Of a stretch of DNA of 64,000 bases, positions 1 through 64,000 are shown piece by piece. The stretch comes from an uncultured Leptolyngbyaceae cyanobacterium. GTDB lineage: Bacteria; Cyanobacteriota; Cyanobacteriia; Leptolyngbyales; Leptolyngbyaceae. How positions within the stretch are numbered: position 1 is the first letter of the stretch; each line of letters starts with the position of its first letter. A model generated the notes under the pieces. That model did no database searches. It was not told the origin of the DNA and worked only from the letters and a program-made list of their open reading frames with translations. Location: the NCBI GenBank assembly GCA_938023035.1, contig CALIDI010000034.1, positions 1-64,000 on the forward strand, read 5' to 3'. The translations under genes were made by a program, and so were the position numbers.

Positions 1-158
1 CCAAAGCCATTAAGATGCACATTCTGGCTTTGAATCGTGCCAACCATCATCCAGCAGAGCGTTTGCAGGTGACGAGCATCTTGCCATACGATGTCCCATT
101 GACGCAGCAATTGAGACAGCGCATCATGAAGACCGGAAGTAAGGGGGCATTGATTTGA
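1..158 (+). CDS. C-terminal fragment of an unidentified protein
   Basis: An open frame enters from the left edge (codons in phase with position 3) and ends at TGA 156-158, giving about 51 residues that end in KTGSKGALI. There is no start codon context because the gene is cut by the window edge. I do not recognise the family. Codon use looks like the neighbours, and the frame is open to the edge, so it is probably the tail of a real gene; the short length limits confidence. Confidence 0.4.
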   Translation, partial: KAIKMHILALNRANHHPAERLQVTSILPYDVPLTQQLRQRIMKTGSKGALI

Positions 159-454
159 CTGATTTATGGGTTACTTACCAGCCTCAATCATGCTCTGCTT
201 CCCTCCTAGCTTGCCTTTTATGCCCTCATAGTTTTGTTAGTCAAGCAGGGGGCAAACCACAAAGTAGTGAGCTGGCTTAAAGTAGACATAGGTGTCTTGT
301 GACAATCAGCTCGGCTCGTTACAGTGAAATTCTTCTGAAAGAATCAGCTTAATTATCTGCTAAGCAGATTCGGAGGGGGTGTGAACCCTGCAAGACCGAT
401 CACATTTGCTTTTCTGGGTTTAAACTACCCGATGAGTTTTTAGAGCGAACCACT

Positions 455-814
455 ATGGAAAACAGTCAAAGTGCTTGGATTCGATATTTCTCCATTCTGA
501 TGGGGGCGATCGCTCTTTTTGTTGGGGCATTTTCTCACCGGCTAGAGGCGCAGCCAAACCCATCCCCCAGTTTGACGAGAATGAATCAATTCGGCTGTTT
601 CCGAGGGCGTGCAGAGGGGCAGTTTGATGGCGATCTCTCCCTCACGCGCCGTGAATTTGCCGCTGGGCTGAGTGCCTGCTTACAACAAATTGAGCGGCGA
701 CTGACACAACCCACCTATTCCTCGCGCAGTGAATATGAGGCCGTCTGGCAAAAGCAGCAACAACTGCAACAACAGCTGCGTGAATTGAATGACCAGCTTG
801 ATTCTGTTCAATAA
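455..814 (+). CDS. mini SLH-motif protein with signal anchor and coiled coil
   Basis: 119 residues. A hydrophobic segment at about residues 11-26 looks like a signal peptide or anchor. Residues about 44-83 hold the second half of an S-layer homology domain of the cyanobacterial porin type: FGCFRG, then LTRREFAAGLSACLQQIERR. This matches the TRYEFAAGLNACLDRV segment of the SLH porin encoded near 51 kb in this window. A Gln-rich coiled coil (about 90-117) follows, as in the porins, but there is no beta-barrel. It probably sits in the periplasm or at the peptidoglycan. The function is unknown; it could be a truncated porin relic or a free-standing cell-wall-binding adaptor. The next gene starts 18 nt downstream, so the two may be co-transcribed. 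Confidence 0.7.
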   Translation: MENSQSAWIRYFSILMGAIALFVGAFSHRLEAQPNPSPSLTRMNQFGCFRGRAEGQFDGDLSLTRREFAAGLSACLQQIERRLTQPTYSSRSEYEAVWQKQQQLQQQLRELNDQLDSVQ

Positions 815-832
815 TTCTGGCTCTGCCATACC

Positions 833-2038
833 ATGCCATCGACTTTCCCGCTGTTGGAGACAACCCATACCTGGCTCAAACAGTGCATTGGGCCTCAAGC
901 AAACCGGTTAGATTCTAGTGCTGCCGACTTGTTTGCTGCCTTTCGGCAATTGGCGGATTATGGTTTGCACATTTTGCGTTTGCCGAGTTGCTGGGGTGGT
1001 CTCGAGGTCACAGATTGCCAGTTTCGTCAGTTACAAGAACAGTTTGCCCGCTACTCAGGTGCCCTTGCTTTTTTGCAGGCGCAGCATCATAGCGCCGTTG
1101 CCCTGTTGAGCCGTAGCCCGAATGAAGCCCTCAAAAGGGTCTATCTGCCGCAGATTGCCGCCGCTAAGGTTGCCCTTGGCATTAGTTTTTCTCACTTGCG
1201 GCGATCGCCTCCTCCTCTCCAAGCTGTACCCGTTTCCGATGGCTACGTGCTCAATGGCCAAGCTCCTTGGGTGACGGGTTGGGGTTGCTTTCAGCACTTC
1301 ATTGTGGCTGCCTGTCTGCCAGATCGGCACCTGGTCTATGGTCTGGTGCCCTTTCATCACCAGAGTCAGTCGAGCGGCGAGTTGCGCTGTAGCGAACCCA
1401 TGGCCTTAGCAGCCCTGATGGCGACGAATACTGTAGCAGTTGAGTTTTGTGACTGGCGATTGCCTACTCATCAGGTGGTTGATTTGCGTCCCTGGGAGAG
1501 CCTAGCAGCGGGCGATCGCCAAAATGTTTTGCATCACAGCTTTTATGCTTTGGGCTGCGCCCAAGCTGGGCTAGACATTTTGCAAGCCCCTCAGCCAACC
1601 TCACGAACTGGGCTAATTCACCCAGTCGCTGCCCAACTATCTACCGAGCTGGCCGACTGCCGTGCTGCCATTTATTCTGCGCTCAACGGGGAAGCAGCCG
1701 ATCTCAGTCATCAAAAACTGAGAGCCTGGGCAATTGATTTAGCCAACCGTTGTGCCCAGGCTGCCGTCATTGCCTCTGCCGGTGCTGCAAACAACCTACA
1801 ACATCCGGCCCAGCGAGTGGTTCGTGAAGCCATGGTCTTTTCGGTCACTGGCCAAACGCAGCCAGTTATGGCTGCCAGTCTAGAGCGGCTTTTGCTCAGG
1901 GGCTACCGTCTCCCAGCAATAGAGGAGAATGCATCCTTGAATTCACCCAATTTAAACCCAACCGCTGGTGAGGAGCAAAAGATTATGCCCTGGGGTAGCT
2001 TGCCACTACCGACTGGCCGATTAAATGGCTCCCGATAG
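833..2038 (+). CDS. acyl-CoA dehydrogenase-like flavoprotein
   Basis: 401 residues, the usual length for the acyl-CoA dehydrogenase family. The N-terminal helical region has LADYGLHILRLPSCWGGLEV, the typical 'G-(I/L)..(I/V)P..(Y/W)GG' feature. The middle beta domain has SDGYVLNGQAPWVTGW, equivalent to the family's 'G-(Y/W)-x-L-(N/S)-G-x-K-x-W-(I/V)-(T/S)' FAD-side motif. The C-terminal helical part is more divergent, and I cannot assign the catalytic Glu. Most cyanobacteria lack a full beta-oxidation pathway, so the substrate is uncertain. It starts 18 nt after the mini SLH gene, and its 3' end overlaps the remnant of hupE on the other strand by about 18 nt. The residues after about 355 look like a low-complexity tail. 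Confidence 0.7.
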   Translation: MPSTFPLLETTHTWLKQCIGPQANRLDSSAADLFAAFRQLADYGLHILRLPSCWGGLEVTDCQFRQLQEQFARYSGALAFLQAQHHSAVALLSRSPNEALKRVYLPQIAAAKVALGISFSHLRRSPPPLQAVPVSDGYVLNGQAPWVTGWGCFQHFIVAACLPDRHLVYGLVPFHHQSQSSGELRCSEPMALAALMATNTVAVEFCDWRLPTHQVVDLRPWESLAAGDRQNVLHHSFYALGCAQAGLDILQAPQPTSRTGLIHPVAAQLSTELADCRAAIYSALNGEAADLSHQKLRAWAIDLANRCAQAAVIASAGAANNLQHPAQRVVREAMVFSVTGQTQPVMAASLERLLLRGYRLPAIEENASLNSPNLNPTAGEEQKIMPWGSLPLPTGRLNGSR

Positions 2039-2672
2039 GGCCACTAAACCAGTAGTGCAGATGGCTAAGACCAAAGCGCGCATCCAGCGATGAGACAATA
2101 GCCGTTGTCCAATGCCATAGGCAGCCAGGGCGATCGCCCAGTGCATCAAGGTAAACCCAAGCAGATGGGTTGGGAAGTGGCTTCTGCCCCGACAATGGAT
2201 TCTCCGTAGGCATAGCCATGCAAAATGCCGGCAAGGCCACTAAAGAGACCTAACCCAATCAGGTTCAACCGGTTGCCAAGCGCTAATGCTAAGCCGATAA
2301 GTAAGACAAAACCGGAGATCGCAATCTCTGCCCCGGGGATGTCTACCTTCGCCAGAGGTAGCCCAGTCTCTGCCATTGCCACCAGCAGAAATGTTGTTGG
2401 AATGGCCAGCCCCCAGCCTAATTGGGTTGCAATGACTCCCAGGACAATCACAAACGCCAGGTGATCTATCCCCACTACGGGATGCGCTAGCCCTGACAAT
2501 AGACCTTCCCAGGCGTTCGCTGGTAACCGGTTGCCCATGACATGATGGGCGTAGACCAGCGCAGCGATCGCGCCCCCCACAGACCTAGACCCAACACTAG
2601 CCAGCCCACGCATCCCAGGGAGAGCCTAGAAAAACGATAGACAACTTGGTTAATCACAGTTCTCACCATCAT
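2021..2672 (-). pseudogene. hupE: hupE/ureJ-type Ni/Co permease, two frameshifts
   Basis: Three adjoining minus-strand frames together spell a complete HupE/UreJ membrane protein. The first part, from 2672, gives a signal-like N-terminus (CVGWLVLGLGLWGA). After a shift in a six-base G/C run (2573-2578) the second frame gives YAHHVMG, GLLSGLAHPVVGIDHLAF and GILHGYAYGESIVGAE. After a second shift near 2180 the third frame gives HLLGFTLMHWAIALAAYGIGQ and ends at TAA 2021-2023. HupE proteins carry the H-P-x-x-G-x-D-H signature and are thought to import nickel or cobalt. Restoring one base at each site rebuilds the whole protein. It is a decayed gene, or an intact gene with two homopolymer sequencing errors. 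Confidence 0.8.
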
Positions 2673-3371
2673 TGCATGGGTTCCTTGAACAACTTAGCTA
2701 GCCAATTGTACGCTGCCCTGCTCCGACCAGATATTGTCTTTTATAAATCGTGGCCAAATCTCCATCCGGACAGTTTTAGCCGTAGTTCTCTAGGCAAAAA
2801 CACAGAAATTTTAGGTTGATTCCCTGCCTAAGTTCCGCAATCCTTACCAGGGCGATCAAAATCGGGTTTGCGATTTTGGAAATGGAAGACAACTCAAGTG
2901 TATCTAGCCCTGAGAGTCGCCCCCCACTATTTCCCCATAGACATCATTATGCTTGGAAAATTCAGAATCTCTTTCCCGCTCTGGCTCTATCTGAATCAGC
3001 CACTATTTGAAAAAAAATCAAAAACAATCCTTAACCCGCGTCAATTTTGCCATCGGCATCGCGTTGAGTTGTTAGAACGCTGTCTCAGTAAAACGTGCCC
3101 CTCTAAAGACTTTCACTAGATTTTAGTTGAAGAAGACAACTCTGCCGATAACTTAAAGCAAAGGGCCATTTGCATCGAATTTTGTTATACCGATTTAACC
3201 AGAGGATACGACAGATAGTCGATTAACCGCTAGGTGCTGCGGAGCTTCTGCTCACCAAAAGCGTAAATCGTTCGACAAGCTCACCACAGGTCAAAATCCA
3301 TAGTGGTATCCAGTCGAAAGAATCGGGCTAATCCGAAAAGTACGCCTAGTCTCCTATCTCCCCTAAACTTG

Positions 3372-3400
3372 GCCAGATCGATCAAAGATCTGGCTTTTTT
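3372..3400 (+). terminator. intrinsic terminator-like hairpin
   Basis: GCCAGATC (3372-3379) pairs perfectly with GATCTGGC (3387-3394) across a 7-nt loop, followed directly by six T. This is a good Rho-independent terminator shape on the plus strand, yet no plus-strand gene lies within 1.3 kb upstream. It may end an unannotated transcript. Confidence 0.55.
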
Positions 3401-3451
3401 CTGGTTGTTTCTAGGTTTCTCAAACGATTTCCAGAGCCATTCTGCATAACG

Positions 3452-3549
3452 AGAAGGCCAGACTTCAAACAACCAAAGGTTTTAGTCATTCGGGTCTTTT
3501 GCATTCTGGGTGATCGGTAACGCTCCCGCTCGAAACGATCTGGCCTTCT
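3452..3549. repeat. 11-bp perfect inverted repeat spanning 98 nt
   Basis: AGAAGGCCAGA (3452-3462) is the exact reverse complement of TCTGGCCTTCT (3539-3549), 76 nt apart. The arms share the GATCTGGC word with the terminator just upstream. It could be a folded small RNA closed by a long stem, or a miniature repeat element. Confidence 0.5.
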
Positions 3550-3729
3550 GGATTATTTGGGGAATAAGAACCGTAGCTGCTCCCTTTCTCGCCGTTAATC
3601 GGGAAGAATCAGGCATTTTCACCCTTACGGATTTGTTAAATCAGATTTGAGCGGTAACGGAGCGCTGAAAAGTTGAATAAGGTTCGATTTTGAGGATTGG
3701 GGATCCATCAAAATTTGCCTGACGGAATA

Positions 3730-4566
3730 CTACTTAGCCTGGCTTAAAAGGCGAGTGGGTAAGCAAATTTGCTCAACGACAGGCGTATACCCCAAGCAAT
3801 GACGGGCCACCCTGGCAAAGGATTGGGGGTCTCCAGTGACGCCAATGCGCCGATGGGCAGAAGCTTGGAGATGACGCAGAGAAAGCAAATCTAGTTCTTG
3901 AGCGGCGGCGGTCACTACGGCTTTGGCAGGGTCAACAAGTTGCACCTCTGGTGCCAGGATTTGGCGCAGGACAGGTTCTAAGTAGGGATAATGGGTGCAG
4001 CCATACACAAGGGTGTCAATCTGTTGCTCTAGGAGTGGAGCCAAATACCGTTGCGCAACCTGGATTGTATAGGGTGTATTCAATTGATTCTGCTCAATTA
4101 AAGGGACAAATTCAGGACAGGCAACCTGCCAAATTGCGACATTGGGGTTGATTTCTCGCACCGCATTGGGGTAAGCATGGCTGGCAACCGTTGCCTGGGT
4201 CGCAATCACCCCAATCCGCTGACCAGCCTGTACGGCCGCCTTCGCACCCGGCAAGATTAACCCAAGGATGGGAATCGAGAATTCTGAGCGAACGGTTTCC
4301 AGAGCTAAAGCTGAACTCGTATTACAGGCCATAATGACGAGTTTTGCGCCTTCAGCCGTCATCCAGGTAAGAATCTCTCGGACATATTGCAGAATTTGTT
4401 CTGGGGTTTTTGTCCCGTAGGGTAGGCGGGCGGTGTCACCCAAATAAAGCACCGATTCATTTGGTAATTGCTGTTCTAGTTGGCGCAAAACGGTGAGACC
4501 ACCGACTCCACTATCAAATAAGCCGATGGGAGCATGGCCACAGTTTCGATGATTAATTAACCCCAT
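3730..4566 (-). CDS. murI: glutamate racemase
   Basis: 278 residues, normal length. It interconverts L- and D-glutamate in the cytoplasm to supply D-Glu for peptidoglycan. The family motifs are present: GLFDSGVGGLTVLRQL near the N-terminus, LGDTARLPYG, the first catalytic cysteine in MACNTSSA (Cys81) and the second in YGCTHYPYL (Cys190). The start at 4566 (MGLINHRN) gives an N-terminal extension of about 10 residues before the conserved segment. It stands alone, with the next minus-strand gene about 420 nt upstream. Confidence 0.95.
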   Translation of the reverse strand: MGLINHRNCGHAPIGLFDSGVGGLTVLRQLEQQLPNESVLYLGDTARLPYGTKTPEQILQYVREILTWMTAEGAKLVIMACNTSSALALETVRSEFSIPILGLILPGAKAAVQAGQRIGVIATQATVASHAYPNAVREINPNVAIWQVACPEFVPLIEQNQLNTPYTIQVAQRYLAPLLEQQIDTLVYGCTHYPYLEPVLRQILAPEVQLVDPAKAVVTAAAQELDLLSLRHLQASAHRRIGVTGDPQSFARVARHCLGYTPVVEQICLPTRLLSQAK

Positions 4567-4986
4567 ACCTTGTTCCCTCTTTCCTCACACTCCACACGCA
4601 TTAATGCTGTATCAATAGTTAACATGAAAGAGCCATTAATCGCTCCCTATAGACTTGGACTAAGTCCGGGCCGAGAGTTTTGCCCACAGAAAACCTGGCC
4701 GGCTAGAGCTGGGTATGGTTTGGCTATCCCCATCGGGTTGTTGACTGCCCCTGCTTGCCTGGAGGGTGTGCCCGCGATCGCTTAAACTTGCAAATGGGAT
4801 ACAAAGAGATCCCCGAAATGCACCGATTCCGGGGATCGCGGTTAATTTGTTTGAAGGCGTAGCTGGCACTCAGTCGGTAGTCCTAATGAACTGTAAGAAA
4901 GAAAGAGCAGGGAGCTGTGCGCCCAGACAGAGGGTTCCACTCCTTCAACCCCCGAAATCAGCTTCAATTTACTTGTGCCCAGTTCC
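4567..4986. other. intergenic stretch upstream of murI
   Basis: No supported gene; the small open frames on both strands have no recognisable features. The only structure I see is the hairpin at 4808-4837. The murI promoter should lie here. Confidence 0.4.
4808..4837 (-). terminator. GC-rich hairpin, possible terminator
   Basis: GATCCCCG (4808-4815) and CGGGGATC (4830-4837) form a perfect 8-bp stem with a 14-nt loop, about 150 nt beyond the stop of the small gene at 4987-5301. There is no T run, so termination is uncertain; it could also be a processing or stability element. Confidence 0.35.
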
Positions 4987-5301
4987 TCAGTAGCGTTCAA
5001 CACTAGAGCTATAGACAGGTTCAACTCGAATCCCTAATACGCTAGAGGGGCGCAGCACCATATACTCCCCCTGCACATTTTTAATGGGAACCGTAATAAA
5101 GTCTGCCGAGCTTGACTTGGGCACGAGTTCACCGCTGTACCACTTCTGGAATTCTTGAATTGTCGGAAACCGTACTTCCTCTCGGTGTCCACCTTCAATT
5201 AACAGGTGCACGGCATACTCGGTAGGGGTACGGGCATATTTGCTGCGCCGCTGTTCCCCTGCGGGTGCACCACTTGCTGCCGGATTTACATTCCCAGTCA
5301 T
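4987..5301 (-). CDS. conserved cyanobacterial hypothetical protein
   Basis: 104 residues, no signal peptide or membrane segment. After a disordered Ala/Gly-rich start (residues 1-17) comes a compact soluble domain: YARTPTEYAVHLLIEGG, then FPTIQEFQKWY and VPIKNVQGEYMVLRPSSVLGIRVEPVYSSSVERY. I recall this pattern as a small protein conserved among cyanobacteria without a known role, but cannot confirm it here. The gene is transcribed away from the helicase gene at 5463, with a shared 161-nt intergenic region. Confidence 0.7.
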   Translation of the reverse strand: MTGNVNPAASGAPAGEQRRSKYARTPTEYAVHLLIEGGHREEVRFPTIQEFQKWYSGELVPKSSSADFITVPIKNVQGEYMVLRPSSVLGIRVEPVYSSSVERY

Positions 5302-5462
5302 ACGCTCTATTTATCTTGACTTGAGGATATCCCCAATTATTCCCCAGAATTGGCAGAATGAATCCCTTGATTTGCTGAAACAATGGAAAATCCTTCTGCC
5401 TACCTGCCAGGTTCATTGCTCGCACCGCTACCAGCATCCGATGGTTTACCCTTGCACCGCTT

Positions 5463-7673
5463 ATGTCTAACTTATTTCACCGGTTGGCTCCATTTATTCA
5501 GGAATATGTCTATAACGAAGGTTGGGCTGAACTGCGCCCCATTCAGCGAGAGGCCTGCCGGGTCTTATTTGAGACGGAAGCTCACCTGCTGGTAGCCGCA
5601 GGGACGGCATCTGGTAAAACGGAGGCGGCGTTTTTGCCAATTTTGACTTTGCTTTCCGAAAATCCCCCTAAGACGGTCGGAGCTATTTATATTGGGCCGA
5701 TCAAGGCGCTGATTAATGACCAGTGCGATCGCCTAACAGATTTATTGAAATCGACCGATATTCCTGTTTGGGCCTGGCACGGGGATGTAGGGCAGGGCGT
5801 CAAACGGCGCTTGCTGAAGCAACCCAGGGGAATTTTGCAAATCACGCCCGAATCTTTGGAAAGTTTGTTGATCAATAAATATGCCGAAATTCCCCGTCTA
5901 TTTGGAGACCTGCGATTTGTCGTGATTGATGAAATTCATGCCTTTATCGGCAGCGATCGCGGTGCCCAAATTCTCTGCCAGTTGGCTCGCCTCGCCAAAA
6001 TTACCGGCAAGGTGCCGCGGCGCGTGGGGTTATCCGCCACCTTAGGCGATTATGCCCTAGCTGAAGCCTGGCTACAGGCGGGCACTCCTCAACCCGTGAT
6101 CACACCTGTCGTTGCCAGCAGCAAACGCACCATCCACCTAGCACTCGAGCATTTTTATGACTCTGGGGTCAGTACACGAGCAGTAGGAGAGACGCGCGAT
6201 ACCGCCTTTCCGCCCTGCTACTGGCATCTGTTTCAGCAAAGCCTTAACCGCAAGTGCTTAATTTTTGCCAACGGGCGCACGGAAACGGAGGCAGTGATTG
6301 CCCAACTGCGCCATATTGCTCAGGCAAAGGGTATGCCTGATATCTATCACGTTCACCATGGCAGCATCTCAGCAGAGCTACGTCAGGCTGCGGAGGCCGC
6401 GATGCGTGACCCGACCAGCGCTACTGTTACGGCAGCTACCGTCACCTTTGAGATGGGCATTGATCTGGGCAAGCTAGATCGGGTCATTCAACTAGAAGCG
6501 CCTCCGTCGGTTTCCAGCTTTTTGCAACGGTTAGGGCGATCGGGTCGTCGCGGCAGCCCTGCCGATATGCGCTTTGTCTGCATTGAAGATCAGCCCGATG
6601 GGTCAGAAACCCTACCCCAACAATTGCCCTGGCAATTGCTTCAGTGCATTGCTGTCATCCAACTCTATTTAGAAGAAAAATGGATTGAGCCGCTCGCACC
6701 CCAAATCTATCCTTTTAGTCTGCTCTACCATCAGACCCTCAGCACTCTGGCTGCTATGGGCGAACTCTCACCCCCGCAATTGGCGCAGCACATCCTCACC
6801 CTGCCACCCCTGCGCTCTATTGGCCTCGAAGATTTTCGGTTATTGCTCCAGCATCTGATTAGCCTAGACCATATTCAACGCACTAGTGAGGGGGGGCTGA
6901 TTTTAGGATTGGCTGGTGAAAAGCTAGTCAGAAATTTTAAGTTTTATGCGATTTTCCCTGATAACGAGGAGTTTGCCGTTTGGGCCGAGGGTCGTGAAGT
7001 TGGCACGATTGTCGTGCCGCCCGAGGTAGGAGACAGAATCTCCCTGGCGGGGCGCACTTGGGAAGTGGTAGAGGTTGATAGTCGGCGGAAAGTAGTACAA
7101 GTGCGGCTGTCTCTGGGGACGGCGACTATTTCTTGGCGGGGCAGTGGTGGCAGGATTCACACCCGCATCTTGCAGCGGATGCGGCAGGTTTTGATAGAGG
7201 ACACCCTCTACCCCTACTTACAACCTGGCGCGCGGGCACGGTTGGTTGCAGCCCGTCAATTGGCTCAGAAGGAAGGCATTGCCCATCGATTGCTTTTTTC
7301 TGTAGATGAAGGCTATGCCTGTATTCTGCCCTGGGTTGGTTCTGCCGCCTATCGCACCCTGGAGCGCTTTTTGCGGCTGCACTGCCGCGAGGCTCTGGGG
7401 ATTAAAGGGGTATCAGGACGGTCGCCTTATTATCTGGTGGTAAATCTTGGCAAGGCAACCCTGGAGCAGTTGGACTGGGAAATTCGCTCTGTGGGCGATC
7501 GCCCCCTTCACCCCGAAGCGTTGCTAGCCGAAGACGAAGCCCCAAAACTGCAAAAATACGATGAATACATACCCCCAGAGTTGCTCCGTAAAGCCTTTGT
7601 CAGTGACTATCTCAACTTTACAGAGTTAGCTCAGTTAGCTCAGTTAGCTCATTTTGGCAAAGCCGGAGTGTAG
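5463..7673 (+). CDS. DEAD/DEAH-box helicase, Lhr-like
   Basis: 736 residues. Superfamily 2 helicase motifs appear in order: Q-motif region ([12 protein letters not shown]), Walker [16 protein letters not shown], motif Ib/[10 protein letters not shown], Walker B with DEIH (VVIDEIHAF), motif III LSATLGD, motif [11 protein letters not shown], and motifs V/VI ([19 protein letters not shown]). It should unwind DNA or RNA with ATP. The core resembles Lhr, but the protein is about half the length of bacterial Lhr and lacks its long C-terminal extension. The last codons include a 9-bp tandem repeat (LAQLAQLAH, about 7625-7651). The 3' end overlaps the converging histidine-kinase gene by 25 nt. Confidence 0.85.
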
Positions 7674-10600
7674 GGAAAGATGATTTGGAAGCGGGTGCCT
7701 TGGGTGCGGGTCACGGTTAACTCACCCTTCAGTTTACGTGTCAAGATTTTGACCAAGCGTAAACCTAAAGAATTTGTCTGTTCTATATCAAAGTTTGTGG
7801 CAATCCCCACACCATTATCCTCAACAACGAGGCAAATTTTACCCGCTGGTTGAGCGACAAACGCAAGCCTCAGCTCCCCTGGGCAATCTTCACGAAAGGC
7901 ATGCTTGAGCGCATTCGAAACGAGTTCATTAATAATGAGACCACAGCGAATCGCCGTATCTAAACTGATGGGAAGTGGTTCAACCTGGAGGTGCAGCCGC
8001 ACTCTTTGGGCCTTGGTATGGTAAGAAGCAAATAAGCTTTGGGTCAGGTTATGAATGTACTCTTGAAAGTCAACTTGGGCTAGGCTCGTTGACTGATAGA
8101 GCTTCTCGTGGATGAGAGCCATTGCATTAATGCGATTTTGGCTTTCAATCAACACTTCTAAAACTTTTGGATCGTCAATGTACTGGGTTTGCAGAGAAAA
8201 TAAGCTAGAAACCACCTGGAGATTATTCTTAACTCGATGGTGGACTTCTTTCAGCAATAATTCTTTTTCTTCTAGAGAAGCTTTGAGTTGAGCTTCGACT
8301 TGTTTTCGCTCTGAAATATCCATCACAGTGCCAAATAGGGCGGTCACTGCACCCGTGGCATCGGTAATCACCTGCCCCCGGGCTTCTACGTAGCAGCATG
8401 AGCCATCTGGCAACAGGATGCGATGATCCCACTCGTAGGGAATTTGCTGTTCAATCGCTGCCTGCACCAGGCTGACCCATGTGGAGTAATCGTCGGGATG
8501 AATGATGGCTTGTAATGCTTCATAGCTGGGTTCACCCGCTGCTGGATCGAGGCCAAAAATACGGAAAACCTCCTCCGACCAGGTGATTTTGCCGGTGGCC
8601 AGTTCATATTTCCAGTTGCCGATATGGGCAATCTTCTGGGCGGCAGATAGGTTGGCTTCGCTTTCTTGTAGTTTGGCTTCGGCCTGTTTGCGATCGCTAA
8701 TATCGGTCGCAATTCCTAAAACTTGCTGGGGTTTGCCCGTGGGAGTGCACATAAACACCGTCTCACGGGTCAATAGGGTGTGCCATTGCCCATCGGCAGC
8801 TTGCATGCGGAATTCAAACTCCGTCACTTCATTACCATCCTTAGAGTTGAAAAACTGATTGATCCGCTCAGTGGCTCTGGGCAAGTCTTCAGGGTGCAGC
8901 AGTTGGGGTAAAAAGTCGGCTCCCATGGCCTGAATTTGTGCAGGGGTGTAGCCCAAAAGGGTCGTTAATTCCCGGTTGGCGTAGACATTCCGCTGCTCAA
9001 TCAAATCGTAGAGGTACAAAATTCCCGGAGTTGAGTCGGCAATTCGCTGGATGAAATGTTCCCGTTCTTGTAACTGTTGCGTGCGTTCAGTCACCCTGGC
9101 TTCTAATTCTTCATTGAGTTGTTTGAGGGCGTCTTCAGCAGCTTTGCGGGCGGTAATGTCGTGAAAGGTGCAAATCACTTGGTAAATGCTACCGTCAGGG
9201 TTCATCTGGGGTTCAGCATCGACCAGCAGCCAGATGAAATCGCCCAAAGCCAGACGATCTACCCCCATCACAATATGGCGAATCGATTGCCTCGTGGCGA
9301 TCGCCTGTGCGCAGGGGTGCTCATCCCCTGAGAAGGCGGAACCATCTTCTCGAATCATGTGCCAATCTGGATCATAGACGGTTTTACCCAAGAGTTGCTC
9401 CTCACAGATGGCCAGCAACTGCTGAGCTGTGGGGTTACAGAGCAAAATTTCAGTCGTGGGGCTATGGACAATGACTCCCACCTGCAAGTCTTGAACCAAG
9501 CTGCGAAAGCGGGCCTCGCTCAGACGCAGAGACGCTTCCGCGCGCTTGCGCTCTGTAATATTTTGTCCGATCGCAATAATTGAGCCATCCGATAACCGCA
9601 CATTTGCCCAGGTGGTATCAATTAATTGCCCGGTGCGAATTCGGATTGTTTGGTCGAGCCACTCTCCATCCGCTCGTTGGATGTGCTGCCAAACCTTGCG
9701 GCGCTCAGCATGGTCAGGGAAGCACTCTGCAAACACGCCCTTATCTTGATCTTGGATTTCTGCCAGAGACCAGCCAGTCACCCGCTCGGCCTCGCGATTC
9801 ACCAAACAAGGCTGTTGCTTCGCATCCCACAAAATCAACATCACCGGAATATGGTCAAAGATTGTTTGGAGCAGCTCTTTTTGTTGCTGCAAAGCCATGC
9901 TGGCTTCTTGGCTAGCAGTAATGTCGATCAGCAAACCATCCCATAGAATGCTGCCGTCGGGCTGACGTTCGGGTTTTGAGTCAACTTGCAGCCACTTGAT
10001 CTTTTGATCAACGATGACGCGCCCCACCCAGTGATAAGGTTGTAGCGTTTGAGCGGAGACGGCAACCGAGTCCGCAAAGGTCCTCCAATCATCTGGATGA
10101 ATGAGAGAGAATAACCGCATGGCATCTGCCATGGCCGCTTCCGCTGAAACCGCAAAAATGGCCTGGCAGGCTGGACTAACGTAGGAGAATGAGAAAGACC
10201 CATCTGGATGCAATAGCAACTGATAAATCATGCCCGGAATGTTGGCCGCCAGATTGCGGTATCGGGTATGGCTGCGCGCTAATGCCCGTTCAACTTGTTG
10301 CCGTTCTGCCTCGATCTGTTTGCGCTCGTGAATGTCTTGGGCAATGCCAATGGTGTAGAGGGGTTGCCCTTCTGGATTGCGAACCAGAGAAATGGTGAGA
10401 TGAATCCATTGGGGTTGCCCATCTGGGTGCACGTAGCGTTTTTCGATTGAAAAGGTGGAGATCTCTCCAGCGAAGAGCTGACGACTTTTGGCCTCATTCA
10501 ATGCCAAATCATCCGGGTGGGTAATCTCCCGGAAGTTTTTGCCCTTTAACGCAGTTTCAGAGTAACCCGTTAAGGCTTGAAAGGCCTGATTAAACGCCAG

Positions 10601-11659
10601 AAACTCCCCGGTGGGTGAGGTTTGGACAATGCCCACAGCGGCCTGCTCAAAGATAGCGCGAAAACGGGCTTCACTTTCGCGCAGAGCCGCCTCTATTTGT
10701 TTCCGCTGGTGAATATCTTCAATCACTCCGATCACGTATTGCACAGCACCGGTTTGCTCTCGCACTAAAGATACGCTCAGATTGACCCAGCGCGCTTCAC
10801 CCCGTTTGCAGATGTAGCGCTTTTCGATCGAAAAGGTCGGAATTTCTCCGGCAATCACCTTCTGCAAATGGTGCAGATCGTTGCCCAAGTCCTCGGGATG
10901 GGTAATTTGCTGAAAGGTCATCTGTAGCAGCTCGGCTTCGCTGTAGCCGACAATTTCACAGAAGCGTTGATTGACTTTGAGAAATTGTCCGGTAGCAGTA
11001 GCTTGGACAATACCGACTGCCGCATGTTCAAAAAAAGCACGGAAACAGGCGTCACTTTGGTGCCGGGATGCTTCGGCATAAACGCGATCGCTGATATCGG
11101 TATTGGCAACGACACAACTGGTCACCTGCCCCTGGGAATCAAAGATAGGGTAAAGCCGGGAAATCATGAACCGGCAGGCACCGGCAGACGTTTGGTAAGT
11201 AATTTCAACCCCTGATAGGGCCGCTCCTTGAAACACTTGTTTCAGGTGAGTATTCAGCCGCTCAGTAGTGGGGGTATCCAGCAGTAAAGCGGCAAGGGGC
11301 TGCCCAAGCATTTCCGGGCCGTAGCCCAACACTTCCTGGCAGGCTGGGTTGCAATCTAAAATTCGGCCTGCGGCATCCACAACAAAAATTGGATTGGGCG
11401 AATTTTCTACCCGCTGACGATGGCAAGCTTCACTAGGGCTGGCACCATGCTCGCTTGGGGAGCGATCGCCCAACGCTTCTCTCGCCCACGCTAAACCCTG
11501 AACCTCCTCCACGAATTGCAGCAACGCTTGCTGTCGCTGCCTTAACATTTGAATTTCTTGGGTTAAAGCTGCCGTGCGAGCCTGCACATATTGCTCGATT
11601 TGTTCCGCAAACCCTTCTAGAGCCGCCGGTAGGGGCTGGGAAAACACCAGATCAGCCAT
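7649..11659 (-). CDS. multi-PAS sensor histidine kinase, HisKA_2 type
   Basis: 1336 residues. A short N-terminal coiled coil (about 15-60) is followed by eight PAS/PAC modules, each ending in a PAC linker such as [55 protein letters not shown] and DISERKQVE. The kinase core is HisKA_2/HWE-like: the phospho-accepting His lies in [14 protein letters not shown], then an HATPase_c domain with [12 protein letters not shown] and VEDNGVGI. No membrane segment is seen, so it is probably cytoplasmic, with PAS domains sensing small ligands, redox or energy state. No response regulator is adjacent, so it is an orphan kinase. Start ATG at 11659 (MADLVFSQ). Confidence 0.9.
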
Positions 11660-11977
11660 GGTTAGTCTTACTTATGAATGCAATTAGTTTAGCGATTCAT
11701 TTAACGGGACGTTACACGGGCCTCACGCTCAAAAAACAGGCTATCAGCACCACTTTTAGGAACCTCCAGTAACCGGATCTCAAACGAGTACAGCGATCGC
11801 TCCCATGGTCGTCGGTCAGCCAGTCATTTGTGCCACAGTCCCCCAAAGCCGCGGCAAATCACCAATCCTCAAAGGGCGATCGCCCCCCTAACGTTCCCAT
11901 AAGTTTGTCGTGCTAAACCCTTGCCAACGGTAACATCCCCCGTCAAAATCAAGGTGGGAGCAGACGGGAGGTCAGTT

Positions 11978-13270
11978 GTGAAACGTGTTTTAGCAATCAT
12001 TCTGGGTGGGGGCGCCGGTACTCGCCTCTATCCCTTAACAAAGTTACGAGCCAAACCTGCTGTGCCGATTGCGGGCAAATACCGCTTGATTGATATCCCA
12101 GTGAGCAACTGCATCAATTCCGGCATTTATAAGATTTATGTACTCACTCAGTTTAATTCGGCATCCCTCAACCGCCATCTGACCCGTGCCTATAACTTTA
12201 CTGGCTTTAGCGAAGGGTTTGTTGAGGCACTGGCGGCGCAACAAACTCCCGATAATCCTAACTGGTTCCAGGGTACGGCTGATGCGGTGCGTCAGTACTT
12301 GTGGTTGTTTTCAGAGTGGGATGTGGATGAATATCTGATTCTTTCAGGAGATCACCTCTATCGCATGGATTATGGAGACTTTATCCAGCGTCACCGAGAA
12401 ACTGGCGCGGATATTACCATTTCCGTGGTGCCGATGGATAATCGCCGCGCTTCTGATTTTGGTTTGATGAAAATTGATCAGCAAGGGCGGGTTGCCAGTT
12501 TTAGCGAAAAGCCAAAAGGCGATACCCTCATCAAAATGCAGGTAGATACTACTACCTTGGGGCTATCCCCCGATGAGGCAAAGCAATATCCTTACATTGC
12601 TTCGATGGGCATTTATGTCTTTAAGAAAGAGGTGCTGAAACGGGTATTGCAGCGATCGCTCGAGCAGACTGATTTCGGTAAAGAAATTATTCCGGGTGCC
12701 GCTGTTGATCACAACCTGCAAGCTTACCTGTTCACAGGATATTGGGAAGATATTGGGACGATCGAGTCGTTTTACCAGGCCAATCTAGCCCTGACCCAAC
12801 AACCGCGCCCGCCCTTTAGCTTTTATGATGAGAAGGCCCCAATCTACACCCGGCATCGGCATTTGCCCCCCAGCAAACTATTAGATTGCCAGGTGCGAGA
12901 ATCGATTATTAGTGAAGGCTGCATTCTTAAAAACTGCTCCATTACCCATTCCGTCTTGGGGATTCGTACCCGGGTAGAAGCCGGTAGTATCATCGAAGAC
13001 ACCTTGATCATGGGGGCTGATTATTACCAACCGCTGGTCGAACGGCAAGATGAAACAGTCAAGCGCACAACTCCCCTGCTGGGGATTGGGGCTGACACTA
13101 CCATTCGCCGTGCCATTGTTGATAAGAACGCCCGCATTGGGTCAAATGTTCGTATTATTAATAAAGACCGGGTCGAGGAGTCTCAACGGGAAGATCTGGG
13201 GTTTTATATCCGCAGCGGCATTGTGGTGATTTTGAAAGGGGCAGTGATTCCAGATGGCACGGTGATCTAG
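11978..13270 (+). CDS. glgC: glucose-1-phosphate adenylyltransferase
   Basis: ADP-glucose pyrophosphorylase, which makes ADP-glucose from ATP and glucose-1-phosphate for glycogen synthesis. I chose GTG at 11978 (then [20 protein letters not shown]), because cyanobacterial GlgC normally begins MKRVLAII and a GGGAGG-like ribosome site (about 11966-11971) precedes it; an upstream in-frame ATG at 11921 would add 19 residues. 430 residues. The nucleotide-binding [12 protein letters not shown], the catalytic-region [11 protein letters not shown], the substrate-binding FSEKPKG and YWEDIGT, and the C-terminal left-handed beta helix ([27 protein letters not shown]) are all present. The 3-phosphoglycerate-activated form is expected in cyanobacteria. 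Confidence 0.96.
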
Positions 13271-13419
13271 CTAAACTGGGATATGCCGACTGATCAGTTG
13301 CCTGGAAGTGGAAATCGTTAGGATACGAGGGGATTACCCTCTAACAATGGCATAACCCGATGGGAACGGCAACGCTCTATTTGTTTAACCATGGCTCTGG
13401 CCCTACCCTGGGAAAGGGT

Positions 13420-13519
13420 AAGCCCAGTCTCATTGCCTTTCCCAGACTCTGATGGGTTCAAGCCCAGTCTCATTGCCTTTCCCAAACTCTGACGGGTTCA
13501 AGCCCAGTCTTGTTTTGAC
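13420..13519. repeat. tandem repeat, 40-bp unit, about 2.5 copies
   Basis: Copies begin with AAGCCCAGTCT at 13420, 13460 and 13500. The first two full units differ at only a few positions (CAGACTCTGATGGG versus CAAACTCTGACGGG); the third is cut after about 20 nt. The array lies about 150 nt downstream of glgC. Confidence 0.85.
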
Positions 13520-13533
13520 AGGTGTGATGACTG

Positions 13534-13559
13534 AGCCTGCTTACCCTACAAAGCAGGCT
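13534..13559. terminator. hairpin downstream of glgC
   Basis: AGCCTGCTT (13534-13542) and AAGCAGGCT (13551-13559) form a perfect 9-bp stem with an 8-nt loop. No T run follows, so its role as glgC terminator is only suggested by position. Confidence 0.4.
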
Positions 13560-13763
13560 GCACCTAATAACCCCCCCTCAGTATAAATTCTCCTCAATTT
13601 GGAAGCGGGCTTTTGAGTCTGTTTCCCTTCTTCCAAGCTTGGGAGTAGACCGCAGGGTACGCGCAGCCGGGGCATAGCCCTAACGAGCATTCAAGCAAGG
13701 GGGATGCGGATGGCTTCAGCTAGTCCAGCAATTTCTGCCATGCTGTATTAGGTGGTTGCAGAC

Positions 13764-13800
13764 AGGCTTAAAATAATAAAAATAGGCTTAAAATAATAAA
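13764..13800. repeat. 20-bp direct repeat upstream of map
   Basis: AGGCTTAAAATAATAAA occurs twice, at 13764-13780 and 13784-13800, a 20-bp period. It is A/T-rich and ends 51 nt before the map start, so it may overlap the promoter or a regulator site. Confidence 0.6.
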
Positions 13801-13851
13801 GGAGACTGGCCTGTAAGTGCCGATTAGCTCCTTCCGGTGAGCCTATCATAA

Positions 13852-14658
13852 ATGACCATGGAAAAAGAGATTATTACGCTCCTATCTCAACGCGAAATCG
13901 CAAAAATGCGGCAAGCCGGGTATTTGGCAGCGCAGTTGTTACATTACCTGGGGACGTTGATTCGTCCGGGGGTGAGTACCCTTGAACTTAATGATGAAGC
14001 GGAGCGCTGGACTCAAGCCCATGGAGCGAAAAGTGCTCCGCTGGGTTACAAGGGTTTTCCTAAGTCGATTTGCACCAGCCTCAATGAAGTGGTGTGCCAT
14101 GGCATTCCCAACGCAAAGCAAATTTTGCGGGAGGGCGATATCCTCAATATTGATGTCACCCTCATTGTGGAAGGCTACCACGGCGATACCTCACGGATGT
14201 TCTTTGTAGGCGAACCCTCTCCGATTGCCCGTCGTTTGGTGGAGGTCACTGAAGAATGTCGGCGTCGAGGCATTGCCGCGGTCAAGCCGGGGGCAAGAAT
14301 CGGTGATATTGGAGCGGCGATTCAGTCCTATGCGGAGTCTCAGGGGTTTTCCGTTGTACGCGATTTTGTGGGTCATGGCATTAGCAATGTCTTCCATACG
14401 GCGCCCCAAATTCCCCACTATGGTGACCGCGGCAAGGGGCGTAAATTGCGCCCTGGCATGGTGTTCACCATTGAGCCGATGATTAACGAGGGCACCTATG
14501 AGGTCGAGATTTTGGAGGATGGCTGGACGGCTGTCACCAAAGATCGCAAGCTTTCTGCGCAATGCGAACACACCCTGGCCGTTACGGAAACCGGGGTTGA
14601 AATTTTGACCCCCTATCCTGGCGTCGATTCTATGGCGCTCAGTCCCGATGCTGCTTAG
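13852..14658 (+). CDS. map: methionine aminopeptidase type I
   Basis: 268 residues. It removes the N-terminal Met from new proteins. The pita-bread fold motifs carry the metal ligands: NIDVT and HGDTSRMF (two Asp), VGHGISNVFHTAPQIPHY (His), FTIEPMINEG (Glu) and QCEHTLAVTETG (His and Glu region). ATG at 13852, or the second Met two codons on. The 3' end overlaps the HD-hydrolase start by 11 nt, so the two are likely translationally coupled. Confidence 0.95.
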   Translation: MTMEKEIITLLSQREIAKMRQAGYLAAQLLHYLGTLIRPGVSTLELNDEAERWTQAHGAKSAPLGYKGFPKSICTSLNEVVCHGIPNAKQILREGDILNIDVTLIVEGYHGDTSRMFFVGEPSPIARRLVEVTEECRRRGIAAVKPGARIGDIGAAIQSYAESQGFSVVRDFVGHGISNVFHTAPQIPHYGDRGKGRKLRPGMVFTIEPMINEGTYEVEILEDGWTAVTKDRKLSAQCEHTLAVTETGVEILTPYPGVDSMALSPDAA

Positions 14659-15259
14659 ACTGGCGCAGCAGATGCAGTTTGTTGTCGAAATTGACAAGCT
14701 GAAGCAAGTTTTGCGCCAAACTCGGATTACGGATAACTCCCGCCAGGAAAACAGTGCCGAACATTCCTGGCATATTGCACTGATGGCGATGCTACTGGTT
14801 GAGTATGCCACAGTGCCGGTTGATCTCCTGCGGGTGATTAAGATGTTGCTGCTGCATGATCTAGTGGAGATTGATGCAGGTGACACCTTTTGTTATGACG
14901 ATAGGGGCAACCAGAGCCGGGCCGAACGAGAAGGCGCAGCGGCTGAGCGTCTGTTTGGCCTGTTACCGCCGGATCAGGCTGAGGAGTTTCATGCCCTTTG
15001 GCAAGAGTTTGAAGCTCAACAAACTGCTGATGCTCAGTTTGCAGCGGCGCTAGATCGATTGCAACCCCTCCTCAATAACTACCAGACTCAGGGATATAGC
15101 TGGCAACGCCACGGCATTACCCGCGATCGCGTCTGGCACCGCATGGCAACCGTACAACCCATCGCCCCCCACCTCTGGCAATGGGTCGAGCAGCTTTTGG
15201 CAGAGGCCGTTGCCCAGGGTTACCTGGCTGACTCACCAACCAAAGGGGCCTTGGAGTAA
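14648..15259 (+). CDS. HD-domain hydrolase, YfbR-like
   Basis: 203 residues. HD-superfamily metal ligands are visible: the first His in NSAEHSWHIALMA, the HD pair in LLLHDLVEIDAGD, and a distal Asp in ALDRLQPLLNNY. This pattern matches the HD_3 / YfbR-YGK1 group, which contains 5'-deoxynucleotidases acting on dNMPs. The substrate is inferred from the family only. The ATG lies inside the last codons of map. Its 3' end overlaps the converging DUF2808 gene by 27 nt. Confidence 0.85.
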   Translation: MLLRLAQQMQFVVEIDKLKQVLRQTRITDNSRQENSAEHSWHIALMAMLLVEYATVPVDLLRVIKMLLLHDLVEIDAGDTFCYDDRGNQSRAEREGAAAERLFGLLPPDQAEEFHALWQEFEAQQTADAQFAAALDRLQPLLNNYQTQGYSWQRHGITRDRVWHRMATVQPIAPHLWQWVEQLLAEAVAQGYLADSPTKGALE

Positions 15260-15817
15260 TCTGCGACTATCGTGAATACTGTCGTAGATATGAATGCGCC
15301 CAAACCCTAGAAATTGGCCATAGGGCTGTTGCCCCGCCGGAAAGGCCGTCACCCCATAGAGGTAAACCCCTCCAACCGAAGGATTGCGCCAGGCCCGCAA
15401 GTCAACGGTTAGGGTTTTGCCAGGGGAAATAGGTGGGTCAAAGGTTACTACGATGCCATCGGCCTGAGTCTCGGATAGAGCCGCCTGAACCAGCAACCGT
15501 TCCCCTCGACGCCCACTACCCACATAGGCTTGCACGGTTTCCAGATTAAACCGAATCCGATCGGTACTAGGTTCAGGTCGAATGACAATGCTCCCAAGTG
15601 CTTCTCCGGCCTGCTCAGGTACAGTCAAGATGAAGGAGTAAATTGCCCCTGGAAAGTAGGCCGTATTATGGGTAACGGCTGCCCCCAACAATCGAGGTGA
15701 CTGCTCAAAGTAGGTTTTGCCTGCAAATTGCACCGCTTGAATCGGTGCTGCGATCGCAAAGCTACTGCTGGCTACCGCGACCGCCAGCGCTAATGTCTGC
15801 AAGGATTGCTTGCCCAT
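15233..15817 (-). CDS. DUF2808 secreted protein
   Basis: 194 residues with a clear Sec signal peptide (about 1-28, ending AAPIQA). The mature part has the DUF2808 pattern known mainly from cyanobacteria: an SPRLLGAAVTHNTAYFPGAIY start, FILTVPEQAGEALGSIVI, then VTFDPPISPGKTLTVDL and GVYLYGVTAFPAG. It probably resides in the periplasm or cell envelope; the function is unknown. It converges on the HD gene with a short overlap and is divergent from the META-domain gene, 131 nt away. Confidence 0.85.
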   Translation of the reverse strand: MGKQSLQTLALAVAVASSSFAIAAPIQAVQFAGKTYFEQSPRLLGAAVTHNTAYFPGAIYSFILTVPEQAGEALGSIVIRPEPSTDRIRFNLETVQAYVGSGRRGERLLVQAALSETQADGIVVTFDPPISPGKTLTVDLRAWRNPSVGGVYLYGVTAFPAGQQPYGQFLGFGRIHIYDSIHDSRRLLQGPFGW

Positions 15818-15948
15818 CTCAGATTACCAACAACTTACTTTCGTTTTAGCGCATTCCAAGTACTGTGATGGAACCTGTCTAAGGGTTCTCCGTCTAGGGA
15901 AGATGTAGTGAATTGGTTATTGATCGCCCCAACCAGGCATCGAAGTGA

Positions 15949-17187
15949 ATGGATTCTAAATTTTGGATGGGCTACAACTGGGTGAAACTGGCCTTCATCG
16001 GAGCGATCGTCAGTGGCAGCTTTCTCCCTTCTATTAGTCAAGCCTTTGCTCCTGAGCAGGTCAACCAAGTGCCCCTTACCACGAATCAGTTGCTCGCTCA
16101 GCAAGCCGATCAACGACAAGCCCCCCTAGTGGGTATTGTCTGGTACCTGGAGCGCTACCAAACCCAAGATGGGCAGGAGATGACAGCTCTTCCCTTTGAA
16201 CAAATTACCCTAAACTTTGGAAAAGACCGTGTGGGGGGGTATGACGGCTGTAATAGTTTTTCAGCGAGCTATGAGTTGCAAGGCGATCGCTTGCAACTTG
16301 GGGATGATTGGATCAGCACTCTGCGGGCTTGTAGTGGCATTGAAGCAGCCCAGGCCAGCCACTTTGCAGAGGCGTTGCAGCGTGCCCATCGGGTTGTCAT
16401 GAGCGATCGCCAGCTGCGCCTGCTGAGCCACGAAGGTACAACCATTGCTCTATTTTCTACCTTCAATCCGTTTCAACAAACCTGGCAGTGGCAATCGCCG
16501 GTGGGCCAACCCGGCCAAACCCGTCCTCAACCCAGACGAATTTTAGAGTTTGATGGTGCTGGGCAAGTCATAGGGCGCCTTACCTGCCATCGGTTCTCAG
16601 CAACCTACCAGCAAGTGGGCGATCGCCTCACCTTTCAACCGGGCAAAATTATCCCGCTCCCATGTAAGTCAAAGGCTATGCAAGCCCAGGAAGCCCGAGA
16701 AATTAATCTTTTGCTAAAGCAAGCAGGCCGGTATCAATGGGATGGGCAACAAATGAATTTATTGACCCAGGCCGGAAAACCCCTCGTTAATCTCAGCTTA
16801 ATGACTCCATCTTCTCTGTTTGGTCAGACTTGGCTCTTGCAAGAACTAGCCACCCCCTCTGGCTTGAAGCCACCTCTTGCGGGTAGCCGGATCGACCTCC
16901 AACTGCGCCAAACCTCAGACTCAGCCACGGGTGAACTATCTGGCAATGCCGGCTGCAACCAATATCGAGCGGCCTTTACGTTGAAGGGGAACCAGATCAC
17001 CATTCAACCTGCTGCCACTACGCGCAAAAGCTGTGCTCAGCCGCAAGGAATTATGCAACAAGAAAGTCGCTACTTGCAGCGGCTTACCACAGCCACACAG
17101 TATCAGATTCGTGGCAATCAGCTCACGCTGCTCGATACTGAGGGCCGGGCGATCGCCCGGTTCGAGCTTGGCTCTGGCATCGATTGA
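15949..17187 (+). CDS. secreted protein with three META/HslJ domains
   Basis: 412 residues. A hydrophobic start (about 9-32) looks like a signal peptide. Three META-type (HslJ-like) units follow: about 63-165 (IVWYLERY, GGYDGCNSFSASYEL, then a Cys), about 170-280 (WQWQSP, LTCHRFSATYQ) and about 290-410 (TWLLQEL, GNAGCNQYRAAFTL, SCAQPQGIMQQESRYLQRL). The first and third keep the G-x-x-G-C-N signature; the middle one is degenerate (LTCHRF). Bacterial META-domain proteins are linked to outer-membrane integrity and stress, but the exact role is unknown. The ATG at 15949 is preceded by a weak AAGTGA site. Confidence 0.8.
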   Translation: MDSKFWMGYNWVKLAFIGAIVSGSFLPSISQAFAPEQVNQVPLTTNQLLAQQADQRQAPLVGIVWYLERYQTQDGQEMTALPFEQITLNFGKDRVGGYDGCNSFSASYELQGDRLQLGDDWISTLRACSGIEAAQASHFAEALQRAHRVVMSDRQLRLLSHEGTTIALFSTFNPFQQTWQWQSPVGQPGQTRPQPRRILEFDGAGQVIGRLTCHRFSATYQQVGDRLTFQPGKIIPLPCKSKAMQAQEAREINLLLKQAGRYQWDGQQMNLLTQAGKPLVNLSLMTPSSLFGQTWLLQELATPSGLKPPLAGSRIDLQLRQTSDSATGELSGNAGCNQYRAAFTLKGNQITIQPAATTRKSCAQPQGIMQQESRYLQRLTTATQYQIRGNQLTLLDTEGRAIARFELGSGID

Positions 17188-17191
17188 TGGG

Positions 17192-17398
17192 TTAAGGACA
17201 GTAAGGCGATTCGTCCCGCATTTGGGAAAGGCGCTTAATGCGGCCACTATTAATAGCGAGTTGGAGTTGGGCCAGCGCCTCAACTTCTGCCAGGTTGCAC
17301 CCGTTGCGGGTCAACTGCCGAATCACTGTTTCTGCCTCAATTGTCAGATACCCTGACATTATTGCCTTCTCAATCACCCACTCTAATGGACTGTTCAT
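17192..17398 (-). CDS. small conserved-looking hypothetical protein
   Basis: 68 residues if started at ATG 17398 (MNSPLEWVIEKAIM), with AGGA 13 nt upstream; a longer start at 17425 is possible. It appears all-helical, with two helices (VIEKAIMSGYLTIEAETVIRQLT and EVEALAQLQLAINSGRIKRL). It resembles small cyanobacterial proteins of similar helix-turn-helix layout, but I cannot name a family. Its stop lies 4 nt past the stop of the META gene, tail to tail. Confidence 0.55.
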   Translation of the reverse strand: MNSPLEWVIEKAIMSGYLTIEAETVIRQLTRNGCNLAEVEALAQLQLAINSGRIKRLSQMRDESPYCP

Positions 17399-17813
17399 TC
17401 TATGAAATCCTATGTCAGCAGACAATCAGTATGGGGTTTCGCGGGGTTACAGCCAGTGACCGTCGCAGGGATTGCGTGTGATAGTGAATGAATTGTTGGG
17501 TGACCACTAGGGCGATCGCGGCGTGACCCAGCCGTTGGCTTAATGTGAGCCGGCCATCCGGCCAAAGTGATTGAGGTCACCACCGGGCATGACCTCAATC
17601 ACTTCACTCCAATCAAGTGGATTCAGCCACTATTGGAGAATTCACCGGTCTGCTTTCCTGATCTGGGCAAAAACTCAGCAGAATTCCCTAGACGGGCTTT
17701 CCTGATTCCCTTGATCAGACATCGTAGAAAAAAGAAGAGGCGACGTTTTCAAGGATTTAGATGAGAGTGGCTGATTTGCCTGCCTCAATTTCTTTGAGCA
17801 CAACCTGTTCTTA
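17399..17813. other. intergenic stretch with a strong hairpin
   Basis: No supported gene. It contains the inverted repeat at 17565-17604 and, just upstream of it, a direct doubling of CCGGCC around 17550-17562. The promoter of the coiled-coil gene at 17814 should be here. Confidence 0.5.
17565..17604. repeat. perfect 15-bp inverted repeat
   Basis: AAGTGATTGAGGTCA (17565-17579) is the exact reverse complement of TGACCTCAATCACTT (17590-17604), with a 10-nt loop. No T run follows on either strand. It lies about 210 nt before the coiled-coil gene. Confidence 0.85.
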
Positions 17814-20276
17814 ATGGCTATCGGCCGTTTTGAGGATGCTGTGAAAAACCGAAACTGGCTGAATTTAACAGAATATTTGTTACTCCTTGGCTCTGGGGTG
17901 GGATCGATCGCAACAGCGGCATCACAACAGATCTTATATACGGCAGCTCCAGTGACGGCCCTGTTTGTGTTGAACCTGGTAAATCGCCGCCGGATTGAGC
18001 TTGCCGCCTACGAAACGACTGTTAACTCAGTTTCGCAGTTAGATCAAAAGTTTTCAGAAGATTTGGGGTCACTGCAAAAACAGGTGCAGGTATTACCCAG
18101 CTTTCTTGACTTGGCGAGCTTTCGTAAAACCTTACAGAGTAGCCACCAGGAAGAACTGGCGGCTCTGACTCAGCAACTGGCTCAACTGAAGCAGGAAGTC
18201 GCAAAATCGAACTGGCAACTGATTCACCAGTCAATGACGCAGTTGCAAGAGTACTATAGTGGTCTGGCTGAGTCGGTGAATTTGATTGCGACCCAGTTAA
18301 CCCAAATCGGAGATTTGAATATCGCGCAGCGCCTGGAGGACTTGGATGGCGCGATCGCCCAATGTCGAGCCGATCTGGTGAATCTCCGGGGCGCCCTTGA
18401 CCAGGTGCAGCAAGATCAAAAGCAAGCGAATTTTCGCCAATTACAAGACCAGATTAACCAGCTCAATCGACGTATAAATCAGCTCCCGGCTCCTTTTGAT
18501 GCGGCAGCTTTGAAGCAGGATGTGAATTCTCTCATCAAAGCGATGGGAGATATGGCCTCCCGTCGAGAGCTATCGCGTTTAGCAGGGCAAGTGGAACAGT
18601 TAAGCCAGCGTCATGAAATCACAGAGGAATCGCTGTCGCCCCTACGGTTAACGACGACCATTCTGAGAAAGCAAGTGGATGTGCTGTCTAACCGCTTGCA
18701 TACGATTGCCCAGAACTCTGCCGCCATCATACAGGCAGAACCCCAGGCGATCGCGGATTTAAGAGCCACGATTAACTCCCTCGAAACCCGGCTCAATCAA
18801 CTGCCTACCTCCAATCTCACCCATCTGCAAACCGAAGTTAAAACCATTGTGGCGGCCCATGTTGGCCAATTACGCCAGCAACTCCACACTGTTCAGACAC
18901 TGACCCAAGATTTAGAACAACAGCAGCAAAGCCTTAGCGAGTGGGTAATGCAATTGCCCCATTTGCTGGATGCCAACGCCCTGCAAAATCAAATGCAGCA
19001 ACTGGCTAACCGGGTAGAGTGGGCTGAAAGCAATCGGGTCGATATAGCCGCCCAGATTGATGCAACAGTCAAGCAACAGCTTGAGGAAGTGATCCAACAG
19101 GTTCAACCAGCAATCGCACCCTATGAGTTGGTCTTTGATATCAAAGGGGGAAGTCAAAGCAAGGATGCTAATGGTTGCAGTAGCCCAGCAATTTTAGAGC
19201 AGGCACTAGAAGCGGCCTCGGCCCGACTGGTCATTGTCTACCCCTACCCGACTCCTGACACCCTCAGTACCGAACTGATTGGGCGCTTTCGAGCCTTTTT
19301 AGACCGACGGGGGTGCCTGGATATTGGCTGGGGCTACTTAAGTGCCATTGGCGATTATCACCAATGCCGCGCCATTGAGCGTAGACGACGGCTGAATCCA
19401 AGCGAAAAGGGCTTTTTATACGACACCCTGGATCAACTCACCCAACTCAAGCGCCAATATCCAAACCAGTTTCGCTTTAAGGTGTTAGGCACTGATGAGA
19501 ACTTTTTGGTGTGCGATCGCAGCTACGCGATCTTAGGAGCACAGTCTATTTTTATGGCCAGTACTGTTTTTCCAAAAGCGGCAGTGGGGCTGCGCACCAG
19601 TGATACCGAGGTAATTCAAAGACTCGTGCAACGGTTTGACGACCCTACCCTGGAGGCAACAGATACCGTTGCTTATTTGAAGCGGGCACTGACACGCTAC
19701 GATCTGGGCGATCGTCAGGGAGCCATCGAGGATTATACCCATGTTTTAACCATGAACCCAGGCAATGATGTGGCAGCTAATAATCGTGGTTTAGCCCGAT
19801 ATGACCTGTCGGATCGACGCGGGGCGATCGCTGACTTTTCCCTGGCGATTGAACAAAACCCTGAAAATTTCATCGCGTTCTGCAACCGAGGCTACGTGCG
19901 GGCAGAGTTGGGCGATCGCCTAGGAGCGGTTGAAGACTACACCTTGGCGCTCCACCTTAACCCTGATTATGCCCCGGCTTACCTCTATCGAGGACGGGCA
20001 CGCACTCATCTGCGCAACCAGCTAGGAGCAATTGAAGATTTCAACGAAGTGCTGCGCCTCAACCCAGAAGATGCCGCTGCCTACTTCTATCGCGGTATAG
20101 CATTCACCAAGATCGGGCAAACTTTCAATGGTGTCCGCGATTTGCATCAGGCTGCGCAACTTTATGCCACTCAGGGCAACACCGCTGGCTATCAGCAAGT
20201 GCAAGAGCTGTTGCAAAAAATTGAAGCAGGCGGCGAGGAACCCAGCGTAGCCTCTCTGGTAAGTTATTTCCGATGA
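17814..20276 (+). CDS. coiled-coil, PLD-like and TPR multidomain protein
   Basis: 820 residues. The N-terminus has two hydrophobic stretches (about 18-50, LLLLGSGVGSIATA and APVTALFVLNLV), probably membrane anchors. Residues about 60-435 form long Gln-rich coiled coils (many QLxQLxxE heptads). Residues about 460-610 form a domain (RLVIVYPYPTPDTLS, DIGWGYLSAIGDYHQC, FKVLGTDENFLVCDRSYAILGAQS) that recalls phospholipase D-like folds but lacks two clear HKD motifs. Residues about 620-800 are five TPRs (ALTRYDLGDRQGAIEDYTHVL and similar). It is likely a scaffold; no enzymatic role can be claimed. Confidence 0.75.
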   Translation: MAIGRFEDAVKNRNWLNLTEYLLLLGSGVGSIATAASQQILYTAAPVTALFVLNLVNRRRIELAAYETTVNSVSQLDQKFSEDLGSLQKQVQVLPSFLDLASFRKTLQSSHQEELAALTQQLAQLKQEVAKSNWQLIHQSMTQLQEYYSGLAESVNLIATQLTQIGDLNIAQRLEDLDGAIAQCRADLVNLRGALDQVQQDQKQANFRQLQDQINQLNRRINQLPAPFDAAALKQDVNSLIKAMGDMASRRELSRLAGQVEQLSQRHEITEESLSPLRLTTTILRKQVDVLSNRLHTIAQNSAAIIQAEPQAIADLRATINSLETRLNQLPTSNLTHLQTEVKTIVAAHVGQLRQQLHTVQTLTQDLEQQQQSLSEWVMQLPHLLDANALQNQMQQLANRVEWAESNRVDIAAQIDATVKQQLEEVIQQVQPAIAPYELVFDIKGGSQSKDANGCSSPAILEQALEAASARLVIVYPYPTPDTLSTELIGRFRAFLDRRGCLDIGWGYLSAIGDYHQCRAIERRRRLNPSEKGFLYDTLDQLTQLKRQYPNQFRFKVLGTDENFLVCDRSYAILGAQSIFMASTVFPKAAVGLRTSDTEVIQRLVQRFDDPTLEATDTVAYLKRALTRYDLGDRQGAIEDYTHVLTMNPGNDVAANNRGLARYDLSDRRGAIADFSLAIEQNPENFIAFCNRGYVRAELGDRLGAVEDYTLALHLNPDYAPAYLYRGRARTHLRNQLGAIEDFNEVLRLNPEDAAAYFYRGIAFTKIGQTFNGVRDLHQAAQLYATQGNTAGYQQVQELLQKIEAGGEEPSVASLVSYFR

Positions 20277-20287
20277 CTGTTAATAGC

Positions 20288-21061
20288 CTAATAGCCTGCG
20301 AGTTTTCCTTGGCGTTTGGCTAATCGTTCAGCCCAGCGAAAGACAAGCAACCCTAACCCAAAGTAAAAGCCTCCATTGATCAGCGCGATCGCCCATTGCA
20401 GCCAATCCAACGATTCACCCCGAGCAAGTATCGCCCGTAATAGCCCGGCCCCTGGAGTCATTGGTAACAATAGCCCTAAAAATTGGGCTGGCCCGGCCCA
20501 GGTTTCAATCGGGACTGTGAGCAAAAACAGTAGCAAAAACTGGGTGATGCCTAGAATCTGTTGCACGCGCTTGACCAACAGTGCGGCTGATCCCATGCCC
20601 AGGGCCAATCCATAGGCACCTAATAAAACAGTCAGCAATGGTAAGAGAGCCGCGGGTGCCAGGGTGAGCCGACTGCCGGTGAGGCCCATAATGGCTAGCA
20701 AAATCCCTAAGTTAAGGAGCAACTGAATGGTCAGGTTGGCGATCGCCCGAATGAGAAACAGGGAAGACATCCGATAGGGTGACAGCAGCACCTGTTCTAA
20801 CGTGCCCGTTTGCGCCTCCCGCTGTAGGGAGCCAGCAATATCGCCCAAAATGAATAACACCAAAGACCAGAGCACGTAGCCCACCACAATCGTATCCAGG
20901 CGATCGCCTAGTGGCAGATTTGGGCCAGCCACATAACGGGCGCTCAAAAATAGCCCATAAAACACAATCACCAAGCCAATAACGCCACTAATTGCTTCAG
21001 CCGCATAGCGACGTAGCAAAATCCACTCTCGTTTCAGTTCTGCCCAAAATAAAGTTCCCAT
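20288..21061 (-). CDS. ABC-2 type transporter permease
   Basis: 257 residues with six predicted membrane helices. It begins LFWAELKREWILLRRYAAEAISGV, typical of ABC-2 exporters, and carries LQREAQTGTLEQVLLSPYRMSSLFLIRA, the amphipathic 'E-x-x-x-G-T-L-E' coupling segment of this family. The ATPase partner is not adjacent and must be encoded elsewhere. The substrate is unknown; relatives export drugs, lipids or polysaccharides. It converges on the coiled-coil gene, 11 nt apart. Confidence 0.88.
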   Translation of the reverse strand: MGTLFWAELKREWILLRRYAAEAISGVIGLVIVFYGLFLSARYVAGPNLPLGDRLDTIVVGYVLWSLVLFILGDIAGSLQREAQTGTLEQVLLSPYRMSSLFLIRAIANLTIQLLLNLGILLAIMGLTGSRLTLAPAALLPLLTVLLGAYGLALGMGSAALLVKRVQQILGITQFLLLFLLTVPIETWAGPAQFLGLLLPMTPGAGLLRAILARGESLDWLQWAIALINGGFYFGLGLLVFRWAERLAKRQGKLAGY

Positions 21062-22168
21062 CCGACCGCAAACCCCCTACGCATACCGACTTAAGAATAC
21101 GACAGATACCCGACTGAACACTGGGTGCTGAAGGGCGGCTGCTATCCAAAACTCAAAAGGGGATGCGACAGAAACGACTTGCTGCAAGAGAGCACAACTC
21201 TAAAAGAGATCATGTCACCTTTTCCGGCCCTCATCCCCCAGCCCCTGCTCCCAACCTAAGAGAAGGGGAGCCGAGCCATCTCAAAGTCCCTCTCCCAAAT
21301 TGGGAAAGGGCTTAGAGCAATCTGGGCGTACCAGAAAAGGGTGAGGGTAAAAGTAACATGCACCCCTCAAAAAAACCTAAGATCGAGGCTCCCTGCTGGT
21401 TAAGTCCACAACCGCGAGACCGCAACCAAGAAACCAGAAGGGCGATACCTTATTTCATTTGTTTAGGGGCAACCCTGCCTGCACAGTGGAGCTGATAACC
21501 TGTGAGTAACCCTGTAAAATCATCGAGAGCGCGCTTTTACTCAAGCCAAATCGATGGCTTCTGGTAACCCAGATCACAGAGACCACTTATTCCTGATTGA
21601 CTGACAAAAACTGGGCACCGGGTGGTTGAAACCGTTGCGACATCAACGCAGTCGGCCTCCGCTAGCTTTCTACCCTTACCGAAAACCTGCGCAGGCGGGT
21701 TTTGCCTCTGTAGGCGCGGCTTCGAGCCGCCAGCACAAAAAGTTTTGTCAGTCAGTAAATCACTTATTCTGATAGAGACCCTATTTATCCGGAAAATTAA
21801 ACGTTAAGAATTGTAGACTCCGTAGAAATGCCGTTGTTGCGGGTATCGTCAGTACCTAATTTGGATCATGTAAAGCATATAGCTACCTAGTTCCATCAAA
21901 CGAACCCTGCTACATACCCTTCTTAGGGCTGGTGTGTCTACAGGTTATCCGTCGAGGTTTGTTGTATCCAGATCAACTCGATAGTAACAGTATGACCCTA
22001 GGTCTGTTTCCCTGTTAGAGTCCATTGTTTCGGTTAAAGTGCTTCATCAAAATGTTTTGTCTGAATTGATCTGTGCTCAGGGTAAGGATTTAAATCACTG
22101 CATCCAGCAATGATTTAACCAACAATGAGTCAGAAACGCTTAAAATGCAGTTCTAACTGAAATTCGTC
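21062..22168. other. 1.1-kb intergenic stretch before sigF
   Basis: No supported gene. It contains a dispersed-repeat block at 21095-21150 shared with 3198-3262, the palindromic repeat at 21211-21360 and a GCGGC-TTCGA-GCCGC mini hairpin near 21716-21730. The 300 nt upstream of sigF may be a long leader; I could not pick a single promoter. Confidence 0.5.
21211..21360. repeat. MITE-like palindromic repeat, copy 1
   Basis: About 150 bp, bounded by imperfect terminal inverted repeats: CATGTCACCTTTTCC at the left and GTAAAAGTAACATG at the right. The inside has CCCTCATCCCCCAGCCCC and a TCTCCCAA/TTGGGA palindrome. It is clearly homologous to 37124-37229, and both copies are followed by CACCCCTCAAA. 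There is no coding capacity. Confidence 0.8.
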
Positions 22169-22951
22169 ATGTCTACCACCCAAAGTTGTGATTTAAAAGG
22201 TGAAACTTTAGAGTTATTGCGGAAATATCAGCAAGAGCCAAGTCCTCAAGTTCGTAATCGCTTAGTAGAGTTAAATCTAGGCTTAGTCCGCAAAGAAGCG
22301 CATCACTGGATGAACCAATGTACTGAAAGTTTTGATGACCTGATTCAAGTTGGTTCGATTGGCCTAATTCACGCTATTGAGCGCTTTGATTTGGGCAAAG
22401 GGCATGCCTTCAGTTCCTTTGCTGTGCCCTATATTCGGGGTGAAATTCAACACTATCTGCGAGATAAGAGTCCAACAATGCGGATTCCCCGGCGCTGGCA
22501 AGCTTTGAAGCGTCAGGCTGTTTTATTGTCAAGGGAATATCAGCAAGAGTTAAATCGGCATCCTAGTGACCAGGAAATTGCACTGCGTCTGGAGATCAGT
22601 TTGGCGGAGTGGCAAGAAATTAAGCTGGCCTGTCAGAATCAAACCCTGTTGAGCCTGGATGCGCCTTTGGGGGATGAAGATGGTGGAGCCGCCTCTCTGG
22701 GAGAGCTGGTACCTGATAATCGGTATCGCAGTTTTCAACTCGCCCAGGAAGATCAAATTCGGTTACAGCAAGCGTTGATTAAGCTAGAAAAACGGACTCG
22801 TCAAATTCTGGAGTTTGTTTTCCTCTATGACTTGACCCAGAAAGAAACGGCAGAGCGCCTGGGAATTAGCGCTGTTACTGTTTCACGCCGGGTTAAAAAA
22901 GGACTCAGTGTTTTGCAGCGCTCGATGAGTGGTGTTGAAGAGTCGGTTTAG
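22169..22951 (+). CDS. sigF: group 3 RNA polymerase sigma factor, SigF type
   Basis: 260 residues. Sigma-70 family with region 2 (VRKEAHHWMNQCTESFDDLIQVG, SIGLIHAIERFDLGKGHAFSSFAVPYIRGEI), region 3 (MRIPRRWQALKR, then a helix-turn-helix with PSDQEIALRLEIS) and region 4 (LEKRTRQILEFVFLYDLTQKETAERLGISAVTVSRRVKKGL). The short form without region 1 and the QHYLRDKSP segment fit the SigF/SigB-like alternative factors, which in Synechocystis control pilus and motility genes. It stands alone; no anti-sigma gene is adjacent. Confidence 0.9.
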   Translation: MSTTQSCDLKGETLELLRKYQQEPSPQVRNRLVELNLGLVRKEAHHWMNQCTESFDDLIQVGSIGLIHAIERFDLGKGHAFSSFAVPYIRGEIQHYLRDKSPTMRIPRRWQALKRQAVLLSREYQQELNRHPSDQEIALRLEISLAEWQEIKLACQNQTLLSLDAPLGDEDGGAASLGELVPDNRYRSFQLAQEDQIRLQQALIKLEKRTRQILEFVFLYDLTQKETAERLGISAVTVSRRVKKGLSVLQRSMSGVEESV

Positions 22952-23309
22952 GAAACTGGCTCGTCCATTCTGAGAGAGATTTGCCAGAGGGGGGCCAAGC
23001 CGTTGCTGGGGAAGTCCTGATTTTTCTAGGAAAGGCGATAAGTATGCTAGATGCATTGACAGCAACGGTTGCTACAAGCTATCGCAGAGTTAGCTATGGC
23101 AATCTCTGACGTGAAAGTGTGACATCTCGTGGGACAGGTGTCTCAGAGGGTTACCCGTCTGGCAGTGGAGTCGTGATAAAGGCAGAAGTTAGGAGCTTTG
23201 CAGTATCCGCACTTCTGCCTGTTTTTTGTCTTAATGTTTTTTGCCTTAAACTGTAGCCAGTTCGGTAAACTGAGAATCAGTGATATTTCGTAATATTCGT
23301 AATCAAACC
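22952..23309. other. sigF-txlA intergenic, possible small RNA
   Basis: No coding frame is convincing. A TATGCT -10-like box (23043-23048) lies about 130 nt before a strong terminator (23180-23226), leaving room for a transcript of roughly 170 nt. The stretch between them has small internal palindromes such as AGCAACGGTTGCT. Confidence 0.4.
23180..23226 (+). terminator. intrinsic terminator between sigF and txlA
   Basis: AGGCAGAAGT (23180-23189) pairs perfectly with ACTTCTGCCT (23211-23220), loop 21 nt, followed by G and six T. It is 229 nt beyond the sigF stop, so it ends either a long sigF 3' UTR or a separate small transcript. Confidence 0.75.
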
Positions 23310-23906
23310 ATGGCAGAACATTCTACCCCTCGACCGGAGCTGGTAGTCGCGACAGGTGGCCTGGGCACAAAACTTCGCAATTTAGTGATTGTACTGGTGG
23401 CTGTGGGACTCAGTGTTGCGATCGCGCTGGGGATGCGTACTAATACTGGCCCTGCGACCCTGGGGGCGATCGCCGAAAGGTCGGTACCCCTTGAAGTTGC
23501 TCTAAGCAATGAGAAACCGACCCTAATCGAGTTTTATGCCAATTGGTGTACCACCTGTCAGGCAATGGCTCCCGACATTGCTACCCTTGAAACGGAATAT
23601 GGCCAGTCCATTAACTTTGTCATGCTGAATGTGGACAATAGCAAATGGCTGCCAGAGATTCTTTCCTACCAGGTGGATGGCATTCCCCATTTTGTTTTTC
23701 TGGCAAAGGATGGAACCCCAGTCGGGGAAACGATTGGCAAACAACCTAAAACGATCCTGCAAGAAAACCTGGTTGCCTTGTTAGCGGAGCAAACGCTTCC
23801 CCATGCTAAAGCCACTGGGGAAACCAGCGAGTTCTCGGCGGTGGTGACGCCCGCTAAGACTAGTAATGATGACCCCCGTAGCCATGGTAGCCAGGTGGTG
23901 AACTAG
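23310..23906 (+). CDS. txlA: thylakoid thioredoxin-like protein (TxlA/HCF164 type)
   Basis: 198 residues from ATG 23310 (MAEHSTPRPE); an upstream GTG at 23280 is possible. One membrane segment (about 24-41, LVIVLVAVGLSVAIALGM) anchors a thioredoxin domain facing the lumen or periplasm. The active site is WCTTC (Cys80, Cys83), followed by NVDNSKWLPEILSYQVDGIPHFVFL, which includes the cis-Pro. HCF164 and cyanobacterial homologues pass reducing equivalents across the thylakoid membrane for cytochrome c and b6f maturation. The C-terminal 30 residues are disordered. thiD starts 114 nt downstream. Confidence 0.88.
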   Translation: MAEHSTPRPELVVATGGLGTKLRNLVIVLVAVGLSVAIALGMRTNTGPATLGAIAERSVPLEVALSNEKPTLIEFYANWCTTCQAMAPDIATLETEYGQSINFVMLNVDNSKWLPEILSYQVDGIPHFVFLAKDGTPVGETIGKQPKTILQENLVALLAEQTLPHAKATGETSEFSAVVTPAKTSNDDPRSHGSQVVN

Positions 23907-24020
23907 TGCAGCAAGGCAGAAATGAGTTGCCGATTCAGGCCTCTGGCAACACGGAGACACCGAGCCTTTTTCACTGTGAGTTTTGTTATTTTGAAGTCCG
24001 CGTAGTGACACGAGTTCACC

Positions 24021-24839
24021 ATGGTTGTATCGCTTCATCTTGTGCCTCCTGTGGCTTTGACAATCGCCGGTTCAGATAGTGGCGGTGGTGCAGGAATTCA
24101 AGCGGATTTGCGTACCTTTGCCTTTCATCAAGTCCACGGCACGAGTGCGCTTACCTGTGTGACCGCTCAAAACACGGTGGGGGTCACACGAGTCGATGCC
24201 CTGCCAGCCGAAGCTGTGGCGGCTCAGATGCAGGCCGTGGCAAGAGATATTGGGGTGCAGGCGGCCAAAACGGGAATGTTGTTGAACCAGCCAACTATTA
24301 CTGTAGTAGCGGAACAGGTGCAGGCGCTGGGGATTACACAACTGGTGGTTGATCCGGTGATGGTATCTCGCACAGGTGCTCAACTGATTGACGATGGGGC
24401 GATCGCAGCTCTGCGCCAGCGGCTCATCCCCCTGGCAACGATCTTGACCCCCAACCGCTACGAGGCCCAAATTCTTGCCGGTCACGCGATTGATTCGTTG
24501 GAAGCAATGCAGGCGGCTGCCACTCGCATTCAGCGCCTCGGAACGATGGCCGTATTAGTTAAGGGTGGTGGCATGTCTGGGGCCTTGCGGGGAGTCGATG
24601 TCTGGTTTGATGGACAGAACCTGGAGGTTCTCACTACAGAAACTGTTGAAACATCCCATACCCATGGCACAGGATGTACGCTTTCGGCGGCGATCGCCGC
24701 CAATCTGGCTTTAGGTAAAGCGCCGCTGCTAGCCGTACAGTTGGCCAAAAGATATGTAACGGATGCTCTCAAGCATTCCCTGGCGATCGGAAACGGTCAA
24801 GGCCCGGTGGGCCATTTCTTTCCCCTCTTGAGTCAGTGA
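24021..24839 (+). CDS. thiD: HMP/HMP-phosphate kinase
   Basis: 272 residues. Bifunctional hydroxymethylpyrimidine and hydroxymethylpyrimidine-phosphate kinase of thiamine biosynthesis. Ribokinase-family motifs are clear: ALTIAGSDSGGGAGIQADL at the N-terminus, QAAKTGMLL, VVDPVMVS, TPNRYEAQIL, VLVKGGGM and the C-terminal anion-hole/catalytic HTHGTGCTLSAAIAANLA (catalytic Asp replaced in the usual GTGC context of ThiD). ATG 24021 is followed by VVSLHLVPPVAL. It converges on ispH, 46 nt apart. Confidence 0.95.
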   Translation: MVVSLHLVPPVALTIAGSDSGGGAGIQADLRTFAFHQVHGTSALTCVTAQNTVGVTRVDALPAEAVAAQMQAVARDIGVQAAKTGMLLNQPTITVVAEQVQALGITQLVVDPVMVSRTGAQLIDDGAIAALRQRLIPLATILTPNRYEAQILAGHAIDSLEAMQAAATRIQRLGTMAVLVKGGGMSGALRGVDVWFDGQNLEVLTTETVETSHTHGTGCTLSAAIAANLALGKAPLLAVQLAKRYVTDALKHSLAIGNGQGPVGHFFPLLSQ

Positions 24840-24885
24840 CAAAGTATGGCCTAACCTCAACCCATTGCCCAGCGGGAAGCGTGCC

Positions 24886-26094
24886 TTAATTCGCTAGGAC
24901 GAGCGCCTTAATCTCAAAAATCTTTTCAATCACTTCTTCCACAATCTTGTCGGGCGTCGAAGCTCCCGAAGTAATACCGACCGTAATATGCCCCGCAGGC
25001 AGCCAAGGCTCAGTTACCGTCAGATCTTGCCCGAGAGGCTTATGTTCAACCCGATTGCCAACACCAATGCAATCAGGACTGTCGATGTGATAAGAAGCGA
25101 AGCCGCGCTCGATCGCAATTTCCTGCAAATGGGTGGTATTGGAAGAGTTATAGCCACCGACTACCACCATCAAGTCAAGGGGCATTTGCACCAGATCAAA
25201 CATGGCATCTTGACGTTCTTGGGTGGCATCGCAAATAGTGTTAAAGCTGAGAAAGTGCTGATTTAACCGATCTGGGCCATATTTGCGCATCATTGTACGC
25301 TCAAACAGCTTGCCAATTTGCTCGGTTTCACCCTTCAGCATGGTTGTCTGGTTCGCAATGCCAATTTGCACCAAGTCACGATCTGGATCAAATCCCTCGG
25401 AGTGAGCCTTGTGAAACTTTGCCATGAACTCAGACTTGTCTCCACCCCGAAGAATATAGTCTGCGACATATTCGGCCTGCTCCAGGTTCAGCACAATCAA
25501 ATAAGTACCAGCAAAGGAACTGGTCGCTACCGTTTCTTCGTGGTTATATTTACCGTGAATGATAGACGTGTAGTTGCCCTTCTTGTGCTTCTCGACCGTA
25601 TTCCACACTTTAGAAACCCAGGGACATGTTGTATCTACAATCGTACAACCGCGATCGCTTAAGAGTTGCATTTCCTGCACGCTCGCTCCAAAGGCAGGCA
25701 GAATCACCACATCGCCGGACTGCACCGCAGAAAAATCTTTCTTGCCCTCAACGACGGGAATAAATGCGACTTCCATTTCCCGGAGTCGCTGATTCACAGA
25801 AGGGTTGTGGATAATTTCGTTGGTAATCCATAGCTTTTCTTGGGGGAAATGCTGTCGAGTTTCATAGGCCATGGCCACCGCCCGTTCAACGCCCCAACAA
25901 AAACCGAAGGCCTCCGCCAAGTGAATAGTCACAGTGCCCCGCGTTAGACGATAACCATTTTCTCGAATCTGCTGAATCAAAGAGCTTTGGTACTCGGTTT
26001 GCATCTGGCCGGCAACGGCTTGATCATAACCAAAGCCTTTGCGATGATAATGCTCAGAATGATTCAGCAATCGCTTAAATGCTCTTGTATCCAT
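24886..26094 (-). CDS. ispH: 4-hydroxy-3-methylbut-2-enyl diphosphate reductase
   Basis: 402 residues, the long form typical of cyanobacteria and plastids. It is the last enzyme of the MEP isoprenoid pathway, reducing HMBPP to IPP and DMAPP with a 4Fe-4S cluster. The cluster cysteines lie in [26 protein letters not shown] and [11 protein letters not shown]. Other motifs include [25 protein letters not shown], the catalytic-Glu-containing [10 protein letters not shown] and [16 protein letters not shown]. Start ATG 26094 ([10 protein letters not shown]). In photosynthetic cells it is driven by ferredoxin. Confidence 0.96.
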
Positions 26095-26597
26095 TACACC
26101 TTACCCTTGCGCTTTGCATGCGGCCCTGTTGGCTGTTTCTATGATAAAGCGTGCAGTGGTGTCTATATCGCCCTGAAGCGAGTCGGGTATTATCTAGGCT
26201 AACTCCTTTGCCAAAAAGGCATGCTCTTACCTCGGAGCAGCCTAAAGTTGGGATACTGAGCGCTCTCAGGTTGCAAAGCCTTCCCAGAGGCCAACTGACC
26301 CTGTAAAGTTGGCTAAGCAGACCACTCGACTTTTACTGTGGTCTGAATTGCTGGCAACAATTTATTTTTCTACAAGGCAATGCATTGTAGGCTACCAATT
26401 TCATCGATCTGTAGCTAGACAAATGTTCGCTTGTATGCTGGTTGCGTTGAAATAATTCAGCTATAATTTGCACAACAGAAGTCCAGTTCTTGGATATTGA
26501 ATGCAGGCTAACCTCTGTCTTGCTCTTTGCTGGTCAGTCCTGGCTTTGCTTCAGTTCTTAGAAGGACTTGTTCAGCGCATTAGGTTTGGAGAGAAGC
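26095..26597. other. intergenic stretch between ispH and rbp
   Basis: No supported gene. The ispH promoter (minus) and the promoter and leader of the RNA-binding protein gene (plus) should both lie here. Cyanobacterial rbp genes often have long cold-responsive leaders; I could not identify one by structure. Confidence 0.4.
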
Positions 26598-26867
26598 GTG
26601 ACTATTTACGTTGGAAACCTGTCATTTCAGGCTACCGAAGATGACCTGCGGGAAGTCTTCGCCGAATATGGTGAAGTGAGCCGCATTAGCCTCCCCACAG
26701 ATCGGGAAACGGGCAAGAAACGGGGTTTTGCTTTTGTTGAAATGAAAGACGAAACAACCGAAGATGCTGCGATCGCTGATTTAGACGGAGCGGAGTGGCT
26801 TGGTCGTGAGCTTAGGGTAAATAAGGCGAAACCACGAGAACCCAGAAGTAGCAGCCGCGCCTTCTAA
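26598..26867 (+). CDS. rbp: RRM-type RNA-binding protein (Rbp family)
   Basis: 89 residues from GTG 26598 (read as Met, then TIYVGNLSF), preceded by GGAGAG. The frame is open further upstream, but the conserved cyanobacterial start MTIYVGNLS fixes it here. A single RRM occupies nearly the whole protein: RNP2 is IYVGNL and RNP1 is KKRGFAFVEM. A short basic C-terminus (KAKPREPRSSSRAF) replaces the Gly-rich tail of some paralogues. These proteins bind RNA and are often cold-induced. No rpsU follows, unlike in some filamentous strains. Confidence 0.93.
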   Translation: MTIYVGNLSFQATEDDLREVFAEYGEVSRISLPTDRETGKKRGFAFVEMKDETTEDAAIADLDGAEWLGRELRVNKAKPREPRSSSRAF

Positions 26868-26951
26868 ACTTCCAGAATAATCTTGGGGGCATAACCCTCT
26901 ACGCTTCTCCCCTCAGAACAAGCTTTAGGCTAATCTTCCCTGTAACTTAAC

Positions 26952-27269
26952 TTATGGGGTTGTTCTGGAGAATTTGCGTACCTGATATTCTTTTGTCTCG
27001 ACTAGCATATAACTCCCTTTGCCCAGAGCTTGGGCAAAGGATTTTTCAGTCTCCTCTAAAATTTTTGCTGGAACGGCTTTCCAGTCTTCTCTACTGCGCC
27101 AACGAATCACCAAAACCACTTCGTCTGATTGGGTTGGTGACAGCCAGACTTCTTTCCCTAAAAAGCCCGCGTTGGTCGCCAGAGCACTCGTCCAGATGGC
27201 ATCATCAACCTGAATAAAGCGATCGCGGAGGTCGGGGTCAACCTGAAATCGCAGCCACTCAATTACCAT
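26952..27269 (-). CDS. ABM-fold (antibiotic biosynthesis monooxygenase-like) protein
   Basis: 105 residues from ATG 27269 (MVIEWLRFQVDPDLRDRF); a Met five codons upstream is possible. The pattern is a dimeric alpha/beta-barrel monooxygenase-like fold: an EWLRFQV strand, a helix RFIQVDDAIWTSALA, GFLGKEVWLSP, VVLVIRWRSREDW and a final helix. A small cyanobacterial subgroup of this superfamily has this size. The function is unknown. It lies tail to tail with rbp. Confidence 0.75.
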   Translation of the reverse strand: MVIEWLRFQVDPDLRDRFIQVDDAIWTSALATNAGFLGKEVWLSPTQSDEVVLVIRWRSREDWKAVPAKILEETEKSFAQALGKGSYMLVETKEYQVRKFSRTTP

Positions 27270-27624
27270 AGGAACTCCTAACAAGATGTCATGTTTGCGG
27301 TAAACCGTACTGTTGTCTCAAACCGAAGGGCCACTTCGATTTGGCACAATAGGAAGGAAATCAGTGCTAGCTACGCTTCAGCACAATGATCGCTCAGATG
27401 TACTGGATCCTAGGTTGATTCGATGAATCTGCCGAAGTTGCAACCCTCCTTCGGACAAGGCGGGCAATGGGTTTTCAAGCCTAGAACTTGCTCAGTCACT
27501 TGAGTTCAGCTTGCCGAAGGGGCGAAGCCGATAACGCTGATTGATTTCTTCTAAGATACCTGAGTATAAAGGCGTAGACCTACTTCGCCTGAAGCCTCTC
27601 TAGCACCCAATATGGGACATTAAC
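27270..27624. other. intergenic stretch before the phasin-like gene
   Basis: No supported gene and no strong structure seen. It holds divergent promoters for the ABM-fold and phasin-like genes. Confidence 0.4.
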
Positions 27625-27948
27625 ATGGATAGCAACAACTGGTTAACGCAACTGTTAATGCTTGGGGTCGGTACCACGTCGATAGTGGCTGAAAAACTCA
27701 AGGAAGTCGGAGATGAGTTAGTCAAAGATGGCAAACTCAACCCTGACCAAGCCAAAGAGGTGATTGATGATTTGATGCAATCCCTCAAGAGTGAACAAGT
27801 TCACCTTGAGGCCCACATTCAGCGCCAAATTCGGAATGTGATGCAGGATATTGGAGTGCCCCGCCAATCAGAGGTGGACGAATTGCGTGGACGGATTGAT
27901 CGGCTCGAGCGTCAGGTGCGTGAGCTAGAAAATAATCTCTGGCGTTAA
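27625..27948 (+). CDS. phasin-like coiled-coil protein
   Basis: 107 residues, all helical. A hydrophobic/amphipathic start (NNWLTQLLMLGVGTTSIVAEKLKEVGDELVKDGKL) is followed by a Glu/Asp/Lys-rich region and ends in a leucine-heptad coiled coil (VDELRGRIDRLERQVRELE). This layout matches the phasin/PhaF-like family. The name does not prove polyhydroxyalkanoate binding, because similar proteins occur in cyanobacteria without that polymer. The phycobilin-lyase gene follows in the same direction, 134 nt downstream. Confidence 0.75.
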   Translation: MDSNNWLTQLLMLGVGTTSIVAEKLKEVGDELVKDGKLNPDQAKEVIDDLMQSLKSEQVHLEAHIQRQIRNVMQDIGVPRQSEVDELRGRIDRLERQVRELENNLWR

Positions 27949-28082
27949 CCCTTGGCCAGTGGTTAGGGGTCACTTTTGCCATTTTCCTCTTGGGCCAACT
28001 CCAGAACAACAGGTCGTCTGTGGCAAATGGCTCGGTTTTGATCAGGTTTCGGTTGAGTCGGCACGATTAAGCATTGGCTGTT

Positions 28083-28640
28083 ATGAATGATTCTGCTTTT
28101 TACCAGTTTTTTGATGCTTGTGTGGGCAACTGGGTGACGGAACGCACCTACCATTACTTGACTCGGCAAGAGGTGGAGCGATCGCATACAGAATTTATGA
28201 TTCAGCCGGTGCCCCTTGACTGCAAAGCCCAGGTACTGACGGATAACGGGTACCCCGACCAACCTGATTTAGATCAGTTGCCCGGGTTTCATCTGGAGTT
28301 CAATACAATCTCTGATAAGGGTGAGCGGGTTAACCAGGCACTCAATATGCTATTTGTGCCCCAGCGAGAAGACTCCTATCTGTTATTGGGTGATTATCTC
28401 CGCGATCGCGCCTATGAAGAAGCCAAGCCAATTATTGCTCAGTTTCGTTTCAATACCGAGAATCGCGAACTTCTGATGACGACCTTCTATACCCAAGTCG
28501 TTTCCGTTGACTCTATTACCCTAATCAACCCCCGTCTGCGGATTCGCCGCATTCTTAATTACCGGCGCCCTGCACCGGGTGAGCCTTTACAAGAGGTGCT
28601 ACTAGCAGGATTTGGGGTTGAGCAGAAGCAGGGAACTTAA
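28083..28640 (+). CDS. phycobiliprotein lyase, CpcS/CpeS family
   Basis: 185 residues from ATG 28083 (MNDSAFYQFFDACVGNWVTERTYHYL). The FDACVGNWVTERTYHYL start, a lipocalin-like beta barrel (FMIQPV, LNMLFVPQREDSYLLLGDYLRDRAYEEAKPI, FRFNTENRELLMTTFYTQVVSVDSI) and the LRIRRILNYRRPAPGEPL segment are typical of CpcS/CpeS. Family members attach bilins to Cys residues of phycocyanin, allophycocyanin or phycoerythrin subunits. Which subunit is served cannot be told from sequence. No CpcT or structural phycobiliprotein gene is nearby. Confidence 0.85.
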   Translation: MNDSAFYQFFDACVGNWVTERTYHYLTRQEVERSHTEFMIQPVPLDCKAQVLTDNGYPDQPDLDQLPGFHLEFNTISDKGERVNQALNMLFVPQREDSYLLLGDYLRDRAYEEAKPIIAQFRFNTENRELLMTTFYTQVVSVDSITLINPRLRIRRILNYRRPAPGEPLQEVLLAGFGVEQKQGT

Positions 28641-28864
28641 AAACAAGGATGCAATGAGGCGACCCAGTAAGGAGGCAGCACGCTAACACTGCAACTAGGG
28701 GGTATCGAGGATGAAGGGCTGACTGCTAGCATCTCGTCCTCAGGTTATTGTGGATGGGTGATGTTGGCTCGCAGAAAACCGCAGAGTCAACTGAATCAGC
28801 CGGATATCTTCCCAAATATCTTCGAGGATCTGTTGCATCCTCTATTGGATCAGTTGAATTGGGA

Positions 28865-29335
28865 TCAGGTTAGTTTCGCCATACATTCCAGCAACCAACG
28901 TTGATTTTCAATCGAGTGAGGTTGGATCTCCAGAACGCGATTAAACGCTTGCAGGGCCATGCGATATTCCCCCAGGGCCGAGTAGCATAACCCTAAACCA
29001 TGGAGTGCCCCGAAGTGAATGGGGTTAAGGGCAATAACCTGTTCGCAGTCGGCGATCGCCTGGCGATAATGCCCCATGATGTAGTACAGTACTGCCCGCC
29101 GGTTCCAGGCTTCGGCAAAGTCGGGCTGAGCTTCAATCAACTGCGTGAGAATTGACTCCGCACCCGACTGATCTCCCATTTCCACCAACATTTGAGCGCG
29201 ACGAATGACCTCTAACCCCAGCACCCCTTTTTGCTCAAACCAGGCTCGCCAAAACTCTTGGGTGGCGTAATCGCGCACACTTGGGTCAGGATGCTTAAGG
29301 TCTTCTAACAGCTTTTGGGTAATTGCCTTATCCAT
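28865..29335 (-). CDS. TPR protein
   Basis: 156 residues, soluble. Residues about 1-60 are helical (AITQKLLEDLKHPDPSVRDYATQEFWRAWFEQKG). Three TPR-like units follow: RRAQMLVEMGDQSGAESILTQL, RRAVLYYIMGHYRQAIADCEQVIALNP and GLGLCYSALGEYRMALQAFNRVLEIQP. It probably makes protein-protein contacts. Function and partners are unknown. ATG 29335 (MDKAITQ). Confidence 0.82.
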   Translation of the reverse strand: MDKAITQKLLEDLKHPDPSVRDYATQEFWRAWFEQKGVLGLEVIRRAQMLVEMGDQSGAESILTQLIEAQPDFAEAWNRRAVLYYIMGHYRQAIADCEQVIALNPIHFGALHGLGLCYSALGEYRMALQAFNRVLEIQPHSIENQRWLLECMAKLT

Positions 29336-29489
29336 ACAGTTGCACAGGTGCCCTGTTGTGGGAGATACGGTGTTGACTGTATCAAAAATCGATCACCTAA
29401 ATTGTGCCGGAGAGTCGTTGCATTCAGCTAGAGGCTTTATCAAATTCTTGCGGAACTGGCCGGATATTTATCCTCTCTTTGCCGAAAGA

Positions 29490-30341
29490 TTATCGGTCTG
29501 CCGCGACTACTTGTGGGTATTGGCTCAGCCACTGATCAATATCGGTCATAACCTGATGGGGGATTTCCCAGGGGAAGAGGTGAGCCGTTTGGGGGTAGCA
29601 GCGCCATTCTGAGTGGGTGAGGTGGCGGGCCATTTCTTCACTGGCGATGGGGGAAATGTGGCGATCGCCTGCGCCCGCTAGTACCAGGCAAGGGCAGGGA
29701 ATGTTGGCCAGATCTGGCAACCGGTTGTAGCCCTGCCCCATGGCGGTATAGAGGGCTTGGGTGGCCTGTCGTGAAGTCTGTAAGTAGGCAGGAACGGCTT
29801 CAGAGGCTAAGAATTGATAGGTTGCGGGGGTATGCTGCTGTACCAGATACCGAAACAGCGATCGTTGGCCAAACTGCTCAATATTCCACTGCCACCCTGG
29901 CTTTAACCAATTCAGTGTGCCAGCAATGCCGGTGAGGGCATAATCCTGCCAGGAAATGGGGGGATGGCTTCCCCAGGGGCGGGCGGCTGTTGCGACTAAA
30001 ATCAACCCACTCACCCGGTGAGGTATTTGAAGAGCCAGTTCAATCGCCAAAATGCCCCCCAGAGACCAGCCCAACACCAAACAGCGTTGAATCTGCCGCT
30101 GATCGAGTAAAGTTTGCAAATCCAGGAGATGATCGGTCATTGTAAAAGGTGCCTGTACCCGACTGCGGCCATAGCCGCGCAGATCAGGGGCAATGGTTTG
30201 AAACCGGTTGGCCAGATGGCTGGTAAACACTGACATACTCTGGCCACGCCCTGGATGCCCATGCAAACAAAGGATCGGGTAACCGGTCCCTTGTACTAAA
30301 GTATGGAGGGCGATCGCCCTTGTTTTGCCTGGACTCACCAT
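29490..30341 (-). CDS. alpha/beta hydrolase
   Basis: 283 residues. Alpha/beta-hydrolase fold: the oxyanion HG motif in PILCLHGHPGRGQSM, RGYGRSRV, the nucleophile elbow GWSLGG (catalytic Ser), a cap region (about 130-205), the acid in GAGDRHISPI and the His in TAHLFPWEIP. It acts on a small ester, lactone or haloalkane-type substrate, unknown. There is no signal peptide. It is divergent from petN, 163 nt away. Confidence 0.85.
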   Translation of the reverse strand: MVSPGKTRAIALHTLVQGTGYPILCLHGHPGRGQSMSVFTSHLANRFQTIAPDLRGYGRSRVQAPFTMTDHLLDLQTLLDQRQIQRCLVLGWSLGGILAIELALQIPHRVSGLILVATAARPWGSHPPISWQDYALTGIAGTLNWLKPGWQWNIEQFGQRSLFRYLVQQHTPATYQFLASEAVPAYLQTSRQATQALYTAMGQGYNRLPDLANIPCPCLVLAGAGDRHISPIASEEMARHLTHSEWRCYPQTAHLFPWEIPHQVMTDIDQWLSQYPQVVAADR

Positions 30342-30504
30342 CCGGCACTCTTCCCTTATCTATTATCTATTTGAGACGACTGGTTGATCGGCTGGCGATA
30401 GCGGCCCGAAGATCCCTGCACTTCTGGGGCAACCTTTCTTCTGCTGCCAGTTTGAATTATGATCAAATCAGCTAAATTTAGTGTATGACTCGTTTGTAAA
30501 GCGC

Positions 30505-30594
30505 ATGGATATTTTGACACTGGGTTGGGTTGGGTTAATGGTTGTCTTCACCTTCTCGATTTCTCTCGTTGTTTGGGGCCGCAACGGTTTTTAG
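30505..30594 (+). CDS. petN: cytochrome b6f complex subunit PetN
   Basis: 29 residues, [15 protein letters not shown] then [14 protein letters not shown]. This is the exact size and pattern of PetN (subunit VIII), a single-helix protein needed for stability of the b6f complex in the thylakoid membrane. The ATG at 30505 and stop at 30592-30594 are unambiguous. Confidence 0.95.
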
Positions 30595-30696
30595 GAATAG
30601 GGGGTTGGCTGACTCAATAGGGAGAGCTTCCTAGAGGTCAGTGACGATGCTAGGGCTGTTGAGGGAAGGCCCTTAACAGCTTGAGCGGTTAATGAT

Positions 30697-30891
30697 TTGA
30701 GTGATGGTACTAGCCTCGATAAGACTGTGGAAAATTCGGTATTTGGTGTCCTGGTTCTGATTGCATTTGGGCTGCTGCTGCTGGTGAGTGGTGGCATTGT
30801 TTACTTAACAGTGGCCGAATGGCGCGATCGCCGGCGGCGTGATCAAGATGCCAAAGCGCGCCCTCTGGCTCGCAACCGGAGTCAGCGCTAA
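30697..30891 (+). CDS. small single-helix membrane protein
   Basis: 64 residues from a TTG at 30697. A Ser/Thr-rich start is followed by one membrane helix (about 16-41, VFGVLVLIAFGLLLLVSGGIVYLTV) and a strongly basic tail (EWRDRRRRDQDAKARPLARNRSQR), which by the positive-inside rule faces the cytoplasm. It lies between petN and another membrane-protein gene in the same direction, so the three may be read together. I do not recognise the family. Confidence 0.65.
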   Translation: MSDGTSLDKTVENSVFGVLVLIAFGLLLLVSGGIVYLTVAEWRDRRRRDQDAKARPLARNRSQR

Positions 30892-30915
30892 TGTCTCCTA
30901 AAGTAATTGAGTGCG

Positions 30916-31473
30916 ATGACCAAAACAACCTTAGGCAGTCGGCGGTTACCCGTCATGTCCCTTTCATTGCTTTTGGTAGCTTATACGAGCTTTGGCTGGT
31001 CGTTGATTTCACCTGACTCGCCGCGATCGCGCTGGCTGCTGGGTGTTTGTGGGTTTCTAGCTAAGTATGTCAATCTTCATTTTCTTTCCCCTGTTCAGGA
31101 ATTGTCCTACTGTCGGCAGTTTGTAGAGCAAAATTGGATTGCCGTTGTTCTATCAATTATCTGGATTTTTCTCTCATCTCTGGCGTTTCGCTCGCCTTTG
31201 ACTAGCTTTACCCGCCTGATTACCCGCTCCTTTCATTCTGATACGGTCGCCTTTCTCTCTATTTTCATAGCCGCCGGGATGGCTGCTATTGTTCTCTTTT
31301 GGCTGCACGTCTTTCTGTTTATTTTGACGATCCTGGCGGCTGAGGCCCTAGCCCGCATTGATATTCAGCTTGCAGGGTTTAGTGTAACCCAGGCGTTTTG
31401 GATGTTGTTATCTGTCTGCTTGGTGGGGCTAGGTTTGGGAGTTAGCACCCATTACTTTCATCTAATTGGCTAA
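30916..31473 (+). CDS. four-helix membrane protein, unknown family
   Basis: 185 residues from ATG 30916 (MTKTTLGSRRLPVM); an upstream TTG at 30907 is possible. Hydrophobic stretches at about 17-30, 74-90, 113-145 and 160-178 suggest four or more membrane helices. SFGWSLISPDSPRSRWLLG, a loop with FLSPVQELSYCRQFVEQNWIAV and RSFHSDTVAFLSIF are distinctive, but I do not recognise them. The gene follows the small membrane protein at 24 nt spacing. Confidence 0.7.
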   Translation: MTKTTLGSRRLPVMSLSLLLVAYTSFGWSLISPDSPRSRWLLGVCGFLAKYVNLHFLSPVQELSYCRQFVEQNWIAVVLSIIWIFLSSLAFRSPLTSFTRLITRSFHSDTVAFLSIFIAAGMAAIVLFWLHVFLFILTILAAEALARIDIQLAGFSVTQAFWMLLSVCLVGLGLGVSTHYFHLIG

Positions 31474-31783
31474 GGTTGCTGCGAGCAAAACCGCTTGCGA
31501 GCTTGAGTGACAGCCGGTTTAAGCAGTCTACACAGAGGCACAAAGCACGCAAAGAAAGCAGCAAAGCTTTTGTGGTGTGCACTTGAAGAGAACGTCAAGA
31601 CACTCTTGCTGGTTAAGTTCTTCGCCAAAGAGGAAAAGAGGATTGCACTCGTGAAATAGCTTTTCTCTTGCTGGTTGAATGACAAGAACATTTGCATAAT
31701 TAAGGATAGGGAAGCTTAGGTTATTAAGGTCAGGCTAGGAAGTACAGTTCCGAGTTCGCGATCGCGAAGGACAGGAGGACAAC
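31474..31783. other. intergenic stretch before the ethylene-sensor-like kinase
   Basis: No supported gene. It has a degraded CACAGAGGCACAAAG block near 31534, a repeat type common in many bacteria. A strong AGGAGG ribosome site (31773-31778) serves the kinase start at 31784. Confidence 0.45.
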
Positions 31784-34700
31784 ATGGTGCTAGGACTGCC
31801 CGGCCATTTGGATACTTTGGTGTTGCCTCTCTGTGGGCATTGCTATCTTTGGTCGCCTATCTTGGTCGGGCTGCAAGTCTTCTCCGATGGCCTGATTACT
31901 CTAGCTTGTTTGTTGATGCTACGGGTGCTGTTTGATTTTGTGCAGCATCACCGAGGTATGGCGTCTGTCTGGGTTTTTCAAATATTTGGGGCATTGATTG
32001 CGGCCTACGGGCTAACCCATGCTATGGAAATTTGGACTCTTTGGCACCCAATGGATTGGGGCTTGGGGGGGCTAAAGGCGTTGACGGCGATTCTTTCTTT
32101 AAGCACAGCGGTTGGGCTGGTTTCGGCGATGCCTCGGTTGTCGCTGCTGCCTCGTTGGAGTGAGCAAGCAGCCACCAGGGTGGATGTGGAACCGCAGGGG
32201 CGTGACCTTCAGGTGTTATCGACCCGGCCTGACCCGTATCGCTACCTGCTGGATTCGATTAAGGCGATTGTTTGGGAACTGGATGCACCCGCCTTCAAGT
32301 TTACGTTTGTTAATCGCAAAGCTGAAGTGATTCTGGGTTATCCCGCGGAGCAGTGGCTAACCGAACCTGACTTTTGGCAAAACCACATCCATCCAGAGGA
32401 TCGGGAGTGGGTTGTAGACCTCTGTATCAGTAAGACGCAGGCGTTGCAAAGCCATGAGATGGAATATCGCATGATTGCAGCAGATGGCCGGGTGGCTTGG
32501 TTATGGGATCAGGTGGAGGTGATTGCCGATGGCGATCGCCCGGTGAAGCTACAAGGCATCATGATCGACATTAGCGATCGCAAAGCTGTCGAACGGGCGC
32601 TGGAACAGAGCAACACCCGTTTGCGCAACCTGGCTGCGAATATTCCGGGTGCGGTTTTTCGCTATGTGCTGCGGGCCGATGGTTCAGATGCAGTGCTGTA
32701 TATGAGTCCAGGTTGCGATCAACTCTGGGAAGTGGCCGCCAGTGCAGTCGAAGCAGATGCCACCATTCTCTGGGAGATGGTGCATCCAGATGACCAACCC
32801 GCCATGTATCAGTCAGTATTGGCCTCTGCCCGCACGCTACAGCCCTGGTCATGGGCATGGCGAATTACTACCCCATCGGGTCGGGAAAAATGGCTGGAGG
32901 CCGCTGGTAGACCCGAACGCCAAGAGAATGGCGATGTGATTTGGGATACGGTGATTTTAGATGTCACAACGCGCAAGCAAACCGAAATTGCCCTGGCAGA
33001 GTCGCAGCAGCACTATCAAAACCTGGTGGAAAACTCGCCCGACGTGATTGAGCGCTTTGATTTGCAACTGCGTCGGCTCTACGTTAGCCCAGCCTTTACC
33101 CGCGTTACTGGCATTCCCGCAGAGGCCTGTCTGGGTAAAACCTGTCGGGAGCTAAAGCTAGATGAGACCATCGTTACCACTTGGGAAAATGCTGCTGCTG
33201 CCGTGATCCGCACAGGCCAAAAGCAGGTCATTGAGTTTTCCGCACCGACGCTGCAAGGGGTGCGCTGCTTTGAGATGGTGATCGCCCCTGAATGGGCCAA
33301 GGATCAAACCCTCCAATCCATTCTCTGCATTTCGCGGGATATGACCGAACGCAAGCAAGCCGCGGCCGAATTGCAAGCGAGTGAGGAGCGGTTACGCCTG
33401 GCTCTAGAAGCCGCGAACCAAGGCTTATATGACCTTAACATTCAAACGGGGGAAGCGATTGTTAGCCCTGAATATGCGCGGATGTTGGGCTACGATCCAG
33501 CGACCTTTGAGGAAACCAACGCCCGCTGGATTGAGCGACTCCACCCTAACGACCGCGAACCCGTTGTTGCCACTTATCGTGCCTATATCGCCGGAGCCTT
33601 GCCAGAATACCGGGTTGAGTTTCGCCAACGCACCCAATCGGGCGATTACAAGTGGATTTTGTCCCTGGGCAAGGTTGTCGCCTGGGATGAGGCCGGGCAG
33701 CCCCTACGCATGTTGGGGACTCACACGGATATGACCGAACGCAAGCAAGCCGCGGCTGAATTGCAAGCCAGTGAAGAGCGGTTACGCCTGGCTCTAGAAG
33801 CCGCGAACCAAGGAACGTATGACATTGACTTAAAAACAGGGACAGCGGTGCTCAGCCCAGGATATATTGCAATGTTGGGCTACACTCGAGATGAATTTGA
33901 TGACACCGCTGCCGGCTGGCGCGATCGCCTCCATCCCGACGAACGGGAGGCAGTTTTTCAGACCTTTCTCGATTACACGCAGGGCAAACGGGCCGATTAT
34001 CAAGTCGAGTTTCGTCAACGCACCAAAACGGGCGATTACAAGTGGATTTTATCGTTAGCCAAAATCGTTGCCTGGGATGAAGACGGTCTCCCCCGCCGGA
34101 TGATTGGCACCCATACGGATATCACTGAGCGCAAACAGGCTGAAACCCAACTGCGCGACCTAACCGATCGTCTACGTCTGGCTGTGCAGGCTGCCAAAAT
34201 GGGCATTTGGGATTGGGATATCGGCCGCGATCGCCTCACCTGGGATGAACGGATGTACGAAATCTATGGACTGCAACCCACTAAGCAGCCGACAGTCTAC
34301 CAGACTTGGGAAAAATCGCTCCACCCCGATGATTTGGCTCAGTGTCGAACCGTCTTGCAACAAGCCCTCGCTGGAGAAATCGACTATAACGCGGAGTTTC
34401 GGGTCGTTTGGCCGGATGGCAGCGTTCACTACATCGAAGCCCATGCCATTGTGCAGCGCGACGCCCACGGTCACCCCCTGCGCATGATTGGGGTCAACCT
34501 AGATGTGAGCGATCGCAAGCAAGCCGAAATCGCCCTACGCTTCAGTGAAGCGCGATTGCGCGCCTTTATGGATAACAGCCCCGCTTCAACCTGGGTGACA
34601 GACCCAGCAAATGGGCGCATCAAATATGCCAACCAAACCTATCACCAAACCCTGGCAGTTCCCCAAACGGTTGTTGGCAAGACCCTAGCAGAGCTATTTC

Positions 34701-36826
34701 CCCCTGACATTGCCGCAACCTATCTGCACAATACTCGCCAAGTGGCTGAAACAGGGCAAGTCATCGAAACCATTGAACCCGGCATTCGTTCAGATCAAAG
34801 CATGGGTGACTTCCTGGTTTTGCAATTTCCCCTCCCCCAAGCCAATGGCCGCCTGTGGGTCGGTGGCGTTGCTATTGACATCACCGATCGCAAACGAGCC
34901 GAAGAGGCACAACGCCAGGCCGAAAAACTCCGCCTAGAACTCAACTTGCTAGAACGCATCCTCGACAGTGTGCTGGCCGGCTATTGGGATTGGGATCTGC
35001 CGGGTCATACGATCTACCTGAGTCCTGGGTTAAAGCGCATGTTTGGCTATGAAGATAATGAGCTTACCCATGTGCCAGAGACCTGGCAAAGCTTGGTTCA
35101 CCCTGAAGATTTACCGAAATTGATGCAATGTTTTGACCACCATGTGCAAACTCGAGGAAAGGTGCCTTACTACAACGAGGTGCGCTATCGCCACAAAAAC
35201 GGCTCCACCATTTGGGTCATCTGTGCCGGGCAGGTGATTGAGTGGGATGAAACCGGCCAACCCTTACGAATGGTGGGGTGCCACGTGGATATTACAAAAC
35301 AAAAGCAGACCGAAGCACAACTGCAAACGAGCGAACGCCACCTGAAACAGGCCCAACGCATTGGCAAGCTGGGCAGTTGGGAGTTTGAACTAGCGACCGA
35401 AACAATCACCTGGTCCGATCAGGTATTTCGCTTGTTTCGGCGTGACCCGGCCATGGGTGAACCCAAATCCTTTGATGAACTCCAGCAATTGATTGATCCT
35501 CGCGATCGCGCCTTCCATGCCCAAGCCGTTCAAACCCTGATTGAAACCCATCAACCCTACAATATCGAGTGTCGCATTTGTCGGGCAGATGGCACAATTG
35601 GCTGGATACAGGCCAGGGGGGAAGTGATTTTAGACACAGCCGGGCAGGTGATTAAGCTAACCGGCATCGCCCTTGACATTAACGAACGGAAACAAATCGA
35701 GGCTCAGTTGCAAAGCCTCTCCGATCGCTTAAAACTGGCGCTCCAGGCCGGAGAAATTGGTGTTTGGGAATGGGATTTGAACAGCGACGTGCAGTGGGAT
35801 GAGCGCATCTACGAAATCTATGGCCTACAGCATCTCGGTCGCCCCGCCACCTATCAAGACTGGGCCAAACTGCTCCCTCCCGAAGACCTCAAAAGGGTCG
35901 AGGCAGCTCAGCAAGCAGCGATTCACGACGGGCAAGACTTCAAAGTCGAGTTTCAGATTTGGCGCACCGATGGCGAAGTCCGCTGGAGCAAGGCAGAAGC
36001 GATTGTGCAACGCAATGACAAGGGTGAAGCGATCCGCATGGTGGGGATTACCTTTGACATTACAGAACGCAAGCGCGCAGAAGCGCAAATTTTGCAAACA
36101 ACGGCGCAACTGCAAGCCTCTAACCGAGAGCTAGAAGCCTTTGCCTACTCGGTTTCCCATGATTTGCGGGCACCTTTGCGCGCCATTGACGGGTTTAGTA
36201 AAGCCTTACTCGAAGACTATGGCGATCGCTTAGATGCCGAAGGCAAAGATTACTTTGATCGGATCCGTTACAACGTCCAGCGCATGGGTCTGTTGATTGA
36301 TGACCTGCTGCGGTTGTCACGGGTCTCTCGCTCAGAAATGCGCTACGACACCGTCAACCTGAGTGCCTTGGTGCAAGACCAGATCAAAGAACTACAAGCC
36401 TCAGACCCCAGCCGCCAAGTTGAATTCAGAGTTACTCCAGGGGCGATCGTCTTAGCAGACCCCACCCTGATGCGAATCGTCATCACCAACCTGCTCGACA
36501 ATGCTTGGAAATTTACGAGTCATCACCCCTCTGCTCAGATTGAATTTGGCATCATCAGTTCGGAAGGGCAGCCCGTCTATTTTATTCGCGACGATGGAGC
36601 TGGCTTTGATATGACCTATGCCTCCAAGTTGTTTGGTGTGTTTCAACGCTTACACAGTATGGATGAATTTCCCGGCACTGGGATTGGTTTAGCTACTGTA
36701 CAGCGGGCTATTCTCCGCCACGGGGGCCAGGTTTGGGCAAAAGGGGCCATCGAGCAAGGAGCGACCATTTATTTCACGATTCCCAATTTATCCCCTAGAA
36801 ATCTGCACGTGAATGATGAACCCTAA
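31784..36826 (+). CDS. ethylene-sensor-like, 10-PAS histidine kinase
   Basis: 1680 residues; ATG with AGGAGG 5 nt upstream. The N-terminus (about 18-118) has three membrane helices and aligns without gaps to the ethylene-binding domain of ETR1 and Synechocystis Slr1212: GHCYLW, FSDGLITLA, FGALIAAYGLTHAMEIWTLWHP. Asp25, Ile62 and His69 of ETR1 are kept as Asp35, Ile72 and His79, but Cys65 is Tyr75 and Tyr32 is Cys42. Ten PAS/PAC modules follow (linkers such as DISDRKAVE, DMTERKQAA, DITERKQAE, DVSDRKQAE). The kinase core is phytochrome-like: phospho-His1459 in VSHDLRAPLRAIDGF, then HATPase_c (NLLDNAWKFTS, FIRDDGAGFD, GTGIGLATV). Modules 3 and 4 are near-identical at their linkers. The receiver gene at 37421 is the probable partner. 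Confidence 0.88.
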   Translation: MVLGLPGHLDTLVLPLCGHCYLWSPILVGLQVFSDGLITLACLLMLRVLFDFVQHHRGMASVWVFQIFGALIAAYGLTHAMEIWTLWHPMDWGLGGLKALTAILSLSTAVGLVSAMPRLSLLPRWSEQAATRVDVEPQGRDLQVLSTRPDPYRYLLDSIKAIVWELDAPAFKFTFVNRKAEVILGYPAEQWLTEPDFWQNHIHPEDREWVVDLCISKTQALQSHEMEYRMIAADGRVAWLWDQVEVIADGDRPVKLQGIMIDISDRKAVERALEQSNTRLRNLAANIPGAVFRYVLRADGSDAVLYMSPGCDQLWEVAASAVEADATILWEMVHPDDQPAMYQSVLASARTLQPWSWAWRITTPSGREKWLEAAGRPERQENGDVIWDTVILDVTTRKQTEIALAESQQHYQNLVENSPDVIERFDLQLRRLYVSPAFTRVTGIPAEACLGKTCRELKLDETIVTTWENAAAAVIRTGQKQVIEFSAPTLQGVRCFEMVIAPEWAKDQTLQSILCISRDMTERKQAAAELQASEERLRLALEAANQGLYDLNIQTGEAIVSPEYARMLGYDPATFEETNARWIERLHPNDREPVVATYRAYIAGALPEYRVEFRQRTQSGDYKWILSLGKVVAWDEAGQPLRMLGTHTDMTERKQAAAELQASEERLRLALEAANQGTYDIDLKTGTAVLSPGYIAMLGYTRDEFDDTAAGWRDRLHPDEREAVFQTFLDYTQGKRADYQVEFRQRTKTGDYKWILSLAKIVAWDEDGLPRRMIGTHTDITERKQAETQLRDLTDRLRLAVQAAKMGIWDWDIGRDRLTWDERMYEIYGLQPTKQPTVYQTWEKSLHPDDLAQCRTVLQQALAGEIDYNAEFRVVWPDGSVHYIEAHAIVQRDAHGHPLRMIGVNLDVSDRKQAEIALRFSEARLRAFMDNSPASTWVTDPANGRIKYANQTYHQTLAVPQTVVGKTLAELFPPDIAATYLHNTRQVAETGQVIETIEPGIRSDQSMGDFLVLQFPLPQANGRLWVGGVAIDITDRKRAEEAQRQAEKLRLELNLLERILDSVLAGYWDWDLPGHTIYLSPGLKRMFGYEDNELTHVPETWQSLVHPEDLPKLMQCFDHHVQTRGKVPYYNEVRYRHKNGSTIWVICAGQVIEWDETGQPLRMVGCHVDITKQKQTEAQLQTSERHLKQAQRIGKLGSWEFELATETITWSDQVFRLFRRDPAMGEPKSFDELQQLIDPRDRAFHAQAVQTLIETHQPYNIECRICRADGTIGWIQARGEVILDTAGQVIKLTGIALDINERKQIEAQLQSLSDRLKLALQAGEIGVWEWDLNSDVQWDERIYEIYGLQHLGRPATYQDWAKLLPPEDLKRVEAAQQAAIHDGQDFKVEFQIWRTDGEVRWSKAEAIVQRNDKGEAIRMVGITFDITERKRAEAQILQTTAQLQASNRELEAFAYSVSHDLRAPLRAIDGFSKALLEDYGDRLDAEGKDYFDRIRYNVQRMGLLIDDLLRLSRVSRSEMRYDTVNLSALVQDQIKELQASDPSRQVEFRVTPGAIVLADPTLMRIVITNLLDNAWKFTSHHPSAQIEFGIISSEGQPVYFIRDDGAGFDMTYASKLFGVFQRLHSMDEFPGTGIGLATVQRAILRHGGQVWAKGAIEQGATIYFTIPNLSPRNLHVNDEP

Positions 36827-37123
36827 GGCTATTGAGGGCTGAGGGCAGTCATTTGGGTCGCGTCTCTACATACCGATTTCAATAGAGGCGGATGCAGAGA
36901 CCCAATCGCATGCCTTGTGCCGTAGAGCCTCAACCCGCCAAAATCACAAATCGTTCGACAAGTTCATCATCAGCTCAAAATTCAGCCGTCCTGTTTCTGA
37001 CAAGATGAAGAATAAGCAGATGCTTCCAGCACCTTTTCAGCAACCGTTTACCAGGTTGAGATTATGTTTCTCTGCCCTTATACCCTTATACATAGAGACA
37101 TTACCCAAGGCTGAAAATGAGAG

Positions 37124-37229
37124 CATGTCACCTTTTCAGGCCCTTATCCCCCAGCCCCTTCTCCCAACTTGGGAGAGGGATTAGAGCAATCCGGGCACAC
37201 CAGAAAAGAGTGAGGGCAAAAGTGACATA
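37124..37229. repeat. MITE-like palindromic repeat, copy 2
   Basis: A shorter homologue of 21211-21360: CATGTCACCTTTTCAGGCCC at the left, CCCCCAGCCCCTTCTCCCAA then TTGGGAGAGG inside, and GAGGGCAAAAGTGACAT at the right, followed by CACCCCTCAAA as in copy 1. About 45 bp of the internal region of copy 1 is absent. Confidence 0.8.
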
Positions 37230-37370
37230 CACCCCTCAAAATTCTGTTACTACGGCGCGAGCATAAAGATTCTCTCTTGAGTGATTTGCATTAGTCGGTG
37301 GTTAGGTGCTCAAAGAGGTGAGGAAGCACATCGTCATAACGTGAATTGCAGAAATTTCATTTTTCATTTA

Positions 37371-37403
37371 GAAACGTCTTAAGACGTTTCCTTAAGCTTT
37401 TTT
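37371..37403 (+). promoter_or_regulatory. 20-bp perfect palindrome with T run
   Basis: GAAACGTCTTAAGACGTTTC (37371-37390) is self-complementary end to end. CTTAAGC and seven T follow (37397-37403), and the receiver gene starts at 37421. It may be a dimeric operator or an attenuator/terminator that uncouples the receiver from upstream transcription. Confidence 0.55.
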
Positions 37404-37420
37404 CATCCTAGTTTTAAGCG

Positions 37421-37840
37421 ATGACAACTTTACGTTCAATCCTTTTGGTTGAGGATAACCCTGATGATGAACGCCTGACCCTGCGGGCGCTGCGGCGCGG
37501 CAATATTGTCAATGAGATTCGGGTAACCCGCGATGGTGAAGAAGCCCTCAATGTGCTTTTTAGTTTAGAATCGTTGCCTTGTGTAGTGCTGCTCGATCTC
37601 AAACTGCCTAAGGTTGATGGTTTAGAGGTTTTGCAACAAATTCGGGCAAACACTCGCACCCGCCTCTTACCCGTCGTGATTTTGACCTCTTCTAGTGAAG
37701 AGCGCGATATTATCGAAAGCTACAATCTGGGAGCAAATAGTTATGTGCGTAAGCCCGTCGAGATTGACCCGTTTGCCGAGGCGGTGCGCCAATTGGGACT
37801 ATATTGGGCACTTATTAATGAGCCACTCCCTGGAGGCTAA
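37421..37840 (+). CDS. Rcp1-like response regulator
   Basis: 139 residues, a single receiver domain with no output domain. Acidic pocket EDNPDDE (Glu11-Asp12), phospho-acceptor Asp59 in [13 protein letters not shown], Thr/Ser in [12 protein letters not shown] and Lys110 in [10 protein letters not shown]. The ending [20 protein letters not shown] is the signature of the Rcp1 group, partners of cyanobacterial phytochrome kinases such as Cph1. It lies between two kinases of the same strand and is separated by 6 nt from the next gene, so it is co-transcribed with that one. Confidence 0.92.
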
Positions 37841-37846
37841 TAACGC

Positions 37847-40522
37847 ATGAGTGACTCCCTTGCGATTTTAATGATTGAAGATTCAGAAGATGATGCGCTT
37901 CTGATTCAGCGAGAGTTGAAGCGTGGCGGTTTTAGCCTGACGTGGGAACGGGTGCAAACAGCCGCAGAATTGCGATCAGCCCTAGCCAGTTGCACTTGGG
38001 ATGTCATCATTTCAGACTATCGCTTGCCAAACTTTGATGCATCGGTAGCCCTGGAAATCGTTAAGCAGAGTCAAACCGATTTGCCCTTTATTATTGTGTC
38101 GGGCACGATTGGCGAAGAGTTGGCGGTAGCCATGATGAAGGCGGGTGCCCATGATTATCTGATGAAAGATAATTTGACTCGCTTACCTGAGGCGGTACGG
38201 CGGGAGGTGCGGGAAGCAAAAATGCGGGCAGAACGCAAACGCGCCGCGATCGCTCTGGAAGTTGCCGAAAACCGCCTGCAACTGGCCGTGGAAGGGGCAG
38301 GCATTGGATTATGGGATTGGCAGGTGCAAACGGGGAGCCTGACTTTAAATACTTGCTGGGCTGAAATTGTAGGCTACGCTCTGGAGGCGCTAGAACCCAT
38401 TACCATCGACACCTGGCAAAAATTGATCCATCCAGAAGATTTACCCATCGCGTGGTCAGAAATCGAGCGCCATTTTCGGCGAGAAATCCCTCACTATAAG
38501 CTTGAGCTGCGCCTGCGGCATGCGTCTGGTCACTGGGTATGGGTTTTAGACCAGGGCCGAGTGGTGGAGTGGGATGAGGCTGGGCAACCCCTCCGGATGA
38601 CGGGCATGATCACAGATATTTCGGATCTCAAGAGTGCTGAAATTCGTCTCCAACAGACTGCTGAGCGCGAGCAACTGGTGCGCCTGGTAACCGAGCGGAT
38701 TCGCCAATCCCTTGATCTCGATGAAATTTTGGCTCGAACTGTGAGCGAAGTTCACCAGGTTTTGCAGACAGATCGCGTGATTCTGTTTCGGCTCCGCTCA
38801 GACGGCCAGGGTTATGGTTATGTCGCTCAGGAGTCAGTGGGGGAAGGCTGGCAAACCCTGCTCGGGCAAGATATTTATGAACCCTGCTTTCATGCCAACT
38901 ACGTGGATAAATATGCCCAAGGGCGTGTTTGGGCGATCGCCGATATTGATGATGGCAGCATTCAACCCTGCCATGCGGAGTTTCTTAGACAGTTTCAGGT
39001 TCGTGCCAACTTGATTGTGCCGATCACCTGCCCGATGGGCCTGTGGGGGCTATTGATTGCTCACCATTGCAGCCAGCCCCGCCAATGGAGTGAAGCAGAA
39101 ATCCACCTATTGCAACAACTAGCAGGCCAAGCGACGATCGCGATTCAGCAAGCGAATCTCTATCGCCAGGTTCAGTTAGAGTTAACTGAACGGCAACGGG
39201 CAGAAACCGCCCTCCAACAACTGAACCAGCGCCTAGAAGAACGCGTCCAAGAACGCACTCAGGAATTACAACAGCAGGCTGAGCAAGAGCGCCTGCTCCG
39301 ACTCATCATTCAAAATATTCATCGCTCCCTCGATCTAGATGCCATTTTTGCAACCGTGCTAAACGAGACACGACAAACACTCCAGGCAGACCGGGTTAGC
39401 ATCTACCAGTTCGCCTCTGACTGGAGTGGTTATTTTGTTGCAGAGTCGGTGGGCGAGGGCTGGCAGCCCCTTGTCGGCGATGGTATCAAAACCGCTTGGG
39501 AAGATACCTATTTACAAGAAAACCAAGGCGGGCAGTACTGTCGGAACGAACCCTCGGCAGTTGATGACATTTATGCCACTGAACATAGCCCCTGCCATCT
39601 CGACATATTGGAACAATTTCAGATTAGAGCCTACGCGATCGCTCCTATTTTTCTAGATGGACAACTCTGGGGCCTGCTATCGGCTTACCAACATGCTGGC
39701 CCGCGTCAGTGGCAACCCTGGGAAATTAGCTTGTTGCAGCAAATTGCCCTGCAAACCGCGATCGCCCTGCGCCAATCGACCTTGTATCAGGCCGCACAAG
39801 CACAGGTGAAAGCCCTGGAGCAGCTCGGTCAGCTTAAGGACGATTTTTTGAGCACGGTCTCCCACGAATTGCGATCGCCCCTCACCAACATCAAAATGGC
39901 AATTCAAATGGTAGAACTGCGGCTGCAACAACAAGCAATCCAGGATGAGCGACTAACGCAATATCTCCAGATCCTGGAAGAAGGCTGCAATCAGGAACTG
40001 ACCCTAATTAATGATCTGTTAGATTTACAACGATTAGAGGGTGGAGTTCAGACGCTGGACTTAGAAACCATTGACCTCAACCATTGGCTGTTATCCATCT
40101 CAGAACTTTTTGAAGTCCGTGCCCGAGAACAGCAACAACAACTCCATATCCAGTTGCCCCCAAACTTGCCGTCGATCACGACCGACGCCGCCGCGCTCAA
40201 ACGCATCGTGACAGAGCTATTACACAACGCTTGTAAATATACGCCACCTCAAGAGCAAATTACCCTGGCCGCTCAGGCCACCGATAGTCAAGTGCAACTT
40301 CAGGTATCTAACTCTGGCGTCGAAATTCCCCCAGAAGAGTTGCCGCGCATCTTTGAAAAATTCTATCGGATTGCCAGAATCGACCGCTGGAAGCAGGGCG
40401 GCACCGGCTTGGGACTAGCCCTGGTAAAACGGCTGGTTGAGCATCTACAGGGAACCATCCGAGTAGAAAGCCGCAACGCATTGACCTGCTTTACCGTTCA
40501 ACTTCCCTTCAAGCTCCATTGA
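37847..40522 (+). CDS. receiver-PAS-GAF-GAF histidine kinase, cyanobacteriochrome-like
   Basis: 891 residues, soluble. Receiver (1-125, Asp57, Lys107); PAS/PAC (about 138-265); GAF1 (about 280-435); coiled coil (445-485); GAF2 (about 488-640); HisKA with His673 in VSHELRSPLTNI; HATPase_c with Asn794 (LLHNACKYTP) and GGTGLGLALV. GAF1 has the cyanobacteriochrome pattern AQESVGEGW, then EPCF (Cys347, a variant of the DXCF motif), GRVWAIADI, and the canonical chromophore pair Cys375-His376 in PCHAEFLRQFQVRANLIVPI. GAF2 has VAESVGEGW, AVDDIY and Cys583-His584 in SPCHLDILEQFQIRA, but no DXCF. Both may bind a bilin covalently, so it is probably a light-sensing kinase. It starts 6 nt after the receiver gene. 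Confidence 0.87.
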   Translation: MSDSLAILMIEDSEDDALLIQRELKRGGFSLTWERVQTAAELRSALASCTWDVIISDYRLPNFDASVALEIVKQSQTDLPFIIVSGTIGEELAVAMMKAGAHDYLMKDNLTRLPEAVRREVREAKMRAERKRAAIALEVAENRLQLAVEGAGIGLWDWQVQTGSLTLNTCWAEIVGYALEALEPITIDTWQKLIHPEDLPIAWSEIERHFRREIPHYKLELRLRHASGHWVWVLDQGRVVEWDEAGQPLRMTGMITDISDLKSAEIRLQQTAEREQLVRLVTERIRQSLDLDEILARTVSEVHQVLQTDRVILFRLRSDGQGYGYVAQESVGEGWQTLLGQDIYEPCFHANYVDKYAQGRVWAIADIDDGSIQPCHAEFLRQFQVRANLIVPITCPMGLWGLLIAHHCSQPRQWSEAEIHLLQQLAGQATIAIQQANLYRQVQLELTERQRAETALQQLNQRLEERVQERTQELQQQAEQERLLRLIIQNIHRSLDLDAIFATVLNETRQTLQADRVSIYQFASDWSGYFVAESVGEGWQPLVGDGIKTAWEDTYLQENQGGQYCRNEPSAVDDIYATEHSPCHLDILEQFQIRAYAIAPIFLDGQLWGLLSAYQHAGPRQWQPWEISLLQQIALQTAIALRQSTLYQAAQAQVKALEQLGQLKDDFLSTVSHELRSPLTNIKMAIQMVELRLQQQAIQDERLTQYLQILEEGCNQELTLINDLLDLQRLEGGVQTLDLETIDLNHWLLSISELFEVRAREQQQQLHIQLPPNLPSITTDAAALKRIVTELLHNACKYTPPQEQITLAAQATDSQVQLQVSNSGVEIPPEELPRIFEKFYRIARIDRWKQGGTGLGLALVKRLVEHLQGTIRVESRNALTCFTVQLPFKLH

Positions 40523-40855
40523 GCAGTCGTTGCTGCACCGTTGCGCGAATGGATCGATCAAAATGCTTTACCAAAAGTGAATAAGGTGCTCATACGCAAC
40601 CAGTTTACCGAGATGCCTGCATCCGGCCACTAGTTTGATCGCGATCGCCCAATTGCTGAGTCTGAGGTTAAGCAGGTACGCGGCGCTGCTCCCTGCCAGA
40701 AGTTCCACCCCCGCACCCTATCCTCAATCAGGGGGCCATCGCGTCTATCGTTTATCTATCCACAGGCGCTGGCAATGTCAGAAAACTTCCGAAAAACAAC
40801 AGACTGGTTTTCAACCATGCTCAGAAAGTGTTAGCATTTACTATGCTTAAGATGG
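40523..40855. repeat. intergenic stretch with dispersed repeat (family with 54515-54610)
   Basis: No gene. The part at about 40640-40750 (CCCAATTGCTGAGTC, GCGGCGCTGC, ATCCTCAATCAGG) resembles 54515-54610 (CCCTATTGCTGAGTC, GCAGCGCCGCCAGCCAGAGG, CTTCAATCAGG). The match is patchy but keeps order and spacing. Confidence 0.45.
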
Positions 40856-40926
<71 letters not shown>

Positions 40927-41409
40927 TTCTAGTTCCCGCGAAAAAATAGCTTAAAATCCTGGCTTAGCCTTAACCTCAGTGCTTTACCACTCAGTGCTCC
41001 ACCACAAAGATACAGAGGGCACCAAGATCCGGCTCTGTGTTCTCTATACCTCTGGGGTCAAGTTTTAGGTGACCGAACTCTTATCTCTAAGCAATCACCA
41101 GATTCTAAGCAAGTTTTAAGAAAGATTAATCAAGCAAAAAATTCAGAAAACTAATGAACGCTTAAAGCAACAGGCGTCAAAATGTCAGTGCTTGTTATTG
41201 CCAAAAGTTTATTGGCAGGATTCCTTACCTCCAAAGCCTGAATCGAGTCGATTGGATTCATTTCAGCAAAAAATCGCTTGGTGGGGGGTAAGTCCTGCGA
41301 GTGTTGAAAAAGCAGAAAAAGAAGCTCGTAAGGTAGGGGGCAAGTGCTCCCACTCGTCCCCAAAATTGACTGAACCGTGGGGGCGGCTTAAACTCGGTAC
41401 AACTCTCTT
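40927..41409. other. AT-richer stretch with a possible gene remnant
   Basis: Near 40980-41060 is a CACCACAAAGATACAGAGGGCACC-type degenerate repeat. From about 41070 two overlapping plus frames look protein-like: one gives SKQVLRKINQAKNSEN then stops near 41155, the other continues ERLKQQASKCQCLL and QQKIAWWGVSPASVEKAEKEARK up to a stop at 41411-41413. Together they could be a frameshifted relic of a gene whose start is gone. I do not recognise the family. Confidence 0.3.
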
Positions 41410-42591
41410 CTAGCCCTTGATACAAACGACCTGCTTGAGGGTGGCTACCACTTCTACCAGATCGACCTGGTTGGCCATGACCTGATCAATCGGCTTGTAA
41501 GCCGCAGGAATTTCATCCAACACTCCCTTATCTTTACGGCACTCTACGCCTTCTGTCTGTTGGATTAAATCATCCAGGTTAAAGCGCCGCTTGGCCTGAT
41601 TCCGCGACATGGCTCGCCCTGCCCCATGGGAGCAGGAGCAATAGCTTTCGTGATTGCCTTTACCCCTGACAATAAAAGATTTCGCCCCCATTGAGCCGGG
41701 AATAATGCCATAGTCGTTTTCCTGGGCACGCACGGCCCCCTTTCGGGTGACGTAGACCTGCTCCCCGTAATGAACTTCTCGTTCAGCATAGTTGTGGTGG
41801 CAATTGACGGCTCGGAGGGGTTTGGTTGGGTTTCCCCCAGCCAAATGGGTTTCAACCACTTTTTTCAGCCGTGCCATCATCACTTCCCGGTTGAGCCGGG
41901 CGTACTCCTGCCCCCATTGCAAATCATGCCAGTAGGCATCAAATTCGGGGGTTTGGGTAACAAAGTAGGCCAGGTCAGGATCGGGTAGGGATTCGCCCGC
42001 TAATTTGGCCAGGTGTTTGGCCGTGTTGATATGGCACTGGGCTAGCTTGTTGCCAATATTCCGAGAGCCAGAATGCAGCATTAGCCAGACCTGATCAGTG
42101 GTATCTAGACAAACTTCGATGAAGTGGTTACCGCCCCCTAGAGAACCCATCTGGCGCAGAGCCTTTCTTTCTAGATCCTGCACCCCTCTATGCAGATGTT
42201 TGAAAGCCTGCCACCCTTGCCAATTACGCACGGAGTTTTCGACCGTTTTGTTTTCGCTAAAACCGACGGGAATGACCGCTTCAATATCCCGGCGAATGTG
42301 CTTGAGTTTGCCTTCAAGCTGAGTCGCGTTGAAGGGGGTTTGAATCGCGCACATCCCGCAGCCGATATCAACCCCCACAGCAGCCGGCATGATGGCATCT
42401 TTGGTAGCAATCACTGAACCCACTAGTACCCCTTTCCCTAGATGCACATCGGGCATCAGCGCAATGTGCTTAAAGACAAAGGGCAGGGATGCCATGTTTT
42501 TTGCCATTTGTGTTTCGGTGGCACCGAGGTCGTGGTTTGCCCAGGACAATACTGGTGCCGTTGCTGTGAGTTGAAGGGGAGTGTAGGGCAT
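41410..42591 (-). CDS. rtcB: RNA-splicing ligase RtcB
   Basis: 393 residues from ATG 42591 (MPYTPLQLTATAPVLSW), chosen because GGAGG sits 8 nt upstream; Met codons further upstream are in frame. RtcB joins RNA 2',3'-cyclic phosphate and 5'-OH ends using Mn2+ and GTP. Seen: DVHLGKGVLVGSVIA, GVDIGCGM (metal Cys), GSLGGGNHFIEV, LMLHSGSRNIG, VNCHHNYAEREVH, GSMGAKSFIVRGKGN, and the guanylylated His in CSHGAGRAMSR. It is used in tRNA splicing or RNA repair; in bacteria usually repair. No archease or RtcA gene is adjacent. A palindrome lies about 50 nt upstream of the start. Confidence 0.95.
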   Translation of the reverse strand: MPYTPLQLTATAPVLSWANHDLGATETQMAKNMASLPFVFKHIALMPDVHLGKGVLVGSVIATKDAIMPAAVGVDIGCGMCAIQTPFNATQLEGKLKHIRRDIEAVIPVGFSENKTVENSVRNWQGWQAFKHLHRGVQDLERKALRQMGSLGGGNHFIEVCLDTTDQVWLMLHSGSRNIGNKLAQCHINTAKHLAKLAGESLPDPDLAYFVTQTPEFDAYWHDLQWGQEYARLNREVMMARLKKVVETHLAGGNPTKPLRAVNCHHNYAEREVHYGEQVYVTRKGAVRAQENDYGIIPGSMGAKSFIVRGKGNHESYCSCSHGAGRAMSRNQAKRRFNLDDLIQQTEGVECRKDKGVLDEIPAAYKPIDQVMANQVDLVEVVATLKQVVCIKG

Positions 42592-42638
42592 CGTTGTAAC
42601 CTCCATGGCTGTGAGACCTGGTAGATCTCGCATACCTC

Positions 42639-42656
42639 ATACTACATTTGTAGTAT
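42639..42656 (-). promoter_or_regulatory. TACA-N2-TGTA operator-like palindrome upstream of rtcB
   Basis: ATACTACA (42639-42646), TT, TGTAGTAT (42649-42656): a perfect 8-bp inverted repeat with a 2-nt centre. TACA-N2-TGTA is the core bound by BlaI/MecI/CopY repressors. It lies 48-65 nt upstream of the rtcB start and overlaps TATACT-like promoter sequence. Function is inferred. Confidence 0.5.
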
Positions 42657-42711
42657 ACTTTATCCAGTGTCAAGACGGGGTTAGGGTGGAGTGCGTGGCA
42701 GGGTAGAACGA

Positions 42712-44283
42712 TTACGGCGTTTGGAGGCGGGTCAATATGCCTTTGTTATCAATCTTCAAGGGTGTTTTGGGAAAATCCAACTGGTTGAGCTGCTGGATCA
42801 GTTTGATGCTGCGATGTTGAGGGTCGTAGAAGGGAACGCCCACCCCATTTAACTGGACGGGAATAATTTCTCCTTTGAGAAATTCCCCTGTTGGGTTTAA
42901 CTCAACGCTGAGGATAAGGGAATGACCGAGGTTACCGACGGTGGAGAGGGTCTGGTAGCCGACAAAATTGCCGAGAGAGTAAGCAATCAGGCGATCGCGA
43001 TACAGTTCTATTGCCCTTGGCACGTGGGGGCCATGGCCCAACACCAAATCAGCGCCAGCATCGACTACCGTGCGCGAGAAGGCCATGACATTTCCACGAT
43101 TCTCACGGCGGAAATACTCGGTCTGGTTGAGGGTGCGGGTAGCATCCGCTCCCTCAGTACCGGCGTGGTAAGACACGACAACAACATCGGCCTTTTTTTT
43201 AGCCTGTTGTACCAGGGTTTGGGCAGTGGCCAAGTCCTGCACGGAGTTGTGATAGTCCAAGTAGCTGAAGCCGATCCATGCCACGGTTTGGCTACGCACG
43301 CGGGTATAGAGAATTTGCCCCTTTTTGCCGACGGCCTGCATGCCAGCAACTTGAATGGAGCGAATCGTGTCGAGAAACCCCCGCTCAAAAAAGTCAAAGG
43401 AGTGGTTATTGGCCACATTTAACACATGAAAGCCTGCTTCGCGCAGGCGAAACACATAGCCAGGAGGGGTGCGAAAAGCATAGATGGGTTTACCCGGAAC
43501 CATCACCTTGGCAGGATGGCGATAGGTGGTGAAGGTACTTTCATAGTTGCCAAACAGGAAGTCAGCCCCCTTGAGATAGGGTTTGATGGGTTGCAACAGT
43601 TGTTTGCCCTGGTTAGGGGGGAGGCGATTTTCAGGAAAATCGGTGCCTAGAATGATATCCCCCACGGCTTTGATGGTAATAGGCGTCGGAGCTGGAGGGG
43701 GCGGTAGGGGTGGTAGTTCTGGTTGCGGAAGAAGCTCGGAAGGGGGTGTCAGGGTGGGTGTGGGCAGCACTGGTACCTGGGCAACAGAAATGCTACTGGT
43801 CAGGGGCAGAGGCCGCAGTTGAACGATTGCCCTGGTAGTGGCACCCAGCAGGCTACTAGTGGTGATCATCGGCAAAATGAGAGCAACCCATTGCCGCGAA
43901 GAACAACGCGGAGGAGCGGGCGACCTTTGGGAAGGAGGTGCCGGATGGGAAGGAGATGCCAGAGAAGTCGCTGTGGGGTGCAACTCAAAGCATTGTTGCC
44001 AGTCAGGTTGGGGGTGACCATACCGCTGACCATAGACATAGAGCTGCTGTAGATGGGGCGGGTTGAGTCGTTTGACCCCTTTTCTGATCACTTCACCATA
44101 AACGCCAGCATCTAGAGCCTGAAGGCTTTCTAAAAGGACAAGGAGGGTTTGCTGGTGGCAAGTCACCGATGCTCGAATTCCGTAGGGAGCGAGGCCCAGG
44201 TGCATAATTTGGGCGATCGCTTCAGGGTGGCCCTGCTGGGCTGCGGTCAGTAATTGCTGAGAATCCACTGAGTTGCTGTTCAA
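42712..44283 (-). CDS. CapA-like metallophosphoesterase, membrane-anchored
   Basis: 523 residues from a TTG that overlaps the queG stop (TTGA); GTG 44268 is an alternative. Residues 1-110 are a soluble helical region, 115-150 are Ser/Pro-rich, a membrane segment lies at about 152-170, a Pro-rich linker ([11 protein letters not shown]) follows, then the PGA_cap domain from about 200: [57 protein letters not shown] and [11 protein letters not shown]. The CapA family takes part in poly-gamma-glutamate or capsule synthesis; here the soluble N-terminal region is an unusual addition. The substrate is unknown. Translation is probably coupled to queG. Confidence 0.8.
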
Positions 44284-45281
44284 TAATGACGCTGATTCAT
44301 CATACGGTTAGAGGAAAGGTTGAACCGTAAATTATGGTGGGCATTACGCCGTAACATCCAGGGCTTAATGCGGCGCAGGGCGGAGCCGGTAAAACGGCGC
44401 TCGTACTCCGCATCGGTGAGGGTCACCAACTCGCTTAGGGTGGGTGCCAGATTCCAAGGATGGGGCTGAAAGTCTGCAATATCCGTCGGTTGGGCAAACC
44501 GCTGATTCCAAGGGCAGACTTCCTGGCAAAGGTCACAACCTGCAACCCAGCCGTGGAAGTTGAGATTGGGCAGGGCTGCGGCGCGGTTTTCAATCGTGTG
44601 GTAAGCAATACAGCGGTTGGCATCTACCTGATAGGGTTGGGGAATCGCCCCTGTCGGGCAGGCATCCAGGCAACGGGTGCAGGTGCCGCAGTGGTTCGTA
44701 TGGGGGCGATCGCTGGGGAGCCACTGGTTGGTCAAGACTTCTCCCAAAAACACCCAGGAACCATACTCACGGGTAATCAGGTTGCTATTTTTAGCTATCC
44801 ATCCTAATCCGGCGCGCTCGGCCCAAACCTTATCCTGGACGGGGCCGGTGTCGGCATAGTAACGCGCCTCAATGCCTTCCCCTTGGGCCACAAGCCAAGT
44901 GGTCAAGGCTTTTAAGCGTTTGTGTAAAACCCGGTGGTAATCGCGCCCCCAAGCATAGCGAGAAATTTTGGCGTACGCTTTTTCAGAGCGATGCTGAGCG
45001 GGTGTGTAATAGTTCAGCGCCACGCAGATCAGGGATTTCGCCTCTGGCATCAGTTGGTGAATGTCCTGACGTTTGGAATTTTCCATCCAGGTCATGTCGG
45101 CGTGGTAACCAGCGGCTAACCAGCGTTGCAGGCGATTGTCGGGAGCCCAATCGGCCACTGCCGTGATGCCAACCTTGTGAAATCCCAGATTTTTGGCTTT
45201 CTGTTTGATTTGCTGAGCCAAGACCTCCCCAACATCTGTCGTTATTGGGGATTCGCCCGTGACTGTCTTGCGGATATCCAT
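44280..45281 (-). CDS. queG: epoxyqueuosine reductase
   Basis: 333 residues from ATG 45281 ([12 protein letters not shown]); the frame extends upstream to 45311, but that would overlap the preceding gene's stop. It reduces epoxyqueuosine to queuosine in tRNA, the last step of Q synthesis, using cobalamin and two 4Fe-4S clusters. The signatures are present: [22 protein letters not shown], the catalytic-Asp region [31 protein letters not shown], and the cluster sites [16 protein letters not shown] and [12 protein letters not shown]. It lies between the DUF3352 gene and the capA-like gene, all on the minus strand and tightly spaced. Confidence 0.94.
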
Positions 45282-45285
45282 GAAT

Positions 45286-47121
45286 TTAGCCGAATCGGAT
45301 AAATACGCCACCCCGCTGGATTCCAGCTTCTCTACCGTAGCTAGTGAAGGTCAGCGATCGCAAATGGCGCGTCAACGATTCATTAGCGAACTGCAAAATT
45401 TTGAGAAAAGGAATCTGCCGTTCCAGAATTGGGTCAGCCGTTGGCCAATCTAGATAGAAATACCCATCGTTGGGTTGCCGCAGCGGTGCAATCGCCTGGG
45501 CAAAGGCTTGACTAGTGGAGAGGGGGGCTTTCATTGCCTTTAAGGCAGCTTCCATGGCCGCCAGGGATGTGGCAAATACCTCGTAATTTCCCACCGTTGC
45601 ATGCACCCCCAGAATCGCCGCTTCAACCCCTGCAACCGATTGATTCGTTGATGTCGTGCTTAACTGTGTCCAGGCAGAGACGGTTTGATTTTCTAGTTGG
45701 ACTGGCCCCACGCTTAACCCTTGTTTGCGTGCTAACTCATCCAAATGGGCGATCGCAGTGGTTGCTTCATCTCCTTGGCGCTGGGCCACAAACACCCAGT
45801 CGGCTTGCAATGGTGTGGAGCGAGTGGCACTTGACAAGGTTGTTACCCTATCCTTTGCTTTCCCCCGTTTCTGCTGTGTAGGAGATGCAGCCGTCGAGGG
45901 AGTGGGGGGTAGTAGGGCGATCGCATATTCCCCCGTCACCCAGTGAAAAATATCCTGAGGCAAGTCAAGCTGCCAGCGCTGCTCTAGGTTCTCTAGTAGC
46001 TGACTCACCCAGCCAGTGCGCGCTGCTGACACAGTTGCACCCGGTTGGGCGACCCCTTGCCAGAGTTGATTGAGGTCAATGCCTGCGGCCACGATGGGGC
46101 TATGAGGGGGAATGTACTGCAAAGCATCGACGGGTTGGAGCAAGCGAGGTTGGGCACTGCCTTGGCTGCGACCCAAAAGCGCAGTTTCAGCTAATAGCCC
46201 CTGCCGATCTAACCCCAGCGCTACAGCCAGGGTTTCAGGGACGGTACCAGCGGGGATTTTTTCTGTCGTCGGGGGCGTTAGCCCTGGTGGGGTTGTTTCT
46301 TCACTCCACCATTGGGCGACACCGGCGAGATTAATCAGGCTCAGGCCAATTCGCGGTTGGGTTAAGGCAGCGATCGCCTGCTGGTAGAAGGGAGCCGTTT
46401 GCAAGCTCAAGTCAGGGGCTTGCACATTATTAATCGCTGCACGCAGAACTTTTGGATCACTGGCAAATAAGACAAACTGCTCACCAACCATGGCCGTTGC
46501 CAGGGTCGGAGACAGCAACAAGGATGTCGTTCCCTGGAAATCTGCCGGTATCGCCTCCTGGACGGCTGGATTAATGGCCGTTTTACCGTAGATCAGCCGC
46601 ACCCCCTTGTAAGGTTCAAAGACGAGATCGACGCCAGCGATCGCCCGCTTTTGCCAATAGAGCTGCAAAAACTCGCGGGCAAGTTCAGGTTGTTTGGCCG
46701 ATAGCACCAATAAGTAGCCAGGCTGCCGCCCATTCGTGGCGTCACGATCCACATCTAACGTGGTAATCGCTAGCGTGATCTCCTCTCCCAACCAGGGCTG
46801 CAAATCGCGCTCGTACTCCAAGCCAGTATTTACCAAGAGCGCTTGCTGGAGACGTTTCACCTCAGCCTTTGCCTGTTGTCGCTGACCCGCCTTGGCCACG
46901 ACCGTGCGCAAGGCGGCGAGTCGATCTGGGTTAACCAACAGAGAAGCCATAAGGGGAGCTTGGCGGGAGACAAAGATTGCAGCTTGGGGAGTATTGGAGT
47001 TGGCTCCTTGTAGCAAACTTAGGGGGTTTTGCGAAAACAACCAGAAAAAACCGCCCAAGCCAATGGCCAGTAAGACAACAACTAGCGCCGTCAGAGTGGA
47101 AACAAACGCACGTAGCTTCAT
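45286..47121 (-). CDS. DUF3352 membrane-anchored protein
   Basis: 611 residues. One N-terminal membrane helix (about 6-31, [24 protein letters not shown]) then a large extracytoplasmic domain. [46 protein letters not shown] and [16 protein letters not shown] fit the cyanobacterial DUF3352 pattern. A Ser/Thr/Pro/Lys-rich insert sits near 410-440. The function is unknown; it is probably periplasmic. queG starts 4 nt past its stop, so it heads a queG-capA operon. Confidence 0.82.
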
Positions 47122-47536
47122 GAAACCGTCTTAATCGCTCCAGGGCGATCAGGCAAACATTCCAGGATTCATTATTCCAGCACAACCGACCCTGCGCACG
47201 GATTCATCCCATTTTGAATGGAGGATTGCCAACGGGGGTTGTTAGCAGTCTTTCCCTGAGCAGCCCTCAAGCCGGCCTCTGGCAGAGATTCTGCTGTAAT
47301 CAGATCGCAAAGGATAAAGGTAAAGCCTTGCTCCTTGCTAAAACCGGAAAACGTAATATTCCTTTACAGAAACAATCGATAATCTTGGGGAGATAGACAA
47401 AAGCAAACATCAGTTACACTGGCGGAGGAACTCTGAACCAACTCGATCAGTCCTGATAAAAGGATACTGTGCCCACTAAGTAGCGTCGATCTGTCAACCG
47501 TAAAACCGTAAAATTGCTAAATTGCGAGCAGGGTAT
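47122..47536. other. intergenic stretch, divergent promoters
   Basis: No supported gene and no strong repeat seen. It separates the minus-strand DUF3352 gene from the plus-strand beta-helix gene, so both promoters lie here. Confidence 0.4.
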
Positions 47537-49216
47537 ATGAGTTTTTCCATCAATGCATCCGCCGCCCTGAGATTGGGGGCGACCCTCATCCTTCTATCAA
47601 CTGGGGTTGGTTATGCCTCTCCGCGTCGCGCCCTGGCAAATGTGCTCGTTTCCACCCCTCCCTCTCCTCAGGTGACGGCCCAAATTCCTGCTGGGGCAAC
47701 GGTTTTCTACGTTAATCCGTTAGCTGGGGTCGATGAATCCGGTGCGGGAAAAAGTGAGCGCACCCCCTATCGCACGATTACCTACGCTTTGCGGCAGGTC
47801 AGGCCCGGTAATGTCACAGTGATTCAGTTGCAACCGGGCAGCTACACCCGCGATACTGGAGAAGTCTTTCCCCTGATGTTGCCAGCAAGCACAATTTTGC
47901 GGGGGAGCGAAGCCGATAAGGGCGCGAGCACTAGTGTGATTGGGGGCGGCAATTTTATTAGCCCGACCTTTGCTCGCCAGAGCGCCACGATTGTGGCGGG
48001 CAAAAGCACAGAAGTCCGGGGCATAACGGTCACGAACCCAACGACGCGTGGTACTGGTGTGTGGATAGAAACCAGTAATCCGACGATTCAAAACTGTACA
48101 TTTGTGCGCAACAATCGCGAAGGGGTGTTTATCTCTGGCGATGCCCAGCCGCTCGTGTTTGATAACGTGTTCTTGGAGAATGGCGGTAATGGTATCTCCA
48201 TTGCAAACCGGGCAAAGGGTCAAATTCGGGGCAATATTTTTGAAAACACGGGTTTTGGTTTGGCCATCGGTGGGGCTTCAGAGCCTCTTGTACAAGGTAA
48301 TCGGGTGGTTCGCAATGTAGACGGTTTCTACATTAATGATGGTGCGCGCCCGATTTTGCGTAACAACGTGATTGAGGGCAACCAGCGGGATGGGATTGTG
48401 GTAACCATTGCTGCCAAGCCTAACCTGGGCGATCGCGAAGCCTCTGGTAGCAATATCCTGCGAAACAACGGTCGCTATGACTTGAACAATGCCACTAAAG
48501 ATCCCCTCTATTCGGTGGGGAATACCCTGGACGAAAAACGGATTGCCGGAGTGGTTGAGTTTATCGCCCCACCGATTGCTACGGAACCGGGAGCTTTTCA
48601 GGATGTGGCAGGGCATTGGGCACAACCCTACATTGAGGCCATGGCCAAGACTGAGATTATTAGCGGTTTTCCGGGAGGGGTGTTTAAGCCCGATGACCCG
48701 GTTACACGGGTGCAGTTTGCTGCCATTATCAACAAAGCGTTTAACCCAGCACCCCAGCAGCCCCGTCGCAATTTTGCCGATATCAACACGAGTTTCTGGG
48801 GCTATGAGGCCATTCAGATCGCGGTACAAGGAGGCTTTATGCAGGGCTACCCCGAAGGGGTATTTCGTCCGGCTGAGGCGATTCCCAGAACCCAGGTACT
48901 GGTGGCTCTGGCGGCAGGGTTGGGCTATGCTGACGGCGATCCTAATGCGCTGGGGCGGTATCAAGATTCTTCCCAAATTCCTACCTGGGCGATGGGGCGT
49001 GTGGCTGCCGCCACTGAACGCCGGGTTGTTGTCAACTATCCCAACCCTGGGATGCTGAATCCCTTGCGCCCAGCTACTCGGGCAGAGGTTGCGGCGATGG
49101 TTTACCAGGCCATGGTCAATGCTGGCAAAGTACCTGCGATCGAGTCTCCCTATGTGGTAGCAGGGTCATCGGTGAAAAACGGCAATTCAACTCTGTTAGG
49201 ATTCATTCAACCTTAG
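47537..49216 (+). CDS. secreted beta-helix protein with C-terminal SLH domains
   Basis: 559 residues from ATG 47537 (MSFSINASAAL). A signal peptide (about 1-36) is followed by a DUF1565/pectate-lyase-like right-handed beta helix (about 55-325): YVNPLAGVDESGAGKSERTP and repeated PTIQNCTFVRNNREGVFISG and PILRNNVIEGNQRDGIVV coils. Then three SLH domains (about 345-530) with FQDVAGHWAQPYIEAMAKTEIISGFPGGVFKPDDPVTRVQFA, NFADINTSFWGYEAIQIAVQGGFMQGYPEGVF and YQDSSQIPTWAMGRVAAA. SLH domains bind cell-wall polymers, so the helix is displayed at the envelope and may bind or cut polysaccharides. No catalytic residues can be assigned. Confidence 0.88.
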   Translation: MSFSINASAALRLGATLILLSTGVGYASPRRALANVLVSTPPSPQVTAQIPAGATVFYVNPLAGVDESGAGKSERTPYRTITYALRQVRPGNVTVIQLQPGSYTRDTGEVFPLMLPASTILRGSEADKGASTSVIGGGNFISPTFARQSATIVAGKSTEVRGITVTNPTTRGTGVWIETSNPTIQNCTFVRNNREGVFISGDAQPLVFDNVFLENGGNGISIANRAKGQIRGNIFENTGFGLAIGGASEPLVQGNRVVRNVDGFYINDGARPILRNNVIEGNQRDGIVVTIAAKPNLGDREASGSNILRNNGRYDLNNATKDPLYSVGNTLDEKRIAGVVEFIAPPIATEPGAFQDVAGHWAQPYIEAMAKTEIISGFPGGVFKPDDPVTRVQFAAIINKAFNPAPQQPRRNFADINTSFWGYEAIQIAVQGGFMQGYPEGVFRPAEAIPRTQVLVALAAGLGYADGDPNALGRYQDSSQIPTWAMGRVAAATERRVVVNYPNPGMLNPLRPATRAEVAAMVYQAMVNAGKVPAIESPYVVAGSSVKNGNSTLLGFIQP

Positions 49217-49740
49217 GGTTTCTCAAGCATGGTTTCCGCAGAGCGCCATGAAACGCATGAGTCGCTAGTAGACTAGGACATCCGTCGATCTGCCCTCACC
49301 CCTGCCCCTCTCCAAAGCAGGCAGGAGAAGGGCTTCGATCTGGTTACCTTTTTCCCTCGATGGGGGCAGGAGCTAGGGGATGCGGGTGGCTAAGACGAGT
49401 CCAAAAATTTCCGCCTTGCTGGACTCGTCCTATATCAACTGTAAGCAGAAATAGAGTGAGGCTAAGCCTTCAGGCAGGAGGGCTACCCAAAAAAACATAG
49501 AGTCTACCCCAGTTTCGTAACTTGCAAAAGTGGGAGGTACCCAAATCATCTGCGCTTTCATTGCGCCTAGCTATTTAGCGTTGCCATTGGAGAAAGTCTA
49601 ATCGGCGGATAGACGATTGCTCATCGAGTCCCTCAGTTGAGATTGCAGCCGAAACACAGGAACTGGTTCAACGGCGTTCCTTTGTCGGGGAAGCTCTTGC
49701 CAGAATGCCTGCCCCTGTGGTTGATTGCAATCTCTGCTAG
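49217..49740. other. intergenic stretch with degraded repeats
   Basis: No gene. Around 49290-49350 is a GCCCTCACCCCTGCCCCTCTCC block related to the core of the MITE-like element. Near 49375-49400 is GGGGATGCGGGTGGCTAAG, resembling GGGGGATGCGGATGGCTTCAG near 13700. Confidence 0.45.
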
Positions 49741-51321
49741 TTAAAAGGCAAAGGTGGCCCGTACAACACCGATAAACAAGTCATTGTTGGCTCTGTTGTG
49801 ATCCGGTGCGGTTAACCAGATCACCCCTGGTGTAATTGAGATGAAGTCATTCACTGGAAACTGGTAAAATGCCTCAATGTGGAGGGATGTGTCGCGATCG
49901 CGCAGCCCTAAAAGCTGAAAATCACCACTGGCCCCTGTTACCTTTGGCTCCATACCCACCAGCACACCGGCAATACTCCCCTTTTTACCCAGATCGGGCA
50001 GGGCCAGGCCCACCATCCAGTTCCAAATATTGGCTCGACCAGAACCATTATTGGCACCAACCCGGGTATAGCCAACCGAGCCATTCAGCACCAGGCTTTC
50101 GCTGAGCTTAAAGGAAGCCCCTAGGCCAAACGCATCGCTAGAGGTAGATAGGCCCGTGAATTCTCGCACGTTGGCGCGGCGACTCCCCACATCTCCTTCG
50201 ACGGAGAAATCATTGTTATAGGCCCGAATGTAGGTAGCGCCAACGGCAAAGCGATCGCCCTCATAGGTGAGTTGAGCGATCGCCCCATAGGGGCCATTCA
50301 GCAACCCTGTACCTGGGGTTGGCGTATTGGCTTCACTAGCCAGGTAACCCAAGCTCAAAGACAACTGTTCAGTAAAATTGTGCTGAATTCCAACCCCAGC
50401 TCCACCCAGCAGATAGTAGATAGAATTGCGGCTAGCAAAATGGGTTAACGCCCCGGTGCCTCCATCTCCATCTAACAAGGGATTGACCGTAGAAGCAAAA
50501 TCATCTGAAGCTACGGCATTGGCCGCTAAAACTACGGTTGTTTTTTCACCCAGTTTGAACTGGTAAAACAACGCATCCACTTCCACATTACTGGTACCAT
50601 CCCCAGCGGCAAACCGCAAAGAACCTTCTGGAGTTAGAGTTGCCGTATCCTTAAAGGCTTCTAAGTTATTTGACTGTAACCGTACCAGGAGTAAATCTTC
50701 TCCGTTAAAGCTGGCATTGATATTGAGTCGAGACCGATAGCCCAGAACAAAGTTACGCGGTGCCCGGTTGCCATCGGCATCATCTCCAGAGATCACCCCG
50801 GCCACGCCAAAGACAGCTTCTCCCTCGAGCTTGGCCGTGGTTGAAAATTGCTGCTTTTCCAGGGTCGTAGTACGGGCCTCTAGGGCATCTACCCGACCCC
50901 GCAGGGTGGCCAACTCAGCGGCAAACTCCTCTTGCAACTTGCGAATTGTTTCGAGATCCTCCTTCTTGACCAGGTCGGCAGTGCTGGCGGCAATCAACTC
51001 ATTCACCCGATCCAGGCAAGCATTTAAACCAGCGGCAAACTCGTAGCGAGTCATCGCTTGATTACCCCGATAGGTGCGATCTGGGTAACCCGCAATGCAA
51101 CCGTAGCGCTCCACCAAAGATTGCAATGCCTGAAAGGCCCAGTCAGTTGGGCGCACGTCGGTCAGTTGAGAAACGGAGGTGACTTGCTCCAGTTCCTGGG
51201 CAACCCAGTCTTGGGTCAGCGCTTCAGGGGTGGCTTCCCCCGCCCAGGCATGGCCTGAAATAATGCCCGCCAAAGCTGGACTGACGATCAGGGCCGACAA
51301 AATCAAACGATACTGATTCAT
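49741..51321 (-). CDS. SLH-domain OprB-type porin
   Basis: 526 residues from ATG 51321 (MNQYRLILSALIVSPALAG), with GAGG 4 nt upstream; the frame runs 54 codons further, but that part is non-coding repeat. Signal peptide about 1-27. One SLH domain (53-110; VRPTDWAFQALQSLVERYGCIAGYPDRTYRGNQAMTRYEFAAGLNACLDRV), a coiled coil (115-155), then a beta-barrel of the carbohydrate/iron-uptake porin family (160-526) ending in VVRATFAF with a terminal aromatic. The outer-membrane barrel is tied to peptidoglycan by the SLH domain. Members have been linked to iron and other solute uptake; Fur-box-like sites upstream agree with iron control. Confidence 0.9.
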   Translation of the reverse strand: MNQYRLILSALIVSPALAGIISGHAWAGEATPEALTQDWVAQELEQVTSVSQLTDVRPTDWAFQALQSLVERYGCIAGYPDRTYRGNQAMTRYEFAAGLNACLDRVNELIAASTADLVKKEDLETIRKLQEEFAAELATLRGRVDALEARTTTLEKQQFSTTAKLEGEAVFGVAGVISGDDADGNRAPRNFVLGYRSRLNINASFNGEDLLLVRLQSNNLEAFKDTATLTPEGSLRFAAGDGTSNVEVDALFYQFKLGEKTTVVLAANAVASDDFASTVNPLLDGDGGTGALTHFASRNSIYYLLGGAGVGIQHNFTEQLSLSLGYLASEANTPTPGTGLLNGPYGAIAQLTYEGDRFAVGATYIRAYNNDFSVEGDVGSRRANVREFTGLSTSSDAFGLGASFKLSESLVLNGSVGYTRVGANNGSGRANIWNWMVGLALPDLGKKGSIAGVLVGMEPKVTGASGDFQLLGLRDRDTSLHIEAFYQFPVNDFISITPGVIWLTAPDHNRANNDLFIGVVRATFAF

Positions 51322-51334
51322 AAATTCCTCAAGA

Positions 51335-51731
51335 CTCCTCACACACAACCATTCAGAAAAGCAAAAGCTCGGAGATTCTACAATCCGCCCACCGGGGACT
51401 TTTCTGCTGTCCAAGGGGCGGTCTGCATCGACCTGCCTGGATAGCATTTGAGAAGTATAGTCATTAAAGCTTCTCAAACACAACCATTCAGAAAAGCAAA
51501 AGCCAGGGGGTTTTATAATCCACCTACTGGGGATCTGCTGTCCAAGGGGTGGCCTGCATCGACTTGTCTGGATAGTATTTGAGAAGTATCGTCATTAAAG
51601 CTTCTCAAACACAACCATTCAGAAAAGCAAAAGCCAGGGGGTTTTATAATCCGCCCACCGGGGACTTTATCGCCTTCCAGGGGACTTGTATCGACCTATC
51701 TAGATTGCATTTGAGAATTATAATCATTTTT
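51335..51731. repeat. three-copy ~131-bp tandem repeat upstream of porin
   Basis: Copies start at about 51335, 51470 and 51601, each with CACAACCATTCAGAAAAGC near its start and GCATCGAC(C/T)TG, GGATAG(C/T)ATTTGAGAAG near its end. They are roughly 85-90% alike. The first two junctions have 9-bp inverted repeats TTTGAGAAG...CTTCTCAAA (51447-51478 and 51578-51609). The array starts 14 nt before the porin start codon, so it is the promoter/leader region in triplicate. Confidence 0.9.
51713..51731 (-). promoter_or_regulatory. Fur-box-like site, distal repeat copy
   Basis: GAGAATTATAATCATTTTT matches the 19-bp Fur consensus GATAATGATAATCATTATC at 15 of 19 positions by eye. The equivalent sites in the other copies, 51450-51468 and 51581-51599, match at 13 and 12. 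Function is inferred from the match and the porin downstream. Confidence 0.5.
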
Positions 51732-52438
51732 ATAACAATAGGATAGACCCGCGAGTACTGATACCGATTGAGCGCCATCGCCACCTGATTGAGGACGAGG
51801 AGGAGTAGCACTCCAAGGGCGTGCCCCCATTCTTTTAACCCCCAATGAACTCAGCACCCTGGTGATAGCTATCAGCAAGGAATGTGGCAAATCCCCAATT
51901 GCAGGCTTGGTGTCGCCGGACTTTTACAAGCCAAAATACAAGCCAAAATCGCTCATCCTTCGACAGGTTCACCACCTGTCCAAAAAATCAAAACGGTATC
52001 AAGGGGGCGTCCTCGCGTACCTAGCAGAGCCGGCTATGAGGCATCACAGTTCGATGCGTCTTTTTCGCTACCCGTATCAGTCAAGCCCACACCACAAGCG
52101 ACTTCGTCACGCTATTTTCTCTTTTCGAGATTATAAAATTTTGGTCAATCTTTCCGAATTTTCCAGTGAATTTTCTGTAAAGACCGCCTTTGATAGCCTT
52201 TTGATTAAGTTCTCCTTCCCTGTTATTTAACCATTCTTAATCTTGGCCCCATAACCTCAATGTTGTCCGTAAATGCACGGTGCTAAATATTACTCCTCTC
52301 CATCAGATGGCGGGTCTGTGAAGTTTTTGCTGCCAGCCCTCTAGAAAGCGCCCGTTTTTCTGCGTGGTGACTCAGGGGGCGATTGTCACTTTCTGGTTTG
52401 TCTTTCCTTCCGAGTTACCCTCTCACCTAAGTGAAACT
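51732..52438. other. intergenic stretch between porin and 5'-nucleotidase
   Basis: No supported gene. It holds a direct doubling (AAAATACAAGCCAAAAT at about 51931-51950), a CCTTCGACAGGTTCACCACCTGTCC block near 51958 (same family as 3270 and 36950), and the promoter of the nucleotidase. Confidence 0.4.
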
Positions 52439-54499
52439 ATGTCCTATTCTGTTTTCTCATCCTCCGCAGTGGGTCGTGTGCAGCGTTATCTGCTAGCATC
52501 GACCTTGACCCTGGCTGGTACCCTGTTACCGGCAGTGGCTCAGGCCTTTACTCTCAATCTGCTGCACTTTAGTGATGGCGAGGCTTCGCTATTAACACGG
52601 ACCGTTGCCAATACCGTCCCTCCTACAACGCCGCCCACCCCTTTTGACTATAGCGGTGTGGCTTTGTTTGCCGATTTGATTGATCGGCAGCGGAATGTTA
52701 GCGATACCGATTTTGATTTGTTGGTAACTGCTGGAGACAACTTTCTGGCCGGCCCTCAGTTTGAAGCCAGTCTGCGCCTGCCTGCTGGGGAAAAGTTTTA
52801 TGATGCGATCGCCCTTGATTTGTTCAATATTGATGTCGGCGGCATCGGTAACCACGAATTTGACTTTGGCCCCGATGTACTGGCCCGGTTTCTTGACCCC
52901 ACCGGGTCGGGCACACCTTTCCGCAGCTTTGTCTCAGCCAACCTGGATATTCCTGATAGCAGCCCCCTCAAGGGTCTGATTCAGCCCAGCACCATCGTTA
53001 CCAAAACCGTCAACGGTGTCGAAGAGCGGGTCGGTGTGATTGGTGCCACCACTCCCTTACTGCGGTCAATTTCTAGCCCTGGTAATGTGCAAGCTGTCGG
53101 TGATACCGCCGCGAACCCTGGCTTCCAAATCTTGATTGATCGGATCCAAGCCGAAGCCGATGCCCTGCAAGCTCAAGGCGTAGATAAGATCGTCCTAGTT
53201 TCCCATCTGCAAGATATTAGCGAAGAAAAGATCCTGGCCGGTCGGGTACGCGGTGTGGATATTATTGTTGCGGCAGGGAGTGACACGCGTCTGGCTAACC
53301 CCGATGATCCCTTATTACCCTTGGCGGGTGAAGTCGCTGTGCCCTCCTATCCGCTGATTTATGACTCGGCTACGGGCGCACAGGTTAGTAGTCTCGCCGA
53401 AGTCACCGGAGAACCCGTTTTGCTGGTTTCTGCCGATGGAGAGTACAAATACTTAGGAAACCTACAAGTTGAGTTTACCAACGGCAAAATCTCCAGCATC
53501 CTTGATGCCAGTGGGCCAAAACGGAACACTAATCTCGATGGTTTAACGCCCCGAGCTGATCTGGTCAGTCAGGTGCAAGAACCTGTCGCTGCCTTTGTGG
53601 ATCAGTTGAAAGCAACTGTAATCGGCACTACTGAAGTGCCCCTCGACAGCATTCGCACCAATGTGCGGGCTAGAAGCACATTGGCTGGTAGCTTAATTGC
53701 AGACTCAATTCGGGATGCGGCACGGGATGGCGCGATCGCCCAAGGGCTAGATGCCAGCAATATCCTGGTGGGAATTCAAAACGGCGGCGGTATTCGCAAT
53801 GATCGCCGGTTTGTACCCGGTGATAACATCACCGCCTTTGACACCTTTGATATCCTGCCCTTTTCTAACTTTGTCACCATCGTTAAAGACGTCACCGGGG
53901 CCGAACTGCTGAGCATTCTGGAGCGGGCCGTATCTAGCCAAACCGCTGCCAATGTTGGTGGTGGCGGTCAGTTCCTGCAGCTGTCTGGCTTAGAAGTTGT
54001 CTACGATGTGACCCAACTTCCTCAGGTGGTGACCGCAGCAGGTGAAATTACCCGCCTAGGCGCTCGCATTCAGAGCATCTTCCTGGCTCCAGATAACAAT
54101 CGCGTCGGCCAATTCATCTATGACGTTAGCCGTGGTGGTTTCCAACTGCCTTCCGACCAAGTGCTCTTTGATTTGGCTACCATCGACTTTACCGCTCGGG
54201 GTGGCGATAACTTTGCCGTCTTCACCAATATGCCTGATGATCGCAAAATCATTCTGGGAGGGGTCACCTACCAAAAGGCGCTAGAAAACTACATCATTGA
54301 AGACCTGCTTGGTGTCGTGACGGCGGCAGCCATTCCCAATGGTGAAGGCATCCGAGTGCGGGATATTAGCGCTATGGTGGCTGGGCCAGTGGATGAAGTG
54401 ATTATTGTGCAACCGATTCCTGAACCCACCACAATCGCCGGTGTATTGCTAGCAGGGGCTGGCTTCCTCCGGGCCAGACGCCGTACAAAGAAAGCGTAG
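52439..54499 (+). CDS. PEP-CTERM 5'-nucleotidase/UshA-like phosphoesterase
   Basis: 686 residues from ATG 52439 (MSYSVFSSSAVGR); the frame is open 25 codons further. Signal peptide about 1-36 (AVAQA then FTLN). N-terminal metallophosphatase domain: LNLLHFSD, LVTAGDNFLAG, GGIGNHEFDFGPD, VLVSHLQD. C-terminal 5'-nucleotidase domain: GSLIADSIRDA, VGIQNGGGIRN, FDTFDILPFSN, TARGGDNFAVF. A PEP-CTERM sorting signal closes the protein (IPEPTTIAGVLLAGAG, then RARRR), which is handled by exosortase and places it at the cell surface. It probably releases phosphate from nucleotides outside the cell. No exosortase gene is in the window. Confidence 0.92.
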   Translation: MSYSVFSSSAVGRVQRYLLASTLTLAGTLLPAVAQAFTLNLLHFSDGEASLLTRTVANTVPPTTPPTPFDYSGVALFADLIDRQRNVSDTDFDLLVTAGDNFLAGPQFEASLRLPAGEKFYDAIALDLFNIDVGGIGNHEFDFGPDVLARFLDPTGSGTPFRSFVSANLDIPDSSPLKGLIQPSTIVTKTVNGVEERVGVIGATTPLLRSISSPGNVQAVGDTAANPGFQILIDRIQAEADALQAQGVDKIVLVSHLQDISEEKILAGRVRGVDIIVAAGSDTRLANPDDPLLPLAGEVAVPSYPLIYDSATGAQVSSLAEVTGEPVLLVSADGEYKYLGNLQVEFTNGKISSILDASGPKRNTNLDGLTPRADLVSQVQEPVAAFVDQLKATVIGTTEVPLDSIRTNVRARSTLAGSLIADSIRDAARDGAIAQGLDASNILVGIQNGGGIRNDRRFVPGDNITAFDTFDILPFSNFVTIVKDVTGAELLSILERAVSSQTAANVGGGGQFLQLSGLEVVYDVTQLPQVVTAAGEITRLGARIQSIFLAPDNNRVGQFIYDVSRGGFQLPSDQVLFDLATIDFTARGGDNFAVFTNMPDDRKIILGGVTYQKALENYIIEDLLGVVTAAAIPNGEGIRVRDISAMVAGPVDEVIIVQPIPEPTTIAGVLLAGAGFLRARRRTKKA

Positions 54500-54885
54500 A
54501 AACGATCGTAATCGCCCTATTGCTGAGTCCAACAAGGATGAAGGGGGTGTGGGGGCAGCGCCGCCAGCCAGAGGTTTCCTCCTTGCATCCTGTCTTCAAT
54601 CAGGTGGTTCTGACGATTCTTTCAACTTAGTCGTCGTTTCTACTCACTGAGACAGCGCTGGGAAGTTTAGCTTCCTGGCGCTTTATCATTGTTGTCATGG
54701 CTCTCCCCACCTGCATGGCGAGGGCAATATCTTTTCCAAGAAAGAAGCCCCCAAGACTTGCATCATGAGGGCTGGAGTTCCTGAAAATCGTCACTTAACT
54801 AAATGTGACAAGGGAAACCGTGGATCGCAAGGGGGGTGAGACCCATCATGAGCTGCCTTGGCTTCGCCTGATTGAATTCCAACTC
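54500..54885. other. intergenic stretch between nucleotidase and gltA
   Basis: No supported gene. Positions 54515-54610 carry the dispersed repeat shared with 40640-40750; the hairpin at 54654-54682 follows. Confidence 0.45.
54654..54682. terminator. hairpin between converging genes
   Basis: AGCGCTGGGAAG (54654-54665) and CTTCCTGGCGCT (54671-54682) fold with a 5-nt loop and one internal TG/TG mismatch. It lies between two converging genes and could act for either. Confidence 0.4.
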
Positions 54886-56040
54886 CTAGGGATGAGCAGC
54901 GTGACGCTCGTGAATGGGCACATATTCCACTTCATGGGTGCCTGTGTAGATCTGCGTCGGGCGAAAAATCCGATTTTCGTCCAGTTGCTCTTTCCAGTGG
55001 GCGAGCCAACCCGCTGTCCGCGAAATTGCAAACACGGGTGTAAATAAGTCAACCGGAATGCCCAATTTGCGGTAGACCAGTCCAGAGTAGAAGTCCACAT
55101 TTGGGTAAATGCCCTTATGCCCCAATCGCTGCTCTACAGCCTTTTCTAGAGCAACGGCGATAGCATAGTACTCATCGCCGCCATATTGCTCAAACAGCTT
55201 TTCGGCTAATTCTTGCAGAATGGTAGCCCGCGGGTCTTTGACCTTGTAAACCCGGTGCCCAAAGCCCATGATCTTTCCCTTCGAGGCCAGTTGTTTTTCC
55301 AGCCAGGGTTCGACATTTTCAACCGTGCCAATTTCTTCTAGCATTTGGATGACTTCTTCATTGGCACCACCGTGAAGTGGCCCCGCTAAAGTGCCAACAG
55401 CAGAAGCAACCACCGCATAGGGATCGGTCAGCGTTGAGGCTGTGACCATAGCTGAAAAAGTTGAGGCATTGATCGTGTGCTCTGCATGGAGAATGAGGCA
55501 AACGTCAAAAATTTTGGCGGCGATCGGGTCAGGCTCTTTTTCACTCAACATGTAAAGAAAGTTGGCTGAGTAGCCTAGATCGTCACGGGGCTGCACTGGA
55601 TCATTCCCTTTGCGAATCAGTTGAAACGCCGCGACCATCGTGGGGATTTTTGCTAAAAGCCGCACAACTGCCGCTCGAATGTAGGTTGGATCGGCAAGTG
55701 CCCGGCGCGAATAAAATAGCCCTAGAGCGGCGGCTGATGCCTGTAAAGCATCCATTGGGTGCCCGCTTTCAGGAAAGCATTTCATCATGTCGCGAATGCG
55801 ATACTTCAGTCGGCGATGATGAATGACTTCATGCTCAAAGGCTTCCAAATCATTCTTGCTGGGCAACTCTCCCCAAATTAATAGATAGGCAACCTCTAGA
55901 AAGGTACTAGCATCTGCCAGTCGATGAATGGGAATCCCTCGATATTCCAAGATGCCTCGATGCCCGTCAACAAAACTAATGCTGGATTGGGTAACTGGAA
56001 TTCCTTCTAGACCCGCTCGATATTCGCAGACAGCCGTCAT
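54886..56040 (-). CDS. gltA: citrate synthase
   Basis: 384 residues from ATG 56040 (MTAVCEYRAGLEGIPVTQS); a start nine codons upstream is possible. It condenses acetyl-CoA and oxaloacetate to citrate, feeding 2-oxoglutarate for nitrogen assimilation. Seen: ISFVDGHRGILEYRGIPI, the catalytic His region HAEHTINASTFSAMV, GPLHGGANEEVIQML, GFGHRVYKVKDPRA with the second catalytic His, and VDFYSGLVYRKLGIP with the catalytic Asp. The length suits the dimeric type II-like citrate synthases of cyanobacteria. Confidence 0.96.
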   Translation of the reverse strand: MTAVCEYRAGLEGIPVTQSSISFVDGHRGILEYRGIPIHRLADASTFLEVAYLLIWGELPSKNDLEAFEHEVIHHRRLKYRIRDMMKCFPESGHPMDALQASAAALGLFYSRRALADPTYIRAAVVRLLAKIPTMVAAFQLIRKGNDPVQPRDDLGYSANFLYMLSEKEPDPIAAKIFDVCLILHAEHTINASTFSAMVTASTLTDPYAVVASAVGTLAGPLHGGANEEVIQMLEEIGTVENVEPWLEKQLASKGKIMGFGHRVYKVKDPRATILQELAEKLFEQYGGDEYYAIAVALEKAVEQRLGHKGIYPNVDFYSGLVYRKLGIPVDLFTPVFAISRTAGWLAHWKEQLDENRIFRPTQIYTGTHEVEYVPIHERHAAHP

Positions 56041-57061
56041 GTTTTCACCACCGCTACTGATTGACAACCTTTCTTATAACGTGAGCCTGCCTGCCATTGA
56101 TAAAGTTAGTCAGGAAATGTTTTGGTTTGCGAACGCTTCCTTGCTCCTAAGGTTAGGGCAGGCCAGTCACCCTGATAGCAATGACCCAGCTTGTTAAAGC
56201 GGAATGTAAAAATGTTACTCCTGACTAGAAGCTTTGTCCTAAGGCTGATCCGCTTGGCCAAAGGTCTGATCTAGATGATGGAGCCTTTCTTTACTCCTGA
56301 TGTCTTAATTTCACTTTGTAACAACTACAGTTCACCAGGCTAACCGATCAGAGCGGCAAAATTTGTATCTTTCTAATCCAGAGAATTTTGAATTTGGCCA
56401 AAAAACAGGCCCAAAAACCGTTTGGATGATAACGCGCATTTGTCATGGAATGTTTTTCTGGAAGAAAGCCACTGCCCTGCCTCAGCCTCCAGGTTCTCGG
56501 GTGGCCGCTGGCAAACTCAGTCGTTGGGTTGGCTGCACCCTTTGACCGTGGAGACTTTGGCGGTGGAGAGCGATTCTAGGTGTGGAATCTAATCGCTTTG
56601 GGAACTGGTGCCCCCTACGCTGGTGTCAAGACGATTGGGGTGGGTTCCCCCCTTAGAACCCTGAAAACGGGCTTTTCGCTTGGGTTGTCAAAATCAATTC
56701 TGATAGATGCCGAACTCGCGATCGCCCTGGGCAACTCAGGAGAATGCCATATTTATCAAGAAATTTGCAGAATTTCGTTAAATATGATTAATATGGTAAG
56801 CATACCGAGGCAAAGTCGACGACTCAAAGGTGGTAGCTGCTGTTGATTGGTTTGCCTTGGGTATAAAAGCCAGATTGAGACAACCTTCGCTACGGATGGG
56901 TCTTGAAGATTTTGATTGCGGCTTTCAGCTCCCGGATGGGTTCGTCAGCTCTGCAGGTGTTTTTCTTCTGTGACCTTGTTCGCCAGATAGCTCTTTCACG
57001 CGGATGAATGAGTGGTTGCATCTGGTTTACCTAGTCATTTAGTAATTTAGTTAGGAGTTGT
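56041..57061. other. 1-kb intergenic stretch
   Basis: No supported gene. Small open frames (for example a GTG frame near 56580-56846) show no family features. The gltA promoter (minus) lies at the left end, and that of the gene at 57062 at the right end, with TTAGTTAGGAGTTGT as its ribosome site. Confidence 0.45.
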
Positions 57062-57466
57062 ATGACTCAGAGGCGATCGCGTCGGAGATTTCCAATAGAA
57101 CGCTCAGCCCAGCCGCAATCCCCAGGAGCAGGTAGCCCTGCAAGAGTGCAAAAGCATCGTTCAAGTCGTCAATGGCGAGAATTAGATGATCCAGGTGGTC
57201 AGTCTTCTCCCTGGATTGATTTAACCGCCTTGATTGAACAGGACGCCCCTCTAAAAAGCCATACGGGCTTGGTTTTAATGTACGGCCCCTTTCAAGCAGA
57301 GATGCACTCTGATCAGGGACAGGGCGTGGCTTCCTGGTTGAGGGATTGTGTTCGTAAGCACGGCATTCCTAGCCTAATGCGGTTGGACTATCGGCACCGG
57401 GTTCAAGTTTTTCGCCGAGACCAGTTCCAGTCCTGGTTAGAGCCACTTATGCCTAAGATTTCGTGA
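57062..57466 (+). CDS. hypothetical protein with basic N-terminus
   Basis: 134 residues; ATG after an AGGAG site (57054-57058). The first 45 residues are very basic and disordered (TQRRSRRRFPIERSAQPQ and on). A compact domain follows: SPWIDLTALIEQDAPLKSHTGLVLMYGPFQAEMHSDQGQGVASWLRDCVRKHGIP and FRRDQFQSWLEPLMPK. The basic start could bind nucleic acid. I recognise no family. It is isolated between two ~1-kb non-coding stretches. Confidence 0.65.
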   Translation: MTQRRSRRRFPIERSAQPQSPGAGSPARVQKHRSSRQWRELDDPGGQSSPWIDLTALIEQDAPLKSHTGLVLMYGPFQAEMHSDQGQGVASWLRDCVRKHGIPSLMRLDYRHRVQVFRRDQFQSWLEPLMPKIS

Positions 57467-58615
57467 TAAGAGTCGATCTAGAGTACCAGTGATGGTTGCT
57501 GGGTGCATCAGCCTGCTCTTTGTTTGAGGTTAATTCAGTAGGGTTGGGGCTTTTCGGTTGGAGTGGTGAAGTGCTTGAGGGCGGTATATGTTTGTGGATG
57601 GCTGGTTCCACAATTGAGGCTTTGAGGAGATTCCCAGAAAAAGGCCCCCTCTTCTGGAAATTGTCCTTCGACGACCCTTGGCAAGCTGACTAATCTGTTT
57701 GTCTTGTGCTAGGTCGAAAGCCGTTGAAAACAGCGAATCGGTTACTTGCTACAAGCATTCTCAAGAACGCAGCTCAGTCAAGCTGTAAAGCTGATAACAG
57801 GGTACTAGGCATCAGGGTTGACTGGGGGTTGCTTTGGGTTATGTCTTGAGCCTTGTGCATGTAAGGGACTGACAACCTAAGCGCTTTACCCCAAGAACCA
57901 CGGAGAGCGCAGAGATCTGCCTGTATAGTCAGGCCTTAGGCTATGGAATCCTAATTTATTAGGAATGCGAACTAGTGAAGGGGTTGCCCTGGAACAGGGT
58001 CATGAGGCATCAAGGGTACAGAGAGCTTGCTTTGTATCTTTGTAATGAGTCTTGCAGGTTGTGCCATCCTCATTTTTAAGGATAGGCTATGCCCTTTGTT
58101 CCTTGCCATAGCTGCAACCACGGTGTGGCGAAGATGAGTCAGTCTATCAAAACGGTAACCAGAGTTGGACAAATAAAAAGGGATTGCCCAGTATTTGCAG
58201 GGAAATAGAAAGTTTTCGTAAGGAATCATTAGCCTGGGTATTTTCCCTGAGCATTCTTGGTGACCTTGCTGCAATCATAGGGATGGATTCAGCGTCAATT
58301 GAGTCGATAGTTGCGACTTTTCAGGAAACTACCTAAGAAACTTTGCTCAACACCCGGAGAACTTGAGACCGAGGATTTTGAAGATCCACCCAAGTCCAAA
58401 ATCATTCGCTCAAAATCAACTAGAGGTGGCAAAGTTGGCCCAGCAGACCATTGGGACAGATAACGCCTCCCAGAATGGTAAAGCGAGCAGTAGCCCAGAA
58501 GAGAGCATTGCTGTGGGTTGGAGGAACTGGTCGGAGGGATGGGTAGAATAACCTGATCTGAAGCTGATTGACTCACGCGATCGCCGACGATCCTTCTATC
58601 ACTCAATTGGTATCT
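57467..58615. other. 1.1-kb intergenic stretch before the Ser/Thr kinase
   Basis: No supported gene. A CCACGGAGAGCGCAGAG block near 57899 is of the same degenerate type as near 41010. The region just before 58616 contains the kinase promoter; an in-frame TTG at 58568 could extend the kinase by 16 residues. Confidence 0.4.
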
Positions 58616-61141
58616 ATGCTGGGCAAAACTCTCGGGGGACGCTACCAAATTGTTCGCCATTTAGGGGGCGGTGGTTTTGGGCAAACCTATCTGGCAGAGG
58701 ATCTCCATTTGCCGGGTCAACCTCTTTGCGTGGTCAAGCAATTTAAGCCACGCTTAGATGATGTACGTGCACTACAAGCGGCTCAGCGTTTATTTGATAT
58801 GGAGGCGCAGGCACTTTATGTCCTCGGAAATCATGATCAAATTCCCCAACTGTTTGCCCACTTTGAGGAAGTAGAAGCTGGCGGTTTTTTTCTGGTTCAG
58901 GAGTTTATCGAAGGTACTGTTCTTAGTCAGGAACTGCAAGAAAAGAAACGTTTAACTGAATCAGAGGTGGTTAGCCTGTTGCAAGACGTGCTCCAGGTAC
59001 TAGAGTTTGTGCATGGGCAAAATGTTGTACATCGGGATCTAAAGCCCTCGAATTTGATTCGCCGTCAACGCGATCGCCGCATGGTTTTGATTGATTTTGG
59101 GGCTGTCAAACAAATTGGAATGCCCCTTGAACCTGCCATCGATCACTCGGCAACAATGACGATTGCAATCGGGTCTTCAGGCTATATGCCAAACGAACAA
59201 ATTGCAGGCAAGCCCCGATTTAGTAGCGATATTTATGCCTTGGGGATGCTGGCAATTCAATGTTTAACGGGGATTTATCCGAAAAAATTGCAGGAAGACC
59301 CTGTTACCAGTGAAATTATCTGGCGAGATCAGGTTCAAGTCAGTTCTGGATTGGCGGATTTGATTGATTGTATGGTGCGTTATGACTTTCGCCAACGGTT
59401 TCCCTCGGCGAAAGAGGCATTGGCTGCATTGCAGGCGTTAACGGCGGTAGAAACCACCCCAACTGCTTCAGCTCAGTGTCTGACGGTTGCGGATGAGGTT
59501 TACTTAGCCTGGCTAGAACGGGGAGATGAGCTATTTCAGCAGCAACGCCACCGGGAGGCGATCGCAGCCTATGACCGGGTGATTCAAGCGAAGCCAGACG
59601 AATATCTGGCCTGGTTTAAGCGGGGGATTTGCCTAGAAAATCTCAGCCGGTTTGAGGACGCTGCGACAGCCTATCAGGAAGTGGTGCGACTTCATCCAGA
59701 AGATTATCTGGCCTGGTATCGACGCGGCAATGTGCTAGAACGGTTGCAGCAATTGTCGGAGGCGCTGGCGGCCTACGACCAAGTGATTGCGATTCAACCA
59801 GAGAATTACTGGGCCTGGCAGGATCGAGGTAAAGTTCTAGAAGGGCTACGTCAGGTGGATGCAGCTCTGGCGGCCTACGAAAGGGCGATACAGCTCAAGC
59901 CCGATTTTCAGCTAGCGATTGAAAGTCGTAAACGAGTTTTAAGCCAGTTGCATCGAGTCGATGATTTGTTTCATCTACAACACTACGACGAGGCTCTAGA
60001 AGCCTGCGATCGCGCGATTCAGCAAAACCCCCAAGATTCCCTCACTTGGTTGATGCGAGGCATGGCTCTAGATAACCTCCAGCGCTACGAAGATGCCTTA
60101 AGTGCCTATGACCAAGTGGTGGCGATTCAGCCAGAGGATCACGTTGCCTGGTTTAAGCGCGGTAACACCCTGGAAAAGCTACACCGTTATGAAGATGCGA
60201 TCGCCTCCTATTATCGCGTTGTGCAGCTACAACCCGATAACCACTGGGCCTGGCATGACCGGGGGCGGTTGCTAGAGCAATTAAGGCGGTTTGAGGAGGC
60301 AATGGCTGCCTATGACCGCGCGATTCAGGTCAAGCCTGATTTTCAACCCGCTCAGGAAGGGCGCAGGCGGGTACTTTATCAGTTACAAAACCCCCTGCCT
60401 CAGAACAACCTGGCCAATAGCGAAATCGATGCGGTTAAACAGCTCACCCAACCCGTCGAGCAGCCAACCATTGTGACCCCCCTGGAAAACGACAAGGCTG
60501 GTGTTGAAGCAACCACCATTTTCTCTGTAGAGGCCGAACAGAGCTTTGACGAAGAACGGTTTGATGAAGAAACAGTTTTAGGTGACTTACCCAGTTTTGC
60601 CATAGCAGAAACAGAGGAAACGGTGAGGGAGGAACGGCCCAGGGATTATGCCTACTGGCTTAACTATGGGCAAAGTATGGGGCGACTACAGCGCTATTCT
60701 GAAGCCCTGGCAGCCTATGAGCAGGCTCAACAGTTCAACGCAAATGATGCCGCCCTCTGGCAAGCAAAGGGAGATGCCCTAGTGGGCTTGGGTCGCCATG
60801 GCAAGGCCCAAGAGGCCTATCTACGGGCGACTCAATTAAACCCCCAGGAAGCGTCCTACTGGTTTGGTTTGGGGGCTTGTCTCACCCGGCTCAAACGCTA
60901 CCCAGAGGCGATCGCCGCCTTTGAGCAAGCAACCCGGTGCCAGGCCTCCCATTATCTAGCCTGGTATTGGCAAGGACGAGTACTGTGTGAATTGAAGCAA
61001 TATACGGAGGCCCTTGAGTGCTTTAACCAAGCACTTGTCAGCAAGCCCGATTATCAGCCCGCAATCAATGCCCGGAATGTGTTGCAACGCTGCAAATCAC
61101 TGCGATCATTGCAATTAGCGGCCACCTTTGGAGCTAGCTAA
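58616..61141 (+). CDS. Ser/Thr protein kinase with TPR repeats
   Basis: 841 residues from ATG 58616 (MLGKTLGGRYQIVRHLG), the typical start of cyanobacterial Spk kinases. Kinase domain about 9-275: Gly loop GGGGFG (17-22), Lys41 (VVKQFKP), HRD at 139-141 (VVHRDLKPSNLI), DFG with Asp160, and GSSGYMPNEQIAGKP. At least eight TPRs follow in two blocks: about 300-590 (YDRVIQAKPDEYLAWFKRGICLENL and similar) and about 675-830 (LNYGQSMGRLQRYSEALAAYEQA and similar), separated by an acidic linker. There is no membrane helix. It probably phosphorylates protein partners held by the TPRs; targets are unknown. Confidence 0.92.
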   Translation: MLGKTLGGRYQIVRHLGGGGFGQTYLAEDLHLPGQPLCVVKQFKPRLDDVRALQAAQRLFDMEAQALYVLGNHDQIPQLFAHFEEVEAGGFFLVQEFIEGTVLSQELQEKKRLTESEVVSLLQDVLQVLEFVHGQNVVHRDLKPSNLIRRQRDRRMVLIDFGAVKQIGMPLEPAIDHSATMTIAIGSSGYMPNEQIAGKPRFSSDIYALGMLAIQCLTGIYPKKLQEDPVTSEIIWRDQVQVSSGLADLIDCMVRYDFRQRFPSAKEALAALQALTAVETTPTASAQCLTVADEVYLAWLERGDELFQQQRHREAIAAYDRVIQAKPDEYLAWFKRGICLENLSRFEDAATAYQEVVRLHPEDYLAWYRRGNVLERLQQLSEALAAYDQVIAIQPENYWAWQDRGKVLEGLRQVDAALAAYERAIQLKPDFQLAIESRKRVLSQLHRVDDLFHLQHYDEALEACDRAIQQNPQDSLTWLMRGMALDNLQRYEDALSAYDQVVAIQPEDHVAWFKRGNTLEKLHRYEDAIASYYRVVQLQPDNHWAWHDRGRLLEQLRRFEEAMAAYDRAIQVKPDFQPAQEGRRRVLYQLQNPLPQNNLANSEIDAVKQLTQPVEQPTIVTPLENDKAGVEATTIFSVEAEQSFDEERFDEETVLGDLPSFAIAETEETVREERPRDYAYWLNYGQSMGRLQRYSEALAAYEQAQQFNANDAALWQAKGDALVGLGRHGKAQEAYLRATQLNPQEASYWFGLGACLTRLKRYPEAIAAFEQATRCQASHYLAWYWQGRVLCELKQYTEALECFNQALVSKPDYQPAINARNVLQRCKSLRSLQLAATFGAS

Positions 61142-62006
61142 AGCTGGACAGTCGCCCTTTGATCAAGATTAAACCGTGCAAAAAAGATAAAACGTAGTAC
61201 TATCAGGAAGAATTATTGACCGCTGGATGGATCAACCCCTTGTCCAAACTGTCGCTGTATCTGGGCGAAAATTGCTGCTATATCCGTCGCTCTAGTTTTC
61301 GTGGTGACGGCGAGCCACAAAGCTGACCCAGCATTGGTGGTTGAGCACTGGCCTTTTTCCTAAACATCCTGACCAAACGCTCTTTTAGCTGTTAACCTTT
61401 TTCTCGGGTGAGTAGAAGTCTTAAGGCCGAGGGCATCCCAGCTTCGTAACCCTCCCCTGCAATCTCTCTCCTAAGGCAGGAGAGAGACGTTAAACCCGGC
61501 TCCCCTTTGCCCATTGTGGGAGTAGATTGCAGGACGTGCGCAGGAGGGGTATTGCCCTGCCGGGTATCCCAGCAAGGAAGATGGAGCGCTTTGCGCCTCC
61601 CGCAAGGTGGGGCAACTTGCAAAAGCAGGACGCTCCCTTAAGGTCTGCTCTCAGGAGTGTGCGTGTAATCAACTGAAAACCTTAGAGTTGGATGGCACTA
61701 CGCAAGTAGGTCAGGATATTTGGGTGAAAGAGGGATGCGGGAGCGTTGCCCCAACTATCGGTTCTACTCTAATGCTGCGTCCTAATCTTAGTTTGTACTG
61801 CCACACCTTAGGACAGAGCCATTCCCTACTATCTGAGTGGTGAAGTTCTAGGTTGTGAAATCCTCATTTCTGAGCAAACGGGCTGCGGCAGCGATTAGGT
61901 GGGGACTCAGACTGTAAAATAGCGACCTAAAGCAGGGCGATAGATTCGGTGTCGATAGGCTTTGAAGGGGGATTGGCTTCTCTTACCGAGATTTGAGGTT
62001 TTTAAG
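61142..62006. other. repeat-bearing intergenic stretch
   Basis: No supported gene. Around 61450-61560 is a palindromic block: CTCTCTCCTAAGGCAGGAGAGAGA forms a hairpin, followed by GGGAGTAGATTGCAGGACGTGCGCAGGAGGGGTATTGCCCT, which resembles 13640-13680 in wording and order. Confidence 0.5.
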
Positions 62007-62884
62007 ATGGTGAACCCTTTTGGGACACGTTTTTCTAAGAACTCCGCATTGATCGCCTTTACCCTGGCTCTCGCCGCGATCGCAGGTCAGCCCTTGGCTC
62101 CATCGTTCAGTCGGGCACGCGGCTGTGGCACAATCGGCATCGCCCACCTTTCAGGTTCCCCCAACCCTACCAGACAAGAGTCATCTTAGTATTGCTGGCT
62201 CTAGCCCCATAGCAGCCATCACCGAAGCGCTGCGTAGCCAGTTTCAAGCCTAGTTTAAGAATGCTGAAATCACAGTAGAACCGCAAGAAACAGCGGCGGC
62301 CTTAAAGAATTCAATCGAAGGAAAAGTGGATTTGGTGGCCATTGGTCGCCCCCCTGACACAGGCCAAAAAAGCCCAAGGATTGGCGGAGGTGCCGCTGAC
62401 CCACCATAAAATCGCGATTATGGCCAGTCCAGATAGCCCGTTTAAGGGAGGTCTGATCATTGAGCAGTTTGCTAAAATTTTTCGTGGGGAGATTACTGAC
62501 TGGTCGCAGATTAATCCAGCAATGAAGGGGGCCGTGCGCTTAGTAGATCGCCCAGAAAGTAGCGATACACGACAAGCGTTTCTGCAATATCCAGTGTCTC
62601 AGGCGTGGCCTCTGAGAACAGGGGCACCAGCCCGGCGAGTTGCTGAAGACAGCACAGATGCAGTGGTGGGAGCACTAGGGCCAGATGGGTTGGGCTATGC
62701 GATCGCCGATCAGGTGCTCAACCGGCAGGATGCCCGGATCCTATCGATGTATCAAACCCGACCTGATAACCCCCAGTATCCCTCTTCGCAACTCTTGGGC
62801 TATGTCTATCAGCCGGGCACAACCAACCCAGCAGTGTCAGCTTTTCTAGGTTATGCCACCAGCCCTCAAACAGTATCCCTGTAA
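62007..62884 (+). pseudogene. PstS-like phosphate-binding protein, broken
   Basis: The pieces of one substrate-binding protein lie in successive frames. A signal peptide (MVNPFGTRF, ALIAFTLALAAIAGQPLA) is in frame 1. After a shift near 62120 comes LSIAGSSPIAAITEALRSQFQA, then an in-frame TAG at 62252-62254, then FKNAEITVEPQETAAALKNSIEGKVDLVAIGRP. A six-C run (62348-62353) shifts the frame again, and the rest is open to 62884: VPLTHHKIAIMASPDSPF, FAKIFRGEITDWSQI, DRPESSDTRQAFLQ and GLGYAIADQVLN, as in PstS-like periplasmic proteins. The stop codon lies inside an 11-bp inverted repeat (62874-62905). At least three lesions, so decay is likely. Confidence 0.8.
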
Positions 62885-62905
62885 CCGCTAGCGATTACAG
62901 GGATA
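62874..62905. terminator. hairpin over the pstS-like stop codon
   Basis: TATCCCTGTAA (62874-62884) and TTACAGGGATA (62895-62905) are perfectly complementary with a 10-nt loop. No T run; it could terminate the plus transcript and also the converging FKBP transcript. Confidence 0.5.
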
Positions 62906-62973
62906 GAGCGACTTGAACAACGCATGGAATCTTCACACGACCAGCCGTTGAGTGCAGGTTCTAGGTAGGTGGC

Positions 62974-63405
62974 CTAGACAATCTCAACCAGTTGAATCTC
63001 AAAAGTCAGGTTTTCACCAGCCAGGGGGTGATTGGCATCAAGAGTAACTTCTGCCTCAGAAACATCCGTCACAATGACGGGAATAACCTGACCAGTCGGC
63101 TGCTGAATCTTAAGCTGTTGGCCCACTTCAGGTTGCAGTTCCACGGGCATTTGCTGCCGATCAACCACCACGACCATTTCTTCCATATAAGGACCGTAGG
63201 CATTTTCAGTGGCGATAGTTTCTACTTTTGAATCTCCTGGCGTCATCCCAATGACGGCTTGCTCAAATCCAGGGATAATTGTGCCCGCGCCAATGGTGAA
63301 TTCTAGTGGTTCATTGCGGCTCAGGGATGAATCAAACTCGGTACCATCGTCGAGTTTGCCAGTGTAATGGACACGTACTGTGTCCCCAAGTTTTGCTTGC
63401 GACAT
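62974..63405 (-). CDS. FKBP-type peptidyl-prolyl isomerase, SlyD-like
   Basis: 143 residues from ATG 63405 (MSQAKLGDTVRVHYTGKLDDGTEFDSS). FKBP motifs: VHYTGKLDDGTEFDSSL, FTIGAGTIIPGFEQAVIGM and a C-terminal NHPLAGENLTFEIQLVEI. Between them lies an insert-in-flap domain (about 70-125, ENAYGPYMEEMVVVVDR, VGQQLKI) as in SlyD. There is no His-rich tail and no signal peptide, so it is a cytoplasmic chaperone/isomerase without a nickel-handling tail. Confidence 0.92.
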   Translation of the reverse strand: MSQAKLGDTVRVHYTGKLDDGTEFDSSLSRNEPLEFTIGAGTIIPGFEQAVIGMTPGDSKVETIATENAYGPYMEEMVVVVDRQQMPVELQPEVGQQLKIQQPTGQVIPVIVTDVSEAEVTLDANHPLAGENLTFEIQLVEIV

Positions 63406-63649
63406 GCATAATCTCCCAGAGTGCTGCAATTTATTTTAAGTATGCTGCGATCGCCCCGCATCGCGGCTACCGTTAAGATTCTTTTTGGAATCAGCCTACG
63501 GTTTCCCTGGTCAAGAGTGCCGGCACTGTGATTTGTACGGCCACACCCAAGATGCGCCAAGACTTTTCATCAACTCAAAGATTTTTGTCAACTCATTTAT
63601 TCAGACAGTGGTGCGATCGTAAAATGCAAGGCACAAATTGGAAAAGTCA

Positions 63650-64000
63650 ATGTTGAAAGTAACAGTTGCCAGCATTGTAGCAGTCTCTGGGTTACTTAGC
63701 GCCCTATGGCCAACCAAGGTTGCAGCATTCGCTACAACTCGATTTAACATGGTGCTAACCTCCCGAAACCCTGATCTACCTATGGGGAGTGGAGGCTTTG
63801 GCATTAATGAACAGTATGAACTGTTGGATGAAGTGGGTCGTTCTTTTTTCTATGTAACAGATTGGCAAGTCACAACACCCCTATCAAGAACCTATGTACT
63901 GGCCGACTTGATTCCTGAAATTGGTATATGGAATCCTTCAGTGCTTCACTATAACCCAGTAGACAACGTGTTTCGGTGCAGTAACCGGTTTGAACAACCA
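63650..64000 (+). CDS. secreted protein, truncated by window edge
   Basis: An ATG at 63650 opens a frame that runs to the end of the window (117 codons). It begins MLKVTVASIVAVSGLLSALWPTKVAA, a clear signal peptide, then FATTRFNMVLTSRNPDLPMGSGGFGINEQYELL and a strand-rich segment (SFFYVTDWQVTTPLSRTYVL). I do not recognise the family. No ribosome site is obvious. Confidence 0.6.
   Translation, partial: MLKVTVASIVAVSGLLSALWPTKVAAFATTRFNMVLTSRNPDLPMGSGGFGINEQYELLDEVGRSFFYVTDWQVTTPLSRTYVLADLIPEIGIWNPSVLHYNPVDNVFRCSNRFEQP

Follow-up and report, generated by a model that had tools for sequence, protein, structure and literature searches.

The gene at 37847..40522 (forward strand) probably encodes a cyanobacterial sensor histidine kinase that pairs a blue/green-type GAF1 with a red/green-type GAF2. 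It lies in a window of 64,000 nucleotides, the whole stretch of DNA that was analysed. On the strength of its sequence, GAF1 is likely a working dual-Cys domain of the blue/green type with an altered carboxylate, joined to a red/green GAF2 in a conserved three-gene two-component module. The protein belongs to a well-known photoreceptor family, of which it is a mild variant, and is no categorically new photoreceptor. GAF1 counts as a mild variant because its replacement of Asp by Glu is conservative, and although uncommon (about 4%), has arisen many times. The motifs, the lineages, the synteny, the presence of genes of the heme oxygenase and bilin reductase families and the recurrence of Glu were computed directly. 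Beyond these, we infer bilin attachment, colours, phycoviolobilin (PVB) formation, the effect of Glu345 and the phosphotransfer partners.

The open reading frame and Pfam give a product of 891 residues, arranged as REC-PAS-GAF1-GAF2-HisKA-HATPase_c, with all features on the forward strand. The N-terminal receiver (REC) spans residues 7-117 (37865..38197; Pfam Response_reg, 5e-12), and a PAS_3 domain spans residues 167-254 (38345..38608; Pfam and orthologue alignment). The kinase output module, found by Pfam, occupies residues 664-889 (39836..40513) and consists of HisKA (664-733) and HATPase_c (780-889).

Placement of the two GAF domains

GAF1 covers residues of about 290-435 (38714..39151). 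Pfam, PDB matches, trees and a fold search all identify it as a dual-Cys, DXCF-type cyanobacteriochrome (CBCR) GAF. The original prediction had read an EPCF motif with Cys347 here, next to a canonical Cys375-His376, and these residues and numbers hold: E345-P346-C347-F348 (38879..38890; pattern scan and alignment) is an ExCF form of the DXCF motif with Cys347 as the second cysteine, and Cys375-His376 (38969..38974; alignment) is the predicted canonical bilin-binding site. In the reference alignment, Glu345 is in register with Asp492 of TePixJ and also with the Asp that red/green CBCRs have in their WXDXXL motif.

The nearest solved sequence to GAF1 is PPHK (6oap, E=3e-42). RcaE is also among the best matches, and TePixJ (3vv4) matches at E=1.5e-31. 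Trees were made with FastTree and with IQ-TREE in quick mode, on an alignment without the Glu column. In these, GAF1 falls inside the CBCRs, within a clade of dual-Cys GAFs with 99-100 support that holds nine DxC rows, the window sequence and L074. An AlphaFold model of GAF1, of moderate confidence (mean pLDDT 74, pTM 0.67), has CBCRs as its top PDB fold matches, including the blue form of TePixJ (4glq). GAF1 has the cysteines of the DXCF type (C347-F348 and the canonical C375-H376) and its placement among dual-Cys GAFs, but not the Asp that comes first in the motif, where it has Glu345 and its orthologues Asp. It is 66-75% identical to those orthologues, with both Cys, the His and the surrounding motif intact, and carries a two-residue insertion near residue 320.

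GAF2 covers residues of about 496-641 (39332..39769), and is assigned to the XRG (red/green-type) CBCRs by Pfam, PDB matches and trees. It contains WEDTYL at residues 551-556 (39497..39514), an instance of the WXDXXL motif that defines this group (PMC11284453). It lacks the DXCF Cys, and alignment predicts a canonical bilin-binding site at Cys583-His584 (39593..39598). The best match is AnPixJg2 (E=2e-55), with NpR6012g4 and Slr1393g3 matching too. FastTree and IQ-TREE unite GAF2 with these three characterised red/green GAFs in a set with a support of 95.

It had been claimed that GAF2 has only the canonical Cys583-His584. This is right for the known positions, but there is an extra cysteine, Cys565 (QYCR, 39539-39541). 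The claim survives in its narrower form because Cys565 corresponds to no known second-Cys site. Most sampled red/green-type relatives have Arg at this position.

Phylogenetic placement had been proposed as a check, and it puts both domains inside the CBCRs, GAF1 with the dual-Cys DXCF types and GAF2 with the XRG red/green types. Since the two GAFs belong to different CBCR lineages, the predicted difference in the colours they sense is well supported, as far as sequence goes.

Gene neighbourhood and bilin supply

Over the shared region, the sensor is 71-76% identical to its six nearest orthologues. The REC domain is 70-81% identical in orthologues. A search of genome contigs yielded a single further orthologue, L059. 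The PAS domain (38345-38608) is absent from the six closest orthologues, and has been gained or lost within the family. Three orthologues (L031, L032 and L033) have DPCL for DPCF in GAF1, and two of these three also have Cys-Tyr for Cys-His. The motif thus drifts in this small family, and the photocycle may not be uniform.

Upstream of the sensor, on the same strand, sit a stand-alone response regulator (37421..37840; Pfam) and a multi-PAS histidine kinase with an ETR1-like N-terminus (31784..36826; Pfam). The order of the three genes is kept in all five orthologous loci examined, where the sensor is 71-75% identical, the regulator 79-89% and the C-terminus of the kinase 74-81%. The three probably form one signalling module.

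The N-terminus of the multi-PAS kinase has a Tyr (AAYGLTHAM). At the same position, Cys is found in four of the five syntenic orthologues (CGxTH or CGLSH) and Ser in the fifth. We take this site to be the copper- and ethylene-binding Cys65 of ETR1, in which case the kinase in the window may be unable to bind ethylene.

Heme oxygenase and the bilin reductase (PcyA-type) family have one match each in the genome, the latter identified to family level, which makes synthesis of phycocyanobilin (PCB) probable. A tRNA-Cys (GCA) lies a short way beyond the sensor gene on its downstream side, at 40855-40927 (forward strand). At 41410-42633 (reverse strand) follows an RtcB-family gene. Its best NCBIfam hit is an intein-containing RtcB model, below cut-off, and the best stretch (311-626) covers only the second half of that model.

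Glutamate in the second-cysteine motif

ExCF and DxCF patterns of the same spacing were scanned for in 390 genomes of the class. ExCF gave 39 matches in 31 genomes, of which 37 are verified CBCR GAFs, the window's included; the matches in G330 and G369 do not translate as CBCR GAFs. DxCF gave about 847 matches, spread over 289 genomes. This total was copied from the output table and counts pattern matches, where ExCF was counted by translation. A reversed-pattern control gave zero throughout. With 37 set against about 847, Glu makes up about 4% of the motif and Asp about 96%. The scan also rules out EPCF as a unique feature. To call the exchange of D for E unusual, as had been done, is fair at this frequency, yet the change is recurrent and conservative and not singular. 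No motif by the name EXCF or EPCF was found in the open-licence papers searched, which is weak evidence of novelty.

The acid has switched between Asp and Glu about 13 times on the tree (at least 13 changes, of which 7-8 are required by branches with good support). All six nearest orthologues have Asp (three DPCF, three DPCL), so the Glu of the window protein is recent. EPCF is also found in a relative of GAF1 from G284 (L074/L159), part of a receptor with a different architecture. As this relative is nested among Asp rows, it gained its Glu independently. The window genome's other dual-Cys GAFs, those seen, keep Asp. Where the sampled GAFs combine a second Cys in CF or CL context with a canonical Cys-His or Cys-Tyr, the acidic position holds Asp or Glu and never a neutral residue, which suggests that a carboxylate is needed.

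Within such a frame, PCB would most likely be bound at Cys375 of GAF1 and probably be isomerised to PVB, although a firm prediction of PVB formation is not possible from sequence. Cys347 would form a light-labile second bond to C10 of the bilin, so that the dark state would absorb blue light and the photoproduct be of the green/teal type. In TePixJ, the bilin swings to Asp492 and Gln526 after isomerisation (PMC6955287). In GAF1, Glu345 would replace the usual Asp as the acid that pairs with the bilin in the photoproduct, and its extra methylene may make photoconversion less efficient or alter dark reversion. GAF2 would carry PCB on Cys583 and run a red/green cycle. Both signals would converge on HisKA/HATPase, and from there pass to the protein's own REC at the N-terminus, to the neighbouring stand-alone response regulator, or to both.

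The simplest reading of Glu345 is that the charge is retained, perhaps at some loss of efficiency. Asp-to-Glu mutants of two insert-Cys CBCRs still bind bilin and photoconvert, if less efficiently, and the exchange is milder there than Asp-to-Ala at the same site; the analogy is limited in that these are insert-Cys and not DXCF CBCRs, and in that photoconversion was reduced (PMC5240096).

It may well be that Glu345 has no functional consequence at all and arrived by drift in an otherwise ordinary blue/green-type GAF1, a reading given somewhat under an even chance. The exchange takes a single third-position base change, the many switches on the tree point the same way, and so does the Asp of the nearest orthologues. 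The dominance of Asp among motif matches does argue that selection usually favours it. A tentative alternative, and a less probable one, is that Glu345 retunes GAF1. The longer acid would then shift the pocket, with a poor second bond or a destabilised photoproduct, and the domain would be something other than plain blue/green, such as a power sensor that reverts fast or a domain with a red/orange dark state. The lowered photoconversion of the insert-Cys mutants (PMC5240096) fits this, and elsewhere whole clades retain Glu, which may be selected there. Against it, acid and Cys are both retained, and a column-by-column scan of independent pairs for a compensating residue found nothing reliable, with no column shifting consistently with Glu, in only eight supported pairs.

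That GAF1 has lost light sensing, and is either in decay or has a structural role, is very unlikely. The deviating motif and the two-residue insertion could be taken that way, but the bilin-binding residues are intact and identity to the orthologues is high. Least probable of all is that the codon stands for Asp and was misread in sequencing or assembly. One base does decide between GAA and GAC or GAT, and the genome is in 62 contigs; natural ExCF CBCR GAFs in many other genomes however make the residue plausible.

An acid directly precedes Glu in 27 of 38 ExCF rows, compared with 5 of 79 rows with Asp. The independent events behind this association are few, and it is not significant when shared ancestry is considered. 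In the window GAF1 the preceding residue is Tyr, so Glu345 has no neighbouring acid. A more speculative and rather improbable idea is that ExCF CBCRs, which evolved again and again from DXCF ancestors, constitute a class of their own in function, the longer carboxylate making the photoproduct differ in stability or in colour. If so, the window protein, with a Glu that lacks an acidic neighbour, would be a clean natural test.

CBCR motifs serve for colour prediction from sequence. Of the dual-Cys GAFs with this spacing pattern, about 4% would escape a search that insists on DXCF. The nearest orthologues, all with Asp and close to the window protein in GAF1, offer a natural comparison for the role of the motif carboxylate.

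Comparison with known systems

GAF1 resembles the DXCF dual-Cys CBCRs TePixJ and Tlr0924 in the position of its second Cys, which comes two residues behind the acid and just before a Phe, and in its canonical Cys-His, GAF fold and clade. It differs from them in having Glu345 for Asp and in its two-residue insertion. The dual sensor histidine kinase PPHK (6oap) has DQYF and no second Cys, and so a different motif and subgroup. The insert-Cys CBCRs Mbr3854g4 and Mbl3738g2 share the acidic position, with Asp-to-Glu mutants engineered there, but their second Cys is in an insertion loop, outside the motif (PMC5240096). GAF2 is like the XRG CBCRs AnPixJg2, NpR6012g4 and Slr1393g3 in its WXDXXL motif, its canonical Cys-His, its lack of a DXCF Cys and its grouping in the trees; it departs from its XRG relatives in Gln563 and Cys565 (QYC), a stretch that reads RYR in most close orthologues.
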